Origin: Saprospirales bacterium
Lineage (GTDB): Bacteria > Bacteroidota > Bacteroidia > Chitinophagales > Saprospiraceae
Length of the DNA stretch: 64,000 bases
Direction of reading: 5' to 3'
NCBI GenBank assembly: GCA_007695035.1
Contig: REEO01000050.1
Coordinates: forward strand, 62,001 to 126,000
The translations under genes were made by a program, and so were the position numbers. Within the stretch, counting starts at the first letter, position 1, and each line of letters opens with the position of its first letter. A model generated the notes under the pieces. The model was given only the letters and a program-made list of their open reading frames with translations. It ran no database searches and was not told the DNA's origin. Positions 1 to 64,000 of the stretch are shown here, piece by piece.

Positions 1-1
1 G

Positions 2-235
2 TTACTTCCGAAACACTTCTCCCTGCCCGAATTGCAGAATTTATTTGAGGCCGTGCTCGCCAAATCTATTGATAAGCGCAATTTTAGAAAAAAAATATCC
101 AAACTCGGGATAATTAAAGAGGTCGGTAAAAAACAGGAGGATGTACCTCACAGACCCGCCAAACTTTACGCTGTCAATGAGAAGAAGTTGCGAGAGGATT
201 ATTCGTTTCTGCTCAAAAATCCATTTATCTCGTAG
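2..235 (+). CDS. NrtR-like Nudix transcriptional regulator, C-terminal end (5' partial)
   Basis: The reading frame is open to the left edge and ends at a TAG at 233-235, so only the last 77 codons are present. The visible part matches the winged-helix C-terminus of NrtR-type Nudix regulators: a segment beginning LLPKHFSLPELQ, then the characteristic DKRNFRKKI stretch, then RPAKLYAVN. In this family the missing N-terminal Nudix domain binds an ADP-ribose-type ligand and the winged helix binds operators of NAD or sugar metabolism genes. The target genes are not visible here. Family assignment rests on the tail only. Confidence 0.75.
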   Translation, partial: LLPKHFSLPELQNLFEAVLAKSIDKRNFRKKISKLGIIKEVGKKQEDVPHRPAKLYAVNEKKLREDYSFLLKNPFIS

Positions 236-512
236 GATTACTTGAGTTGGATTCAATTAAGCATCTCCCCCTATCGCAGTTGCCAAACGCAATCACTCCG
301 GATAAAAACTGTCAATACTACAGACCAGAATCTGGTAAACCTTTTGTTTGAGGACTCACCTGATGGTTTCAAAAAGTATCACCCTTGATGGCACACTTTT
401 CATCAAAAATCTTCACAATCTGCAGGGGATGAATTTTTCAAGCGGATTTTAAAATCTAGGGCCACTTACAGCAGTAATAGTGGATATGCAAGTTTTCTAA
501 GTGTTGTAACGA
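236..512. other. Intergenic spacer between convergent genes, no feature seen
   Basis: This stretch separates the NrtR-like gene (plus strand) from the beta-propeller lipoprotein (minus strand). It is AT-rich. No plausible coding sequence, clear hairpin terminator or promoter box was recognised. Confidence 0.4.
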
Positions 513-1712
513 CTAATCAATATAGTTGGGACTTAAATACACCCACTTTTTACTAACATTTATTAACAGTTGGTCTTCATTGACAAATAATGGGGTCCTG
601 ATACGATTATCATTGATTATCTCGTGAAACAAATGATTGAGTTGATTGGCCTTGAAACTTTTATTATTTTCCTTCAATTCGTACATCCGGCCATCAACCC
701 CACCAATTAACAATAATTTATTCCCGACAGATTTAATCCTGCCAGGGAAGGAAGGGGTGTTTTCAATAGTATCGACAATTTCACCGGAATACTTATTGAG
801 TACCAGGAAAAAATTGGCTTCAGTTGGGTAAATTATTTTGTCCTGAAAAAGTACAGGCCTGGAAGCCAGAGCAACCTGATCCAGGTCTGTTGACCAATCA
901 ACTACATTGTCATGGTGATTAAAAGCAACAATTTTGTTTGTCAAATGCCAAAAGGTCTTCCCGCTTGAAGTGTCGGTTAGAGGCGGCCTTGTCACGCCGT
1001 ATCCCTGAAAATTAATGGCTGACAGAGGAATTGAGTCTGTAGCTCCAAATTCAGTATTCCATCGAAGTAAATAATTTTCAGTTCTATTGTCCGAAATATT
1101 ATATTTTAGAACACTGTTGAATAAGTACTCTGGGTCAAAAGAACAGGTCACAGGGCCTACTGAAATAATCCTTTCATTCTCTGAAGCAGGTATTGAGAGA
1201 ATGGTGTCTTTTTCTCCATTCAATAGGTCGATTGAGAAAAATTGTACGTCATGCTGATTATTGCATGTGACCACGGGATATACAAACCTATCTCCTCCAA
1301 ATAAATTGGCTGAAATTTTCCCTTGAAAAGGGACAGTATCTAAAAGCTCACCTGAATTATGGTCAATTACCAGGAGGTGATCAACCATTGGAAGTATTGT
1401 TAAATTTTCAAAGCTATAAAAGTTTAAATTGGTGTATTGCGCTTCCAGAGAACCACTATTATCCAAAAAACTCCAAACTATCTCCTTTGCCTTAGGATCA
1501 AAGGCCGAAAGGCAATATACTCCATCACAATCTGATGAAATCAACAACAAATTGTCGATATACTCAGGATAGAGGTTATTGCTACTTGCAGCTTTGATAA
1601 AAATTGCCGCGGTGTCCTTATCTGGTTCCTGACAAGATTGAAGAAATACGGAAAGGAAGAAAATAGCCAATCCAATGCCCCATAGAAAAGGCCAGGTTTT
1701 TCTGCTCTGCAA
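513..1712 (-). CDS. Lipoprotein with PQQ-like beta-propeller repeats
   Basis: The protein has 399 aa and starts at a TTG; no ATG lies near the signal peptide. An N-terminal hydrophobic segment ends in the lipobox LQSC (Cys about residue 27), so it should be lipid-anchored. The rest shows recurring beta-propeller blade features, such as LLVIDHNSGELLDTV, FLVLNKYSGEIVDTI and a final LLIGGVDGRMYEL, resembling PQQ-binding/outer-membrane-assembly-like WD propellers. No catalytic residues are evident. It is the last gene of a three-gene minus-strand operon: only 16 bases separate it from the upstream gene. A binding or scaffolding role at the envelope is inference. Confidence 0.7.
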   Translation of the reverse strand: MQSRKTWPFLWGIGLAIFFLSVFLQSCQEPDKDTAAIFIKAASSNNLYPEYIDNLLLISSDCDGVYCLSAFDPKAKEIVWSFLDNSGSLEAQYTNLNFYSFENLTILPMVDHLLVIDHNSGELLDTVPFQGKISANLFGGDRFVYPVVTCNNQHDVQFFSIDLLNGEKDTILSIPASENERIISVGPVTCSFDPEYLFNSVLKYNISDNRTENYLLRWNTEFGATDSIPLSAINFQGYGVTRPPLTDTSSGKTFWHLTNKIVAFNHHDNVVDWSTDLDQVALASRPVLFQDKIIYPTEANFFLVLNKYSGEIVDTIENTPSFPGRIKSVGNKLLLIGGVDGRMYELKENNKSFKANQLNHLFHEIINDNRIRTPLFVNEDQLLINVSKKWVYLSPNYID

Positions 1713-1728
1713 AGCCGGAATTTTTTAT

Positions 1729-3126
1729 TTAGTTTGTGGGCACAATAAAAGCCGCACCTAAAGCACCGGAAAAGATGTTATCCTTGAATTCATCCACTAA
1801 AACCTCCTGGGTTCTACTAGTCATCTGAAAATGATTAGTGTTGGGAAGGTGAATTTCAGCCACCATATTTGACCCTGGAAGCTTCTGTTCTGACTCAGCT
1901 AGTAAACCGTTAGTTAATTCTGCTACAAAAACAGTCGTTGTAACATACTCACCAATTACTAAATTTTGGGAACACCAATTTTGGCAATGGTGGATTGAGT
2001 TGGGATCATTGGAAAAATCCATCTCGCAATCCAACATGCAAAGGTCAATATCTTCCTGAGTTGTCATGTCAACAAATACTTCAGTTACCTCAAATGATCC
2101 ATCAAGCATCATTAGCATCCACTCAGCTTCCTGCAATTGATTTGCAAGTTGACATCTCAACATCCTAGCTAGTTCATTCTCGATTTCTTGTTGGGCCTGA
2201 ATCTCTTGTATTATTCTATTAGTTTCCTGGTTAATATAATTGGATATTGCTGAAAGTGCTGCCCCAGGTGAACCTGAACCAGCCGAGAGAAGAGAACCTG
2301 CAAATCCCAATACATTGGCAAAAAAACCATTGGTATTTCGAATGGTACGCTGAATTTCAAGGTTCTCTATATTTTTTGATTCCTCTCGAATTCTTTCTTC
2401 CTGACATTCCACAAGTTCAGTCCCGTCTCCGATTGAAAACTTCGTATCCAGCATTCTTACCAAAGAAAAATCCTCAACGGTACCATATAGAACGATGTAG
2501 GGGATTGTTGGCAAATAAGCTGGTTTATTTATGTTGAGAATTACATCACTATCATTGCTCAAATCTCCAATAAAATCTTTACCCCCTTCAATGGTATTGA
2601 TCCATGATTTAAATAATCCGGTCACATTGCAATCCTGACAATTGTCACCCAACTTCACGGATTCAATCCTTTCAATAATTTCGGAGACTTTGGATACACC
2701 ATTTGGGGTAGCTAATGTGGCCTGTCCGATTGCAAATGACCCTTGATTGGGTACTCCTGAAAGCACCATAGCAGAGATGTCTGAGTTGAGGTGTTGGGCA
2801 TAGCGCAAGGCAATTCCACCAAATCCGTGACCAATGCCTAGTACGTCACTCCCAGATCGAAGGTTTATTCGATAATCTATATAGTCCGCACCAGCTAAAA
2901 CTCCCTGGCCCCAGGCATTTGGCCACTGATTATCCAATAGCTGATCAAATTGAAATCCATGAAATCCCATCTCCAACCTAAAATGATCCCATCCATTTGA
3001 AGTTTGGCTGGTACCATTGCACCAAACCATATCCCTTTCCTGAACCTGTCCAGTTACATTAGTATTGAGAAGGAGACAAGATAAAAGTAGAAAAACGGGA
3101 AAAAATATGCATTTAAAAAAATTCAT
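1729..3126 (-). CDS. Secreted alpha/beta-hydrolase (lipase-like) protein lacking the nucleophile serine
   Basis: The protein has 465 aa with a Sec signal peptide (about residues 1-26, ending NVTGQ). Residues 30-215 look like a lipase-type alpha/beta hydrolase: a WCNGTSQTSNGW loop, then IGHGFGGIALRY at about 98-109, where the usual GHSxGG elbow has Gly at the serine position (codon GGA). A candidate acid (YGTVEDFS) and a late candidate histidine (PNTNHFQM) are still present. Between them lies an unusual insert: a charged helical segment, a Gly/Ala-rich hydrophobic stretch, a Gln/Glu-rich coiled-coil and a Cys-rich patch (CMLDCEM...HHCQNWC). It sits in an operon with two lipoproteins. Loss of hydrolase activity is inference; the fold call is by motif only. 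Confidence 0.6.
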   Translation of the reverse strand: MNFFKCIFFPVFLLLSCLLLNTNVTGQVQERDMVWCNGTSQTSNGWDHFRLEMGFHGFQFDQLLDNQWPNAWGQGVLAGADYIDYRINLRSGSDVLGIGHGFGGIALRYAQHLNSDISAMVLSGVPNQGSFAIGQATLATPNGVSKVSEIIERIESVKLGDNCQDCNVTGLFKSWINTIEGGKDFIGDLSNDSDVILNINKPAYLPTIPYIVLYGTVEDFSLVRMLDTKFSIGDGTELVECQEERIREESKNIENLEIQRTIRNTNGFFANVLGFAGSLLSAGSGSPGAALSAISNYINQETNRIIQEIQAQQEIENELARMLRCQLANQLQEAEWMLMMLDGSFEVTEVFVDMTTQEDIDLCMLDCEMDFSNDPNSIHHCQNWCSQNLVIGEYVTTTVFVAELTNGLLAESEQKLPGSNMVAEIHLPNTNHFQMTSRTQEVLVDEFKDNIFSGALGAAFIVPTN

Positions 3127-3138
3127 AAGTTTATATTT

Positions 3139-3999
3139 TTAAAGGTTAGTAGTATGGTTAATATTATTTAATTCAGATTGAATCACTATCTCCATTTCGA
3201 CCTCACTAAATGGTGTTTTAAATGGCGTAACATAAAAGGAGTTAATTTTTTTCGGATTCTGTTCGGTTTCGGGTTGAATATAACTTGTTGATTTTGAGAT
3301 CAAACTACCATCGTTCTTGTAGTGAGCAGTTCCGACAATGGACTGTTGGTTTCTGTCAATCAATACATAGGAATAGTTGCCACCTTGCAGATCAAATTTA
3401 ATGCTTGAATAATCGGGCCCATTGTCAACCACATGAAAGCCGGCATCCTTCCAGGCATCCATTACCAGATCAAAATCCTGAGGTGAAAGCAAGACCTCTT
3501 CACTTAAATTATTTGAGAGGTGTACATAATAATTGGCCAATCTTTGACAGAATGGTTCTGCACTGATAATATTATCCTGACTATTGTAATAATTAATTCC
3601 CGAGGAGGAAAATTCCTTTCGTGCAACCTTGAGGTTTTCCGGAGTGACTCTTCTACCAATCACGTTTTTCGGATAAATGGGTTCAGTAGGTAACATAATA
3701 ATTTCTCCTGCAAAATTCCCAAGGGTATCCATTTCAAAAACTACATTTGCCTTCCTGATTTCCGGAACCAAAAGTGTCTTTTCGGAATTGGTTAGGATAG
3801 AGGAATCCTGAGGATTGACAAGCCTGGTATATTTTATGGTTTTCACATTGTAAGATAAGGAAACACCATTGTTGGTTGGAAGGAGAGAAATAATACCATC
3901 AGGTGATTCGTCAATGTCTTTGGAGCAGGACCAAAAACACATAAAGATCCAAAAACACAATAAAACTAAAATTGGCTTTTTCATGATAAATATTTTCAT
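3139..3999 (-). CDS. Lipoprotein of unknown function
   Basis: The protein has 286 aa. An alternative ATG at 3984 gives a more typical signal peptide beginning MKKPILVLLC. The lipobox FWSC is at about residues 22-25. I recognise no family. The mature part is mixed alpha/beta and rather polar, with one conserved-looking aromatic stretch (INYYNSQDN). It is the first gene of a minus-strand operon with the lipase-like protein (12-base gap) and the beta-propeller lipoprotein. A candidate promoter lies just upstream at 4016-4046. Confidence 0.65.
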   Translation of the reverse strand: MKIFIMKKPILVLLCFWIFMCFWSCSKDIDESPDGIISLLPTNNGVSLSYNVKTIKYTRLVNPQDSSILTNSEKTLLVPEIRKANVVFEMDTLGNFAGEIIMLPTEPIYPKNVIGRRVTPENLKVARKEFSSSGINYYNSQDNIISAEPFCQRLANYYVHLSNNLSEEVLLSPQDFDLVMDAWKDAGFHVVDNGPDYSSIKFDLQGGNYSYVLIDRNQQSIVGTAHYKNDGSLISKSTSYIQPETEQNPKKINSFYVTPFKTPFSEVEMEIVIQSELNNINHTTNL

Positions 4000-4015
4000 G
4001 AGTTTAATAATATTG

Positions 4016-4046
4016 CAAATTTACTAAAATACATAATCATATCCAA
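4016..4046 (-). promoter_or_regulatory. Bacteroidota-type promoter of the three-gene envelope operon
   Basis: On the minus strand TAAATTTG (4023-4016) matches the Bacteroidota -7 consensus TAnnTTTG. A TTG (4046-4044) lies 20 bases upstream, the right spacing for the -33 element. The box is 16 bases upstream of the ATG at 3999. Confidence 0.5.
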
Positions 4047-4370
4047 TATTCATCTAAAATAAACTCACATTCAATCTTATAAACTCCCAAGAGGTTGTTG
4101 GTTATGATATCGATATTTTAGAAAAAATCATAGAACCAGAACCAAGCTTTATACACTTCATTTGGTGCAAGGATAATATCCCCACCTTCGATCGTCTCAA
4201 AATACCATAGGTAAATTGAGGGGCATAGTGCAATACTGTATAGAATATTCAGATTTCACTCGGGTTTGAAAAAAAATGTAGAATAGTCCGGAATATCTCG
4301 ATCTACACCAATAGAACATTCCGACAAGTGATGTACTTTGTGTGTATGTGCTGGTAGTATTCGTAAACAT
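4047..4370. other. Intergenic spacer, nothing recognised
   Basis: This is AT-rich sequence between the operon promoter and the terminator of the SusF-like gene. Short open frames on the plus strand here run into the antisense of the SusF-like gene and have no protein-like character. Confidence 0.4.
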
Positions 4371-4413
4371 AAAAAAACGGGGGGAGGCACAGTTAAAACC
4401 GGCCTTCCCCCGT
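4371..4413 (-). terminator. Rho-independent terminator of the SusF-like gene
   Basis: ACGGGGGGAGGC (4377-4388) can pair with GCCTTCCCCCGT (4402-4413), with one G-T pair and a 13-base loop. On the minus strand the hairpin is followed by a run of seven T (4377-4371). It lies 30 bases downstream of the SusF-like stop codon. Confidence 0.8.
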
Positions 4414-4442
4414 TCACAAAAACCCGCAAAAATTATATTGTA

Positions 4443-6257
4443 TTATCGCGTTACATTCAATCGCTTTCCAATGTAGAATCCTTCACTTGCTATATTGACG
4501 ATATAGTTTCCGCTGCTCAGACCGGAGACATCCAGGCTAAAGGAATCAAAAGCATCAAAGGTTCGGTTGAGGACCAATCTCCCGGTCATATCGAAAACGC
4601 GAACCTCTACCTGTCCCTGGATTTCAATATCTCCAAGATCAATTCTGAATACATCAGAAGTGGGATTAGGGATCAATTTTATGTCGGATGGATTGATAAC
4701 AATATCGTTCGTAGAAGTCGAGGGACTGAATACGTATTCACCGTTTGAGGCATTGAAGAAAATATCGTACACCCCTGCAACCGGTTGAATGTTGGGTCCA
4801 TCCTGGGTAGCGACTCCCTCGGGAAAATCCTCTGATCCCCAGTTTACGGTCCAGGCAGTATCAGCTCTGAATTTCACTCCCCCATCGTCATCGGGATCGT
4901 AGTCCACGAGCTGCACTTCTGAAGCATTCCATAAGTTGCCATCATTGGGATCTTTGTCCATGAACCAATCAACGGCGCCTCCATCATCTTCTTCAGGCCA
5001 TTCTCCAAAAGGTCCGGAGCGACCGACCAAACTGATTGCATCAAACTCAATGATCTCATCGAACAAATACTCACCGGTGGTGGAATTAAATGTAATTCGG
5101 TATTCCCCTGCAACTATTGGAATATTTACACCGTCCAAAGTGGCAACACCGGAAGGAAAATCAGGTCCGCCCCAGTTGATTTCCCAATCGTTATTTGCTC
5201 TGAATTTTGCCTCACCGTCTGTCAATTCGACTCTCAATCTCCAAACAGAGGGGTTTTCAGGATCCTGCTCCATATCGGAGTCATCATCCCATCCCCCGGG
5301 AGTAGCATCCCCTATTATACTCACCACATCAAAATCTTCCACAATAAGGAAACTGTATTCTAAAGTAGCTACATTAAAACTAACCAGATACTCACCGGCC
5401 TCATCGACCACAATATTATCGCCATCGGGTACAGCAATACCACTGGGAAAGGTATCACCACCCCAGTTAACTGCCCAGTCGTTGTCCGCTCTGAATTTAA
5501 GATCACCTACCACTAGCTCGACAACTCCAGTCCACAAATCGGGATTTGAAGGATCTCGCTGGAGTTGAGTGTCCTCTTCCCAACCTCCGGGAGTAGCATC
5601 TCCAACCACACTTAGGCTATCAAAGCCAATAACCTCGTCGAAAAAGTATTCACCCGATGAAGTGTCAAAGGTAATACTGTAAACCGCGGCCTGAGGAATG
5701 GGTATATTGGGTCCATCCAACTCACCCACCCCGGCGGGAAAATCCTCTGCACCCCAGTTGACAGCCCAATCTCCGCCCTGTCTGAATTTAGCTTCTCCCA
5801 TTTCGAGGGGCATGGTACCAAAAAAAGTACCGGGATTGTCGGCATCGGGGAAGAGAAATACATCTCTGTCCCAATCAAAGCGCGTGGCATCACCAGTTAT
5901 TCCAATATCTCCGTCGTAGTCAAAAAAGTAATCTCCCGTCGCAGAATTCAGCGTGATTTCGTAATTGCCGCCTATGATCTGGAAATTGGGACCATCGAGC
6001 TCTGCTATCCCAATGGGAAGATCAGTACCTCCCCAATTAACATCCCAACTGTCGTCAGCGCGGAACTTCAATTCACCGTCTGCCAGTTCTATTTCGATGG
6101 TCCAAAGATCGGGATTATCAGGATCCTGAACCATAGGCGTACTGGCAGCCCAGTCTTCGGGAGTAGCAGTTCCAATAATGCCTACTGTGTTAAATTGCCC
6201 AAAAACGGCCGAAGAAAAGACCGTTAAAATCGCGAGTAATAGTAGCTGTTTTTTCAT
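4443..6257 (-). CDS. SusE/SusF-like carbohydrate-binding outer-surface protein with T9SS type A sorting domain
   Basis: The protein has 604 aa with a Sec signal peptide ending AVFGQ at residue 21. Five tandem SusE/SusF-type beta-sandwich repeats of about 95 aa follow (about 22-515), each with a GDATPGGW-like start and a KFRADNxWxVNWG core. The last about 80 residues are a T9SS type A sorting domain (KLIPNPTSDVFRIDL ... GRLVL ... LSSGNYIVNI). SusE/F proteins bind glycans at the cell surface next to SusC/D. Unlike Bacteroides SusE/F it has no lipobox, so T9SS export is the likely route. It is transcribed divergently from susC over 117 bases, and its 3' end carries a hairpin terminator. The ligand cannot be told from sequence. 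Confidence 0.85.
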   Translation of the reverse strand: MKKQLLLLAILTVFSSAVFGQFNTVGIIGTATPEDWAASTPMVQDPDNPDLWTIEIELADGELKFRADDSWDVNWGGTDLPIGIAELDGPNFQIIGGNYEITLNSATGDYFFDYDGDIGITGDATRFDWDRDVFLFPDADNPGTFFGTMPLEMGEAKFRQGGDWAVNWGAEDFPAGVGELDGPNIPIPQAAVYSITFDTSSGEYFFDEVIGFDSLSVVGDATPGGWEEDTQLQRDPSNPDLWTGVVELVVGDLKFRADNDWAVNWGGDTFPSGIAVPDGDNIVVDEAGEYLVSFNVATLEYSFLIVEDFDVVSIIGDATPGGWDDDSDMEQDPENPSVWRLRVELTDGEAKFRANNDWEINWGGPDFPSGVATLDGVNIPIVAGEYRITFNSTTGEYLFDEIIEFDAISLVGRSGPFGEWPEEDDGGAVDWFMDKDPNDGNLWNASEVQLVDYDPDDDGGVKFRADTAWTVNWGSEDFPEGVATQDGPNIQPVAGVYDIFFNASNGEYVFSPSTSTNDIVINPSDIKLIPNPTSDVFRIDLGDIEIQGQVEVRVFDMTGRLVLNRTFDAFDSFSLDVSGLSSGNYIVNIASEGFYIGKRLNVTR

Positions 6258-6307
6258 GCCTCTTAAGTTTTGATTGAGAATTTTTATTAATTAGTGTACT
6301 TTATACA

Positions 6308-6336
6308 CAAAGTTAACTAAATAATAATTAACTTTG
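6308..6336. promoter_or_regulatory. Palindromic divergent promoter between the SusF-like gene and susC
   Basis: CAAAGTTAA (6308-6316) and TTAACTTTG (6328-6336) form a perfect 9-base inverted repeat with an 11-base spacer. Each arm contains TAACTTTG, a match to the -7 consensus TAnnTTTG, one on each strand pointing outward. Predicted leaders are about 30-45 bases for both genes. No good -33 element is visible on either side, so an activator or sigma-factor variant may be needed. Confidence 0.55.
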
Positions 6337-6374
6337 ACTAATCTTAGTAAATTTTCTAAAAAAAATCCAAAGGC

Positions 6375-9371
6375 ATGATACCAAACTGTACAAAAAACCT
6401 ACTTGGATATTGGCTCTCCGGCCTGATTTTGCTGGCTTCGACCACTGTTTTGGCACAGACTCCCATCACGGGTACTGTGACAGGCAGTGAAGATGGATTG
6501 CCATTAATTTCTGCCACAGTTCAGGACCCGGATAATCCATCCATTGGAACCGTAACGGATTTTGATGGCAACTACTCCATAGTGCCGGGACAAAACACAA
6601 CTCACCTGCAATTTAGCTATGTGGGATATGAAAGTCAACGCATTGAGATAGGTGATCAAACTGAGATTAATGTCGTACTTTCTCCTGGAAGTCTGCTGGG
6701 TGAGGTGGTCATCATTGGTTACGGAACCGTGGAAAGAGAAGATGTTACTGGCTCAGTTCAGACAGTTGAGGCGCGGGATTTCAACCAGGGTGCCATTACC
6801 AGCCCACAAGAGTTGCTTTCGGGGAAAGTGCCCGGAGTTACTGTAACCACCGGCGGCGGTGGACCGGATGAAGGTGCTCAAATCCGAATAAGAGGTCTAT
6901 CCTCGTTGGACGCATCAAACGACCCCCTGATAGTGGTGGATGGCATCCCCCTTGCATCGGGAGGTGTTTCGGGCAACCGAAATCCTCTAAACATCATTAA
7001 TCCTCGGGATATAGAAAGCATTACAGTGCTCAAAGATGCCTCGGCCACAGCCATATACGGCAGCAGGGGCTCAGCCGGTGTCATTCTTATTACTACCAAG
7101 AGGGGAAGTTTTGGAACGCCAACTCAAATTTCCTATGATGCCAATTTCTCAATCGGAACTGCTATTACTAAGGTGGATGTTTTGTCGCCAACGGAATTCA
7201 GGCAGGTGATGGAGGACCAGGAACCCAATCAACTGGACTTGATGGGCGATGCCAACAACGAATGGCAGGATGAAATTTACAGAAATGCCGTTGGCACTGA
7301 TCACAATATCGGTGTCAGCGGAAGCATAACGGAAACTTTCCCCTATAGGGTTTCTTTGGGCTACACGCACAAGGAGGGAATTTTGCTCACCGATCAGTTT
7401 GAGCGATACACTGCGGGAATCAATCTAACACCTCACTTTTTTGACAGCAGGCTGCAGCTAAATGTAGGAATAAGAGGAATGCTCAACAAAAACAAATTTG
7501 CGGAACGAGGCGCGATAGGCGCAGCTGTCAGTTTTGATCCCACGAGAGAAAAGTTTGATGAGGAGAGTGAATTTAGTGGGTACAGTGTATGGACCCTACC
7601 AAACGGCAATCCCAACCTTCTGGCCCCAACCAATCCCATTTCTCTTCTCGACCGCGACCTCAGGCAGGACAATTCAGAAGTGACTCGTTATATTATTAAT
7701 GCATCGGCAGATTATCGCTTTGGGTTTCTACCCACACTTAGGGCTACCTTAAATCTCGGGTACGATTACTCTCAGGGAGAAGGAGGTGTTGATATTGTGG
7801 GCAACAATATGGTGGCCTACAGTTTTAACCAAAATACTGGCGGTGGCTTAGTTAGTACCTATGACGAGCGCAGGAAAAACGAGTTGATTGAATTCTATAT
7901 GAATTACGGGGAGAAGTTCGGAGACCACTCCCTGGATGCAATGGCCGGGTATTCGTGGCAGCGATTTTATGATAAAAATTCTTTCTTCAGATCGGATGTC
8001 GCCATGACCCCGGCTGAAACACAACAACAAGATGACATTGCCCGTGAGATGTATTTATTATCGCTGTTTGGCAGGGTGAATTACACTTTCAGGGACCGGT
8101 ATTTACTCACTTTTACACTTAGAGGCGATGCCACTTCCAGATTCGCATCGGAGAACCGATGGGGTGTTTTCCCCGCTTTGGCCGGGGCTTACAAAGTTTT
8201 TGAAAACGATGACCGATTTTTCAACGATCTCAAGTTGAGAGCCGGATGGGGAATCACAGGTCAACAGGAAATCGGTGGATATTATATTTACCAGGCTGTT
8301 TATGAAGAGAGTTTAGATAATGCGCGCTACCGCTTTGGAGATGATTTTGTTACCACCATACGCCCGAACGGCTACGACAGGAATATCAAATGGGAAGAAA
8401 CCACCACCTACAACGTGGGATTGGATTTTTCCATAATAGCAGATCGATTACAAGGAACCTTTGATCTGTACAGACGCGACACCAGGGATTTGCTTGGACT
8501 GGTCGATGTACCGGCGGGAACCAATCTCACCAATAGAATATTCACCAATGTTGGAAATATGAGGTCAGAGGGTGTAGAGCTGGCAATCTTCACTAGTCCG
8601 GTGGTAAGAAGAGATTTCCGCTGGGACGTCAGCACCAATGTCAACTACAACACCAATGAGATTACCAGACTGACCGCCACCAACGACCCCGACTTCCCGG
8701 GAGTGGAAATAGGTGGTATTTCAGGAGGGGTGGGCTCCAATATTCAGATTCACTCCGTGGGCCACGAGCCGTTTTCTTTTTATGTATTTGAACAACAGTA
8801 TGACGAGGAGGGCAATTTGATTGAGGGTGAATTCAAAGACCGAAACGGTGACGGTACAGTTAGCGACGATGACAAATACCGTTTCAGAAGTCCGGCTCCG
8901 AGAGTCACCTGGGGTATAACCAGTAATTTTACCTGGAAGGGTTTTGAGTTTTCTTTGGCCGGCAGGGCGCATTTTGGAAATTACGTATATAACAATGTGG
9001 CCACAGACCTGGGTCATTTTGACCAACTCTACCACCCCACCAACTACCTGTCCAACATACACCGCTCGGCATTTGACAACAACATTCAAAGACAGAGCAA
9101 TGTGTTGTTCAGCGATCATTTTGTGGCCGATGCCAGTTTTTTCAGAATGGACCACATAACCATTGGATACAATTTCAACACCCTCAATTTAGGAGGAAGA
9201 AATTTGACAGAGACAATAGGATTGAATCACCTAAGGATTTATGCAACTGTACAGAACCCCTTCATCATAACTTCCTATGATGGATTGGACCCGGAAATTC
9301 CCAACGGGATTGACAACAATTTCTATCCGAGACCGAGAACATTTCTCATGGGTCTTTCTGTAACTTTTTAA
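6375..9371 (+). CDS. SusC/RagA-family TonB-dependent outer-membrane transporter
   Basis: The protein has 998 aa, the usual size for SusC. It has a signal peptide ending VLAQ (about residue 28), a CarboxypepD-regulatory-like domain (PITGTVTGSEDGLPLISATV, then GNYSI and VGYESQRIEI), and a TonB-box-like GEVVIIGYGTV at about 110-120. A plug domain follows (GKVPGVTV, IRIRGLSS, DPLIVVDGIP, ITVLKDASATAIYGSRG) and then a 22-strand-type barrel ending in aromatic residues (LMGLSVTF). It should import glycans or peptides captured by SusD, powered by TonB. susD follows after 19 bases. The substrate is unknown because no degradative enzyme is adjacent. Confidence 0.95.
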   Translation: MIPNCTKNLLGYWLSGLILLASTTVLAQTPITGTVTGSEDGLPLISATVQDPDNPSIGTVTDFDGNYSIVPGQNTTHLQFSYVGYESQRIEIGDQTEINVVLSPGSLLGEVVIIGYGTVEREDVTGSVQTVEARDFNQGAITSPQELLSGKVPGVTVTTGGGGPDEGAQIRIRGLSSLDASNDPLIVVDGIPLASGGVSGNRNPLNIINPRDIESITVLKDASATAIYGSRGSAGVILITTKRGSFGTPTQISYDANFSIGTAITKVDVLSPTEFRQVMEDQEPNQLDLMGDANNEWQDEIYRNAVGTDHNIGVSGSITETFPYRVSLGYTHKEGILLTDQFERYTAGINLTPHFFDSRLQLNVGIRGMLNKNKFAERGAIGAAVSFDPTREKFDEESEFSGYSVWTLPNGNPNLLAPTNPISLLDRDLRQDNSEVTRYIINASADYRFGFLPTLRATLNLGYDYSQGEGGVDIVGNNMVAYSFNQNTGGGLVSTYDERRKNELIEFYMNYGEKFGDHSLDAMAGYSWQRFYDKNSFFRSDVAMTPAETQQQDDIAREMYLLSLFGRVNYTFRDRYLLTFTLRGDATSRFASENRWGVFPALAGAYKVFENDDRFFNDLKLRAGWGITGQQEIGGYYIYQAVYEESLDNARYRFGDDFVTTIRPNGYDRNIKWEETTTYNVGLDFSIIADRLQGTFDLYRRDTRDLLGLVDVPAGTNLTNRIFTNVGNMRSEGVELAIFTSPVVRRDFRWDVSTNVNYNTNEITRLTATNDPDFPGVEIGGISGGVGSNIQIHSVGHEPFSFYVFEQQYDEEGNLIEGEFKDRNGDGTVSDDDKYRFRSPAPRVTWGITSNFTWKGFEFSLAGRAHFGNYVYNNVATDLGHFDQLYHPTNYLSNIHRSAFDNNIQRQSNVLFSDHFVADASFFRMDHITIGYNFNTLNLGGRNLTETIGLNHLRIYATVQNPFIITSYDGLDPEIPNGIDNNFYPRPRTFLMGLSVTF

Positions 9372-9390
9372 CCCAAAAAACCTTGCAATC

Positions 9391-11577
9391 ATGAATAGCG
9401 TAAAAATTTTATTTCTAAGCATCTTGATAATTTTGACTGCAACCTCCTGTTTTGACGATCTGGACACGGTCCCATTGGACCCCACTCAGGTCACCTCGGG
9501 CTCTGTTTTCGACAATGAAGATGCCTACCGGGGTGTGTTGGCAAAATTATATGCAGGACTGTCTGTTTCCGGTCAGGAAGGACCGTCCGGGCGACCAGAT
9601 ATTTCGGGAATTGACGAGGGATTCGGGCAATACTTGCGCGGCTACTGGTACCATCAGCAACTCACCACTGACGAGGCCATAATCGGTTGGAATGATCAGA
9701 CAATTTTCGACTTCCACCACCAAACGTGGACACCGAGTGACGGTTTCACCTTTGCCTTTTACAGCCGCATTTTTTACCAAATATCGCTCTGTAATGAATT
9801 TCTTCGCGAAACTACCGACAGCAAACTCAGTTCACGCGGTGTAAGTGATGAATTGCGCTCCGAAATCCGGGAATTCAGAGCTGAGGCCCGTTTCTTGAGA
9901 GCACTCAGCTACTGGCACGCATTGGATCTTTTTAGAAATGTGCCCTTTGTTACTGAGCAGGACGATGTCGGTGCATTCTTTCCTCAGCAAATCCAGGCAG
10001 CCGATCTGTTTGATTTTATCGAAAGTGAATTGTTAGAAATTGAAGAGACCATTGCAGCTCCCGGTACCAATGAATACGGCCGCGCAGATAGAGGAGCAGT
10101 GTGGATGCTTTTGGCAAAACTCTATCTGAATGCCGAGGTTTACACAGGAGAAAACCGCTATGCGGATTGTTTTGAATACTGCGAAAAGATAATCTCTGCA
10201 GGTTACCAACTAGAGGAGGAGTACGCACACCTCTTCCTGGCGGACAATGACAATTCCAGTGAAATCATTTTCCCCATTATTTCCGACGGTGTAAACACCA
10301 GGACCTGGGGTGGAATGACTTTTATTATTAATGCAGCCATTGGGGGTAATATGAATCCATCCGACCTGGGAATGGGCGGTGGCTGGGGAGGAATCCGGGC
10401 AGTGCGAGAGTTTGTAGAAGTTTTTCCGGAGGGCGGCGATGGAGTGATCGTGGAACGCAATTTAGGACAAACCGTCTCCTACCCCAAACTTTACGTGCCC
10501 GGAACGCATCAGGGAAATGACCCCACAGATACGAGAAACTCCCTCTCTTCGCCCGGTGGCGACAACGTCTTTTTCGGACACAAATACTTCCCGGACCCCA
10601 ACACGGAAATTCGCTTCACCAGAATACCCTCCTCGACAGCGCCCATATACGGTGACAATCAGGGAGACGGCACGCTCCAGATAAACGGGAACCCCATTGT
10701 TGTACCGGAACCAGGCCTTCACTATATAAGGGTCAATTGGAGCAATTTTACCTACACCATAGAAAGAAGGGAATGGGCTCTTCAGGGATCGGCAGTACCC
10801 GGGGGGGGCAGCCTTCCTCTGGAGTGGAATGAGGATGAAAGAGCCCTGGAAGTGGAAGCTCAACTGAATGCCGGCGAATTTACCTTTATCGCAAACGATG
10901 ACCCCGTCCTGGTATTAGGGGACACTGGTGGCGATGCCATTCTGGAAATTGGTGGAGACCCGATCCAAACCATTACTGTACCGGGACTTTATAAAATTTT
11001 CCTTTTCGTTGATCAACCGGATTATTCCTATAAGTTGACCACGGAGGCTTTTGACCGCCGGGGTATGTTTTACACAGATGGTCATACACTGGATATTGAA
11101 GACATTACCCAGTTTACCCAGGGGTACGCAGTCACCAAATTTAAAAATATCACTTCAGATGGTGTTTCAGGTGCAGATGCGACCTTCCCGGACACGGACT
11201 TCCCAAAATTCAGACTTGCTGATGCCTACCTAATGGCTGCAGAAGCTGCTTTAAGGGGAGGCGGGAGTGTTCAGCAGGGATTGGACTATTTCAACCGGGT
11301 AAGGGAGAGGGCTTACAAAAGCACGGCCGGCCATGTTACTATGGAGGAGTTTGACCTGCAACTCATTTTGGATGAGCGAGCCAGGGAACTGTACTGGGAG
11401 TGCCACAGAAGAACAGACCTGGTGAGATTCGGACAATTTTCGGACGGTGATTATGTCTGGCAATGGAAAGGTGCCGCACCCGACGGCCAACAAGTCTCCT
11501 CGCACAGGGATGTTTTCCCAATACCGAGTTCTGACCTGAACAGCAATCCCAATTTAGTCCAAAATCCGGGTTACTGA
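9391..11577 (+). CDS. SusD/RagB-family lipoprotein with embedded SusE/F-like domain
   Basis: The protein has 728 aa with lipobox ATSC (Cys about residue 20). The SusD fold is recognisable: N-terminal YWYHQQLTTDEAI, the TPR-like EARFLRALSYWHALDLF, GRADRGAVWMLLAKLYLN, and the C-terminal RLADAYLMAAEAALRGG, LDERARELYWECHRRTDLVRFG and VFPIPSSDLNSNPNLVQNPGY. SusD proteins usually have 480-600 aa. The extra length comes from an insert at about residues 403-550 that resembles one and a half SusE/F repeats (QINGNPIVVPEPGLHYIRV; WALQGSAVPGGGSLPLEW; AGEFTFIANDD; VPGLYKIFL). It pairs with the SusC transporter immediately upstream as the surface lid and binding protein. The insert may add a glycan-binding module; that is inference. 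Confidence 0.9.
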   Translation: MNSVKILFLSILIILTATSCFDDLDTVPLDPTQVTSGSVFDNEDAYRGVLAKLYAGLSVSGQEGPSGRPDISGIDEGFGQYLRGYWYHQQLTTDEAIIGWNDQTIFDFHHQTWTPSDGFTFAFYSRIFYQISLCNEFLRETTDSKLSSRGVSDELRSEIREFRAEARFLRALSYWHALDLFRNVPFVTEQDDVGAFFPQQIQAADLFDFIESELLEIEETIAAPGTNEYGRADRGAVWMLLAKLYLNAEVYTGENRYADCFEYCEKIISAGYQLEEEYAHLFLADNDNSSEIIFPIISDGVNTRTWGGMTFIINAAIGGNMNPSDLGMGGGWGGIRAVREFVEVFPEGGDGVIVERNLGQTVSYPKLYVPGTHQGNDPTDTRNSLSSPGGDNVFFGHKYFPDPNTEIRFTRIPSSTAPIYGDNQGDGTLQINGNPIVVPEPGLHYIRVNWSNFTYTIERREWALQGSAVPGGGSLPLEWNEDERALEVEAQLNAGEFTFIANDDPVLVLGDTGGDAILEIGGDPIQTITVPGLYKIFLFVDQPDYSYKLTTEAFDRRGMFYTDGHTLDIEDITQFTQGYAVTKFKNITSDGVSGADATFPDTDFPKFRLADAYLMAAEAALRGGGSVQQGLDYFNRVRERAYKSTAGHVTMEEFDLQLILDERARELYWECHRRTDLVRFGQFSDGDYVWQWKGAAPDGQQVSSHRDVFPIPSSDLNSNPNLVQNPGY

Positions 11578-11870
11578 TGGGTTGTTGGCGGATGGTTGAT
11601 GGCTGATGGATAGCTTTGAGTTTTTTTGCTTTATATTAGACGGTATATTTTCGAGGATTTTTCCTTGTGCATTCTTGCTCGATACATTCATTATTTTTGT
11701 TGCACTAAAATAACTGTGCAATCTCCGTGCTCTAAATCCATTTCGACGAACTCAATGGCCGCCTCTGTAGTGGACAATGTTTCAGTTGTGATTTGCTTTG
11801 CACTGAGCACATTAGAAGGGGTGGGCCTGCTGATGGGCTGATGGGTTGATAGTCGATGGCTTGCTGACAG
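11578..11870. repeat. Degenerate TTGATGGCTGATGG-type spacer repeats
   Basis: Directly after the susD stop the sequence runs through imperfect units such as ggcggatggttgatgg and ctgatgggctgatggg (11578-11612 and 11828-11866). Between them lies an AT-rich piece with CTGTGCAATCTCCGTG, nearly repeated at about 25150-25170. Related spacers occur after the E1 gene (24979), the rhomboid gene (52799) and ftsK (57126). No coding sequence is credible here. Confidence 0.5.
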
Positions 11871-12047
11871 CGCGACCTCGATATTGTAAGTAGTGCATCG
11901 TTGCCGACCTTATTATCTATAGCACAGGATTGTTATTGGCTGTATCACCCTGTGGGTTAAAACGATAATAATTCATTCAATTGTCCCAAATCCATACTCG
12001 CGGTAAATTCATACCGTCGAGTCATTCAGTTTTTCAAAAAAACTGAT

Positions 12048-12055
12048 TAGCTTTG
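12048..12055 (+). promoter_or_regulatory. Candidate -7 promoter box of sucC
   Basis: TAGCTTTG matches TAnnTTTG and lies 22 bases before the sucC ATG. The same octamer precedes tyrS and (minus strand) mazG. No convincing -33 TTTG is seen. The rest of 11871-12047 shows nothing recognisable. Confidence 0.4.
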
Positions 12056-12077
12056 GGCTTTCAAAAAATAATCCATT

Positions 12078-13280
12078 ATGAATCTTCACGAATACCAGGG
12101 AAAAAAGATATTGAAAGACAACAATGTACCCATTCAGGAGGGTGTTGTCGTAGAGAAAAAAGAGGAATTGCTCAGCGCATACGACCAACTGAAAAAGGAC
12201 ACCGGCACTGAGGCTGCTGTGATTAAGGCACAGATTCACGCCGGTGGCCGGGGTAAAGGCGGTGGCGTTAAGTTGGCCAAAAACCGGGCTGAAGTAAAGC
12301 AACTGGGATCAGATATTTTAGGTATGATGCTGAAAACTCCTCAGACTCCCGGTGGATTGGAAGGCGAGGGGAAATTGGTGCGCAAAGTACTTATCGCAGA
12401 AGATGCCTACGCGCCTGATTTTGATGCCTGCGATGAAATTTACATGTCCATCCTCACCGACCGGGACTCGGGAAACAACGCCATCATATACTCCACCGAA
12501 GGAGGGATGGACATCGAAACCGTGGCCGAGGAAACACCGCATTTGGTCCACAAGGAATTTGTCGATCCCGCCATTGGATTACAGCCCTTCCAGGCTAGAA
12601 AGATTGCCTTTAATCTCGGCCTCACAGGAAAGGCATTCAAGGAGATGACAAAATTTGCCGCCAACCTCTACCGCTCTTTTATGAATGCAGATGCTACGCT
12701 TGTAGAGATCAATCCAGTCCTAAAAACCGCAGACGACCGAATTTTAGCAGTGGACTGCAAAATGTCAATCGATGATGCCGCCCTTTTCAGGAGAAAAGAG
12801 ATCGCAGAAATGAGAGACATACACGAAGAAGACCCCACCGAAGTGGAGGCAAAAAAATACGACCTCAACTATGTTAAGTTGGATGGCAACGTGGGCTGTA
12901 TGGTGAATGGAGCCGGACTGGCGATGGCCACCATGGACATCATCAAACTTTCGGGTGGCGATCCGGCCAACTTCCTGGATGTAGGAGGTACTGCCGATGC
13001 AGCACGGGTTGAACAGGGATTTAGAATCATTCTCAGCGACCAGAATGTAAAGGCCATTCTCATCAATATTTTTGGGGGAATCGTGCGCTGTGACCGCGTC
13101 GCTCAGGGTGTGGTTGATGCCTGTAGAAATATAGACGATTTGAATGTACCCATCATAGTGCGACTCCAGGGAACCAATGCAGACATTGCGAAGGAAATCA
13201 TCGACAATTCCGGTTTGGCCGTTCACTCTGCGGTACTATTGGAGGAAGCTGCACAACAGGTGAAAAAAGTGCTGAGCTAG
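12078..13280 (+). CDS. sucC: Succinyl-CoA synthetase (ADP-forming) beta subunit
   Basis: The protein has 400 aa, close to the usual 385-400. It begins [15 protein letters not shown], the standard SucC start, followed by an ATP-grasp domain ([20 protein letters not shown]) and the C-terminal ligase-CoA domain ([48 protein letters not shown]). It forms succinyl-CoA ligase with SucD in the TCA cycle, interconverting succinyl-CoA and succinate with ATP formation. sucD is not in the window. xseA begins one base after its stop, so the two are co-transcribed. Confidence 0.95.
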
Positions 13281-13281
13281 T

Positions 13282-14550
13282 GTGGAACAAGGGTTCGAAA
13301 ATACCGACAGTGAAGCTAAAAAAGCCATCCCACTCTACGAACTCAACCAGAGAATAAAGAGGGCTATTTCGGTCAATTTCCCACAGCAATTGTGGGTCAG
13401 GGCTGAAATAGCCTCCATTTCAACCAAAAGTCGCCACCGCTACCTCCAGTTGGTGGAGAAGCAAGAGCAGTCCGACCGCGTCAAAGCCAAAGCCTTCGCT
13501 GTGCTCTGGGCCGGGAATTACCTGGTATTAAAGAAAAGATTGGGTGGACAACTGGACGAGGTTTTAAAAGAGGGCCTCGAACTATTGATTGCCGTAAAAG
13601 TGGACTTCCACGAAGAGTACGGATTAAAGCTCAACATAGTCGATGCAGACCCGGGATTTACCATTGGCAAATACTTTTCCCGCAAACAGCAAATTTTCAA
13701 CGAAATACGGAAAAAGGGGCTGGACAAATTGCAACCCACTCTCCCACTACCCTATGTTTTGCAAAGCATCGCTGTAATCTCTTCCTCGGGAGCGGCAGGA
13801 TACCGGGATTTTATGGCCCAAATTAATGCTACCGAAAGCATCATGGATATCCGCACGGAGCTTCTTGATTGTCACATGCAAGGGGTGCGAGTTGAAGCCG
13901 ATATGCTCAGCGCCCTGTCCAAAATAAATCAATCTGCAAAAAAGTGGGATGCGGTGGTTATCATCCGTGGCGGAGGCTCGAGGCTGGATCTCTCGGATTT
14001 TGACAACCTTAAACTGGCTGAAGTAATCGCAAAACTGCCCGTTCCGGTTTTATCTGGCATCGGTCATGAAATCGACATGAGTGCCATAGACCTCGTGGCC
14101 CATCAAGCTCTAAAAACGCCCACTGCCGCCGCCCAATTTATCATAGACCACAATATCGATTTTATCAACCGACTGCTTACCGCCCGCGAAACCATACTTC
14201 AGACGGCCGTCGCCAAACTGAAAGACCACCACTACCAGCTCAGGGAACTCAACCGGGAAATTATCCACCGGGCAGGACGTCCACTTTCGGAAGAACTATA
14301 TAAACTCCGGGAAATGACCGGCAGGATTAAACTGCTAACTACTCAGATCTATAGAAGTGAAGAGGAGCGCCTGAAAAATATCGAGCGGGAACTCAAGCTG
14401 TCTAGCCCTGAGGCCATTATGAAGCGAGGCTTTTCGATTGCAGCCAAAGATGGCAAGGTGATTCGTTTTGCAGAGGAGACCGAAAAAGGAGATGAACTAA
14501 CCATCAAATTGTACCGCGGAAAGATTCGCGCAATAAACCAGGGAAATTAA
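13282..14550 (+). CDS. xseA: Exodeoxyribonuclease VII large subunit
   Basis: The protein has 422 aa and starts at GTG, one base after the sucC stop. It has an N-terminal OB-fold (LYELNQRIKRAISVNFPQQLWVRAEIAS), then the exonuclease VII large-subunit catalytic domain (IAVISSSGAAGYRDF, VVIIRGGGSRLDLSDFDN, PVLSGIGHEIDMSAIDLVA, KTPTAAAQFI) and a coiled-coil C-terminal region. With XseB it degrades single-stranded DNA processively from both ends in the cytoplasm. xseB follows after 5 bases, as expected for a subunit pair. Confidence 0.95.
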   Translation: MEQGFENTDSEAKKAIPLYELNQRIKRAISVNFPQQLWVRAEIASISTKSRHRYLQLVEKQEQSDRVKAKAFAVLWAGNYLVLKKRLGGQLDEVLKEGLELLIAVKVDFHEEYGLKLNIVDADPGFTIGKYFSRKQQIFNEIRKKGLDKLQPTLPLPYVLQSIAVISSSGAAGYRDFMAQINATESIMDIRTELLDCHMQGVRVEADMLSALSKINQSAKKWDAVVIIRGGGSRLDLSDFDNLKLAEVIAKLPVPVLSGIGHEIDMSAIDLVAHQALKTPTAAAQFIIDHNIDFINRLLTARETILQTAVAKLKDHHYQLRELNREIIHRAGRPLSEELYKLREMTGRIKLLTTQIYRSEEERLKNIERELKLSSPEAIMKRGFSIAAKDGKVIRFAEETEKGDELTIKLYRGKIRAINQGN

Positions 14551-14555
14551 CTATT

Positions 14556-14783
14556 ATGGAAGACAGCGAACTCACATACAGCAAGGCCATTGAAGAATTG
14601 CGCCAAATACTACAGGACCTCCAGGGTGACTTAGAGGATATCGATCAATTGGAGAAAAAGATGAAGCGAGCCAGATTCCTGCTGCATTATTGTCACAAAA
14701 AGCTCAAAGATGTAAACACCTCCATCGAGCAAATCGTTGAAGAGATGGAACAGGAAGCAGAGGGCGGGAATGAACCTGAATAA
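14556..14783 (+). CDS. xseB: Exodeoxyribonuclease VII small subunit
   Basis: The protein has 75 aa, typical for XseB. It is a predicted helical hairpin with the family pattern TYSKAIEELRQILQDLQ followed by DIDQLEKKMKRARFLLHYCHKKL. XseB binds several copies to one XseA. It is last in the sucC-xseA-xseB transcript and meets porX convergently across about 50 bases. Confidence 0.9.
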   Translation: MEDSELTYSKAIEELRQILQDLQGDLEDIDQLEKKMKRARFLLHYCHKKLKDVNTSIEQIVEEMEQEAEGGNEPE

Positions 14784-14834
14784 TTTTGACTCCGCTCCAT
14801 ACAGGTCCTCCCCGTCATGCTATGATTAAAGATT

Positions 14835-16394
14835 CTATTTACTTCGCATAACACCGATAGGACAAATCATTTCTTCAAGTGAGATGCCACCGTGCTGGAA
14901 AGTGTCCTGGTAGTAATTGTGGTAGTAGTTGTAGTTGTTGGGATAGAGAAAGAACTTGTCCTCTTTGGCAAAAATAAAGGTGGAGCTGATGTTGGGTCTG
15001 GGCAGGCCGGCCTCCGATGGGTCTCGAACCTCCAGCACGTCCCCTTTTACGTACCGCAGATTTTTTCCAACCTTATACCGGAGATTGGTGGTGGTCTCTT
15101 TGTCCCCAACCACTTTAGAAGGAGTGGAAACCCTGATGGTTCCGTGGTCTGTAGTGAATACTACCCTTACATTTTTATCAGCTATACGTTGAAGTCCTGC
15201 CCAAAGCGGTGAGTGCAAAAACCAGGACCTGGTGATGGACCGGTAAGCGGCTTCATCGGCAGCCAGCTCTTTAAGAACCTCCATTTCTGTTCTAGCGTGG
15301 GACAGCATATCGATAAAGTTATAAACAATTACCGTGATGTCGTTGCTAAGAAAGTTGGTCATTTGGTCAGCCAGTTGCTTTCCAAAGTGGTGACGGGTCA
15401 CTTTTACGTAGTGGGATTTCACTTCCCTTCGGACTATCCTATTGAGTTGGTCTTTGAAAAATTCTTCCTCGTGGAGATTTTTACCGCCTTCCTCATTATC
15501 ATTCAGCCACTGTTTCGGGAATCTCTTTTGAATATCGGAGGGCATCAAGCCGGCAAAAATGGCATTTCTGCTGTACTGAGTCGTCGTGGGTAAAATACTC
15601 AAAAAATGGTCCTCTTCTTCCAGGTAAAAACGCTCCTTCAGTATCGGTTCGATAATTTTCCACTGATCGTAGCGCATGTTGTCCATCATTATGAAAAAAG
15701 TGGGCACATCGTCGTCCAACAGTGGGAAAACTTTATTCCGCATTAGATTGTGAGACATTACGGGCGGATTTTCAGCAGATCCGTCCAGCCAGTCCTTGTA
15801 GTTGTTCACCACGAATTTGGACCACTCGGAATTGGCTTCCTTTTTTTGCATGGCGAGAATATCCATCATCTGCTCGGACTTACTGCCACCCAGTTTTATC
15901 TCCCAGTTCACCAACTTCTTATATATTTCCACCCATTCCTCCAGATTGGGGCCACTGTTGATCTCCATCAGCAACTGTCTGAATTCCTGCTGGTAATCAG
16001 AGCTGGTTTTTTCCTCCACCAGGCGCTTGTTGTCAATGATCTTTTTCAGACTTAGAAGAATCTGGTGGGGATTGACAGGTTTGATGAGATAATCCGCAAT
16101 TTGCGAGCCGATGGCTTCGTCCATGATGTTTTCCGCTTCGTTTTTGGTGATCATTACTACCGGTACATCGGAGCGAATTTTCTTGATCTCGGGAAGGGTT
16201 TCCAAACCACTCAAACCGGGCATGGATTCATCGAGAAAAATTACATCAAACTTGCCATTTTCTTTAAGTTGCTCAATGGCATCGTAGCCGTTGGAGACCA
16301 TTTCAACTTTATATCCCTTTTTTTCAAGGAAAATTTGAAGTGGTTTCAAAAGATCTATTTCGTCGTCGGCCCAGAGGATTTTTATCTCACTCAT
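14835..16394 (-). CDS. porX: Type IX secretion response regulator PorX (receiver plus PglZ domain)
   Basis: The protein has 519 aa, the usual PorX length. The N-terminal receiver domain (1-120) has the acidic pocket ADDE, the phospho-acceptor D55 in FLDESMPG, a switch Thr in VVMITKNE and the conserved Lys in YLIKPVNP. A linker leads to a C-terminal PglZ/alkaline-phosphatase-superfamily domain from about 215 (PTFFIMMDNMRYDQW, VVFTTDHG, FQHGGISLEEMICP). In Porphyromonas, PorX works with PorY and SigP to control T9SS genes, and the PglZ domain is a zinc-dependent phosphodiesterase. No histidine kinase adjoins it. Three T9SS cargo proteins lie in the same window. Confidence 0.93.
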   Translation of the reverse strand: MSEIKILWADDEIDLLKPLQIFLEKKGYKVEMVSNGYDAIEQLKENGKFDVIFLDESMPGLSGLETLPEIKKIRSDVPVVMITKNEAENIMDEAIGSQIADYLIKPVNPHQILLSLKKIIDNKRLVEEKTSSDYQQEFRQLLMEINSGPNLEEWVEIYKKLVNWEIKLGGSKSEQMMDILAMQKKEANSEWSKFVVNNYKDWLDGSAENPPVMSHNLMRNKVFPLLDDDVPTFFIMMDNMRYDQWKIIEPILKERFYLEEEDHFLSILPTTTQYSRNAIFAGLMPSDIQKRFPKQWLNDNEEGGKNLHEEEFFKDQLNRIVRREVKSHYVKVTRHHFGKQLADQMTNFLSNDITVIVYNFIDMLSHARTEMEVLKELAADEAAYRSITRSWFLHSPLWAGLQRIADKNVRVVFTTDHGTIRVSTPSKVVGDKETTTNLRYKVGKNLRYVKGDVLEVRDPSEAGLPRPNISSTFIFAKEDKFFLYPNNYNYYHNYYQDTFQHGGISLEEMICPIGVMRSK

Positions 16395-16667
16395 TTAAAA
16401 GGATTTTTCTTAATAATTTTGGAAAATACCGGTATGCAGAATTATTATTTTAAATACCAACTGCATAACGACTGCTGTTTGTTGGTTAGTACCTTAAAAA
16501 AGGGAACCTGGACGCAATTGTTTGTCGCTCTGGACAATTTATTCTTAAAACAACAAGACTGGATCCCGAAACGCCTGAATTTCTGACACCAATTGAAACA
16601 AATTTCACCCCCGGTTTATTGAACTTTGGAAGAATTGGTACCCCGATTCAAATATCACGACTGAATT

Positions 16668-17234
16668 ATGACTCTCTATCAAAAATGGTGTTTGAAAAAA
16701 GCCGAAATTAAGGCAAAGAGGCTGAGTAAGTTTTATCAGCCAGGTGCAAAAGTCCTCGACATTGGCAGTGGCAATGGAGCCCTGGTAAAATTGCTCCGTG
16801 AACAGGGATTGTCCGTAACTCCTTTAGACATCCAAAACAAATCGGCCTTTGAAGAAATAAAACCTCTTCTTTACGATGGGGGTAAACTTCCCTGGGAAAA
16901 CCTTCAATTTGATTGGGTCCAAATGATAACAGTACTCCACCACACCCCCAACCCGGAAAACATCATCAAAGAGGCTAAAAGGGTCGGAAAAAAAGTTCTG
17001 ATCATGGAGGACATCTACTACAATGTAGCCCAAAAATACCTGACCTTCTTTGCCGACAGCCTAAACAACATCGAATTTCGGGGACATCCGCATACCAATA
17101 AAACAGACCTGGGGTGGAAGGAGGTGTTCTTGCAAAATGGACTTAAAGTTGACAAGGCCGAATTCTACCGATTCCTGGGAATCTTTGATCAGGTCATTTA
17201 TGCACTTTCAAAGGTGAAGGAGCCCGTTTCATAA
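16668..17234 (+). CDS. Class I SAM-dependent methyltransferase
   Basis: The protein has 188 aa. It carries the Rossmann SAM-binding motif I VLDIGSGNGALVKLL (about residues 27-41), motif II TPLDIQN and post-motif WVQMITVLHHTPNPE. The family is Methyltransf_11-like. The substrate is unknown. It is preceded by about 270 bases with no recognised feature and stands alone on the plus strand. Confidence 0.75.
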   Translation: MTLYQKWCLKKAEIKAKRLSKFYQPGAKVLDIGSGNGALVKLLREQGLSVTPLDIQNKSAFEEIKPLLYDGGKLPWENLQFDWVQMITVLHHTPNPENIIKEAKRVGKKVLIMEDIYYNVAQKYLTFFADSLNNIEFRGHPHTNKTDLGWKEVFLQNGLKVDKAEFYRFLGIFDQVIYALSKVKEPVS

Positions 17235-17380
17235 ACCATTTCTTATTCATAATTATTTAAATAAAATGAGGGGAAGGTTTGAGTCTGCCCCCGCCAGCAT
17301 TTAACTTAATCGATCCTTTGGTAGCTTAATCGGTCCCATAAAAACTAATGGTCATATTTTATCGTTCCATCACAGGCTGC

Positions 17381-17388
17381 TAATTTTG
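17381..17388 (+). promoter_or_regulatory. Candidate -7 promoter box of the VWA-like membrane protein gene
   Basis: TAATTTTG matches TAnnTTTG and ends 20 bases before the TTG start at 17409. That placement supports the TTG start, since no in-frame ATG lies nearby. No -33 element is obvious. Confidence 0.4.
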
Positions 17389-17408
17389 CCATCACAAAAA
17401 TCATCAAA

Positions 17409-19520
17409 TTGGAAGGAATAAGTTTTATCTATCCGGCATGGCTCATCTTCACATGTATAACTGTCGGTATTCTATACGGTTTGCTACACTATTACGGTTC
17501 CAAACAGTTCAGCGATCAGGGTCCGTGGTTTAAACGGACGCTCTTTATATTGCGCACCATAGGAGTGACACTGGTAGCCCTTTTATTGCTCGGCCCCCTT
17601 TTGCGTTACTTTATCACAGTGGAAGAGCCACCGATTTTTATAGTAGCTGCAGATGCATCCTCCTCCATCACCAAGGGCGGGGACAGTTTGCAGATGGTCG
17701 ATATCTACCGGCAGCTCAGTGAACTGGCTGACATCAATCCAGGCAATGTGGAGGTAGAAAAAATTCTATTTGGTGAGGAAGTGCGATACGGCGACCCGGC
17801 AGAAACAAATTTTCAGGATAGAAGCACCAATATAAGTGAATTGCTGGAGTATGTCAACAACACTTACGATGGCAGAAACCTGGCTGGAATGGTCATTGCC
17901 ACCGACGGAATTTACAACAGAGGTTCCAATCCGGTTTACACCCCCATCAGGCACACCTCCCCCATTCACTTTGTGGCCCTTGGCGACACATCGGTCAGAC
18001 GGGACCTCATGGTGAGAAGAGTGCTGCATAACCGCATCGCCTACCTGGATGAGCATTTTAGTGTACAAGTCGATGTAATGGCGCGGATGGCAGACGGCAG
18101 CTCGTCGAATTTAAATATTTACGCAATCGATCCTCAGGGGGGAAGCAATTTGTTACACACAGAGGAAATCACGATTGACCGAAATGATTTTTTCACCACC
18201 TCTGAGGTGATTTTAGAGGCTGGCAGACCCGGACTAAACCGGTATGTGGTGGAGGTGGAAGAAATAGAGGGCGAATTGAGCATGGAAAACAACAGCCGGG
18301 AATTTTTTGTCGAAGTATTAGATACACGACAGGAGATACTCATTCTAGCGAAAACAGCCCATCCCGACCTCGGTACCATCAAATCCATACTGGAGGGATA
18401 CCAAAATTACGAAGTAGATATATACAATATAAACAACTGGGAGGGAGACCTGGAAGATTACGACCTGGTGATCCTCCATCAAATCCCCTCCCGGGCACCT
18501 GCTTCGCGCACAGTTTTGAATCAGGCGGTGGAGTCCGACCGGCCGCTGTGGTTTATACTGGGTGCCCAGAGCGACATTAATGCTTTTAATCAGGCTCAGG
18601 ACCTATTGGAAATAACCGGAGCAGGTGGCGGCAGATTTAACGATGTTGTGCCTTTGGTAAACAGGGACTTCAATCCTTTTTCCATTGACGAGGATCTCTA
18701 CAACCGGTTCAGGTCCTTTGTACCCCTGCTATCCCCTTTTGGGGAATACAACCCGTCTCCCAATGCCAATACTCTACTCAACCAACGCATAGGTCAGGTG
18801 GAGACCGATATGCCACTGCTGACCATGGCAGAATCAGGCAACAGAAGAATGGGAGTTTTAGCCGGAGAGGGGCTCTGGAAGTGGAGATTGTACGAATTTT
18901 CATCTTTTGACGGCACCGATGCCACTGCTGACCTTTTACAGAAAACGGCGCAATTTCTCTCCACCCGTGAAGACGACAGAAGGCTGCGGGTATTTACCGA
19001 CGACAATCTCTACAACGAAAGTGAGGCTGTGGTTTTTGAGGCCGAGTATTACAATGCCAGTCTCGAGCGACTCAACGAGCCCGATGTAATGCTTTCGATC
19101 ACTGACCAGGACGACACTCAGTTTGACTACACTTTCGACCGGAGAGGTGACCACTACATTCTCACTACCGGTCCGTTCAGCCCAGGCGAATACACTTACG
19201 AGGCTGAGGTAGAGGTAGGCATGGAGCGCTTTACTGCAGAGGGTGCATTTACTGTCAGGCCACTGCAATTAGAGGCTCTGAATCTGGAGGCCAACCATGG
19301 ATTGCTAAGGCAGATTGCGGATGAACAGGGAGGAAGCGTTTTTTACCCCGACCAGCTCTCCGATTTGGGTGATATGCTGAGCGATGACCGGGAATTTACC
19401 CCCATTGCTCACAGCACACTCCGCACCAATTTGATCCTCAATCTATTTTGGATTTGTGTCGCTCTGTTGCTCATACTTTTCACTGAGTGGTTTTTGAGAA
19501 GGTATTACGGGAGTTATTGA
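17409..19520 (+). CDS. Large membrane-anchored VWA-like protein of unknown function
   Basis: The protein has 703 aa and a TTG start. Two N-terminal membrane segments (about 8-27 and 43-65) and one C-terminal segment (about 676-695) frame a large extracytoplasmic region. The residues after the second segment (FIVAADASSSITKGGDS) look like a von Willebrand A metal-site DxSxS, and MVIATDGIYNRGSNP like a later VWA strand. The middle contains a glutamine-amidotransferase-like or Rossmann stretch (YDLVILHQIPSR). The architecture resembles uncharacterised Bacteroidota proteins near BatA/aerotolerance-type families. No partner genes adjoin it. Function is unknown. Confidence 0.7.
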   Translation: MEGISFIYPAWLIFTCITVGILYGLLHYYGSKQFSDQGPWFKRTLFILRTIGVTLVALLLLGPLLRYFITVEEPPIFIVAADASSSITKGGDSLQMVDIYRQLSELADINPGNVEVEKILFGEEVRYGDPAETNFQDRSTNISELLEYVNNTYDGRNLAGMVIATDGIYNRGSNPVYTPIRHTSPIHFVALGDTSVRRDLMVRRVLHNRIAYLDEHFSVQVDVMARMADGSSSNLNIYAIDPQGGSNLLHTEEITIDRNDFFTTSEVILEAGRPGLNRYVVEVEEIEGELSMENNSREFFVEVLDTRQEILILAKTAHPDLGTIKSILEGYQNYEVDIYNINNWEGDLEDYDLVILHQIPSRAPASRTVLNQAVESDRPLWFILGAQSDINAFNQAQDLLEITGAGGGRFNDVVPLVNRDFNPFSIDEDLYNRFRSFVPLLSPFGEYNPSPNANTLLNQRIGQVETDMPLLTMAESGNRRMGVLAGEGLWKWRLYEFSSFDGTDATADLLQKTAQFLSTREDDRRLRVFTDDNLYNESEAVVFEAEYYNASLERLNEPDVMLSITDQDDTQFDYTFDRRGDHYILTTGPFSPGEYTYEAEVEVGMERFTAEGAFTVRPLQLEALNLEANHGLLRQIADEQGGSVFYPDQLSDLGDMLSDDREFTPIAHSTLRTNLILNLFWICVALLLILFTEWFLRRYYGSY

Positions 19521-19928
19521 CCCTATAATATTACAAAAACTCTAAGTAATGCCCCATTCATACCTTTTGAATTGGAAGGTGGATTTCCCCGCCACAGTGT
19601 TCCATGGACTGAAATACATCCATTTTTTGAAGCAGGGAATTTTGAAGGTATATTTTTTTGGTTGGACCAATTATTCCAAAAAGACACACATTGTCAATTT
19701 AATACCATCAACTAAATTCCTTCACAATCAATACGTGAGTATTACATACCATTCACTCCGCCAATTTTTTCAGCTATGTCGAAGGTAAACACAATCTCAT
19801 TCTTTGATTATTGACAAGTGCGGAAATCTTTTAACATCCCCCAAATCAGAATTCATGCCCTGTCGATTGGAGTGCAGGGAATATCAAAACCATGGATGAA
19901 ACAATAAACCGTTAAGTGGTATTTCCCG
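19521..19928. other. Spacer upstream of paaZ, no gene seen
   Basis: About 400 bases of AT-rich sequence. A 79-codon open frame at 19549-19788 has biased, non-protein-like composition and no start signal, so I do not call it. Confidence 0.4.
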
Positions 19929-19960
19929 TTTGGAAACCAGGCGGGGGTTGCGTACTTTTG
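19929..19960 (+). promoter_or_regulatory. Promoter of the paaZ operon (-33 TTTG, 20-base spacer, -7 TACTTTTG)
   Basis: TTTG at 19929-19932, a 20-base spacer and TACTTTTG at 19953-19960 match the full Bacteroidota sigma-A promoter. Transcription would start near 19967, so translation must start at the ATG at 20005 and not at the upstream in-frame TTG (19930) inside the promoter. Confidence 0.6.
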
Positions 19961-20004
19961 GCCTCCGTTTGAATAACTCGGTAATAACAGAAAAACTGCA
20001 GCAC

Positions 20005-22056
20005 ATGCAAAAGCTTGGAAACTACGTAATGGGAAAGTGGGTAGAAGGTCAGGGAGAGGGAAAGCCCCTTGTGGACGCCTCCACCGGTAATTTGATCGCA
20101 TACGCATCGGCAGATGGGATTGACCTGGCCGACGTTTTGGAATACGGGAGAAAAAAGGGAAACCCGGCCCTGAGGAAAATGACTTTTCAGGAGCGAGGAC
20201 GCATGATCAAGGCTCTTGCACTTCACCTTTTTTCCATCAAAGACAAGTACTACGATATTTCTTACCAGACCGGTGCTACAAAAGCGGACAGTTGGATCGA
20301 TATTGAGGGCGGCATAGGCAACCTGTTTGCCAATGGATCCCTAAGGAGAAAATTCCCGGACCAGCCGTTTTATGTAGATGGTGAATCCGTTCCCCTTTCG
20401 AAAAACAACAAGTTTATCGGTCACCATATCATGGTGCCCAAAGAGGGTGTGGCCATTCACATCAACGCCTTTAACTTCCCAATTTGGGGAATGCTGGAAA
20501 AAATTGCAGTGAATCTTCTGGCCGGTGTGCCCGCTGTGGTAAAACCCGCAACGCTCACCTCCTACCTCACCGAGGCCATGGTCAGGGACATCATCAAATC
20601 AGAAATACTGCCCGAGGGTTCACTCCAATTGATTTGCGGATCGGCCAGGGATATTTTAGATACCGTCACTTCACAGGATGTGGTCACCTTCACAGGTTCG
20701 GCCGCAACCGGACGCATGTTGAAAACCCACCCGCGCATCACTGAAGAAGCTGTGCCTTTTAACATGGAAGCCGATTCACTGAACTGCGCAGTGCTGGGTG
20801 AAGACGCCGTTCCGGGCACCGAAGAATTCGACCTTTTTGTCAAAGAAGTGAGAAGAGAAATGACCGTGAAGTGCGGACAAAAATGTACCGCCATACGGAG
20901 GATCATCGTACCGGAAAAGCTGATAGAAGACGTACAATTACACCTCAGCAAGCAACTTAAAAAAACTATCATTGGTGACCCGCGGGTCGAAGGTGTGCGA
21001 ATGGGCGCGCTGGCCGGGAAAGAACAGGTAGAAGAAGTCAGGGAGCGCATTGCTGAACTCACCAAATCGGGCAATATCGTCTTTGGTGACCCCTTTAAAT
21101 TTGAAGTCAAGGGAGCAGATCCGGAAAAGGGAGCTTTCCTATCCCCTGTTTTGCTGGTCGATAAAGATCCACTCAACAACTCCGCACCACACGAGGTGGA
21201 GGCATTCGGACCGGTCAGTACCATTATGCCCTACAAAAATCTGGACGAGGCGATTCAAATTTCCAAGCTCGGCAAGGGATCTCTCTGCAGTTCAATTGCC
21301 ACCTACGACGACAATGTCGCCCGCGACTACACCCTGGGAGCGGCCACCCATCACGGTCGAATACTCATTTTTAACCGCGATTGTGCACGGGAGAGCACGG
21401 GACACGGATCTCCTCTACCACTTCTGGTACACGGAGGCCCGGGACGCGCCGGAGGAGGTGAGGAAATGGGCGGTATCAGGGGGGTTAAGCACTACCTGCA
21501 GCGATGCGCCATTCAGGGTACACCGACAACCATTTCGGAAATCACCCAGCAGTATCAAGTGGGCGGAAAGTTCAAAGATCCCGGACAGCACTTGTTTAGA
21601 AAGCATTTTGAGGAATTGGAAGTGGGTGAAACAGTGATTACGCACAAGCGCACCATTACCGAAGCCGACATCATCAATTTTGCCAATGTCAGTTGGGACC
21701 ATTTTTACGCACATACTGATGAAACAGCCCTGGACGAGACCATTTTTGAAAAAAGGGTGGCTCACGGATACTTCATTCTTTCTGCCGCAGCAGGACTTTT
21801 TGTCGATCCCGCCAAAGGTCCCGTTTTACTTAATTACGGCATAGAGGAATGTAGATTTACCAAGCCCGTTTACGCGGGAATGACCATCGGCGTCAAACTC
21901 ACGGTTAAAGAAAAAGTGGATCAGGAGAAGCGATCGGATGACGACATTGCAAAAGGAATTGTAAAATACCTCGTGGAGGTTTACGACGAGACGGATGAGA
22001 CCGTAGCACTGGCCACCATTCTCACCATGGTAAAAAAACTGGACCAGGAGTCCTGA
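20005..22056 (+). CDS. paaZ: Bifunctional oxepin-CoA hydrolase / 3-oxo-5,6-dehydrosuberyl-CoA semialdehyde dehydrogenase (PaaZ)
   Basis: The protein has 683 aa from the ATG at 20005, matching PaaZ (about 680). The N-terminal aldehyde dehydrogenase domain (1-510) has [25 protein letters not shown], the NMEADSLN glutamate region and catalytic Cys in [10 protein letters not shown]. The C-terminal MaoC-type hot-dog hydratase domain (from about 535) has [10 protein letters not shown] and [10 protein letters not shown], the family's Asp/His site. PaaZ opens the oxepin-CoA ring in phenylacetate breakdown and oxidises the aldehyde with NADP+. Other paa genes are absent here; an enoyl-CoA hydratase and an E1 follow within 17 and 25 bases. 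Confidence 0.9.
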
Positions 22057-22073
22057 AAAATCATATAAAAAAC

Positions 22074-22862
22074 ATGAGTAAAAAACAATCTATACCTTAC
22101 GTAGAGACTAAAATAGACCGCGGGGTGGCGGTCATTGAATTTTTCCATCCCTCTCACAACGCCCTGCCCGGCGACATTTTGGCTAAACTCTCCGAGCAAA
22201 TACTGAAGGCCGGGAGAATGGAAGAGGTGATGGTCATTTTGCTGAAAAGCGGTGGAGACCGAACCTTTTGCGCAGGCGCCAGTTTTGACGAACTCATTGC
22301 GATCGAAGACGGCGTTAACGGAAAAAAGTTTTTCATGGGCTTTGCCAATGTGATTAACGCCATCAGAAAATGTGGCAAGTTGGTGATCGGTCGCGTGCAG
22401 GGAAAAGCAGTTGGTGGTGGAGTCGGTGTACTTTCCGCCTGTGACCACTGTTTCGCCACCCGCTACGCATCCATCCGGCTAAGCGAGCTGGCTGTCGGCA
22501 TCGGACCCTTTGTGATCGGTCCTGCCGTGAGCAGAAAAACGGGCCTCTCAGCCTTTTCTGAAATGTCTCTCACGCCCAATGAATGGCAAAGTGCGGAATA
22601 CGCCGCACAAAAAGGCCTCTTCAACGCAGTTTTTAATTCCACGGAACAAATGGACGAGGCCATCGATAAATTCCTCGATGAGATGAGGGGCTACAATCCG
22701 GCCGCATTAAATCAGTTAAAATCCATTTTTTGGAAGGATGCGGAAAATTGGGATTCGTTGCTGGAAGAGAGAGCCACGATAAGCGGTCAGCTAGTACTGT
22801 CTGATTTTTCGAAAAAAACCATAGCGGCATTTAAAGAAGCAGCCCGCAAGAAAAAACAATAA
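22074..22862 (+). CDS. Enoyl-CoA hydratase/isomerase family protein
   Basis: The protein has 262 aa with the crotonase fold. It shows the oxyanion-hole segments TFCAGASFDELIA and GRVQGKAVGGGVGVLSACD, and a helical C-terminus (NPAALNQLKSIFW). At the usual catalytic Glu positions I see RLSELAVGIGP; the second glutamate of classical hydratases is less clear, so isomerase or methylglutaconyl-CoA hydratase-type activity cannot be excluded. It lies in an operon between paaZ and the E1 gene, consistent with beta-oxidation-like steps in aromatic or branched-chain acid catabolism. Confidence 0.85.
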   Translation: MSKKQSIPYVETKIDRGVAVIEFFHPSHNALPGDILAKLSEQILKAGRMEEVMVILLKSGGDRTFCAGASFDELIAIEDGVNGKKFFMGFANVINAIRKCGKLVIGRVQGKAVGGGVGVLSACDHCFATRYASIRLSELAVGIGPFVIGPAVSRKTGLSAFSEMSLTPNEWQSAEYAAQKGLFNAVFNSTEQMDEAIDKFLDEMRGYNPAALNQLKSIFWKDAENWDSLLEERATISGQLVLSDFSKKTIAAFKEAARKKKQ

Positions 22863-22887
22863 ACCTTAATCTTCAGAACATTTTTCC

Positions 22888-24978
22888 ATGCCTAGCAAAA
22901 CAGTCAATAAAAAGAAAAACAAGGACACTCGATTGGATTCCAAAATCATGCTGGAGGCCTTCAGGTTGATGAGTACTTCCAAGTCCATAACCGATATTTA
23001 CGAGGAAAACTTCAAGTTGGTGTCCAAGTACGTGCACGCTACTTCCAGAGGCCACGAAGCCATACAACTGGCCGTTGGTATGCAGCTTTTGCCTCAGGAC
23101 TACCTCTCAGCCTATTACAGAGATGAATCTATACTGCTGGGCATCGGCATGGAACCCCGCGAGCTCATGCTTCAGCTCATGGCAAAAAAAACCGATCCTT
23201 TTTCAGGAGGCAGAACTTACTACAGCCACCCTTCACTGCGCCGGGATGACATGCCCAAAATCCCCCATCAATCCTCTGCAACAGGTATGCAGGCGATTCC
23301 AACCACGGGTGTGGCCCTCGGTTTTCAATACAAAGAACAGGTGGGACTAACGGATGACTATGCTGATGAAAAACCTGTAGTTGTATGTTCACTGGGTGAT
23401 GCTTCCATAACGGAGGGCGAGGTATCCGAGGCTTTTCAAATGGCGGCACTGCGCCAGCTCCCCATTTTGTATCTCGTCCAGGACAACGAATGGGATATCT
23501 CCGCCAATGCAGCAGAAACACGAGCCCAGGATGCCTTTGAATTTGCCGCAGGATTTAAAGGGCTGGAGGCGATTTCCATAGACGGTTCTGATTTTGTGGA
23601 ATCCTACACCACGGTCCGCCAGGTGATAGAAAAAGTTCGCAAAGAGCGGCGCCCCTTCCTCATTCATGCTAAAGTACCCCTGCTTAACCACCACACGTCG
23701 GGAGTCCGCAAGGAGTGGTATCGGGATGATTTGGATGAACATATGCTACGTGACCCCTACCCTAAATTGAGAAAAATGCTTAGCGGGTACGGTTTTGAAG
23801 AGGAAGAACTCCAAAAAATCGAATTGGAGAGCTGGGCTAAGGTAAGGGAAGATTTTCAGGAGGCATTGAGCGCACCGGACCCGAGGCCGGAAGACCTTTT
23901 TACCCACGATTTTGCCCCCACACCGGTTACCGAAGAGACCGGGGACCGTGCACCTGCCGGAAATGAGCAAAAAGTGATGGTTGACTGTGCCCTGTTTGCC
24001 ATTCAAGAGTTGATGCAGGATAACAAAGACTGTCTCTTGTACGGACAGGATGTGGGTGGAAGACTCGGGGGCGTTTTTCGGGAGGCGGCCACCCTTGCGC
24101 AAAAATTCGGGGACGAAAGGGTTTTCAACACGCCCATTCAGGAGGCCTTCATCGTGGGAAGCACCGTAGGCATGTCGGCAGTCGGGCTGAAACCTATAGT
24201 CGAAGTGCAATTTGCCGATTACATTTGGCCGGGGCTTAACCAATTATTCACTGAAGTCAGCCGGTCCTGTTATCTGACGGAAGGAAAATGGCCCGTCAAT
24301 ATGATCTTGCGGGTACCCATTGGTGCCTACGGAAGCGGAGGCCCCTACCACTCTTCCAGCGTCGAATCCGTACTCGCCAACATACGTGGCATTAAAGTGG
24401 TGTATCCAAGTACTGGTGCAGATCTCAAGGGACTTATAAAGGCCGCCTACGATGACCCCAATCCGGTGGTATTTCTTGAGCACAAGGGACTTTACTGGTC
24501 GAAAGTACCCGGCACGGAGGCGGCAAGGACCATTGAACCTTCCAGAGACTACAAGGTGCCGATTGGAAAGGGAAGGGTCGCTCTCGAAAGCAATGAATCA
24601 GAGAGCCTATCAAAAATCTCCATCATTACTTATGGTATGGGCGTACACTGGGCCCTGAATGCAGCCAAAAAATTCCCCGGCAGGGTGGAAATTATCGACC
24701 TGAGAAGTATCTACCCTTTGGATACTAAATTGGTCTTCAATTCCGTCAAAAAACACAATCGCTGTCTGGTGGTTACCGAAGAACCGGTGGACAATACCTT
24801 TGCACAGAGCGTAGCCGCCAGAATCCAGGAAAATTGTTTTGAATACCTGGACGCTCCGGTACGCACCATCGGCTCGGAAAACATGCCCGCCATCCCGCTG
24901 AATGAGGTGCTTGAGAAGACCATGATCCCTAGTAGTGAGAAGGTGGCTGAGGCGGTAGCGGAGGTGCTTGGTTATTAG
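22888..24978 (+). CDS. 2-oxoacid dehydrogenase E1 component, fused alpha and beta subunits
   Basis: The protein has 696 aa. Residues 20-340 form the E1-alpha, ThDP-binding domain (YLSAYYRDE, HQSSATGMQAIPTTGVALGF, GDASITEGEVSEAFQMAA, then QDNEWDIS where the canonical motif has NN). Residues 365-696 form E1-beta (LYGQDVGGRLGGVF, NTPIQEAFIVGSTVGMSAVG, PYHSSSVESVLANIRG). It should decarboxylate a 2-oxoacid, probably branched-chain, and acylate the lipoyl group of an E2 encoded elsewhere. The alpha/beta fusion is common in Bacteroidota. It closes the paaZ operon. Substrate specificity is inferred only. Confidence 0.88.
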   Translation: MPSKTVNKKKNKDTRLDSKIMLEAFRLMSTSKSITDIYEENFKLVSKYVHATSRGHEAIQLAVGMQLLPQDYLSAYYRDESILLGIGMEPRELMLQLMAKKTDPFSGGRTYYSHPSLRRDDMPKIPHQSSATGMQAIPTTGVALGFQYKEQVGLTDDYADEKPVVVCSLGDASITEGEVSEAFQMAALRQLPILYLVQDNEWDISANAAETRAQDAFEFAAGFKGLEAISIDGSDFVESYTTVRQVIEKVRKERRPFLIHAKVPLLNHHTSGVRKEWYRDDLDEHMLRDPYPKLRKMLSGYGFEEEELQKIELESWAKVREDFQEALSAPDPRPEDLFTHDFAPTPVTEETGDRAPAGNEQKVMVDCALFAIQELMQDNKDCLLYGQDVGGRLGGVFREAATLAQKFGDERVFNTPIQEAFIVGSTVGMSAVGLKPIVEVQFADYIWPGLNQLFTEVSRSCYLTEGKWPVNMILRVPIGAYGSGGPYHSSSVESVLANIRGIKVVYPSTGADLKGLIKAAYDDPNPVVFLEHKGLYWSKVPGTEAARTIEPSRDYKVPIGKGRVALESNESESLSKISIITYGMGVHWALNAAKKFPGRVEIIDLRSIYPLDTKLVFNSVKKHNRCLVVTEEPVDNTFAQSVAARIQENCFEYLDAPVRTIGSENMPAIPLNEVLEKTMIPSSEKVAEAVAEVLGY

Positions 24979-25300
24979 CGGTTTAATGGTTGTGCGGCGA
25001 ATTAGTTGTGAATTGGTGAGTTGTTTTCAACCGCTACCTTGATGTGGCCGGCATTTGATCAATTCCAGGGTATTGTTGATTTGCGCGGATTTTTTCTAGC
25101 ACATTCTTACTCATACATAGGACTCTTATCTGTCACGCCCTGAAATTCCCTGTGCAGTCTCCGTGATATTCGTGACTCTGTGGTGGAGCAAGTGGGTTGT
25201 TGATTGATGGTTCATGGTTGATGCCTATTGGCGGTGCAAATAATTTATTTACAGGATTTTATCGGTTTATTGGGGGTGTGTAATTTTGGCTCTTTCCCCA
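24979..25300. repeat. Degenerate spacer repeats after the E1 gene
   Basis: The spacer contains ATTAGTTGTGAATTGGTGAG (24999-25018), a TTGATTGATGGTTCATGGTTG stretch near 25199-25219 and a CTGTGCAGTCTCCGTG piece also present in near-identical form in the spacer after susD. No gene is credible. From 25301 to 25586 only AT-rich leader sequence of the carbonic anhydrase gene is seen. Confidence 0.45.
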
Positions 25301-25586
25301 CTAGAATACTGGCTTAAAATACCTTTTTTGTGGGATCCTTTGCAATCTTATGGCTGTACAAGAGACTTAAACCAGATTCAGAAATTCATATACAGAATCT
25401 ATCCTATCTCAGCAGCTTATATTTTTCGGTGAAAAAAAGTGAACTTTTCGCTCATTTTAGTTTACCAGACAACACGATTTTTCAAATCGGCAGCGTTTAT
25501 TTTTCGTATCAAATACAAGGATAGATTTTTCAATGCAAAAGGATAATCTGGCCGCTTATTTTTTTAATCATTCAACAAAAGAACTA

Positions 25587-26327
25587 ATGAAAATCATTCA
25601 ATCAATTGCCGGTCTTGCGTTCATACTGTTTTTCGTTTCCTGTGGGGAGCCACCCGCAGATGAATACGCCCCAAACGCAGTCAATGATGATAAAACTTCC
25701 ACAGTGGAGAATGTACTCACTCAGGAGGAACGCGATGCACTCAGCCCGGAAGATGTTTTGGAACAACTCAAAGAGGGCAATCGGCGATTTGTGGAGAATG
25801 ATCTCACACCGAGGAATTTTTCAGCACAAGTGACAAATAGTACCGATGGTCAATACCCTAAGGCTGTGGTTTTATCCTGCCTTGACAGCCGCGTTCCTGT
25901 AGAGCACATTTTTGATAGGGGGATCGGTGATATTTTTGTCGGAAGAGTAGCAGGTAACTTTATCAATGACGATTTGCTGGGAAGCATGGAATTTGGTTGC
26001 AAAGTGGCCGGTGCCAAACTCATTCTGGTCCTCGGTCACGAACACTGCGGCGCTATCAAATCAGCCATCGATGATGTAGAATTGGGCAATATTACCGGTA
26101 TGCTGAAAAACATCAAACCCGCTGTTGAAAAGGTAGCCTACGATGGCGACAGAAGCTCAAATAATGAAGACTTTGTCCACATGGTCTGTAAGAGCAATGT
26201 GAAACACACCATGGAGCAGATCCGAAGCCGAAGCTCCATCCTGAATGAAATGGAACAGGAAGGTCAAATAAAAATCATCGGTGGAATTTACAACATGAGC
26301 ACCGGAGAGGTGGAGTTTATGGAGTAG
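25587..26327 (+). CDS. Beta-class carbonic anhydrase, lipoprotein
   Basis: The protein has 246 aa from the ATG at 25587; an earlier in-frame ATG (25533) would put 18 residues before the signal peptide. Lipobox FVSC gives Cys19. A 40-residue linker precedes the beta-carbonic anhydrase domain with zinc ligands C98 (SCLDSR), H151 and C154 (LGHEHCG) and the D100-R102 dyad. It hydrates CO2 to bicarbonate. Beta enzymes are usually cytoplasmic, so a lipid-anchored form points to periplasm or outer membrane. A decayed paralogue lies 6 kb downstream (32198-32939). Confidence 0.92.
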   Translation: MKIIQSIAGLAFILFFVSCGEPPADEYAPNAVNDDKTSTVENVLTQEERDALSPEDVLEQLKEGNRRFVENDLTPRNFSAQVTNSTDGQYPKAVVLSCLDSRVPVEHIFDRGIGDIFVGRVAGNFINDDLLGSMEFGCKVAGAKLILVLGHEHCGAIKSAIDDVELGNITGMLKNIKPAVEKVAYDGDRSSNNEDFVHMVCKSNVKHTMEQIRSRSSILNEMEQEGQIKIIGGIYNMSTGEVEFME

Positions 26328-26816
26328 TACATAAAAATTGCCCCAGAGGCACTCTCCCCCGTCAAGCTGTTTTACGGCCTGTAGTGGCCTTGTGAATGGA
26401 ATTCCATCATTTCTCTGAATCACGGATTTAATGGGTGCTGCGGAGATTGTGCGTTGAACCCCTATGTCCCGGCTAAATTGACCAGACCGCAGACTAGAGG
26501 AGCCCGTAGGGATGGAATGGATTGGTAGATGGTTGATAGCATTGGCTAGTTGTGAGTTTTTAGTTTTGATTTTTTTTAATGCGTAAGTACGATATATTCA
26601 GTCACATATCTCATTTTTGGGATTGTTGATTTTTGAGGATATTTAGGGCTCTCCGTGATCCACCGCTTGACCAGTTGATTGTACTATATGCATTTTCCAA
26701 AGGCCACTGGGCCATTTTGGTTTCTCCCCCAAAGCGTTGGGAGCCAAAACGCAAAGAAGCAAAGGTGCAGAGTTTTTTTGTGAAATGAGTATATGCCTGG
26801 TTAGAGCACCAGCCAA
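26328..26816. repeat. Spacer with simple-sequence repeats, including one arm of an inverted repeat
   Basis: No gene is seen. The stretch includes GATTGGTAGATGGTTGATAG (26520-26539), related to other spacers, and GTTTCTCCCCCAAAGCGTTG... (26720-26745), which is nearly the inverse of 27310-27340 on the other side of the GxxExxY gene. It is followed by a GCAAAGAAGCAAAGGTGCAGA stretch. Confidence 0.45.
26720..26745. repeat. Left arm of imperfect inverted repeat flanking the GxxExxY gene
   Basis: The reverse complement of this 26-base arm reads GGCTCCCAACGCTTTGG then GGGAGAAAC. It aligns with 27310-27340 (GGCT-5 extra bases-CCCAACGCTTTGGTGGAGAAAC). One substitution and one 5-base insertion separate the arms. 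Confidence 0.6.
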
Positions 26817-27194
26817 TTACAAACGATTTACAATTCTAGTAATTCCATCCTTGATAAAGGCCTTATCAAAATAAATAAGCAATCAGAGCTTTAGGTTTGT
26901 TAACTTCAAGTAGGTTAAAACCTGCTTGGGGAAGACAGGTATAATTCCTTCAACAGACTTAACTTCTTTCAGTACTTTGTTCTCCACGATCAAATCTGCC
27001 CGAAATCCCTGATCCAATTTGACGTTCTTCCAAACGACAGGAATGTGATGTTGACGAGAGAGTCGTAAATCTCTTTGACTCAATTCGTATGACAATACTT
27101 CCTCATATACAGATTCCAATAAACCCGGTCCAAGCCTTACATGGATTTGATAGACAGCATCAACTATAATCTTTGACAATTCATTTTCGGTCAT
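26817..27194 (-). pseudogene. GxxExxY protein, interrupted by an in-frame stop
   Basis: The intact part (27194-26883, 103 codons) is a clear GxxExxY family protein: LGPGLLESVYEEVLSYEL, RADLIVENKVLKEVKSVEGI and LTYLKLTNLKL. The family normally continues with Gly and a short tail. Here the next codon is TGA (26885-26883), and the same frame then reads LLIYFDKAFIKDGITRIVNRL before a TAA at 26819-26817, exactly the expected family tail. So one nonsense mutation (probably GGA to TGA) removes the last 21 residues. Members have a PD-(D/E)XK-like core and unknown function. It is flanked by an inverted repeat. Confidence 0.8.
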
Positions 27195-27309
27195 GAAAAA
27201 ATGAACTCGACTTTAACCTTATCCCATATTCATTAACTGTAATAGGGCACTTAATATTAATCCCCAAATTAATGTTGTCTCGCCAAGACTATTAGCGTCT
27301 TATCTTTGA

Positions 27310-27340
27310 GGCTTCGCCCCCAACGCTTTGGTGGAGAAAC
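27310..27340. repeat. Right arm of imperfect inverted repeat flanking the GxxExxY gene
   Basis: This arm reads GGCTTCGCCCCCAACGCTTT and then GGTGGAGAAAC, pairing with 26720-26745. The remaining spacer (27195-27608) holds no recognisable gene. Confidence 0.6.
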
Positions 27341-27608
27341 TTCACAATAACCAGCATTTCCAAACACACAAGGTATCATTCCAGGACGTTCGATTACAAA
27401 CTTACATATTTTTCTAATAACAAAAACGCTTCATACGATATATTAGAACATTGTAGGAGTGGTATGATATCTACGATTTACAGTTGTTGGGGGTCCAACA
27501 GGCATACCCATGCGTATCTACAGATATTTCCCCCATTTCCACTTTCCATTGAAATCTCCACGAGAAACAATTTCCAAAACAAAGAACCACCCAGAAATCC
27601 CTCAACCA

Positions 27609-30600
27609 TCACCGTATCACCAACACATCTCCCTTTTTGACCACCTCTTTACCGGTAAGGTCCGTGTAAATCAACTGATAGACATAGACCCCTTCGCCGG
27701 CAGCCTCGCTTTTTATTTTCCCATTCCAGAAAAGATCCGGACTGTCGGGGCTGATGTTTTTGGCTTCGTGGACCTGGTTGCCCCAACGGTCGAAAATTTG
27801 GAAGTGGTTTATGAGTTGTATGGCATCCTGGCCCAGAGGTCCGAAAACTTCATTGGCGCTGATGGCAGAGGTGGGCCGAAAAACGGTGGGTAGATAGACC
27901 GACTGCTCAGCGACTGTGGCGATTAAGTTGATTTCATCTTCCAAAATGCAGCCATCCGTGGTCGTGAGCACGATGCGGATGCGGGTATCTGATTCAACCG
28001 TGTAGGTGATTTTGATTGCATTTTCTTCAACAGGGCCCCGGTCATCGCTCCAAACTACCGTACTAATCAAACTGTCGGGCAGATCGGTTTCAAAAAACAG
28101 CACCAACTCATCGAACAATTGGGCCTCTATATCCTCACCCAGAGAAATGAAAAACTCATCAGGTTCCTGCAACTCAACCATTTCCACTGGCCCACTGCAC
28201 CCATTCGAACCCGTAATCTGCAGTGAATAAGTCCCCGCTGATAGATTGGTCAAATCCACTTCACCGGCTGGCATACCGTTTAATATAATTTCGCTGATGG
28301 GATTTTCCGGGTCGAGACTCAATGCCATAATAGAGCCCGTTTTTTCCCCGGGACACAATGGATCATCTGAGATGATACGGGATTCGGGAGCGGTCAGCAG
28401 TTCAATATTTATTTCCACTTCATCAGAACTGCACACACCCTCACTTTCAATCAGATATCGAAACGTATTCCCGCCAATTTCCAGATCCGACACATTCAGG
28501 ACATCATCAACCTGATCTCCGTTTTCATCCACCCAGACACCTCCGTCTGAAAAATCAACAATATATTCAAACAGCTCAATCTCATTGGTATCATTTTCAC
28601 ATAATTCATTAGGGTCCGGAAGCGAATTCCCAGCAGATAGAAATTGCTCAATTTCCAGGTCGATTATGTATTCTGTTTCGCATTCCTCCGGCAGCGAGTC
28701 CACCAGGTTAAAAAGCAATTCAAACACCCCTGAAACATCCACAGCGCCGACCACAGATTCATTTTCAATAACAGGAGCGGGGGATATTTCGTTGGGGTTG
28801 CTCAATGACCACTCCCCTGTCACCGGCTCATCGGCAGCTAAGTCGTCCAAACCAATATTAATACTGTCCGAGCAAATAAGTAGAGATTCAGGCAGACTTA
28901 CGCTGGGGCAATCGCACTCTTCCACTTCTACTGTCAGCGTCCAACGGCTTCCGGGACAGGGTTCCTCAAAACCTATGGTATTGAATACAATTTCGTATTC
29001 TCCGGCATCGAATCCGTCAAAATCAATTATTCCACCTGCTATCTCCCCCTCGTCCAACAGCCAAACTCCATCTATATTTTCCTCCACTATCAAGTCATTC
29101 AAATCAAGTGTGGAACCGAAAAGCTCATTGTTGCAGGTCGGAGGCGGTGTCAAAAAGCTAATTTCTAAAGGTTCGGTGACAATGGAGGTGAATTCCCCGC
29201 TAAAGGTAGCCTCGCATTCGCTGTCCAAGGAGGTAATCTGCCAAATCGTTTCTCCCATTATCCCGGGCAAAGACACCAATTCATCGGCTTCATTTATGAA
29301 AGTTTCCACAGTCTCCCCGGAATTGCTTGTCAATTGGATTTTAAAGGGAAATGGACCATTGCTTTCTACAATCAGGAAAAGTTCATCACCCAAACAAACT
29401 TCAGACAGGCCCCCGATTTCTATTTCAGGTCCACTGCTCCAGGCCACCGGAATCCCGTCGGAAAAATCTATGCAGTCCTCATCAAAATTGATTTCTCCGT
29501 CCTCCACCGTGCTGATAACCGCAGTGATAAAATAAGTTGTACCGATTTCAAAATCCGGAGACCATTCGATGGATGCACCTTCCGAAAAAGCCAATATGCT
29601 GTCAATCTCATCGGCACTGCCGTAGTGCAAAACATAAAAAAGCTCAAAGTCTTCTTCCTCCACCGTACCCTCCAGGTTCAAAGTGGAAATATCAATATCA
29701 TCCCCTTCACACAAATCCAGTCCATTAATTTGAAATTCTCCAGCTCGCGTAGTGCAGGGGCAATCTTCAATGATTTCTATTTTGGCCGTGTCCAGGCATC
29801 CATTAACTGTATTTTCCAGGATAAGCTGATATTCACCTTCGGAACCGATTTCCGGATTGTCGGTTTGGTCTCCACCGAGAATGTTTCCGTTCGTCGTGGT
29901 CCACTGGAAAATGTAATTATTGGAGGCGGGGACCACGCTTACGGATAGGTTACGGCTGTCTTCAGCACATGGAAAAGTATCGGTGGCCGGCAGCTCAATT
30001 TGCGGCAAGAAAAAGTCTTCCCTCACCTCGATTTCGGCAGAACTTTCACAACCGGTTAAAGTATCTTTCACCAAAATGGTGTAAATCCCGGGGGCATCGA
30101 CCAGCGGCTGCAGAGTATTTTCGTTACCTGCAAAATTCCCTTTATCGGTTGTCCAGGAAAAAACAAAATCGCTGTCAGGACTGATTACATTGACTGAAAG
30201 CTCGATCAAAGTATCCCTGCATGTTAGAAAATACAGGTCTTCCGCCTCAATGACAGGAGTTAAAGTATCACTGAGCAACTCAACTGATCGCTTAGTGGAG
30301 CAACCATTATTTGGATCCGTAATGGTGAGTGTGTAAACCCCGGCACCCTGGACCATTGGAGAGAGTGAATTCGCACCACTGACGATTTCTCCGGTCCCGG
30401 GATCCCATTCTATGATGGCATTTGGAGGTAGCATGGGTGCTTGAGCCTGCAGCGTGGCAATGGAGTCGCTGCAACTCAATGGTTCCGGTTCCTCTATATC
30501 AAATACTGGAGCGATGGTATCAATTGGCACTACAACCGAAAAAAAATCCTCACAGCTCACACCGTCCTGACTTGCGGTAACCACCATTTCATAAGTCCCC

Positions 30601-31910
30601 GGTGCACCAGCCACTGCCGAAGACTCATCCGTGGGGGAAAGAATAAGACCATCAAAAGTAATCCAATTAAATTCACTGCCTGTGGAGGAGCTTCCATCAA
30701 GCAGGACCTCTTCGTTTTCGCAAGTAATGGGAAGGGGGTCTGCCACAATCGCCTCTACCTCGAGTACATCAAGCTGAAGTTCAACAATACTGTCACAACC
30801 CGCTGCTGAAGTGAGTAAAATTTCATATTCACCTGGATCAAAAAATTGCTGGCCACCGACTTCAACAAACTCACCGCTGCAAATTAAAGCCTCCTTTTGG
30901 GTTGTGATTTCATCGGGCACAGTGACCGTTACGCTGTCTGAATATTGGCAAATCTGAAACAGGGAAATATCGTCTATTGCAAAATCATTGCCCCCCAGGA
31001 CCAGGTTTAAATTTTCCAGACAGATGGTCACACTACTCAATCCACCGGAATTCCAAACAGCGGAGAATTCGACCCATTCACAGGTGGTGCTGGTTGGGCT
31101 CACAGTGCCTATTGGAGTGCCGTCAAAGTTGACTTCTATATTGGCCGGGGAGGTAGGGAAAACCGAGGTCACAAAAAATTGAAAGAAATAATCCGTATCG
31201 GGTTCCACATCTACTGTCTGACACCAAAGCTGCAATCCAGCCATGGTGGCGCCATCGGTGAGGAACATATTGCCCGTTCCCGTGGTGTGGTCTCCACACT
31301 GGGCCCAGGCCGGATTTCCAACTGCTGAATTGGTCTGTATGGAGTATTCGCCGGGAGCCAGGAAGCCAGTACTCAGATCGTTAAAATTATAGTCAGACGT
31401 AAACCCGACATTCCCCATTTCAAAGTCCCCGTTTTCAATCAGGTTTTCACCGGATAGTGCTGATATATCCAGGACATAGGTGGTGGTTAAATTCACATTG
31501 GCAATGGGTTGCAGAACATTGGGATCAGACAGACCCGCTTCCGGAGTCCATCCCAATTCCAGAAAATCACTCCCGCTAAAACTTCCCTCTAGCAGCACAG
31601 ATCCACCCGGCGGGCACAACACTTGATCGGGACCTGCATCAACAGTCTCATTACAAAAGGACCTCGCCGAGGTGCTTCCATGAGAGTATTGAGCGGACGA
31701 CCCTCCCTGACCCTTTGGATCAACAACTTCACGATCGGTATCTGTTACAACCATTAGGGCAAATCCGGTATCTTGTTCACCTGCCAGTGGACCATTCTTA
31801 AAGTCCGGTACATGCACACAATTAGCACTTAAATGAACAAGGTTGAAAGTTAAGGCAATGCAAAAAATTAAAGTGATTATGCCATCCTTTGAATTCTGGT
31901 TTCCATTCAT
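27609..31910 (-). CDS. Giant multi-domain surface protein with type B (CHU_C) T9SS sorting domain
   Basis: The protein has 1433 aa from the ATG at 31910; the five extra codons upstream need a TTG start. A signal peptide (IITLIFCIALTFNLVHLSANC) is followed by a jelly-roll carbohydrate-binding-like segment at about 145-330 (LIENGDFEMGNVGF, WVEFSAVW, DFAIDDISLFQIC). Many Ig/PKD-like or HYR-like repeats follow, with patterns such as CxDSIATLQA and YTLTITDPNNGCS. The last about 95 residues (VYLPTVFRPTSAI, HFQIFDRWGNQVHEA, GVYVYQLIYTD) are the gliding-motility/CHU_C type B sorting domain. It is probably secreted by T9SS and attached or released as an adhesin or matrix protein. The ligand is unknown. 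Confidence 0.85.
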   Translation of the reverse strand: MNGNQNSKDGIITLIFCIALTFNLVHLSANCVHVPDFKNGPLAGEQDTGFALMVVTDTDREVVDPKGQGGSSAQYSHGSTSARSFCNETVDAGPDQVLCPPGGSVLLEGSFSGSDFLELGWTPEAGLSDPNVLQPIANVNLTTTYVLDISALSGENLIENGDFEMGNVGFTSDYNFNDLSTGFLAPGEYSIQTNSAVGNPAWAQCGDHTTGTGNMFLTDGATMAGLQLWCQTVDVEPDTDYFFQFFVTSVFPTSPANIEVNFDGTPIGTVSPTSTTCEWVEFSAVWNSGGLSSVTICLENLNLVLGGNDFAIDDISLFQICQYSDSVTVTVPDEITTQKEALICSGEFVEVGGQQFFDPGEYEILLTSAAGCDSIVELQLDVLEVEAIVADPLPITCENEEVLLDGSSSTGSEFNWITFDGLILSPTDESSAVAGAPGTYEMVVTASQDGVSCEDFFSVVVPIDTIAPVFDIEEPEPLSCSDSIATLQAQAPMLPPNAIIEWDPGTGEIVSGANSLSPMVQGAGVYTLTITDPNNGCSTKRSVELLSDTLTPVIEAEDLYFLTCRDTLIELSVNVISPDSDFVFSWTTDKGNFAGNENTLQPLVDAPGIYTILVKDTLTGCESSAEIEVREDFFLPQIELPATDTFPCAEDSRNLSVSVVPASNNYIFQWTTTNGNILGGDQTDNPEIGSEGEYQLILENTVNGCLDTAKIEIIEDCPCTTRAGEFQINGLDLCEGDDIDISTLNLEGTVEEEDFELFYVLHYGSADEIDSILAFSEGASIEWSPDFEIGTTYFITAVISTVEDGEINFDEDCIDFSDGIPVAWSSGPEIEIGGLSEVCLGDELFLIVESNGPFPFKIQLTSNSGETVETFINEADELVSLPGIMGETIWQITSLDSECEATFSGEFTSIVTEPLEISFLTPPPTCNNELFGSTLDLNDLIVEENIDGVWLLDEGEIAGGIIDFDGFDAGEYEIVFNTIGFEEPCPGSRWTLTVEVEECDCPSVSLPESLLICSDSINIGLDDLAADEPVTGEWSLSNPNEISPAPVIENESVVGAVDVSGVFELLFNLVDSLPEECETEYIIDLEIEQFLSAGNSLPDPNELCENDTNEIELFEYIVDFSDGGVWVDENGDQVDDVLNVSDLEIGGNTFRYLIESEGVCSSDEVEINIELLTAPESRIISDDPLCPGEKTGSIMALSLDPENPISEIILNGMPAGEVDLTNLSAGTYSLQITGSNGCSGPVEMVELQEPDEFFISLGEDIEAQLFDELVLFFETDLPDSLISTVVWSDDRGPVEENAIKITYTVESDTRIRIVLTTTDGCILEDEINLIATVAEQSVYLPTVFRPTSAISANEVFGPLGQDAIQLINHFQIFDRWGNQVHEAKNISPDSPDLFWNGKIKSEAAGEGVYVYQLIYTDLTGKEVVKKGDVLVIR

Positions 31911-32197
31911 AACTCTAAGGTACAAAATACGTCGGAATTATTGAGAGAGGTTGAGTGGTGAGGTAGTTATTCGGGTGATTTTTTGCATTAAGTTTGATTC
32001 TCAATAGGCGAATAAGGGGGGCTCAGCACCAACTCATCCTGCCCTAATTACCCTGGTTTAATACCATCAGATAAATGGCCTACCTAACTTATTTTGATCT
32101 AAATCTGCTGAATAAGAGCAACTTATCAAGCCTGTAATTTTACCAAAACCTAAGCAAACTCTGATAACTGAATCAAATCATGGACAAAAATGCACAT

Positions 32198-32939
32198 ATG
32201 AAAATCTTTCCAACAATTGTAGGCATCGCTTACATACTGCTTTTTATTTCTTGTGGAGAACCGCCAGCAAATGAGTATTCCCCAAATGGGATAAATGATG
32301 ATGAAGCCACTGCCCCACTGGAGAATGTGCTCACCCAGGAGGAGCGCGATGCACTCAGCCCGGAGGATGTTTTGCATCAACTTAAAGAGGGCAACCAACG
32401 ATTTATAAAAATGAACTAACCCCCAGAAATTTTCCCCAACAGGTTAAAAGTAGTACCGATGGTCAATAACCCAAAGCAGTGGTATTATCCTGCCTCGACA
32501 ACCGCGTACCGCTGGAGCATATTTTTGACAGACAAATCGGGGACATTTTTGTTGGAAGAGTGGCAGCAAATTTTATAAATGAGGACATGTTGGGCAGCGT
32601 GGAATTCGGTTGCAAAGTAGCCGGAGCAAAAGTCATCCTGGCCTCGGACACACACACTGCGGCGCCATAAAATCAGCTATCGATGAGGTCGAATTGGGCA
32701 AAATCACCGGCATGCTAAAAAATATTAAACCCGCTGTAGAAAAAGTGACCTACGAGGGCGATAGAAGATCAAAAAACGAAGATTTTGTCCATATGGTTTG
32801 CAAGAGCAATGTACGGCATACCATAGAACAAATCAGAGCCCAAAGCCCTATACTGAAAGAGATGGAACAGGAGGGCCAAATAAAAATCGCAGGAGGAATC
32901 TACAACATGAGTTCCGGAAAGGTCGAATTTATGGAATAA
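32198..32939 (+). pseudogene. Decayed paralogue of the lipid-anchored beta-carbonic anhydrase
   Basis: The sequence is closely similar to the intact gene at 25587-26327 from signal peptide (LLFISCGEPPANEYSPN) to the end (GGIYNMSSGKVEFME). Three lesions break it. One base is missing in an A-run near 32408, giving a stop at 32417. An in-frame TAA replaces the TAC of GQYPKAV near 32467. One base is missing near 32640, in what should read ILVLGHTHCG. The zinc-ligand motifs are still legible across frames (SCLDNR, GHTHCG). An upstream ATG at 32180 could also have been used. Confidence 0.9.
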
Positions 32940-33924
32940 TGCCTCAAACCCTCCCTGGCCTTACGTTTCAACCAAACTCCCCTATTCTGTATCCGGGGAT
33001 GAATCGGCCTACAGGGGCAGTAAAATATCGTGGAAAACTATGCCGATTAAACCGAGCACAATAACTAAAAGGATCGAAAAGAGGACCATTAAAAAAAGTG
33101 ATCTAAACGCCCTAACTCCTCGCAGGAGAAATAGATAATACACAAAAATGACCGGTGAGATCATAATCATAGCATCCCGCATAGGAAATCGGATCCTGTA
33201 AAAATGCTGGCGCGTATCGTATTCTATCCAAAACAACACCAGAATAACAAGGGTAGTCTAAAAGAAACGTCCAAGGAAATCCCAACTTAGCCCGTGGATA
33301 TCGAACCCATAAATTAATCGCTGAGGGACGAAGAGTTAATTTTTGTTCCGTAGATGGGATTAGGCCATGGCTCAATAAAGTTATCCCAATCTTGCATTAA
33401 TGAAGAACACTTATCCCTTCAACCGACTTTTACACAAAATTAGCCCTTTACAAAATTTTTGTAAAGAAGAAATATGTTAGAAATGAAACGTGGCACATGT
33501 TTATTCTCGGCAAAAATACCTGCTCAGTAAAAGTTTAGGTCGGGTCCAGGTGATATTGGGGCACTCAAGTTTAACCTGCTGAATTTTATCCTCCTCCACT
33601 GGGAAATTCCAACATAGTTTTGAAAAGTCCCTGGGATTTGATTGGAAATATGTAGCTTTGGGCATGAAGTGCTTATATTTACCTTAAGAGGTTCTGACAT
33701 ATTGGAAATAGAGGAATATGCCGGAGCGGCAACGGAAGACAAAGATGAGTATAAATCCGAATATGTATTTTTTTGTACCGAATAAAGCCCGTTGAAACTA
33801 TTTTCAATCCCAGGCAATGCGGTTGCCCATTGTTAAGGTTACCCACTTCAGAATACATATGTTATTATATAATATTTATCACATTGGCATATAATTTTTT
33901 TACAAGCAAAGGAGTAACATTAAC
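32940..33924. other. Gene-poor region, possibly containing a decayed membrane-protein gene
   Basis: Nearly 1 kb lacks a convincing gene. On the minus strand, 33257-33009 reads as a very hydrophobic stretch (TTLVILVLFW..., MIMISPVIFVYYLFLL, LFLMVLFSILLVIVLGLIGIVF) with three potential membrane segments. The preceding adjacent frame (to about 33330) reads INLWVRYPRAKLGFPWTFL. This could be a frameshifted remnant of a small integral membrane protein, but I recognise no family. From 33420 to 33900 nothing is identifiable. Confidence 0.3.
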
Positions 33925-34587
33925 ATGGAGACCTTTGAGATAGTACAGACGACCTTTTCCTATTTGCTCATTACCGTGACCGGAATATTTGTGATTGTGA
34001 ACCCGTTGACCACGGCATTTGTGTTTATGTCAATGACTACGGACCACACCGAGGTTGAGAGGAAGAAACTCGCGGCAAAATCAACCAAAATAGCGACGAG
34101 CATATTCTTTTTATTTGCCCTGCTTGGGGGTATCATATTTCAGTTGTTTGGGATTACCCTGGCGGCCTTTCGAATTGCGGGTGGTATCATACTTTTTGGG
34201 ATCGCAATGGGGATGATCAGCAAGCGGGACAACGGGGGTGATAAGGATGTAAAGAAAACCGAAGCGGGGACGGTGGGAGATGATATTTCAGTAATTCCAC
34301 TGGCAATCCCTTTTATCAGCGGACCGGGCTCAATTGCCACGGTGATGATACTGACCACCGAGGCACCGACAATTTACCATACGATGCTGGTATTCCTGGC
34401 TATATTGATCACTACCGTCAGTTGCTACTACTCCATGGTGTATTCCAAGATGATTGTAAGATATCTTGGTGAAACCGGTAAGCAGATTGCCACTAAGTTG
34501 TTTGGTTTGATTCTGGCGGTAATTTCGGTGCAGTTTGTCATCAACGGCATCGCCAATGCGCTGGTGGATTTGAATATTTTGGGATGA
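33925..34587 (+). CDS. MarC family integral membrane protein
   Basis: The protein has 220 aa with six predicted membrane helices in the MarC/UPF0056 pattern: FVIVNPLTTAFVFMSMT, AFRIAGGIILFGIAMGMI, VIPLAIPFISGPGSIATVMIL and LFGLILAVISVQFVINGI. The family was once linked to multiple antibiotic resistance, but its substrate is unsettled. A good ribosome-binding site (AAAGGAG, 33908-33914) precedes the ATG by 10 bases, which is uncommon in this window. It stands alone. Confidence 0.9.
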   Translation: METFEIVQTTFSYLLITVTGIFVIVNPLTTAFVFMSMTTDHTEVERKKLAAKSTKIATSIFFLFALLGGIIFQLFGITLAAFRIAGGIILFGIAMGMISKRDNGGDKDVKKTEAGTVGDDISVIPLAIPFISGPGSIATVMILTTEAPTIYHTMLVFLAILITTVSCYYSMVYSKMIVRYLGETGKQIATKLFGLILAVISVQFVINGIANALVDLNILG

Positions 34588-34970
34588 GGGTTTTCTGGTA
34601 GTGAAATAGTGAGTTGGAGGATCGGGTTGCCAAATGGTTGTAGGCCTCACCACCGAAAACTTATGGTGCAAGACAAAGCGTCAATGGATTATGGATTCTA
34701 AGACGATAGTTCTTCGTGGTCGTATATTTTTTCAAAGTTAGGATTTAGAAATTTTGAAGGATGTCTTGAGACTGTTAAAAACCACTTCGATTCACAACCT
34801 TTATGTTGCACTATTACTACCCCATAAATTTTTGTCCAAACCAATATCATTCTTGCTGTCACAATTCCTATATTTAAAACCTGACATTCTTAATTGTATT
34901 GCAATTTTTTTTAATATCTTAGCGGCTGAAAATCGGGTGAGAATTGTTTCTTTGCCTAAAATCAGTAAAA
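34588..34970. other. Spacer upstream of meaB, no feature seen
   Basis: AT-rich sequence. Open frames here are short and not protein-like. The frame of meaB extends upstream to 34944 only through an unlikely leader. Confidence 0.4.
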
Positions 34971-35972
34971 ATGGCCAGAGTTCGGAATTGGAAGGTGCTT
35001 TTCGAGGGGATTCAAGCAGGCGACCGCGTGAAAATGGGTATGGCTTTATCCCTGATAGAGAGCAACAAGTCCGAAGACAAGAAGGAAGCAAACCAGCTGA
35101 TCAACGCCTGTGTCAAAAAGGGTACTAAACGGAGTTTGCGAGTTGGTGTCACGGGGTCACCTGGTGTGGGAAAGAGTTCAGTGATTGAAAAACTGGGTCT
35201 AAAGGCCATTTCAAGGGGACATAAAGTAGCGGTTCTGGCAGTGGATCCGAGCAGTTCGATATCCGGGGGGAGTATTTTGGGAGACAAAACGCGTATGTTG
35301 GAACTGTCTTCCTCACCCAGGGCATTTATTCGCCCCAGTGCAGCCGGTAAAACACTGGGTGGCGTTTCACGGTCTACACGCGAAGCCATTGCCATTTGTG
35401 AAGCTGCGGGCTACGACCTTATTTTGGTGGAAACCGTGGGCGTGGGGCAATCGGAAATCTCCGTCTATAACATGACGGATATGTTTGTTTTTCTCGTACT
35501 TCCGGGTGCGGGAGATGAACTGCAGGGCATTAAGCGGGGAATTGTGGAATTGGCGGATATGGTAGTGGTCAACAAGGCAGATGGGGAGCGCGGAAATCTT
35601 GCTGACCAATCGGCCAAAGACTATCGCAACGCGCTGCATTTGCTGGCGGCCAAAACATCGGGCTGGAAACCTCAGGTGGTAAAGCACTCCATTGAGCAAA
35701 AGGAGACTACCACTGCCCTGCTGGATAAGATAGCGGAATTTTGGTCGTTTATCGAAGAACATGAAATTCAGCAAAAAAGACGGGGACAACAGCAAATGAG
35801 CTGGTTTGAAGACTTGCTCAAATCCTCGCTTTTGGATAAGGTAAATGCACTATTGAGTGGAGAAGAACTGGAGTTGGAAGAGTTGAAAAATGAGGTGTAC
35901 CAGTCGGAGATTAGCCCCGGTACAGCTGTGGATCAATTGATTGAAAAAATCGAACTAAAAATTGCCAAATGA
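34971..35972 (+). CDS. meaB: Methylmalonyl-CoA mutase-associated GTPase MeaB (ArgK family)
   Basis: The protein has 333 aa from the ATG at 34971, usual for the family. It has the P-loop GSPGVGKSS (62-70), AVLAVDPSSSISGGSILGDKTRM, FIRPSAAGKTLGGVS, LILVETVGVGQSE, and NKAD for guanine recognition. MeaB acts as a G-protein chaperone of adenosylcobalamin-dependent methylmalonyl-CoA mutase, protecting it and gating cofactor loading. The mutase genes are not in the window. Its stop overlaps the start of the M23 peptidase (ATGA at 35969), so the two are translationally coupled. Confidence 0.93.
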   Translation: MARVRNWKVLFEGIQAGDRVKMGMALSLIESNKSEDKKEANQLINACVKKGTKRSLRVGVTGSPGVGKSSVIEKLGLKAISRGHKVAVLAVDPSSSISGGSILGDKTRMLELSSSPRAFIRPSAAGKTLGGVSRSTREAIAICEAAGYDLILVETVGVGQSEISVYNMTDMFVFLVLPGAGDELQGIKRGIVELADMVVVNKADGERGNLADQSAKDYRNALHLLAAKTSGWKPQVVKHSIEQKETTTALLDKIAEFWSFIEEHEIQQKRRGQQQMSWFEDLLKSSLLDKVNALLSGEELELEELKNEVYQSEISPGTAVDQLIEKIELKIAK

Positions 35973-37738
35973 GTGCCATGAGAACGCATTTCAAATCGGT
36001 TTTGCAAAAATACCTGGCGACTGGTGTGACGGCTTTTTTGTTATTCGCCCTGTCGGCTGCCATTGCATCACTAAACGCCCAGGATTACAATCTCCCGCAT
36101 TTTGCCCAGCCCATCGACTACCCCATGTCGCTATCGGGCACATTTGGAGAGATCAGGAGGAGCGGATTTCACTTTGGCATTGATCTGCGGTCCCAGTGGA
36201 CGGATGAGGAGGATTACATTTTGTCCATAGGGGATGGATACATTTCGCGTTTATTGGTGGCTGCCGGCGGATACGGAAATGCTGTTTACATCAACCACCC
36301 GGAGGGCTACACCTCGGTTTATGCGCATTTGGACCGCTTTTCCCCTGAAATAGAGGAGCGCATACGAGAGCGACAGTATAGGGACGAATCTTTTGAGGTG
36401 GATTTTCATCTTCGCCCGGGGGATTTTCCCGTGGAAGAGGGCGAGGTACTCGGAACCATGGGGAATACGGGCTTTTCATTTGGTAAACACCTGCACTTTG
36501 AGATCAGGGAAACGGACGGGCAAAGACCGGTCAATCCTCTCCTTTTCGGATACGATGTGGCAGACAGGCACGCTCCAGTGCTCAATGAAATTGGAATTCA
36601 TGTCCTGGATGACCGTGGCAATGTACTGGATAGGTCGCACTACGGACTGCGACACAGAGGCAGCAACAAATACGTCGTCAATCCAACGCAAATTGAAGTG
36701 GAGGGCTGGCAATTTGGTATTACCCTTAAGGGGCACGACCGCATGACGGGCACAAATAACCGCAATGGCATTTACCACCTCCAGCTCTTTGTGGACGACA
36801 GCCTCTATCACGATATCACTTTTGACCGACTGGCTTACTCAGAACGTCCCTTTTTTAGAACCCATGTTGATTACGCTGTTAATGTAAAAGAAAATAAGCG
36901 CCATCATCTGCTGTACCGGCACGAGGGCAATCAATTGAAATTGTACTGCGACTGCCCTACTTTTGGAATAATTAATGCGTACCGCGAGCAACCGAGAAAT
37001 ATTCGAATTACTGCCTCGGATTTTCAGGGAAATGAATCCAGTGTGGAATTTGATGTGATTCGGGCTGAGCCGCCCTACAAACGCGAACCCAGGCTTTACA
37101 CACACCGCTTTGAAGTGGGAAAAGCCAAAACCGTAGATCTGCCCGGGGCGAGTATCCACTTTCCCGCCAACGCTTTTTTCAAAAAAGAATCTCTCTACAT
37201 CAGGGAGAATCACAATAAATGCGAGGATTGCATTTCACCGGTCATTGAAATAGCGCAGGACGGCATTCCCTTTTTCAGGAGACCCACCCTGAGTTTCAAC
37301 ACCTATTCCTTTCCAACTGAATTACGGGACAAGGTCTATATGGGCATAATTGATGAAGACGGTGATGTCCGTCTGATTGCGGGTCGCTGGAACGGAAGGA
37401 ACTTTGAGGCAAGAATACGGTCTGCCGGGAAATATGCCCTGTTCATAGACACCATTCCACCGATCATCAAACCTGTCCAATTCAGAAAGGACATGCGGGG
37501 CCTACCATCTATGAGTTTTGAAATATTTGACGAGCTCCCGGCTTCTATGCGAAATGGGGGAATCACCTACCGGGCAGAAATCAATGGCAAATGGGCACTT
37601 TTTGAGTTTGATCTGAAAAACGATTTAATCACCCACCATTTTGACCGCCCACTGAAACCGGGCACTCATCATTTGAAAATTGAGGTGGAAGATGCTGTCG
37701 GCAACAGGACAAAGAGGGAATGGGAGTTTGTGAGGTAA
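35969..37738 (+). CDS. M23 family metallopeptidase
   Basis: The protein has 589 aa with a signal peptide ending SLNAQ (about residue 38). The LytM/M23 domain spans about 50-185, with the zinc ligands H68 and D72 in HFGID and HLHFE near 174-178, and the intervening GYGNAVYINH and YAHLDRF. It is expected to cleave peptidoglycan cross-links or act in envelope remodelling. The long C-terminal part (200-589) is beta-rich with Ig-like features (VKPVQFRKDMRG..., EVEDAVGNRTKREW) and has no catalytic motif I recognise. It is translationally coupled to meaB, an arrangement with no obvious functional logic. Confidence 0.88.
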   Translation: MSAMRTHFKSVLQKYLATGVTAFLLFALSAAIASLNAQDYNLPHFAQPIDYPMSLSGTFGEIRRSGFHFGIDLRSQWTDEEDYILSIGDGYISRLLVAAGGYGNAVYINHPEGYTSVYAHLDRFSPEIEERIRERQYRDESFEVDFHLRPGDFPVEEGEVLGTMGNTGFSFGKHLHFEIRETDGQRPVNPLLFGYDVADRHAPVLNEIGIHVLDDRGNVLDRSHYGLRHRGSNKYVVNPTQIEVEGWQFGITLKGHDRMTGTNNRNGIYHLQLFVDDSLYHDITFDRLAYSERPFFRTHVDYAVNVKENKRHHLLYRHEGNQLKLYCDCPTFGIINAYREQPRNIRITASDFQGNESSVEFDVIRAEPPYKREPRLYTHRFEVGKAKTVDLPGASIHFPANAFFKKESLYIRENHNKCEDCISPVIEIAQDGIPFFRRPTLSFNTYSFPTELRDKVYMGIIDEDGDVRLIAGRWNGRNFEARIRSAGKYALFIDTIPPIIKPVQFRKDMRGLPSMSFEIFDELPASMRNGGITYRAEINGKWALFEFDLKNDLITHHFDRPLKPGTHHLKIEVEDAVGNRTKREWEFVR

Positions 37739-37829
37739 CATCTCTGAGGCACTAAATCACACCCCACCCTGCAGCAGATCACAAAGGGTCCTTTCAAAAA
37801 TCCTTAGCTGAAAAAATTGGAATCGGTAA

Positions 37830-38297
37830 TCAGTCCAACCCTAGCAGATCGGCGATTTGCTTGGCGTGGGTTTTGGTTTTTACCTTTTCGATGACCTCCT
37901 CAACATTGCCCTCCTCATCGATTATGTAGGTAGAACGCAGTACCCCATCATACTCCCGACCCATAAACTTCTTTCTTCCCCATGCGCCATAAGCCTGAAG
38001 CACTTCTTTTTCCTCATCCGCCAGCAAGCTAAACGGAAACGAATACTTGTCGATAAACTTTTGGTGCTTGGCGGGCTTATCCGGGCTCACCCCGAGCATT
38101 TCAAAGCCGTGCTTTTTGAGCTTGTCGTAGTCATCTCTCAGACTGCAGGCCGCGGCAGTACATCCCGGCGTGTCGTCTTTTGGATAAAAAAACAGGATCA
38201 ACTTCTTCCCATTGTAATCATCCAGTGAAACTTTTTCTCCTTTCTCATTAACTCCTTCGAAATGCGGAGCCTTTTCTCCCTTTTGTGGTCTGGACAT
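37830..38297 (-). CDS. bcp: Thioredoxin-dependent thiol peroxidase (BCP/PrxQ)
   Basis: The protein has 155 aa, typical of BCP. It shows KLILFFYPKDDTPGCTAAACSLRD with peroxidatic C46 and resolving C51 five residues later, the PrxQ arrangement. It reduces hydrogen peroxide and organic hydroperoxides using thioredoxin in the cytoplasm. It stands alone, convergent with the M23 gene. Confidence 0.95.
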   Translation of the reverse strand: MSRPQKGEKAPHFEGVNEKGEKVSLDDYNGKKLILFFYPKDDTPGCTAAACSLRDDYDKLKKHGFEMLGVSPDKPAKHQKFIDKYSFPFSLLADEEKEVLQAYGAWGRKKFMGREYDGVLRSTYIIDEEGNVEEVIEKVKTKTHAKQIADLLGLD

Positions 38298-38760
38298 TTA
38301 ATAAATTTTTTTGTTAAACACTGGTGGGGAGGTTTGGTTCACGTTTTTTAGTTGCGAATGGGGACATTGGGTTGGCCGATGTTTGATGGTCCATGGCGGA
38401 TGACTAAATTCAGCATGAGTATAACGAATTTTCATCATATCGAGTTTATAGGTTTATTTTTGTTTGGAGGATTTTCTAGGCACATATCGTTTCGGCGGTT
38501 CAGTGAGGGCTTTATTTCAAGCCCGGGCTTTTGTCTGACATCACTACACTCAAAGCATTTGGTTAACTGCTTTCCAGGCGCGCCGGGGTAAATTTCCCGA
38601 AATGAAGAAAATCTCCCTCAAAACACGAAATTCACTAATTGCCTCGCTGATCCCAAAACCCCGCACCCACCATTTATCCAGATGACATGAAACAGCCAAT
38701 CAAAAAATGCAGCAGTGCAGATAATAATACTTTGGCAACAAATAAAGCCACCCCTTTCCC
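38298..38760. repeat. Spacer with degenerate GATGG repeats
   Basis: The stretch around 38357-38402 (GGGTTGGCCGATGTTTGATG, then GTCCATGGCGGATGAC) belongs to the same loose family as the spacers after susD, E1, rhomboid and ftsK. An AT-rich part follows. No coding sequence is supported. Confidence 0.4.
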
Positions 38761-40161
38761 CTAAACCCCGGCAACTTCCAACATATAGTGATGGAGATCG
38801 GTATTTTTAATGAAGGCCGGGAGCTTATCACTGCCGGGGCCGTACATGGCCAGTTCGACAAAATCGGAAGTGTGGGAAGTGCCCGCCCAGCCGACATTGG
38901 TGTAGGGAAAAAGAATCTTTGCCAGTTCCGGGGATGGAATGCGGGAAGGACCGGCCGCCTCTTTATCCTTTTTCACACCGTCATAAAAGGACAACAGTTT
39001 TTTGGCGTGGTCTTTCTCAATGGCAAATCCAAGACCGCTTTCCAGCAATTCAATGACCTCTTCCGGTTTGGTGTCAGCTTTTACATTGCTAAGCAAGGGT
39101 CTGAATGAACTATTAAACCCCTGAACGCGGTCGAAGTTTTCATCTGCTTTTCTACCTGCCAACAAGCCGGGATTGGCATTGCCGTGGTCTGTGGTGATAA
39201 TAACCAGGGTATCACCATCTGTTTCAGCAAAATCCAAAGCGACCTTTACTGCATCATCGAAGGCCAACTGATCGTAGAGGAGGGCACCCAGATCATTGTC
39301 GTGAGCGGCCCAGTCCACCTTTCCTCCTTCAACCTGAATCACAAAGCCATTGGGATTGTTTTTCATCAGGTCTATGGACTTCTGGGTCATCTCGGCCAGT
39401 GTGGGCACGCGCTCATACAGCTCTCTATCATGAAGTTGGTCAACCGTGTAGGGCAATCCACCCTCTCCAAACAATCCGAGAATGGGCTTTCGGTTATTGG
39501 ATCTTCTCATATCATCTTTGTTCAGCGCGATCTGATACCCTTTTTGCCTAAAAACAGACAGTAGGTCTTTACCATCCTTTCGCGATTCTGAATCGAAAAA
39601 TTCGTATCCACCTCCCATCAGCACATCGAAATCGTATTTGGTGTAGAGGTCGGCAATTTTGGGCTGGTCCCTCCTCGACTCTGCGGATATCAAAAAACTG
39701 GCTGGTGTGGCATGGGTAATTTGCACCGTGGTTACACAGCCCGTGTCTTTACCAGCCTTTTTGAATTTTTGGAGGATGGGTTCGTACACTTCGCCTTCCG
39801 GGCCCATATTGAGAGCTCCATTGTTTACGCGGTAACCACAGCCCCAGGAACTACCCGCTGCCGCAGAATCCGTAACAGAAGAGTTTAGAGAGGACATATC
39901 CATTAGGCCCCTGGTTATTTTGTCATCGTGGTAGAGCTGCATCCAGTTGCTGTTGCGCCCATCCATTCTGCGCCTGAGCAAATCCGCCATTTGCAGAGTC
40001 CCCGAACTCATGCCGTCTGAAACGAGAAAAATGATGTTTTTTGCGCGCTTTTCAAACTTAAACAAGGTCGAACCACTGCTGAATGGTGACCATAGTGCAG
40101 CTCCAATTCCCGCAAGGGCTCCCGACTTAAAAAAATCTCTTCTGTTCATAAGGCTCTTCAT
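38761..40161 (-). CDS. Alkaline phosphatase (PhoA family, Tat-type signal)
   Basis: The protein has 466 aa from the ATG at 40161; the upstream frame needs a TTG. The N-terminus MNRRDFFKSGALAGIGAALW is a twin-arginine signal. The alkaline phosphatase domain has the metal-binding IIFLVSDGMSSG, nucleophile Ser in VTDSAAAG (about S99), EGGKVDWAAHDND and ITTDHGNANPG, and the late histidine in GTSHTSDFVELAMYGPG. It hydrolyses phosphate monoesters outside the cytoplasm. It lies 152 bases downstream of, and parallel to, the PhoR/PhoB-like pair, suggesting phosphate-starvation control; that is inference. Confidence 0.92.
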   Translation of the reverse strand: MKSLMNRRDFFKSGALAGIGAALWSPFSSGSTLFKFEKRAKNIIFLVSDGMSSGTLQMADLLRRRMDGRNSNWMQLYHDDKITRGLMDMSSLNSSVTDSAAAGSSWGCGYRVNNGALNMGPEGEVYEPILQKFKKAGKDTGCVTTVQITHATPASFLISAESRRDQPKIADLYTKYDFDVLMGGGYEFFDSESRKDGKDLLSVFRQKGYQIALNKDDMRRSNNRKPILGLFGEGGLPYTVDQLHDRELYERVPTLAEMTQKSIDLMKNNPNGFVIQVEGGKVDWAAHDNDLGALLYDQLAFDDAVKVALDFAETDGDTLVIITTDHGNANPGLLAGRKADENFDRVQGFNSSFRPLLSNVKADTKPEEVIELLESGLGFAIEKDHAKKLLSFYDGVKKDKEAAGPSRIPSPELAKILFPYTNVGWAGTSHTSDFVELAMYGPGSDKLPAFIKNTDLHHYMLEVAGV

Positions 40162-40313
40162 TTTTCTACATCCCAAATTTCTTTAGAAAAGTGGATATAA
40201 TAAACTTTTTTTATATTAAAAAAATGTAAATGATGGTAAAGTCCATCAGAAACAGCACTGCCAAAGGCAAAGGTTTCGTCCAACGCTTACAGTTGATTAA
40301 TCGCAGGCTGAAA

Positions 40314-41375
40314 TCAGGAATCGTAGGCACTACCACGGGCCAGTGTAAAACCAAAGGTCGATCCCAATCCCACTGTGGACCGTACTGTAATGGTTTGTTT
40401 GTGGGCCTCGATGATGTGTTTTACGATGGAAAGTCCGAGTCCCGAACCTCCCTGATCCCTGGATCTGCTCTTGTCCACTCTGTAAAATCGATCGAATACG
40501 TGATTCAGGTGCTTGCTCTCAATACCGATTCCATTGTCTGATACCTCCACCAGAATGTAATCGCTCATGTCGTAAAATCCAATTTTGGTGCGCCCCCCTT
40601 CTTTACCATATTTTATGGAATTGACCACCAGATTGGTCAGCACCTGCCTGATATTTTCCCTGTCTGCGCGAACCGGAAAGCTTTTATCTGCTCCCTCTTT
40701 GAGGGCTACATTAATATTAAGGGCTTTGGCCGTCATTTCCAGGTCTTCAATCACCTCAATTGCTAGGGTTTTGATATCAAATGTCTGGATGTCCAGGACC
40801 ATGGTTTCATTTTCCAAACGCGCGATGATTTCAAGGTCTTCCACAATGGTCTGAAGGCGCTCCACGTTATTGGCAGCCCGAATAAGATAATCCCTGTTAA
40901 TTTTTTCATCGTACAACCCGCCGTCGAGCAGGGTGTGGATGTAGCCCTGGATGCTGAAAATGGGTGTCTTCAACTCGTGGGAGATGTTTCCCAAAAAATT
41001 GCGACGGTACTTTTCCAGGTTTTTCAGGCTTTGAATTTCCTTGCGCTGGTCTTCCATCCATTTTTCTACTTCGTCCTCTACCTTGTCAATGATATCCTCA
41101 TTGAGCTTTATCTCGCGCTCTTCCGGTGTGGAGACCTTTGCCTGGTGTATGATCTTGTAGATAAGCTTTACTTTGCGATAGATATATTTCTCCAGGAAAA
41201 AAATATTCACAAAATAGCTGACTGCAAAAGTGCCAATGGCGATCAGTGCCAGTACGATCCAGTTGAACTGCACCAAGCTCCCAATTGAGAAAAGAAGGTA
41301 AATGACCAACAGAATGGAACTGATGGCAAGGGCAGAAAGAATGGTAATCTGGTGAGGCGTAATGTTCTTGTACAT
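40314..41375 (-). CDS. PhoR-like sensor histidine kinase
   Basis: The protein has 353 aa from the ATG at 41375, one base after the regulator's stop; the upstream in-frame start would overlap that gene. Two membrane helices (about 11-32 and 39-60) are followed by a helical linker, a HisKA box with H133 (FLGNISHELKTPIF) and the ATPase domain (NLVVNSIKYG, VSDNGIGI, GGSGLGLSIVKHIIEAH). There is almost no periplasmic sensor loop, as in PhoR of other Bacteroidota. It should phosphorylate the adjacent PhoB-like regulator. Confidence 0.9.
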   Translation of the reverse strand: MYKNITPHQITILSALAISSILLVIYLLFSIGSLVQFNWIVLALIAIGTFAVSYFVNIFFLEKYIYRKVKLIYKIIHQAKVSTPEEREIKLNEDIIDKVEDEVEKWMEDQRKEIQSLKNLEKYRRNFLGNISHELKTPIFSIQGYIHTLLDGGLYDEKINRDYLIRAANNVERLQTIVEDLEIIARLENETMVLDIQTFDIKTLAIEVIEDLEMTAKALNINVALKEGADKSFPVRADRENIRQVLTNLVVNSIKYGKEGGRTKIGFYDMSDYILVEVSDNGIGIESKHLNHVFDRFYRVDKSRSRDQGGSGLGLSIVKHIIEAHKQTITVRSTVGLGSTFGFTLARGSAYDS

Positions 41376-41376
41376 G

Positions 41377-42069
41377 CTAGAAGTCAAACTTGTAACCAAT
41401 TCCCTTCACCGTCTTGATGTACTTGCTACCGAGCTTCTCGCGAAGTTTTCGCACGTGTACGTCTATGGTTCGGTTGCCCACTATAACGTCCTTGCCCCAG
41501 ACTTTGTGTAAAATTTCAGCCCTTTTGAAAACTTTACCGGGTTTTCCAGCCAGCAAACTGAGCAGTTCAAACTCCTTTCGGGCGAGTTCCCGCTTTTCAC
41601 CGCTTTGATACACCAAATACTCCTCACGGTCTATGAGCAAATCGCCAACCTGTATTTTTAATTCCGGGTCCTCCTGTTCCTTTTTTTCATTGAAAGCCCG
41701 TCTCAATAGCGCCTTTACCCTGCTGATAAAAACCCCGGGCTTGATGGGTTTTGTAATGTAGTCATCTCCTCCCGTCTCAAGAGCCGAAATCTGGGTATAA
41801 TCCTCATCCCGGGCAGTTAGGAAGGCGATAATAGGTTGTTTCCCACTTGTTTTTTGCCTGATTTTTCTGCACACCTCCACGCCGTCCATTTCCGGCATCA
41901 TGATGTCCAAAATAATCAAATCGGGCCTAAAGCTCTCACTGATTTCGATGGCCTGCTTTCCATTCAGTGCAGACTGCACCCTGTACCCCTCTTTTTCCAA
42001 ATTGTACTTCAGAAACTCGATGATATCAGCTTCATCGTCAACCAGGAGAATACTAGCTTTGTGTTCCAT
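41377..42069 (-). CDS. PhoB-like OmpR-family response regulator
   Basis: The protein has 230 aa. The receiver domain has DDE at 11-13, phospho-acceptor D55 in LIILDIMMPEMDG and Lys in YITKPIKP. The C-terminal OmpR/PhoB winged helix (from about 130) has RKEFELLSLLAGKPGKVF, HKVWGKDVIVGNRTIDVHVRKLREKLG and IKTVKGIGYKF. It heads the regulator-kinase pair and a parallel alkaline phosphatase lies downstream, supporting a PhoB-type role. Without target sites this remains inference. Confidence 0.9.
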   Translation of the reverse strand: MEHKASILLVDDEADIIEFLKYNLEKEGYRVQSALNGKQAIEISESFRPDLIILDIMMPEMDGVEVCRKIRQKTSGKQPIIAFLTARDEDYTQISALETGGDDYITKPIKPGVFISRVKALLRRAFNEKKEQEDPELKIQVGDLLIDREEYLVYQSGEKRELARKEFELLSLLAGKPGKVFKRAEILHKVWGKDVIVGNRTIDVHVRKLREKLGSKYIKTVKGIGYKFDF

Positions 42070-42090
42070 TCAATTAATCGTTTGTTTCGG

Positions 42091-42098
42091 CAAAATTA
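42091..42098 (-). promoter_or_regulatory. Candidate -7 promoter box of the PhoB/PhoR-like operon
   Basis: On the minus strand TAATTTTG matches TAnnTTTG and lies 21 bases before the regulator ATG. No -33 element is evident, as is common for activator-dependent promoters. Confidence 0.4.
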
Positions 42099-42174
42099 AG
42101 GCTGTTAACATCCACCATTTGCCATAATCCATTAATTATATGTTAACTAATTATTGAGTCCTGGTATGAATTAA

Positions 42175-42510
42175 TCAGTTTCGCGCCCTGATGCTGTCGG
42201 CCGCCTGTTGAAAATGGAACCGCAGTCGATCAGGCTGTCTGGATAGCTCCTCTAAGATGGTATTTATTTCACTCACCTCCATCCCCCTGATCTCCGCAAT
42301 CTGTTCGTAGTAAACATTTCGAACGCTGTCGGCCTTCTCGTTTGGTAAAGGGGCAACCGCAGCCCGCGCAATGCTAATATCGACAATTAATTCGGTCAGC
42401 TCCTCCTCTGTGTAACGATCTATGGTTTTCTCACCCGATTTCTGACAGGCACCGAAAACAATTCCTGAGAATAAAAAGCAAGCCACCAGTAATTTCAATT
42501 CAATTTGCAT
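42175..42510 (-). CDS. DUF4296-like small lipoprotein
   Basis: The protein has 111 aa from the ATG at 42510, which gives the best signal peptide (MQIELKLLVACFLFSG) and lipobox VFGAC. The mature part resembles DUF4296: YTEEELTELIVDISIARAAV, then a helical region with YYEQIAEIRGMEVSEI. The function is unknown. It stands between the FtsX-like permease and the PhoB-like regulator, all on the minus strand. Confidence 0.7.
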   Translation of the reverse strand: MQIELKLLVACFLFSGIVFGACQKSGEKTIDRYTEEELTELIVDISIARAAVAPLPNEKADSVRNVYYEQIAEIRGMEVSEINTILEELSRQPDRLRFHFQQAADSIRARN

Positions 42511-42635
42511 CTTTTGTATCCATTGCCATAAAACTCTATAACACATTGCCAATCTATCACTAAACCATTATATTAACCACAATCCTCACTTTAAAACCCT
42601 TTATAAGCTCCCCTTTCTGCTTAAAAACCAAGCAC

Positions 42636-43937
42636 TTATTTAAACCTGAGCACTCTGACCGGATCAATCCTGGAAATGATGGCGGAGGGAATAAACAACA
42701 CAAGCATAATGACCAGTACAAAAACGAGATTCAGCCAAAATATCTTACCCCAGGCGAAATATACGGGGGCCTGTGCGAGGTAATAGTCCTCTTCGTTGAG
42801 CGTTATTATTCCGAATTGGCTCTGCAACCAGCAAAGTCCTAGCCCCAGGGCATTCCCAATGACCAGTCCTCTGATTAAAAGACTTAATCCGTAATACAGA
42901 AAAATATTCCTTATGACCCGGTTGGTGGCACCAAGTGATTTTAAAACACCCACCATATGGGTTCGATCCAGTATCAGAATCAATAAACTGGTTGACATGG
43001 TGATAATCCCGACGATCAACATCAAAATCACAATCACCCGCTCGTTGATATCCTGGAGCTCAAGCCACTCAAAAATGGCGGGGAACCTCCTGGTTATCGG
43101 CTCCGAAGTAAGATCAGGGGGCAGTAAGTCGAGGTAAATGTATTCGTGAAAATACCCCACATCCGCCACCTTTTCAAGGAAAATTTCAAATCCACTCACC
43201 TGGTTTTCTTCCCAGCCCAGCACTGACCGTATCAATCGCTGATCGGCTAGTGCAAACCTCCTGTCGTACTCCTCCAAACCGGTCCTGTATATTCCAGTCA
43301 AACTCACCCGCCTCCTGCGCTGCTGATTGTCGATGATGAAATTTACAATGAACGGATCACCCAACTCCAGCTCCAGCCTGTTGGCGGTTTGTTCAGAGAG
43401 AATGATATCTCTGGATGCCTCAGCCCCACCGGTATCTATGGTATCGCCCTGTCTGAGGTACTCCTTCATATAAGACCAGTCAAAATCTGGTCCGATTCCC
43501 TTTAAAATAATTCCCTCAAAATCATCGGCTGTGGAAATAATGGCTGCCTGATTCAAAAAACTGTGTACATGACGGACGGCACCGGAAGTGTGGGTTTTTC
43601 TGTCCTCCTTTAGGACAATATCGGTGAATGGAACCCGCAGTGGATTATAGTAACTGAGGCCCTTCAGGGTGTCCAAATGAAGAATAAAGTCCTGGTTTTT
43701 GTCAATAGGCAGATTCTCCACCGAGCGCCAGGAACCGGTATGGGTGATGTGTATATGCCCCCAAAAGCCAAATACCTTATCCCGAATTTCAGTCTTAAAG
43801 CCGGTAACCAAACAGGTGGCCACAATTACCACCGCCAGACAGAGCGACAGACTAGACACTCCTATGCGGAGTATTGCACGGGTAAATCCGGTATTGCAAC
43901 CGACTATCTTCCTTCCTATGAACCAAACTTCTTTCAT
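42636..43937 (-). CDS. FtsX/LolC-family ABC transporter permease
   Basis: The protein has 433 aa. One N-terminal membrane helix (about 28-48, preceded by RIGVSSLSLCLAVVIVATC), a large MacB-type periplasmic domain, and three C-terminal helices with the FtsX signature (TSLLILILDRTHMVGVLKSLGATNRVIRNIF ... RIDPVRVLRF, seen in parts). This topology is that of LolC/LolE permeases, which extract lipoproteins from the inner membrane. No ATPase gene adjoins it, so the partner must be elsewhere. Confidence 0.88.
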   Translation of the reverse strand: MKEVWFIGRKIVGCNTGFTRAILRIGVSSLSLCLAVVIVATCLVTGFKTEIRDKVFGFWGHIHITHTGSWRSVENLPIDKNQDFILHLDTLKGLSYYNPLRVPFTDIVLKEDRKTHTSGAVRHVHSFLNQAAIISTADDFEGIILKGIGPDFDWSYMKEYLRQGDTIDTGGAEASRDIILSEQTANRLELELGDPFIVNFIIDNQQRRRRVSLTGIYRTGLEEYDRRFALADQRLIRSVLGWEENQVSGFEIFLEKVADVGYFHEYIYLDLLPPDLTSEPITRRFPAIFEWLELQDINERVIVILMLIVGIITMSTSLLILILDRTHMVGVLKSLGATNRVIRNIFLYYGLSLLIRGLVIGNALGLGLCWLQSQFGIITLNEEDYYLAQAPVYFAWGKIFWLNLVFVLVIMLVLFIPSAIISRIDPVRVLRFK

Positions 43938-44060
43938 GCGAGGGGTAAATATACGATTGAAGCAGGAATTTCACGCACACAGTATCTGCAACACCACTTT
44001 TTGAGTTGACGCGCTTCCATCTCCACCATCGGGAACAGGGCGGGCTTGGAATTAATTTTA

Positions 44061-44068
44061 TAGCTTTG
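44061..44068 (+). promoter_or_regulatory. Candidate -7 promoter box of tyrS
   Basis: TAGCTTTG matches TAnnTTTG, 15 bases before the tyrS ATG. The same octamer is seen before sucC and mazG. Confidence 0.4.
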
Positions 44069-44082
44069 CAAAAAATTTTGAA

Positions 44083-45360
44083 ATGGACTTTATAAAGGAA
44101 CTTGAATGGCGCGGTATTTTGCACGACAGCACACCTGGTGTAGAGGAAGTGCTTAAAGCCCAACCCGCAAAAGCGTACATTGGATTTGACCCCACGGCCC
44201 CTTCATTAACCATCGGCAATTACGTGCAAATCATGTTGCTTACCCATTTCAAAAATGCCGGCCATCGCCCCATCGTACTCATGGGAGGTGCCACCGGAAT
44301 GATTGGTGACCCTTCCTTCAAGTCCGAGGAAAGGGAACTGAAAACGGAGGAAGAGATTGAAAAAAACCTAAGTCACCAGACCCGTCAATTTGAAAAATTC
44401 CTCGGTGAGTTCGACTCAGACGATGGCCCCGTCCTGATCAACAACCGGGATTTTTACCGAAACATGAACGCCCTGGAATTTTTGCGGGATATTGGCAAGT
44501 CCCTCACGGTTAACTACATGATGGCCAAGGATTCAGTAAAAAATCGACTGGATACAGGACTGTCATTCACAGAGTTCAGCTACCAATTACTCCAGGCCTA
44601 CGACTTTTATAAATTATACCAAAACCACAACTGTCGCATTCAAATGGGAGGTTCCGACCAGTGGGGAAATATTACCAGCGGAATCGAATACATTCGAAGA
44701 AATGTAAAGGGTGGAAAGGCTTATGCCATCACCTCACCCCTGCTGACTAAAACGGACGGAACCAAATTTGGAAAATCGGAAAGCGGCAACATCTGGCTGG
44801 ACCCCAACATGACATCACCTTATCAGTTTTTCCAGTTTTGGCTCAATGCAGACGATCGGGATATGTCGAAATTTTTGAAGATTTTCTCGCTCAAATCCCA
44901 TACAGAAATCAGCGAATTGGAGAAAACCATGAAGGACGATCCAAGGGCGGTAAAACAAGCCCTGGCTGAAGAGCTCACCACCAGGATTCACTCTGCAAAA
45001 GCAACTCGCGCTGTCCAGAGCGTTTCATCCCTACTCTTCGATCGCAAGTTTACCGCTGAACAACTAGAGACCCTTTCCAAAGAAGTACTTAATATGGTGA
45101 GCATGGAAATTCCCTCACATGCTATCACCATCAGCCTTCTTGGAGAAAAACCAACCATCTCGGAATTACTCACAGACCACAGTGGTTTTTTCAAGTCAAA
45201 AAGCGAGGTCAGAAGAGCCATAAAGGGAAAGGCTCTTGCTGTCAACAAACACAAAGCATCCAACCCTGAGCAAACCATAGATCGCCACGATCTGATTGCC
45301 GAAAAATACATTTTGATTGAATCGGGGAAGAAAAAGAAATATATGCTTAGGGCGGAATAA
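44083..45360 (+). CDS. tyrS: Tyrosyl-tRNA synthetase
   Basis: The protein has 425 aa, typical for TyrRS. The class I catalytic core is clear: FDPTAPSLTIGNYV, VLMGGATGMIGDPS, FTEFSYQLLQAYDF, QMGGSDQWGNITSGIEYIRR and the KMSKS loop as KFGKS (228-232), with an S4 RNA-binding domain at the C-terminus. The HIGH motif reads TIGN at 43-46, so both histidines are replaced; codons ACC and AAT are unambiguous. It charges tRNA-Tyr in the cytoplasm. The variant motif may be normal for this lineage or point to altered kinetics. Confidence 0.93.
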   Translation: MDFIKELEWRGILHDSTPGVEEVLKAQPAKAYIGFDPTAPSLTIGNYVQIMLLTHFKNAGHRPIVLMGGATGMIGDPSFKSEERELKTEEEIEKNLSHQTRQFEKFLGEFDSDDGPVLINNRDFYRNMNALEFLRDIGKSLTVNYMMAKDSVKNRLDTGLSFTEFSYQLLQAYDFYKLYQNHNCRIQMGGSDQWGNITSGIEYIRRNVKGGKAYAITSPLLTKTDGTKFGKSESGNIWLDPNMTSPYQFFQFWLNADDRDMSKFLKIFSLKSHTEISELEKTMKDDPRAVKQALAEELTTRIHSAKATRAVQSVSSLLFDRKFTAEQLETLSKEVLNMVSMEIPSHAITISLLGEKPTISELLTDHSGFFKSKSEVRRAIKGKALAVNKHKASNPEQTIDRHDLIAEKYILIESGKKKKYMLRAE

Positions 45361-45623
45361 TTCGGTTGATTCAATTACGAATTATGGTCTTCAATACTGG
45401 ACCTATCGTCTCTCGTAATTACAACAGGCCACACATTACGTTGCAAAGAGAACATCAGGAAGGTGTTGTCTGGCACAAAAATTCCTACCTAGAATACCTC
45501 TAAAAAAATGGTACCGTGCAGTTGACGTTGGACTAACCCAGGCAAAAACAACTCACCAAAATTAAGGCTTTAAACCTTAACATGCCCAGGGCATGCATAA
45601 AAGTTCAAAAGTTGATAGTAACC
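45361..45623. other. Spacer with an AATTACGAATT repeat arm
   Basis: CAATTACGAATTATG at 45372-45386 is the inverse of AATTCGTAATT units at 46020-46056 on the other side of the four-helix-bundle gene. Nothing else is recognised. Confidence 0.4.
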
Positions 45624-45975
45624 TTATGAATGGCGCATGCTTCTTTGAATGCTTCCAATGATTCGAAAGATTTCCTCGACATCAGATAGGAGGTCTTTTG
45701 CGAAGTCATGATCAATCAATCCGTTTTCTCTCACTAGTTGGACCCAATAATGTGTCTCGCGAGCTTCTTTGTAGGAAACGGTAAGCTTATAGAAGAAATC
45801 CTTTGTAGATTGCCCGCCGATCGCCTCTTCAGCATTGGCCTCTATCATAGTGCCGCAACGAAGCAATTGATCTCCCAGAATATATTCCTTTTTGATTGTT
45901 TAATTCCCTGCAGACCCGCACAATTTTAACCGCAAAAACATAGCTATTCCGCTGTAAAACATTGTCCTTTTTCAT
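45624..45975 (-). pseudogene. Four-helix-bundle (23S rRNA intervening-sequence type) protein, frameshifted
   Basis: The downstream frame (45866-45624) carries most of the family: QLLRCGTMIEANAEEAIGGQ and KLTVSYKEARETHYWVQLV. The missing N-terminus is found in another frame from an ATG at 45975: MKKDNVLQRNSYVFAVKIVR, then VCRELNNQ. The two join at a run of five A; with four A the protein would read NNQKEYILGDQLL without a break, giving about 117 aa, the family length. So a single A insertion (or sequencing error) explains the split. These proteins bind nothing known; homologues occur in 23S rRNA intervening sequences. AATTCGTAATT repeats flank it. Confidence 0.8.
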
Positions 45976-46019
45976 AGCTTCTAAAAATTTCTCAAACCTC
46001 CACCATAACTACCAGCACC

Positions 46020-46058
46020 CCAATTCGTAATTAAACAATTCGCAATTCGTAATTTATC
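46020..46058. repeat. AATTCGTAATT repeat block
   Basis: The block has two AATTCGTAATT copies joined by AAACAATTCGC. It lies between the metalloprotease 3' end and the four-helix-bundle gene. A similar block is at 53280-53329 at the end of the fic gene. Confidence 0.55.
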
Positions 46059-46062
46059 CATA

Positions 46063-49000
46063 TTAGTTTCCTGTCAACTGAATCTTCACAGTTTCCAATT
46101 GCTCTCCATCGCCCAATCGCAAGAAGTAGCTTCCGGCACTCAAGCCGCTGAGGTCCAGTCGCTGCGTGGTTTCACCCGCAGACAATTGACCGTCGCGGAC
46201 CAATATACCAGAGGCGTCAAAAACCTCCCAGTGCATGTCTTCAACGGGAGCCAATTCAAATTCCACATTGATCCAGTCCATAGCCGGGTTGGGAAATACA
46301 TTTAGGTCTTGGCCACGCAATTCAATGGTGTTGGTAATTAAAAGCTCAATGACAGTCGTGTCCGCACCGCATTCATTTATGGCGATCAATACCACATCGT
46401 AAATTCCGTGCTCCTCGTACTCGTAACCGAACTCTTCCACAGATGCAAAAGTGGTTCCATCACCCATGTCCCAGTTAAGAGAATCAGCATCCAGACTGGT
46501 ACTCTCAAACTGGAATTCCTTGCCTCCAAGATCGAAAGCATCAAAAGCAGCCACCGGCTTGTCGTTTATCTCTACCAGGCGAACCATTCCAAGGGTATCG
46601 GCTCCGAGGAAGTTGCTGGCAATTAAGGTCACAGAGAAAACCCCTTTGCTTTCATAGACCACTGTCGGATTGGAATCGGTGGAAGTTTCTGGATTCCCGC
46701 CCTCAAAGAACCACTCAAAGGATTCTGCATGATCTGAGGATAGGTTTTCATAGTTCACTGTGAGAGGCAAACAGCCGGAAAATGGAGTGGATGGCTCAAA
46801 ATTGGCCACCGGGAAATCACCGATGGAAAGTTGTTGACTTAATTCTATCGTATCACACTCATTAAATACAGTCAAGGTGACCTGGTATGCACCCTGCATT
46901 TCGTAAATGTGGGTGGGGTTTTTATCGTCGCTTGTATTGCCATCTCCAAAATTCCATAGCCAGCCGGTTTCATTTTCCATAGTTTGTGAAAAATGCACTG
47001 TATCGCCATCCACCTCAAACTCAAAATCGGTCTCGGGGCCAGTTTGCACAAAAATAAGGGAATCCATGATGAGGGTATCAATTCCTCCCTGGCCAAAAGC
47101 AACCAGTGACACTTCATACCATCCGCCTTCTTCGTAAATCACGGTTACTGTATCCATAAAACTTTCACCCGGATTCCCTCCCGTAAAATGCCACAGCACG
47201 CTGTCCGTATTGGCAGAGGAAAGATTGATAAATTCTACCTCCAGAGGAGCACAACCACTCGTATCTGAGAACTCCAATGCGACTACCGGAGGCGTGATCA
47301 CTTCAATTTCAGCAGTCAGGGTGTCACTGCCACAATCGTTAAATGCGATGAGAGTCATGTCATAGACTCCGTCGCTTTCAAATTCATAAACCGGAGATGG
47401 ATCAGAACTGATGGTGGTATCCCCAAAAACCCAATGTACTGAATCGGCGTAGTGGGAGGTATCCTGAAACCAGTAAGTCCTGCCATCGATACTGTCAATT
47501 TCAAAACCCGCTACCGGGGAACGCAATACAACAATAAAGGAATCCATTTCCAGAGTGGAACTCCCCTCAGCATTGGTAACGGTGAGTTTAACGTTGTAAA
47601 TGCCGGGCTCATCGTAAGTGACAAGGGGGTTCGTATCATTGGAATTATCCGGGTTTCCACCTTCAAATTCCCACTCAAAAATTTCCGGGCTACCGGTACT
47701 CTGATTTTGAAACTGCACCTGCAAAGGCGCGCAACCGGTTTCCACATCCGCCGTAAAGTCGGCCTCCGGTGCTTCAAATACTTCAACAATAGTTGCAGAT
47801 TGAACATCACCACAATCGTTAAAAGCGAGCAGGGATACTTCGTAAATTCCCCCTACCGCATACTCGTGAAACGGACTGGCCTCCGTACTGGAATTGCCAT
47901 CACCAAAATCCCAGAAATAGGAAACATTGGTCGATTCAGCGAGATTATCAAACCAAATAGACAGCCCATCAACAATGAAATCAAAATCAGATTCCGGGTT
48001 TTCTTCCACCGTGATATAATTGGTCAAAAACAAGAAATCCACGCCATCACTGTTTTCCACCTCGAGGGATACATCATATACTCCCGGGGTTTCATAGGTA
48101 ACTATCGGATTTTGATCCTGAGACGTGGATGGGGTACCTCCGGGAAAATCCCACTGCCAGGTCGTAGGGTCGTTTTCTGAGAGATCGATGAAAAACACCT
48201 CCATAGGTGCGCAGACAAAAATCGGATCGGCGGAAAAGTTTGCTATCGGAGGACTAAAACCTGCGCAGGGACCCAGGCAGTTAGCAGAATTAACCGTGCC
48301 CCGGATCAAATCACCGGGCTGGGATCCAAAACCCAGGTTGAAATTAATCCCCACGTTTTGAAACAAATTACAATAACTCATTATGGTACCACCATTGGTT
48401 GGAATGATGGGAGAATTGGGATTGAAGCAGGCGTCACCTTCAGGAATCGATCCCTGGTTGTGGGCAAACTCGTTGCCGCAGTCGTCAATTTGGGTGTCAT
48501 TGTTGTTCCACACACAGGCGTGGGTGTGCTCGGAACCGAGGTTGTGACCAATTTCATGCGCAACCACAAAAACAGAATAGCTGTATGTCGGCACATTCTG
48601 ATAATTGCTTGTTATTCCACTGAATGCAGTGGCCAGGGGGTCAAAACAAAGTACATTAACCCATGCAATGCCACCGAAAGTAAACTCAAGATTGATCAGG
48701 TGCGCCAAATCCCCGTTGAAATCACCATCCAATTCATCGGTAAAGTCCAGAAGATAGTCCTCCGCATCACTGCCGCTATATGGACTGGGGGTATCCCAAA
48801 CCAATAGCTCGCTGATGTCCATGGTAATGGATTCATCATCGAAAATAATAAACACCTGGCTGAAAAGCCCTGTCACGTGATCTATCACTCCGCTGACAGA
48901 ACCAAATTCCTGATAGAGGTCGTAATCTGCCTCTACATAAATATTTACACAATCCGTCAATGCTCTCGAACTGCTGTGGTTGTCATGTTTTCCTTCCCTA

Positions 49001-49620
49001 TCGATGCGGTCCAGTTTATCTACTCCGCAAGAAAAGGAAAAGGGAAGCTCGAGGTTTTGGTTGTAGTACAAAATATGTGGTGCGTTGTCTGACTGGCCGT
49101 ATTTGCCAAAGGTGAAATCGTGCATGCCAAACGACACAAATGCCATAATTCTATCGGGATATACATTGAAACTGACCTTCGAACCCGTACTTCCCCCCAC
49201 CACACCCCAAAAGGTTCGAAAGGTGTGATCGGAGGGATTGATCTCATCTCCGGAGGAAGTTTTGATCACCGCATCGCTGCTGAATACTTCTACCTCCCTG
49301 AGGTGTAGCTCTATGCTGAGCCTCTCACTAATTGGCATTTCAACCCGAAGTTGGCGTTGCTTACTATTCAGTATTTCATCAAAAAAGCTTTCATCCACGT
49401 CCATAGTCAAAGCCGAATTCAGAAAAATGCGCTCACCATCGTCCAAATCCGTGATTCGCTCTTTAACGGAAAAAGGACTGTGCAATTCCATTTTCTCATA
49501 TATGGACAGATTCGAGTGGATTTCCTGGATAAAACTCTGAGCTGATAAGGCGGATCCAAAAACAATAGAAAAGACAATAATTAAGGGTGCTGTAAAGGCA
49601 GTTGCAATAATTTTATGCAT
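46063..49620 (-). CDS. Secreted zinc metalloprotease with eight PKD domains and T9SS type A sorting domain
   Basis: The protein has 1185 aa from the ATG at 49620; the upstream extension needs a TTG. A signal peptide is followed by a propeptide-like region and a reprolysin-type catalytic domain with HEIGHNLGSEH (about 353-363) and the Met-turn GGTIMSYC. Eight PKD-like domains follow, alternating between a CAPxEVxF type and a DFGDGNxS type, so four two-domain units. The last about 80 residues (LNVFPNPAMDWINVEF ... LSAGSYFLRLGDG) form a T9SS type A sorting domain. It is expected to be secreted and to digest extracellular protein, with PKD domains as spacers or binders. Confidence 0.9.
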   Translation of the reverse strand: MHKIIATAFTAPLIIVFSIVFGSALSAQSFIQEIHSNLSIYEKMELHSPFSVKERITDLDDGERIFLNSALTMDVDESFFDEILNSKQRQLRVEMPISERLSIELHLREVEVFSSDAVIKTSSGDEINPSDHTFRTFWGVVGGSTGSKVSFNVYPDRIMAFVSFGMHDFTFGKYGQSDNAPHILYYNQNLELPFSFSCGVDKLDRIDREGKHDNHSSSRALTDCVNIYVEADYDLYQEFGSVSGVIDHVTGLFSQVFIIFDDESITMDISELLVWDTPSPYSGSDAEDYLLDFTDELDGDFNGDLAHLINLEFTFGGIAWVNVLCFDPLATAFSGITSNYQNVPTYSYSVFVVAHEIGHNLGSEHTHACVWNNNDTQIDDCGNEFAHNQGSIPEGDACFNPNSPIIPTNGGTIMSYCNLFQNVGINFNLGFGSQPGDLIRGTVNSANCLGPCAGFSPPIANFSADPIFVCAPMEVFFIDLSENDPTTWQWDFPGGTPSTSQDQNPIVTYETPGVYDVSLEVENSDGVDFLFLTNYITVEENPESDFDFIVDGLSIWFDNLAESTNVSYFWDFGDGNSSTEASPFHEYAVGGIYEVSLLAFNDCGDVQSATIVEVFEAPEADFTADVETGCAPLQVQFQNQSTGSPEIFEWEFEGGNPDNSNDTNPLVTYDEPGIYNVKLTVTNAEGSSTLEMDSFIVVLRSPVAGFEIDSIDGRTYWFQDTSHYADSVHWVFGDTTISSDPSPVYEFESDGVYDMTLIAFNDCGSDTLTAEIEVITPPVVALEFSDTSGCAPLEVEFINLSSANTDSVLWHFTGGNPGESFMDTVTVIYEEGGWYEVSLVAFGQGGIDTLIMDSLIFVQTGPETDFEFEVDGDTVHFSQTMENETGWLWNFGDGNTSDDKNPTHIYEMQGAYQVTLTVFNECDTIELSQQLSIGDFPVANFEPSTPFSGCLPLTVNYENLSSDHAESFEWFFEGGNPETSTDSNPTVVYESKGVFSVTLIASNFLGADTLGMVRLVEINDKPVAAFDAFDLGGKEFQFESTSLDADSLNWDMGDGTTFASVEEFGYEYEEHGIYDVVLIAINECGADTTVIELLITNTIELRGQDLNVFPNPAMDWINVEFELAPVEDMHWEVFDASGILVRDGQLSAGETTQRLDLSGLSAGSYFLRLGDGEQLETVKIQLTGN

Positions 49621-49799
49621 AATGGCAAAACTTATTTGAAGGTTATACAATTACTTGCCAAATTACAACCGCTATTTCAATTAGGCCACCGCAGTCCTTA
49701 TAAAAAATTACCTATTTATTTTTTTTATGCATAAATGATTTCCAATAAGATGTTTAAGTCAAATTGAACGTATTTTTACCCGGACATCCTCACATTCCC

Positions 49800-52080
49800 C
49801 TAAAACCGGTAGGTCACACTACAAATCACATATCGAGACCGGATTTGAAACTTTTGGGTGTAGTCAATTTCCGGTGAGAAGCGACGGAGATTAAAAGTGC
49901 GGTTGTCCAACAGATTGTGGCATGAAAATGTTATCTGTCACCCAGGGTCCGGGAAAAAAACCAGATTAAATCCAAGGGTGGTGAATGCACTTCCGCGGTT
50001 GTCATAGTGGTAGTACTTGCTTTCCACACCCAGGCGGACCTTTTCGTTTTTGGTGAGGTAATTCACCTCTATCTCCGCATTCCAATGCCACCTCTCGGAC
50101 CGCTGATCTATAAGATCCGATTTGACAATTTGATACCGGACTTGACCGATTAAAATCTTAAAGACGACATCCTCTCTATGTACACCACTCAGGTGATTGA
50201 GGTAATTTCTGTAATCGGATTGTACAGTTTGGTTGTTAATGATGCGGGTGTACCGATTCCCGGAAGTGCCAAATTGCCCCCTCAAACTCCAGTAAGAATT
50301 CATCAGGCCGCGCTCCCAGCTAAAGTCACAACGATAGGTTTTACGGCTACCGGAGCGGTAGGTGGTTACATTGTGTGTGAGAAAGTAGTCCATAGCCGGG
50401 ACCACTGTCTTTGGTTGATATCCCAACTGCAAGGAGGTATTGAAACTGAATAATCTATCAATACGCTGCCGGGAGAATCTAAAATCCAACCGATGTCCTC
50501 TCTCTACTCCCCTACCCTCAAAACTATGGACAAATTGATAATTGGTACTGAGGAAGGACCGGGAAAAAAATAGCGCGAATCTATGGGTCGGTTTTAACAA
50601 GAGTAGTTGGAAATAAGCCTTGACCAGCGAGTAAAACGTCTGGTAAATTGAAAATGGAAATCCAGGTATGGATTGATGTTCCGCTCGGTATCGTCACCTT
50701 CATGCCGCCATTGAAGGGATTAAACGCCGAGATTTATTCGCGTCACATAATTAATTCGACTTCGTTCCGTGCCCTTTTCAAGCTGAAAAACACCGTATGA
50801 ATTGTTGGACCGGAAATTAGAGGAAGATTCCTCGACCTTTAACTAAGGGATTCTGTGTATTTTATATCCAGGTCTTTGTTGTTTTCGGTAAATTCGTGCG
50901 CGAGTCCCCATGTAGCCCTTTAATCCGTCCACCAGTGTTGCCGAATCAGCAGTTCAGCGGAGGATTGAAGTTGGCGGGGCAGAATTTCATCTGTAAAAAA
51001 ACCGCTTTGATCCCTCAGTTCCGCTGTCCGCTAATTGGCATTCTCCTAAATTTCCGCAAAATGTGTAAACTCCATTTGATGGCGGAAATCCAGTATCCCA
51101 TCGGACAATCTCCTCGTAAACTCTACTTTGGGGTTTAAATGAAAAGCGTCTCTAAGTTTGATGCTGTTGTCTAAAGTATCAGAGATTTGCCCCGAAAAAT
51201 ACCGCTGATGTGTGGAGTTTTGACTTGGTAAGCTTGAATTAAATTGAATATTACGGTATGAATCTACTCGCTTTCTCTATGCCTCCAATTCTGTTCTGAA
51301 AAATTGTTGCCCCGACAAAAGGTGGTTTTCATAACCGTATCTGAATACGGTATCGGGCAGGTAATTCACTGTTGAAAGGGAGTGAGAATGAGGCAAACTT
51401 TACTCCTGAAAATAATTGGAGTTACGCACGGTCCAGTTTCTTCCGGCCCTAAAACCCATAAGTGCAGTTCCTCCCTGAATTTTTTGCTCCAAAGTGTAGC
51501 GGGTGGACTCCACCGGAGCCATTTAAGGAAGAATATCGTATCTCCGACTTACATTTCCAAGGGGCATGACAATCGGATTCAAGCCGGCAAACTCTCCGGA
51601 AGGCCGGTACACATTATAGGAAAGTCTATTATTGGTGTAGCGCGCCATGGTTCGTATTCCCGGTAATATCCCGATAGCATCTGCACCCAGATTTCGCATT
51701 TCCCGGTTGGAAAAACCGGCACTCCCGATTCCACTCACCTCCATGCTTCGTCTGCCATCAGTTCTCAAATCAATCGCCATTTCAGAGGCTTCAAAATCTG
51801 AAAGTACCGAATTGGAGTGGTAATTGGTCAAAATGTCTATTACCTCAATAATAGCTGAAACTATAGCATTTACCATGTTCATTTAGGAATACAATTTAAG
51901 GACACACCTCTCCACAGAGGTGATCAAATTTTGGCCTTCAAGAATACGCCCATCTACCAAATAAACGGTCACCAGGGAACATTGTAAGACTAACTGATAT
52001 ATATTTGCAACTATTAAGAGGACCGGCCTTCGGGGTCTTTTCCAACAATTGACCATCCACAACCGTTGATTAAGGCAAAA
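49800..52080 (-). pseudogene. Degraded TonB-dependent outer-membrane receptor
   Basis: Several minus-strand frames together read as a Bacteroidota outer-membrane beta-barrel receptor. Near 51975 is VYLVDGRIL (plug). At 51850-51523 are DILTNYHSNSVLSDFEASEMAIDLR-like plug/barrel residues, in parts. At about 51497-51405 are RYTLEQKIQGGTALMGF and VRNSNYFQE. At 50600-49940 is a 220-codon barrel segment (WHWNAEIEVNYLTKNEKV). After an in-frame TGA at 49938-49940 come ITFSCHNLLDNRTFNLRR and the terminal SVTYRF before TAG at 49800. Frameshifts and stops are numerous and the N-terminus with the signal peptide is missing. Confidence 0.8.
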
Positions 52081-52087
52081 TACAGAT

Positions 52088-52798
52088 TTGGAGGAGAAAA
52101 AATTTGTAACGAGGTTTAAACAAGCCCTTTCTTTCCCCATTGCCTTTGTGGTACTGATTTGGGGAATTCACCTTATCAACTACCTGAGCGGTTATCAGTT
52201 GTACCAGTTTGGTATATACCCACGTAAGACAGAAGGTCTCTGGGGGGTGCTAACTGGTCCGCTGGTCCACGGCGACTGGCTGCACCTCTTTTCCAATACC
52301 CTCTCCTTCCTCATTCTGAGTTTTATGCTCTTCTTCTTCTTTCGAAAAGTAGCGGTACAGGCCTTTTCATTGATATATCTGCTAACAGGATTTGCAGTTT
52401 GGATATTCGCCAGGGAGAGTTTTCATATCGGTGCCAGTGGGGTGGTTTACGGACTGGTCAGTTTCGTATTCTGGAGTGGTATTTTCCGGCGCAACATCAA
52501 AAGTATTGTACTGGCGCTCATTGTCACGGTTCTCTACAGTGGTTACTTCCTCGGAATTGTACCCGGTGAAGAGGGAATATCCTGGGAAAGTCACCTTCTC
52601 GGTGGGCTGGTGGGTATTTTGGTGGCGTTTATTTACCGCCGCGACCTGGAATCAGACGAAATAAAACAAGGCGAAGCGCTGGCAGACAGCGACCTCGAAC
52701 TCCAGGATAAAGACTTCTACTTCCCGCCTGATGCTTTTGACAAAAAGGACGAGAACGACAATCAAAGTTCCACGGGGCACGGCGGGTTTCGCTGGTAG
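52088..52798 (+). CDS. Rhomboid family intramembrane serine protease
   Basis: The protein has 236 aa and starts at TTG. It has six predicted membrane helices. The catalytic serine is S117 in HIGASGVVYG and the histidine H169 in SWESHLLGG, with the N-terminal HGDWLHLFSN loop typical of rhomboids. It cleaves membrane proteins within or near the bilayer. The C-terminal about 55 residues are acidic and cytoplasmic. It stands back to back with the decayed receptor. Confidence 0.9.
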   Translation: MEEKKFVTRFKQALSFPIAFVVLIWGIHLINYLSGYQLYQFGIYPRKTEGLWGVLTGPLVHGDWLHLFSNTLSFLILSFMLFFFFRKVAVQAFSLIYLLTGFAVWIFARESFHIGASGVVYGLVSFVFWSGIFRRNIKSIVLALIVTVLYSGYFLGIVPGEEGISWESHLLGGLVGILVAFIYRRDLESDEIKQGEALADSDLELQDKDFYFPPDAFDKKDENDNQSSTGHGGFRW

Positions 52799-53279
52799 GT
52801 TTGGATGGTTATTGGTAGTTGGTTGATGGCGGATGGCGGCTTTGTGGCGTAGGTTCTTCGATGACAGTAATATATATTTTTTTGGGATTATAGATTTGGA
52901 GAAATTTCTTCTCCACACATACTGTCTTGATGCCCCACTTTTCGCTTTCCTTCGCGACTTCGCAAGAGACCAATTCGCACATTGTCTGAATCACGGATTA
53001 CATGGATTTTTTTCTTGTCCACTTAATTAGACCATCTGATATAAAGGAAACCCGGTGACATGATTATAAAAACGCCTCTAATGAAAGAATAGAACCATTT
53101 AGAGGATTCAAGGCAATGGGTGTCCAGGGTTTTAGGATTTGCATTGGTTGGGCAGGACAAATACGCACGGCCCTGCATATCTACAGCTATTTCCGGCTTT
53201 GCAAGAAACCAATATCCTACGAACAGAATCACTCGAAAATCATTAATCTTATCGAGCCCTCTGAATTCTCGCCACCCCC
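52799..53279. repeat. Spacer with degenerate GGTTGATGGCGGATGG repeats
   Basis: GGTAGTTGGTTGATGGCGGA (52813-52832) begins 14 bases after the rhomboid stop. A variant is found after ftsK (57169-57190). The rest is AT-rich and includes short open frames with no protein-like features. Confidence 0.45.
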
Positions 53280-53329
53280 CAATTCGTACTTCGTCATTCG
53301 TAATTACATAATTGTCAATTATCCATTAC
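53280..53329. repeat. AATTCGTAATT-type repeat block overlapping the fic stop codon
   Basis: The block contains CAATTCGTACTTCGTCATTC and GTAATTACATAATTGTCAATT, related to 46020-46058. The last codons and the stop of the fic gene lie inside it. Confidence 0.5.
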
Positions 53330-54256
53330 CCCCACCGACTCCTGGTACTCCCGAACGGCCTTTTTGGTCGTGAGCCAGTTCCTCCCCTCTTTATGGGCAT
53401 CGATCCGGCCCCTGCGGGCGAGGAGGCTCAGGTACTCCTGCCCGTAGGGGATATCAGGCTCCCGGGCAATATCAGACAAGGGCAGGTAATCCTCGTAATG
53501 CCCGGGAAGTGCATTGAGGTACATATTGAGGCTGCGCTCGACGGCCTGAAAGACAAGCAGCATCAGCCTGGAATAATCGCCCTTATTGGCGGTATTGAGT
53601 GCGTGGAAGTACTTCTTCCTGTCCTGCTGCAGCAATATGGCAGGGGGATAACCCGCTCGCATCAGCAGTAAGTTCATGGCTAACCTAGCTGTCCTGCCAT
53701 TGCCGTCAAAAAATGGATGGATGTGTACCAGCCTGTGGTGAAACCATCCGGCCAGCACAGGGCGCTGGAGGTCTGATTCCTTTTCTTTGAGGTCGGAAAA
53801 AAGTGCATCGAGCAGTGCGTCCAACTTGTGCGGTGATGGTGGCACAAAATTGGCACCCACAATCCGTACTCTTCCATTGCGAATACGGCCCGCAAAATCA
53901 GGACCGATATTCTTAAGGACCAAACTGTGCAGTTCCAATAGATCAGTAACGGTAAAGTCGCTAACACTTTCTGCCAGCTCCTCAAGCAACAAAATGGCAT
54001 CCCTGTGATTGATGGCTTCGAAGTGCTCCCTGAGCGTCTTCCCACCAACTGTCAATCCATGCTCCAGCACCAAACGGGTCTCCGAAAGGGACAGGGTATT
54101 GCCCTCTATGGCATTCGTGTGGTAAGTCCACTCCAACATCCAATCCTCCCGCAGACGTCTTATCACAGAAACCGGAAATGGCCGATGATCATCCACTACC
54201 TGCTTCTTCGCCTGGATGCGCTCCAATAATTTCTTTGCTGTATCTTGAATATACAT
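53315..54256 (-). CDS. Fic family protein (class II, N-terminal inhibitory helix)
   Basis: The protein has 313 aa. The inhibitory motif TNAIEGN is at 47-53 and the Fic catalytic motif HPFFDGNGRTAR at about 182-193, with all key residues. A Fic_N-like region (about 1-60) and a C-terminal winged-helix-like segment (about 245-305, YLSLLARRGRIDAHKEGRNW) complete a common architecture. Such enzymes transfer AMP to Ser, Thr or Tyr of target proteins; targets here are unknown. Its last codons lie in an AATTCGTAATT-type repeat, which may have replaced the original end. Confidence 0.92.
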   Translation of the reverse strand: MYIQDTAKKLLERIQAKKQVVDDHRPFPVSVIRRLREDWMLEWTYHTNAIEGNTLSLSETRLVLEHGLTVGGKTLREHFEAINHRDAILLLEELAESVSDFTVTDLLELHSLVLKNIGPDFAGRIRNGRVRIVGANFVPPSPHKLDALLDALFSDLKEKESDLQRPVLAGWFHHRLVHIHPFFDGNGRTARLAMNLLLMRAGYPPAILLQQDRKKYFHALNTANKGDYSRLMLLVFQAVERSLNMYLNALPGHYEDYLPLSDIAREPDIPYGQEYLSLLARRGRIDAHKEGRNWLTTKKAVREYQESVGVMDN

Positions 54257-54571
54257 ACATTATCTTTAAAAACGGGAAACATAATTACGTCCCCCCCCTG
54301 AAATCCAATTCAAATCCTGAAAACCTCAAACGCGAAGACCCCACTGCCTATAAACCAAATAACGACCCGCCAGTAACTAAATGTGCAAGTCTATAACCCT
54401 CCTTATGTATCGGATACAACTAAAACATCTATATCCGATATTATTGTTCCCCAATATCGAATTTTTGTCCAGGAAAAATTCCACCTTATTCCCCCACCTC
54501 ATTGGGACCTGCCATCCAACTCAATATATAAAAAAAAATTCGCATATGAGTATTATCTAATATAATTTTCA
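54257..54571. other. Spacer between divergent fic and ftsK, nothing recognised
   Basis: AT-rich sequence between divergent genes. Only the ftsK promoter box at 54572 is recognisable. Confidence 0.35.
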
Positions 54572-54579
54572 TACTTTTG
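54572..54579 (+). promoter_or_regulatory. Candidate -7 promoter box of ftsK
   Basis: TACTTTTG matches TAnnTTTG, 24 bases before the ftsK ATG. The upstream sequence is AT-rich without a clear TTTG. Confidence 0.4.
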
Positions 54580-54602
54580 TACCTGTTACACCTAACAAGA
54601 GT

Positions 54603-57125
54603 ATGGCAAAGCGGAAGAGAAAAATTGGGAAACAGTCCGGCATAGCGGCATTCAGCAGCGACCGAAGGGTGCGAACGATTGTGGGCTTGTTCATAATGGT
54701 CCTGGCGCTGTTTTTGTTTATCGCTCTGCTGTCCTACCTGTTTACCTGGCGGGAAGACCAGCAATTCGTTCTCGCGCTCGACAGTGACTTTCTCATGGAC
54801 GGAGAGAGCTCTGCGGCGAATTGGCTTGGGCGATTGGGAGCTTTTGTCTCCAGCTACTTTTTTTACTACGGATTCGGCATAGCCTCATTTGTCCTGCCGT
54901 TCTTACTGTTTCAATTTGGTCATTTGGTCACCTTTGGAGGTTCCATGAAAAAGATTTTAACTACCGCCCTTTACTACCTTTACACATTGGTGTTAGTGGC
55001 GGTAGCGGCAGATTTTTTCAGCGGCCCCTCCGATTTCCCGTGGGGAGGGGCTATTGGGCAATCGGTCCAGGTGTGGGTATCCAATTTCATCGGTCAGGTG
55101 GGCACCTTTATTTTCTTACTTTTCCTCACGATCGCCTACTGCATTGTCCTGTTTAACCTTGGACCCTCAGACCTCAACTTTGGCAAACTCTCAAATGACG
55201 GTTCTGTCGTTAAGCCTAAAGCCGGATTGAGCTGGTTGTTTCCAACTTTTGGAATGGGTAAAAATGTAAATGAAGGCGATAGCGCTGAGGAAGAGAGTGA
55301 AGCCACCACAGAAGCCAATTCTCTGTCGGATGACCAATCCGAATCAGACCGCAATTCAAGCGCCTATGAATACACCACCCTTTCTTTCGAGGACGATAAA
55401 CCTAAAGAAAAGGACAGCGAGATACAAACCGAAGTCGAAAGTGGCGATCCGGTGATATTGAAGCCTGAAGAAAATTCGGCCGACGATGCCGAGAAAGAAA
55501 TTGGCACTTCCGAAGAAGACAGCGCCGAACTGGAGATTAATAAAGAGGGCAACATCAACCCTGTCATGGACATTGAACGGGATGAGGGTAAAAAGGAGGA
55601 CGATCCCTATGACCCTTCGCTGGAGTTATCAGCTTATAAAAAACCGGGTCTCGACTTGCTGGAAGAACACGATTCGGGCATGGTTTCAATCAATAGAGAA
55701 GAACTGGAGGAAAATAAAAACCAGATCATCCGCACTCTTTCGAACTACAAGATCGATATCACTAAAATAAGGGCTACCATCGGCCCCACGGTCACACTCT
55801 ACGAAATCGTTCCCGCACCCGGTGTGCGCATCCAAAAGATTAAAAACCTGGAGGACGATATCGCTCTGAGTTTGGCAGCTCTTGGCATCCGTATTATCGC
55901 ACCCATTCCCGGAAAGGGCACCATCGGAATCGAAGTTCCAAACAAGAAAAAACAGATTGTCTCCCTCAAAGAACTTATCAAAACCGATAAATTTGGGAAA
56001 ACCGGTATGGACCTGCCCATTGCTCTTGGAAAAACCATCTCCAATGAGGTGTACATTGCCGATCTCGCTAAAATGCCACACCTTTTGATGGCGGGAGCCA
56101 CCGGACAGGGAAAATCCGTGGGTATCAATGCCATTTTGGTGAGTTTGCTCTACCACAATCACCCCTCGAGGGTCAAACTCGTTTTGATCGATCCCAAGAA
56201 GGTGGAACTCTATCCATATGGCATACTGGAAAAACACTTTTTGGCACAAATGCCCGGTCAAAGTGAACCCATTATCACCGACACCACCAAAGTCATTGAG
56301 ACCCTCAATTCTCTATGCATCGAAATGGACCAGCGCTACGACCTGCTCAAAAAGGCGCGAGCCAGGAACATCAGGGAGTACAACAAGAAATTTGTAGCGC
56401 GGAAACTCAATCCCCAAAAGGGCCATAAATTCATCCCATTTATTGTTCTCGTCATCGATGAATTTGCCGACCTGATTATGACGGCGGGCAAAGAAATTGA
56501 AATGCCCATTGCCAGGCTGGCACAATTAGCCAGAGCGGTCGGTATCCACCTGGTCATCGCCACCCAAAGGCCCTCGGTCAACATCATCACCGGTATCATC
56601 AAGGCCAATTTCCCGGCCCGAATAGCCTACAAGGTGACCTCCAAAATCGATTCGAGGACCATTCTGGATGCCGGGGGCGCTGATCAACTCATCGGTCGGG
56701 GAGATATGCTACTCTCCGTGGGAGGTAATGTCATCCGTCTTCAGTGCGCTTTTGTAGATACCCCCGAGGTGGAAGATGTCCTGGATTTCATCGGGGACCA
56801 GGGCGGCTACCCTGAACCCTACATGCTGCCGGAATTCTCAGTAGATGGCTCAACTGGCGCCGGAGGCATTTCTGCATCCGAATTGGATGAGATGTTTGAC
56901 GATGCCGCCCATGTTGTGGTACAGGCGCAATCCGGTTCCACATCCATGATACAGCGCAAACTCAAACTCGGATTCAACCGGGCAGGTAGAATCATGGACC
57001 AATTGGAAGCCTTTGGTATCGTAGGGCCAAGCGAAGGTAGCAAGGCTCGCGAAGTCCTGGTGTACAGTGAAGATGAACTAAAGCGCCTTTTGGAAGAGAT
57101 CCAAAATAACAACCCTATTAGTTAG
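54603..57125 (+). CDS. ftsK: DNA translocase FtsK
   Basis: The protein has 840 aa. Four N-terminal membrane helices (about 21-190) are followed by a long acidic linker (about 220-350, rich in Glu, Asp and Ser). The RecA-type motor has Walker A GATGQGKSVG (about 497-506), Walker B FIVLVIDEFADL, and the conserved GRGDMLL. The C-terminal winged-helix gamma domain (about 775-838) has AQSGSTSMIQRKLKLGFNRA, for binding KOPS-like sequences. It pumps chromosomal DNA at the septum and activates XerCD recombination at dif. A simple repeat spacer follows. Confidence 0.95.
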   Translation: MAKRKRKIGKQSGIAAFSSDRRVRTIVGLFIMVLALFLFIALLSYLFTWREDQQFVLALDSDFLMDGESSAANWLGRLGAFVSSYFFYYGFGIASFVLPFLLFQFGHLVTFGGSMKKILTTALYYLYTLVLVAVAADFFSGPSDFPWGGAIGQSVQVWVSNFIGQVGTFIFLLFLTIAYCIVLFNLGPSDLNFGKLSNDGSVVKPKAGLSWLFPTFGMGKNVNEGDSAEEESEATTEANSLSDDQSESDRNSSAYEYTTLSFEDDKPKEKDSEIQTEVESGDPVILKPEENSADDAEKEIGTSEEDSAELEINKEGNINPVMDIERDEGKKEDDPYDPSLELSAYKKPGLDLLEEHDSGMVSINREELEENKNQIIRTLSNYKIDITKIRATIGPTVTLYEIVPAPGVRIQKIKNLEDDIALSLAALGIRIIAPIPGKGTIGIEVPNKKKQIVSLKELIKTDKFGKTGMDLPIALGKTISNEVYIADLAKMPHLLMAGATGQGKSVGINAILVSLLYHNHPSRVKLVLIDPKKVELYPYGILEKHFLAQMPGQSEPIITDTTKVIETLNSLCIEMDQRYDLLKKARARNIREYNKKFVARKLNPQKGHKFIPFIVLVIDEFADLIMTAGKEIEMPIARLAQLARAVGIHLVIATQRPSVNIITGIIKANFPARIAYKVTSKIDSRTILDAGGADQLIGRGDMLLSVGGNVIRLQCAFVDTPEVEDVLDFIGDQGGYPEPYMLPEFSVDGSTGAGGISASELDEMFDDAAHVVVQAQSGSTSMIQRKLKLGFNRAGRIMDQLEAFGIVGPSEGSKAREVLVYSEDELKRLLEEIQNNNPIS

Positions 57126-57325
57126 TTGTGAGTTTTGAGTGGTGGGTTGTGAGTTTGAGCGGTTATTGGTTGATGGCGGATGATTGATGGCTACTAGAAA
57201 CGTAAATACCTTATTTAGAGCTTCTTATCTGTTTTTTAGATTGTTTGTTTCCCATGATTTTTCTCTTAGAACATTTTTCATTTGGACAAACTACATGGCC
57301 GTCTTTAAGGTTTACCATTGCCTTT
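57126..57325. repeat. Spacer with degenerate GTTGATGGCGGATGATTGATGG repeats
   Basis: Two copies of a GTTGTGAGTTT-type unit (57124-57160) and TTGATGGCGGATGATTGATG (57170-57189) follow the ftsK stop directly. The same pattern occurs after susD and rhomboid. An AT-rich remainder has no gene. Confidence 0.45.
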
Positions 57326-57355
57326 TTTGAGTTGTGACCGGATTCATTAATTTTG
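57326..57355 (+). promoter_or_regulatory. Promoter of the GltS-type symporter gene
   Basis: TTTG (57326-57329), an 18-base spacer and TAATTTTG (57348-57355) fit the Bacteroidota promoter consensus. The ATG is 25 bases downstream. Confidence 0.5.
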
Positions 57356-57379
57356 TCTATTTCATAAAATTGTTAAACG

Positions 57380-58789
57380 ATGAGTGCTGAATTGGTGGGG
57401 CTGAGTATTTTGATTTTAGGAGTTGCACTGATTGTCGGGAAGATTCTCCGAATGACAGTTCCTGTTTTCTCTAAGTACTTTCTGCCCAGTTCTATTATTG
57501 GGGGATTGTTGGTGCTTGTTGTCGGTCCGGAGGTGCTCGGGGTTCTTTCAACCCATTTACCCGAGGGATACCAAATGGAATACGGTCTTTTCAATGAGGA
57601 TATGCTCCGGGTTTTTTCATCTCTGCCTGTAATACTCATAAATCTGATCTTTGCAGCCCTCTTCTTGGGTAAAAAAATTCCTGGCTTCAAAAAAATTTGG
57701 AATATTGCAGGCCCTCAGGTTTCTTTTGGTCAAACGGTAGCCTGGGGCCAGTACGTTTTAGGATTGCTGCTCGCCCTCTTGATACTCTCTCCCCTATTCA
57801 ATTCAAACCCTATGGTAGGAGCACTAATTGAAATTGCCTTTGAAGGGGGCCACGGCACCAGTGCTGGACTCGCAGACACTTTTTCCGAACTGGGATTTGA
57901 GGAGGGAGTTGATCTGGCCCTGGGACTGGCTACTGTGGGTGTCATTAGTGGGGTGATTTTTGGTGTAGCCCTCATTAATTGGGCCGTTAGGAAGGGAAAG
58001 ACCAATTACCTGAAAAATCCAGAAGAATTTAATGAAAATCAGTTGAGGGGCATTGTTGAGGTCGAAGAAAGGGAAGAGAGCGGCTGGCTGACCACAAGCC
58101 CGCAATCCATCGAACCACTGGCCTTTCATCTGAGTGTTGCAGGACTTGCTATTCTCTTGGGATGGGGAATTCTGGAGTTGCTGATTTACATCGAAAGTAT
58201 AAGCTGGGGCGCAAATGACGGTTTTCTAATATTTGCTTACCTCCCTCTATTTCCACTTGCCATGGTGGGTGGAATTATCGTTCAACTATTGCTTGATCGC
58301 TTTGACACTTTCAAACTAATTGACCGTAACACCATCAATCGAATTCAGGGCCTCGCTCTGGACTTTCTAATTGTCGCAGCTCTAGGCAGTCTATCCCTGC
58401 AAGTAATCGGAACACATCTTGAGGTGTTTCTAATCCTTGCCATTGCCGGAATTTGTTGGAATATTTTTGCTTTTCTTATAATCGCCCCGAGAATGATACC
58501 CAAAAACTGGGTAGAGAGGGGAATCGGAGATTTTGGTCAATCCATGGGCATGACCGCTGCCGGACTGATGCTCATTCGAATAGTGGACACGAAAGGAGAT
58601 GCCAGGGCCATGGAAGCCTTTGGATACAAACAATTACTCTTCGAACCCTTCGTAGGAGGTGGATTGATGACGGCCGCAAGTGTTCCCTTGATTTACCAGT
58701 TTGGTCCGGTGCCGGTACTCATTTTTTCCGCAATTACTATGGTTGCCTGGTGCCTGGTTGGATTCTTGCACTTTGGGAGAAAGAAGTAA
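57380..58789 (+). CDS. Sodium:glutamate symporter family (GltS-type) membrane protein
   Basis: The protein has 469 aa with about 10-12 membrane helices. GltS-type features include FLPSSIIGGLLVLVVGPEVLG, FEGGHGTSAGLADTFSELGF (the conserved GGHGT segment) and GIGDFGQSMGMTAAGLMLIR, a second inverted-repeat half. It is longer than E. coli GltS (about 400 aa) because of a hydrophilic central loop (about 205-245). The family imports glutamate with Na+; substrate here is inferred from family only. Confidence 0.85.
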   Translation: MSAELVGLSILILGVALIVGKILRMTVPVFSKYFLPSSIIGGLLVLVVGPEVLGVLSTHLPEGYQMEYGLFNEDMLRVFSSLPVILINLIFAALFLGKKIPGFKKIWNIAGPQVSFGQTVAWGQYVLGLLLALLILSPLFNSNPMVGALIEIAFEGGHGTSAGLADTFSELGFEEGVDLALGLATVGVISGVIFGVALINWAVRKGKTNYLKNPEEFNENQLRGIVEVEEREESGWLTTSPQSIEPLAFHLSVAGLAILLGWGILELLIYIESISWGANDGFLIFAYLPLFPLAMVGGIIVQLLLDRFDTFKLIDRNTINRIQGLALDFLIVAALGSLSLQVIGTHLEVFLILAIAGICWNIFAFLIIAPRMIPKNWVERGIGDFGQSMGMTAAGLMLIRIVDTKGDARAMEAFGYKQLLFEPFVGGGLMTAASVPLIYQFGPVPVLIFSAITMVAWCLVGFLHFGRKK

Positions 58790-59009
58790 CCGGGGTTGTT
58801 AAATTAATTATCGATCTTTACTTCATTCTCAGCCAGGCCCTCGAAGGCATTTGGGAGTAATAATAACATTCTCAATTTGAAGCAACGAATTGGTAAGTCG
58901 ATAATTTGGCGAGTAGTTATCAACGACCAAACCTTTCGCCTCCACCCATATCTGTTCTTTGCCAAATATCATTGTCCTGATACAATCCGGGTGACTGAAC
59001 TTCCCCGGT
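58790..59009. other. Spacer, nothing recognised
   Basis: The sequence downstream of the symporter continues into the DUF4143 remnant. No gene, hairpin or promoter is evident. Confidence 0.35.
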
Positions 59010-59240
59010 AACCCGATTTCTTCCATTAAAAGATATTCACAGAGTTGCAGAACCATTATTCCTTCCCGAAGCCCCCGAAAAGGGATTGAGGGTGACTATA
59101 AACTTGGGGTGGCTGTCCGGTATTTCCAGTAGATTCCCAAATTCCCTTTCTACGAGTCCTCTGAAAATCAACTTTAAGGCAACCTGTATATTAACCTTTT
59201 CGGCAAAGTAACCTTTGATGTCCCTATATTTTCTGATAAT
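59010..59240 (-). pseudogene. Remnant of a DUF4143 AAA-type ATPase (C-terminal end)
   Basis: On the minus strand one frame reads GYFAEKVNIQVALKL and then REFGNLLEIPDSHPKFIVTL, the C-terminal signature of DUF4143 ATPases (usual form: FIAEKxxxxIYVQVAYxL ... EREFGNLLxIxDNYPKYVxSxD). After one frameshift near 59065 the family's closing EGIxxLxLxxFL appears as EGIMVLQLCEYLL. The rest of the about 400-residue protein is absent, so this is a dead fragment. The sequence to 59473 has no other recognisable feature. Confidence 0.7.
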
Positions 59241-59473
59241 TATGTTTACCACTTTTATACGTATTGATAAATCTTGTAAACACAATTACAACTTTTACTG
59301 AAAACTATGAATCCTGTAATTGTATTAACAACTTTGAAAGGATTACCAAAAAGGCTAAGGATTCTGGTGGCCCCACATCACGTTATTGCAACGGGGTATT
59401 TCATAAAACCTTTATCCCTCTCTTTAACGCACCACGAAGATAAGCAGAACACTCCTAAAAAACTCAGTTAAAA

Positions 59474-59836
59474 TCAGCGTTTGAGATGCAAGTCCGCCGG
59501 GAAGACACTGGAAAAACTGTGGAGATTGATGGTGTAGCTATCCCGGTCAAAGGTCGTGACATCCAGTTCGTATATGGAATTGAATGGTAAATCATCTACG
59601 CGGTCGGAAAAGACGAGTTCGTTGTCCTCATCGTATACCTTGATCTCGAGAAGATTGAAATCTAGCGCTTCGAAATCTATGAACACCAGATTCTCCTCCA
59701 TATCCAGCCACGGATTCCATTTGTCGTAAATAATCTCTTCTACCGGCTCAGAATGTGCCGGAGGCTCTGCAAAGAGAAATAGAGTACCGTAAAGGATGAA
59801 GGCAATGGTGCAGCTGATTCGCGAGACGACTTGCAT
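59474..59836 (-). CDS. Small secreted protein of unknown function
   Basis: The protein has 120 aa. A signal peptide (about 1-26) precedes a beta-rich domain (NLVFIDFEALDFNLLEIKVY, then VDDLPFNSIYELDV and DSYTINLHSF). The latter resembles a DUF3244 or T9SS type A sorting-like sandwich fold, but without a large passenger. I am not sure of the family. It stands alone on the minus strand. Confidence 0.6.
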   Translation of the reverse strand: MQVVSRISCTIAFILYGTLFLFAEPPAHSEPVEEIIYDKWNPWLDMEENLVFIDFEALDFNLLEIKVYDEDNELVFSDRVDDLPFNSIYELDVTTFDRDSYTINLHSFSSVFPADLHLKR

Positions 59837-60023
59837 AAATGACCTTTGGTTAATGTTTCGCTACAAATATATGCAATTCAAGACGTTGTATCTGTACATC
59901 TGCAGCTGCTTAACGCGACCTTAAGAGTGAATCGCCCTACGGAAAGATTTCATTAACCAAATTGGCCCGTAAAAAGGAGTTGGCTGGCCTGTCATCCTGT
60001 TCCGTAATGCGGTCTCCAGCTAA

Positions 60024-60779
60024 TCAATCTATTTCTTTAGCACCATTCCAGAGCTCGTCCATTTCATCCAGACTCATATCGACAAGAGGCCTGGGGGCCT
60101 TTTCTTCAATGTACTCGAAGCGCTTTTTGAATTTGTTATTGATGCGGGCAAGGGCCGACTCAGGTTCAATGCCTTCAAACCTCGCGTAGTTCACAAGGGA
60201 AAACAAAAGGTCGCCAAACTCTTCCTCTTTCCGCGCTTCTCCCTGATCCATCGATTCTTTAAACTCGTGGAGTTCTTCCTGCACCTTTTCCCAAACCTGT
60301 TGCTTGGCATCCCATTCAAAACCCACCTGAGCGGTTTTTTCCTGCATCCGATAGGCTTTAATCAAGGCGGGTAATGAGTCGGGCACCCCTGAAAGCACCC
60401 CTTTTTTACCCTCCCGCAATTTCAACTGCTCCCAGTTTTTTTTCACCTCCTCTTCCCCACTGACATTCACATCTCCGTAAATATGCGGATGTCTTTTGAC
60501 GAGTTTGTCGCAGACCCCGTGCAGCACATCCGCTACGTCGAACTGGTCCTTTTCATCGGCAATTTTAGCGTAAAAAACCATGTGCAGCAAAATGTCCCCC
60601 AGTTCCTCTTTAATCTCCTTCCAGTCACCTTTGGTAATGGCACCGGCCAATTCATAGGTCTCTTCTATGGTCAAATTCCTTAGGGATTCAATGGTTTGTT
60701 TGCGATCCCAGGGACACTTTTCGCGGAGTTCGTCCATTATTTCCAGCAGTCGGCCAAAGGCCTCCATTTTTTCCTTCAT
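60024..60779 (-). CDS. mazG: Nucleoside triphosphate pyrophosphohydrolase MazG
   Basis: The protein has 251 aa from the ATG at 60779; the upstream TTG start (60803) would lie at the predicted transcription start. It has two MazG-type helical domains, with CPWDRKQTIESLRNLTIEETYEL, in parts, and EELGDILLHMVFYAKIA in the first and EEFGDLLFSLVNYAR in the second, giving the metal-binding ExxE-ExxD pattern. It hydrolyses (d)NTPs to NMP and pyrophosphate, cleaning the nucleotide pool. It is divergent from the small membrane protein gene at 60864. Confidence 0.93.
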   Translation of the reverse strand: MKEKMEAFGRLLEIMDELREKCPWDRKQTIESLRNLTIEETYELAGAITKGDWKEIKEELGDILLHMVFYAKIADEKDQFDVADVLHGVCDKLVKRHPHIYGDVNVSGEEEVKKNWEQLKLREGKKGVLSGVPDSLPALIKAYRMQEKTAQVGFEWDAKQQVWEKVQEELHEFKESMDQGEARKEEEFGDLLFSLVNYARFEGIEPESALARINNKFKKRFEYIEEKAPRPLVDMSLDEMDELWNGAKEID

Positions 60780-60808
60780 ATCATATAGATTGTTTGTCTT
60801 CAATTGCG

Positions 60809-60836
60809 CAAAGCTAAACTATTGACATTATATTTG
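60809..60836. promoter_or_regulatory. Back-to-back promoter boxes of mazG and the small membrane protein gene
   Basis: On the minus strand TAGCTTTG (60816-60809) lies 29 bases before the mazG ATG. On the plus strand TATATTTG (60829-60836) lies 27 bases before the ATG at 60864. Both match TAnnTTTG, so the two genes share a compact divergent control region. Confidence 0.45.
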
Positions 60837-60863
60837 CGTTGAAAATAGTAAAGATTAAAGATT

Positions 60864-61088
60864 ATGGAATTTGTATATACACTGGCGATCGTTTTGGCCT
60901 TCGTAGGAATCGCTTTTATCCTGATTAATATTAAACAAATATTTACAGGTAAAGAATTTAGCGGTACTTGTGCCTCCAATAGTCCCTTCTTACAGGATCG
61001 CATTGGTAATTGTAATGTTTGCGGAAAAGCACCGGACGAAGACTGTAAAAGTGATGAGCAGCAGCAAAAGGCTCCGGCAAGCACCTGA
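60864..61088 (+). CDS. Small membrane protein with Cys motif, NqrM-like
   Basis: The protein has 74 aa with one N-terminal membrane helix (about 4-23). A short Cys-rich tail follows: GTCASN, then GNCNVCGKAPDEDC, and a polar end. The helix plus Cys-cluster layout resembles NqrM, which matures Na+-NQR, and a widespread group of Bacteroidota 'membrane or secreted' proteins. The spacing differs from Vibrio NqrM, so the role is uncertain; metal or Fe-S delivery is inference. No nqr genes are in the window. Confidence 0.65.
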   Translation: MEFVYTLAIVLAFVGIAFILINIKQIFTGKEFSGTCASNSPFLQDRIGNCNVCGKAPDEDCKSDEQQQKAPAST

Positions 61089-61100
61089 CTTTTAAATGGT

Positions 61101-61688
61101 TTAGGCCAGATCTGGAAAGTGTCCCATCAGGTCTCGTTTAGCTCTTAAGTATTCCTTGTTTTCTTTTCGAACAATGGCTTTGATAGGAAGTCTCTCTATA
61201 TCCTTTATGCCCGCTTTCTTGAGGAAATCAATTTTCTCCGGATTGTTGGTTAACAATTTCACCTTCCTTATCCCAAAGTACTGCAACATCTCAACAGCTA
61301 TCTCGTAAGTTCTCTGATCTGGTTCAAAGCCCAGGTGAACGTTGGCATCTATGGTATTTAAGCCCTGATCGTCCTGGATGTTGTAAGCCTTCATCTTGTT
61401 GATCAAACCTATTCCGCGCCCCTCCTGCCGAAGATACAACAAAACACCTCCTTTTTCCCCAATCAGTTCCAGTGAGGCCTTCAATTGGTCACCACAATCA
61501 CAGCGCGTTGAACCCAACAGGTCGCCGGTAAGACACTCGGAGTGGAGTCGAACCAGGCAGGGCTTGTCAGGATCAAACCCCCTGACAAGTGCCAGGTGGG
61601 GCATCATCTCGTCCGTTGAGTCACTGAAAGCGTGCATCTCAAACTTCCCCCACAAGGTTGGCAAAGACGTCTTTACCTGTAATTTCAT
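61101..61688 (-). CDS. ribA: GTP cyclohydrolase II
   Basis: The protein has 195 aa from the ATG at 61688, the size of stand-alone RibA. It has the zinc ligands in HSECLTGDLLGSTRCDCGDQL (given in part: C, then C-x-C), the RQEGRGIGLINK segment and LLTNNPEKI. It converts GTP to 2,5-diamino-6-ribosylamino-4(3H)-pyrimidinone 5'-phosphate, formate and pyrophosphate, the first riboflavin step. The DHBP synthase domain is not fused, so RibB is elsewhere. It is parallel to the DAHP synthase gene (63-base gap). Confidence 0.93.
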   Translation of the reverse strand: MKLQVKTSLPTLWGKFEMHAFSDSTDEMMPHLALVRGFDPDKPCLVRLHSECLTGDLLGSTRCDCGDQLKASLELIGEKGGVLLYLRQEGRGIGLINKMKAYNIQDDQGLNTIDANVHLGFEPDQRTYEIAVEMLQYFGIRKVKLLTNNPEKIDFLKKAGIKDIERLPIKAIVRKENKEYLRAKRDLMGHFPDLA

Positions 61689-61751
61689 CTGCAATAATTT
61701 TCCATCAAGCTGAGCTAATCGGTTATTTACGATAGACTGTTCTGATGAATC

Positions 61752-62960
61752 TCAGCCATTTCTTTCGTTAGAAACGTTCTTTTTCGCACCAAAATGCCTC
61801 GGTAATGTGGTCTGCCTGTCGATGGATTCATCGTGTATAGCTTTAAACAATTGATCCATAAATTCCCTGCTTAACCCCATATCGCCACCTCGGCTCTGTG
61901 CACGTTTTAGAATAAAAGACCATCGCTCAGGCTGCAGTACGCTCACGCTGTTGTCGTGTTTCCACTCCCCTATTTTAGAGGATATTTCCATTCGTTCTGC
62001 CAACAACTCAAGTAAATGTACATCCAATTTATCGATTTGTTCCCGAAAGGAACTAAGCGCCTCCGCTTTCTCATCGGTTAGTTCAACGTATTCGCGAAAT
62101 TTCAGTTCCAGAAAAATCTCTCTCAGAGTAGTTGGCAAAACTTGCTGACCGGCATCTGAAAGCGCGGCATCCGGTTTGTGGTGCGTCTCTACCATAAGAC
62201 CGCCAAAATTCAAGTCAAGCGCTTTTTGAGCAACTTCTTGAATATACTCCCTCCTACCGGCAATGTGGCTTGGGTCACAGATCAAACTTAGATCGGGTCT
62301 CCTGGTCTTTAATTCAATGGGAATCTGCCAGACCGGGCGATTTCTGAACCGGGAATTACCAGTGACACTAAAGCCCCGATGTATGGGATATACAGTACCA
62401 CTAATTTGTTCTTCAATCCGCTCGATGGCTCCGAGCCACAAATTGAGATCGGGACTCACCGGGTTTTTAACAAAAACGGGTATGTTCACATCCTTAAGAG
62501 CGTCTGCAATTTCCTGAACATAAAAGGGATTCACAGTGGTTCTTGCACCGATCCATACCGCGTCGAAGCCAGCCTCCAATACCAGATCAACATGGCGGGC
62601 ATTGGCTACTTCGGTGATGAGCGGCAAATGAAATTCATCCCGGATATTTTTCAACCATTCCAGTGCCACATCTCCGGCACCTTCAAAATTGCCGGGTTGA
62701 GAGCGGGGTTTCCAAACTCCTGCCCTGAAAAAGGAAACAGGTACTTCTGAGCGGCGAATCATTGAGGCCGTCGTCCTAAGCTGATTTTCACTCTCAGCCG
62801 AGCAAGGACCGACGATCATCAATAAATTCCTTTCCCCATCGGGCTGATTATCCATCTCCCCGTTGGTGTATTCCGATACGTTTTTATAAGCTTTCAAATT
62901 CACAGTTTTGGATTCCAAATGATGGTGGTACTTTTTTGACTTATCCAACTCATGAAGCAT
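61752..62960 (-). CDS. Bifunctional 3-deoxy-7-phosphoheptulonate synthase / chorismate mutase
   Basis: The protein has 402 aa. The N-terminal type I-beta DAHP synthase-like domain (about 45-300) has LLMIVGPCSAES, FFRAGVWKPRSQPG, ITEVANARHVDLVLEAGFD and ICDPSHIAG. A C-terminal AroQ-type chorismate mutase helical domain (about 310-385) has REQIDKLDVHLLELLAERMEIS. It starts the shikimate pathway and also makes prephenate, a fusion seen across Bacteroidota. The start overlaps the stop of the upstream hemolysin/CorC gene by 11 bases. Confidence 0.9.
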   Translation of the reverse strand: MLHELDKSKKYHHHLESKTVNLKAYKNVSEYTNGEMDNQPDGERNLLMIVGPCSAESENQLRTTASMIRRSEVPVSFFRAGVWKPRSQPGNFEGAGDVALEWLKNIRDEFHLPLITEVANARHVDLVLEAGFDAVWIGARTTVNPFYVQEIADALKDVNIPVFVKNPVSPDLNLWLGAIERIEEQISGTVYPIHRGFSVTGNSRFRNRPVWQIPIELKTRRPDLSLICDPSHIAGRREYIQEVAQKALDLNFGGLMVETHHKPDAALSDAGQQVLPTTLREIFLELKFREYVELTDEKAEALSSFREQIDKLDVHLLELLAERMEISSKIGEWKHDNSVSVLQPERWSFILKRAQSRGGDMGLSREFMDQLFKAIHDESIDRQTTLPRHFGAKKNVSNERNG

Positions 62961-64000
62961 TGTCGAGTATATTTACTCTCACAGTCTCGATTTTTTTATC
63001 GCTTACAAGCTCCATGGTAAATCTGTAACCATTTTGCTCGACCATTGTTCCCTGCTCCGGTATATTCCCGGTTATATTGGTGAGATATCCTGAAAGGGTC
63101 ACATATTCGCCCTCGGGAAATTTAATGTCATCGTATTTTTCATTTAGGTAGTCTATTTCCAGCCTTCCTGAAAAAAGGTACTCCCCCTCCCCTACTTGCT
63201 TTTCTACCAGTTCCTCCAGATCGTGTTCGTCTTCTATTTCTCCAAAAATCTCTTCCAGCACATCCTCCAGAGTAATTAACCCACTGGTTCCACCGTATTC
63301 ATCAACTACACAAGCTATGTTTATACGACTTTTGGTAAACATGACCAAGAGATCTTTAACGTTGAGCACTTCAGGGACAATGGGAATTTCCATCATCATC
63401 TTTCGGATGGAAGACTGTTTGGAAAAAAGGCTTTGGTGATGCACATAACCAATCACCTTGTCAATATCACCATCTATTACCAACAGCCGGGAGTGCGAGG
63501 TAGCGCGAAAGCTTTTAATAACTTCATGGATATTGCTGGTGACATCGATGTATTGTATCTCCGTTCGTGGGACCATACAATCTCGCACCTTTACTTCTTT
63601 AAGATTCAAGGCATTTCTAAAAAGATCCGTATCTAAATGATTTCCTTTCGCGACTTCTTCACTACTTACAAATCGCTCGAGATCATGGCGCGTAAATGAG
63701 TTGTCATCGTAGTCAAATTTTTGCCGGAATATATTTTTCAACATAAAACCGGACAAACTGGTAACGAACCAGGTCGGCGGCTTTAACAGCATTTGAAAAA
63801 ATGAAATGACATAAGCAGTAGCAAAAAGAATTTGATTGGCGTAAAGCCTGAATAAGGTCTTTGGAAGAAACTCCCCGAAAATCAGCACCATCGCTGTAAT
63901 GATAAGCGTGATGAGAATGAGTAACAGGATTCCGGAGTCAACGTAGTTATCCAGTCTGGCGGCCAAAAAGCGGGTCATGAAGTAGGTGAAAGCCACCAGG
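62950..64000 (-). CDS. Hemolysin/CorC-family protein (CNNM-CBS-CorC), 5' partial
   Basis: The reading frame is open through the right edge of the window, so the N-terminus is missing. What remains has the end of the CNNM/DUF21 membrane domain (FGEFLPKTLFRLYANQILF, with two or three helices), a CBS pair (CMVPRTEIQYIDV; INIACVVDEYGGTSGLITLEDVLEEIFGEI, in part) and the C-terminal CorC/HlyC transporter-associated domain (DDIKFPEGEYVTLSGYL). The family is tied to Mg2+/Co2+ efflux and, in Bacteroidota, to gliding (GldE). Its stop overlaps the DAHP synthase start. Confidence 0.88.
   Translation of the reverse strand, partial: LVAFTYFMTRFLAARLDNYVDSGILLLILITLIITAMVLIFGEFLPKTLFRLYANQILFATAYVISFFQMLLKPPTWFVTSLSGFMLKNIFRQKFDYDDNSFTRHDLERFVSSEEVAKGNHLDTDLFRNALNLKEVKVRDCMVPRTEIQYIDVTSNIHEVIKSFRATSHSRLLVIDGDIDKVIGYVHHQSLFSKQSSIRKMMMEIPIVPEVLNVKDLLVMFTKSRINIACVVDEYGGTSGLITLEDVLEEIFGEIEDEHDLEELVEKQVGEGEYLFSGRLEIDYLNEKYDDIKFPEGEYVTLSGYLTNITGNIPEQGTMVEQNGYRFTMELVSDKKIETVRVNILDNAS

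Follow-up and report, generated by a model that had tools for sequence, protein, structure and literature searches.

A conserved lipase-family module of the Bacteroidota envelope whose lipase may have become a binding subunit

Three closely packed genes of a Saprospiraceae bacterium raise the question of what a secreted lipase-like protein does between two lipoproteins, and whether it still acts as an enzyme. The genes, here called A, B and C, run from 3999 to 513 on the minus strand of the window, the 64 kb stretch of DNA that was analysed, with intergenic gaps of 12 bases (A/B) and 16 bases (B/C). They are preceded, on the same strand, by a Bacteroidota-type promoter (4016..4046), in which a spacer of 19 bases separates TTG(G) at 4046-4043 from TAAATTTG at 4023-4016. 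Counting both strands, the window contains seven matches to TTG-N19..22-TANNTTTG, of which this promoter is the only one below position 7000. A preliminary description made from the sequence had named the three genes, their gaps, the promoter (though not the strand) and two products without a known family, all of which held up: the open reading frames encode 286, 465 and 399 amino acids, A matched nothing in Pfam or NCBIfam, a family search with B returned nothing above cut-off, and C on its own gave a weak propeller match only (PF13570 at 2.4e-4).

Gene B (1729..3126, minus strand) encodes a secreted lipase-like protein, a putative alpha/beta-hydrolase, which, by sequence comparison, lacks its nucleophile. 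Its N-terminus resembles a signal peptide, and no lipobox was seen in it. In the alignment, Gly101 (GGA, 2824..2826, minus strand), within GHGFGG, occupies the place of the absent Ser of G-x-S-x-G, and Asn406 (AAC, 1909..1911, minus strand), within TNGLL, that of the catalytic acid, where most relatives have DG. The sole triad residue kept is His432 (CAT, 1831..1833, minus strand), within NHFQ, which is invariant in 15 aligned B proteins. Measured against an active serine lipase, window B thus has the catalytic His and neither the Ser nucleophile nor the Asp. With two of the three catalytic residues of a lipase missing, window B is not expected to be one, and its reading as a lipase was ruled out; the preliminary description, which called the protein lipase-like, had missed this loss. 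A leave-one-out profile recovers window B at E 1.5e-116, and its kinship to Ser-type B proteins shows in a profile–profile comparison, which scored 99.2% (E 2.7e-19) over 397 columns. Among solved structures, the lipases 1qge, 1tah and 1cvl align with B in the nucleophile-elbow region and a PNxGS stretch (E 0.0012). PGAP1-like lipases (PF07819) match 2 of 15 B members, the best being the Ser-type L045 at 3.2e-7, and Ser-type relatives share the acid DG and NH motifs with PGAP1-like and triacylglycerol lipases. Window B differs from these enzymes in having Gly and Asn where they have Ser and Asp, in a long insert at about 235-385 with conserved cysteines, and in reaching no family cut-off. Matches of B to CMAS (E 0.11) and to a cyclopropane synthase (E 0.0046), covering some 40 residues around the elbow, were set aside. 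The AlphaFold2 model of B, built from three input sequences, was poor (pLDDT 38 for A in a like run, 32 for B).

Gene C (513..1712, minus strand) starts with a TTG, the only ATG, GTG or TTG codon after the in-frame stop at 1727-1725, and bears a lipobox, LQSC (Cys codon 1632-1634), that is imperfect and falls outside the lipobox search pattern. Window C is recovered by a leave-one-out profile at E 2e-60, and a family-wide scan, with PF13570 matching 12 of 14 members and PF13360 9 of 14, places C within the PQQ/BamB-type propellers. The preliminary description had been right about a beta-propeller lipoprotein and had missed this membership. Solved BamB chains match the C family at 1.6e-13 and weaker. 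A reading of C as BamB itself was ruled out, since its scores lie far below the curated cut-offs (10 vs. 423 bits for window C, 43 vs. 285 for the C of L036, a locus with an Asp-type B); across the loci seen, window C is also tied to B and not to the Bam machinery.

Gene A (3139..3999, minus strand) encodes a small lipoprotein whose likelier start is the ATG at 3984 rather than that at 3999, and whose lipobox FWSC (Cys codon 3925-3927) is followed by SKDIDE. A leave-one-out profile from which the two nearest relatives had been excluded recovers window A at E 4.4e-62; against solved protein structures it gave chance matches only. Of the A proteins with a visible N-terminus, 9 of 16, window A among them, carry Lys at +3 and Asp or Glu at +4 after the Cys, resembling Bacteroidota surface lipoproteins with an export signal (LES). 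The full optimum, C-X-K-(D/E)2-X (PMC5080379), is present in 2 of the 16 (L038 and L043), window A not being one; in its CSKDIDE, the Lys and one acidic residue are in place and the second acidic residue is shifted. In one relative, an A domain and a T9SS sorting tail form a single protein. In five other cassettes, the protein at the A position carries the sorting domain PF18962 above cut-off; the domain matches none of window A, B and C. Kinship of other A-position proteins to A was not found: where a control comparison of A with C gave 28.8%, across 23 columns of signal peptide, those of L070/L082/L083 gave 19.6%, those of L087/L088/L090 4.3%, that of L081 1.3% and that of L084 0.2%. The lipoboxes and the T9SS-tailed relative lend indirect support to the envelope or outer-surface site proposed earlier; as B has neither lipobox nor T9SS tail, how it would reach the outer face is a difficulty for that site.

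How firmly do the three genes belong together? In the clade that includes window B, 16 of the 17 loci have A adjoining B, and the remaining one is truncated where its contig ends; C adjoins B at 15 and is absent at L010 and L037. The order A-B-C is kept on one strand while the surroundings differ between loci, and leave-one-out profiles recover the clade's members at 1e-20 to 1e-88 (A), 1e-41 to 1e-145 (B) and 1e-8 to 1e-106 (C). Of 34 more distant or weak B matches whose neighbourhood was viewed, C lies next to B in 23, the contig breaks off in 2, and C is absent in 9 (L069, L138, L139, L156-L159, L097 and L100). A further 27 with short flanks have C at only 6 (L050, L055, L076, L140, L141 and L142); the B matches include unrelated alpha/beta-hydrolases. 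The same gene order is met again where identity has fallen to 30% or less, and it extends to other families of the phylum, a reach that the preliminary description did not mention. A occurs at 21 places in 30 genomes, every one adjoining a B, and none was found away from B in these genomes. Since 14 of the 17 strong A matches are rows of the search profile itself, the weight rests on this lack of A elsewhere. The check that the preliminary description had suggested, whether the gene order is conserved, thereby comes out in favour of a single conserved unit, and its refuting condition, genes occurring separately in relatives, failed. A shared job of A, B and C, as that description proposed, is therefore likely. 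The clade's cassette is nevertheless dispensable, as a stop interrupts 2 of its 17 B genes (G034 C40 and G290 C176) and, of the 8 genomes of the window's genus, it was found in only 3. No description of the module was found in the literature searched.

The catalytic residues of B trace a graded series. Distant relatives have the lipase triad Ser/Asp/His; in the Saprospiraceae clade, the nucleophile position is Asp at 12 of 16 readable loci and Gly at the 4 of the window's subclade, and in the window and two relatives of its genus the acid is Asn too, leaving His alone. A tree separates Ser from Asp and Gly rows at 100/100, unites the Gly rows at 99/99, and is unchanged with the two triad columns masked. 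Two relatives sharing Gly and Asn have dN/dS values of 0.07 (A), 0.17 (B) and 0.25 (C), the value for B being an NG86 estimate from this one pair, at a high dS of 1.09, and not from window B. The B of these two relatives is thus under purifying selection, and selection still seems to maintain this lipase relative despite its lost catalytic residues.

The reading that we favour, and to which we give about an even chance, is an outer-surface lipase module in which the lipase gave up catalysis and turned into a binding subunit. A-B-C would be a Bacteroidota envelope module built around a secreted lipase-family protein, which A (a lipoprotein, or a T9SS-tailed protein elsewhere) and C may hold or anchor at the outer membrane, most likely at its outer face. 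In most lineages outside the one Saprospiraceae clade, B retains all of Ser, Asp and His and probably acts as an esterase or lipase. Within the clade, the nucleophile would have changed to Asp, and in the window's subclade to Gly, with the acid lost as well in the window's genus. Window B probably binds rather than cuts: as a binding subunit it would take up a lipid or ester-like ligand, or else it would bridge A and C as a scaffold. We infer the inactivity of B, the surface location, the formation of a complex and the ligand or substrate. If true, living relatives hold a stepwise natural record, in Ser, Asp and Gly stages, of a secreted lipase becoming a pseudoenzyme inside an intact operon; a conserved lipase–propeller–lipoprotein unit of the Bacteroidota envelope would be named and its role made testable, and a lipase annotation of window B would mislead. 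More tentatively, this module, undescribed in the literature searched and spread over several families, may have changed Ser to Asp twice and then lost the triad in one lineage with the operon intact. That would be a series from enzyme through possible new chemistry to a binding protein at the surface, while the same cell keeps an intact copy of the Ser type.

The Asp stage admits another interpretation, namely, a real Asp-nucleophile enzyme, the module's chemistry having changed and been lost later only in the window's subclade. Epoxide hydrolases and haloalkane dehalogenases use an Asp nucleophile, and Asp replaces Ser at the same elbow at L055 and at the 12 clade loci, in all of which, where their parts can be read, Asp still stands at the acid position and His is retained. 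The presence of Asp rather than random residues suggests selection, and Asp to Gly takes one base change. L055, from another family and with A and C adjoining, lies outside the clade in the tree (95/87), as if Asp had arisen a second time, but an AU test does not reject a single origin for L055 together with the Asp/Gly set (p 0.233), and L055 reads AQD rather than HD. Sequence searches gave no link of B to epoxide hydrolases or dehalogenases, and window B itself, with Gly at the elbow and Asn at the acid, is left unexplained; we regard this account as doubtful.

It is unlikely that A or C instead serves B as its foldase or assembly factor, with no lasting three-part complex. Family I lipases have a lipase-specific foldase, BamB acts in outer-membrane assembly, C is a BamB-type propeller, and the solved structures that B matches best are lipases which presumably depend on a foldase. 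However, C falls far short of BamB, A resembles no solved protein, and a non-working lipase gives no need to keep a foldase. Still less probable is that B is a lipase-type antibacterial toxin with A and C as its immunity lipoproteins. The tandem duplication of B in G516 and the fast divergence of A would fit, and the available extract of PMC3482391 counts lipase-like alpha/beta-hydrolases among toxin domains, but the immunity proteins in that extract include no propellers and only one lipoprotein. A toxin should also keep its catalytic residues, two of which window B lacks; no delivery domain was seen on B, and the PADLOC models of anti-phage defence gave only a chance-level match, to B (E 0.017). 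That the window's operon is a decaying, functionless remnant, as the lost triad residues, the patchy presence within the genus and the two interrupted B copies might suggest, is highly improbable given its three open frames, its intact promoter and the low dN/dS of the two relatives.

We abandoned the notion of a dead copy that regulates a live one in every case, because a Ser-type copy is not always present: among 14 genomes with Asp- or Gly-type B, none was seen in G001, G034, G154, G160, G263 and G297, and one was seen in 8 (G000, G004, G175, G272, G290, G505, G516 and G543). The window's own genome likewise has a Ser-type B, encoded in a second cassette (L081).

The three genes, all open reading frames on the minus strand, encode a small lipoprotein (A, 3139-3999), a secreted lipase-like alpha/beta-hydrolase (B, 1729-3126) and a PQQ/BamB-type beta-propeller lipoprotein (C, 513-1712); the window is positions 62001-126000 of contig C62, in a 3.35 Mb genome of 107 contigs. 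The intergenic gaps measure 12 and 16 bases, the very values of the preliminary description. Sixteen bases separate the first ATG from the end of a Bacteroidota-type promoter, consisting of TTGG, 19 bases and TAAATTTG; counting both strands, the 64 kb contain seven matches to its pattern. A sigma-70 scan returned 27 sites against 17 expected, and is not informative here. The next upstream gene (4443-6257, minus strand), 443 bases off, is of another kind: its product joins a T9SS sorting tail to four domains of the SusE/F type. The gene is divergent to a SusC-like TonB-dependent receptor (6375-9371, plus strand), and the two form a polysaccharide-uptake locus adjoining the operon.

The three-gene arrangement recurs in the family. 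With B as the query, four of 60 relatives were matched: its own genome and three others of the same genus or family (G001, G004 and G034). A profile of four B proteins (E 0.001) matched 17/298 genomes of the family and 18/396 at order level, in samples that overlap, and all strong full-length matches fall within the family. The clade set examined, in which the nucleophile position ("elbow") of B is Asp or Gly, comprises 17 loci from 14 genomes. At 16 of these A immediately precedes B, the contig ending inside B at the other (L037), and C directly follows B at 15, being absent at L010 and L037, from one genus. Leave-one-out profiles, from which near sisters were also excluded, recovered each member of A (2.4e-20 to 1.4e-88), B (2.5e-41 to 5.1e-145) and C (9.2e-9 to 7.2e-104 or better). 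Since the surrounding genes vary from locus to locus, it is the unit, not its neighbourhood, that is conserved. The samples were tool-drawn, with one genome per species and many incomplete metagenome assemblies.

Separation of the genes in relatives had been named as one outcome that would refute a common role for the operon; across 30 genomes no A was found away from B, and in this respect the proposal held. The search located A 21 times, in 17 cases strongly (E 5.7e-34 or better) and in four weakly, always beside a B. Sixteen of the genomes were picked as B carriers, namely 14 with a strong A, G160 (B cut by a contig end) and G023 (a distant B); in the other 14, which lack a match to window-type B, A was sought and none was found. 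Because 14/17 strong A matches are rows of the search profile, the informative part is the lack of A elsewhere. Two of the latter 14 genomes, G003 and G005, carry a cassette whose B keeps Ser (Ser-type) and whose protein at the A position is not recognisably kin to A.

The elbow, acid and His columns of B were all read from one alignment. Ser, Asp and His occur jointly in 13/18 Ser-type rows; of the others, L088, L091, L096 and L099 lack the C-terminal columns or are unaligned there, and L069 is an unrelated lipase. All three residues are present in 12 further Ser-type rows. In the clade, the elbow is readable at 16/17 loci, as Asp in 12 and Gly in four. Every Asp locus keeps the acid Asp and the His; among the Gly loci, L042 (genome G175) has Gly, Asp and His, and the three positions read Gly, Asn and His in the window, L007 and L008. 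The elbow codons are GGA, GGG, GGG and GGC for Gly, GAT or GAC for Asp, and AGT or AGC for Ser (five read), thus placing Asp and Gly one base apart and Ser and Asp two. For L007 versus L008, both with Gly and Asn, NG86 gave dN/dS of 0.073 for A (dS 1.15), 0.172 for B (dS 1.09) and 0.250 for C (dS 0.59); comparisons involving the window are saturated. The value for B, from this one pair, argues that B was kept after its residue losses.

In a 30-row tree of B, Ser rows split from Asp and Gly rows (100/100) and Gly rows form one clade (99/99); with two triad columns masked and 28 rows, the same splits received 100/100 and 99/100. In a later tree the Gly rows fall inside the Asp rows (96/88), by which Gly may have arisen from Asp, yet a single clade of Asp rows is not rejected (AU p 0.060). 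L055 belongs to another family; its B, with Asp at the elbow, groups with Ser rows (95/87). Its Asp would be a second origin on that tree, but a single origin is not rejected (AU p 0.233) and several of the branches are long.

Beyond the family, searches at E 1e-6, own genome included, matched 5/395 genomes of the class with the B profile, 9/395 with one built from three Ser-type B proteins, and 18/395 in the phylum search for B. Among 34 distant or weak B matches with context, C adjoins B in 23, a contig end cuts two (L133 and L152), and nine have none. One C profile used here includes eight of the distant loci's own C proteins; profiles free of them still matched L081, L082, L083, L131, L135, L136 and L137 (4e-15 to 9e-34). 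The order is C-B at L096 and L099. Profile-profile comparison of Asp/Gly type versus Ser type aligned 397 columns of B (99.2%, 2.7e-19) and 366 of C (99.6%, 3.5e-24). A is recognisable at L045, L068, L131, L132, L133, L134, L050, L055 and L152, and by profile-profile comparison at L091/L092 (98.0%, 2.3e-13) and L085 (83.1%, 9e-6); the same comparison recognised no kinship for L081, L084, L070/L082/L083 or L087/L088/L090. At L083, L130 and L154, two C genes stand in tandem behind a Ser-type B.

Among known proteins, solved lipases match B in sequence at 0.0012, a PGAP1-like domain was found in 2/15 B members, and BamB and PQQ propellers are kin of C; no relatives of A were found. A PADLOC search gave no match above chance, and open-licence papers on lipase/propeller/lipoprotein operons, inactive lipases, PGAP1-like proteins and T9SS yielded no description of the module.

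A and C bear lipoboxes; B has neither a lipobox nor a T9SS tail. After the Cys, 9/16 A proteins have K at +3 followed by an acidic residue (D or E) at +4; the optimum published for Capnocytophaga, C-X-K-(D/E)2-X (PMC5080379), is satisfied by 2/16. A T9SS sorting domain scores above cut-off on the protein at the A position of five other cassettes (L081, L070, L082, L131 and L136) and just under it on that of L083 and L084; at L131 a single protein joins an A domain (74-307) to a T9SS tail (334-398). From these sequence features we infer that A faces outside.

Several clade loci depart from the simple layout. L060 (5606-13191, genome G516) has one A, three tandem B copies with a transposase-like gene among them, and one C. 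At L009 (10447, G034 contig C40) and L043 (4945, G290 contig C176), B has an in-frame stop or is split into two ORFs. The C frame of L008 (3643-5232) extends upstream as a repeat-rich, ATG-started leader of ~139 residues, and the true start is probably inside this extended frame. Two extra genes, of about 270 and 840 aa, precede A-B-C at L036 (731-4170) and L038 (565-3995), from two genera. Neither product of L036 had a Pfam match; between the loci they are 36% (about 270 aa) and 34% (about 840 aa) identical, and the larger is Cys-rich.
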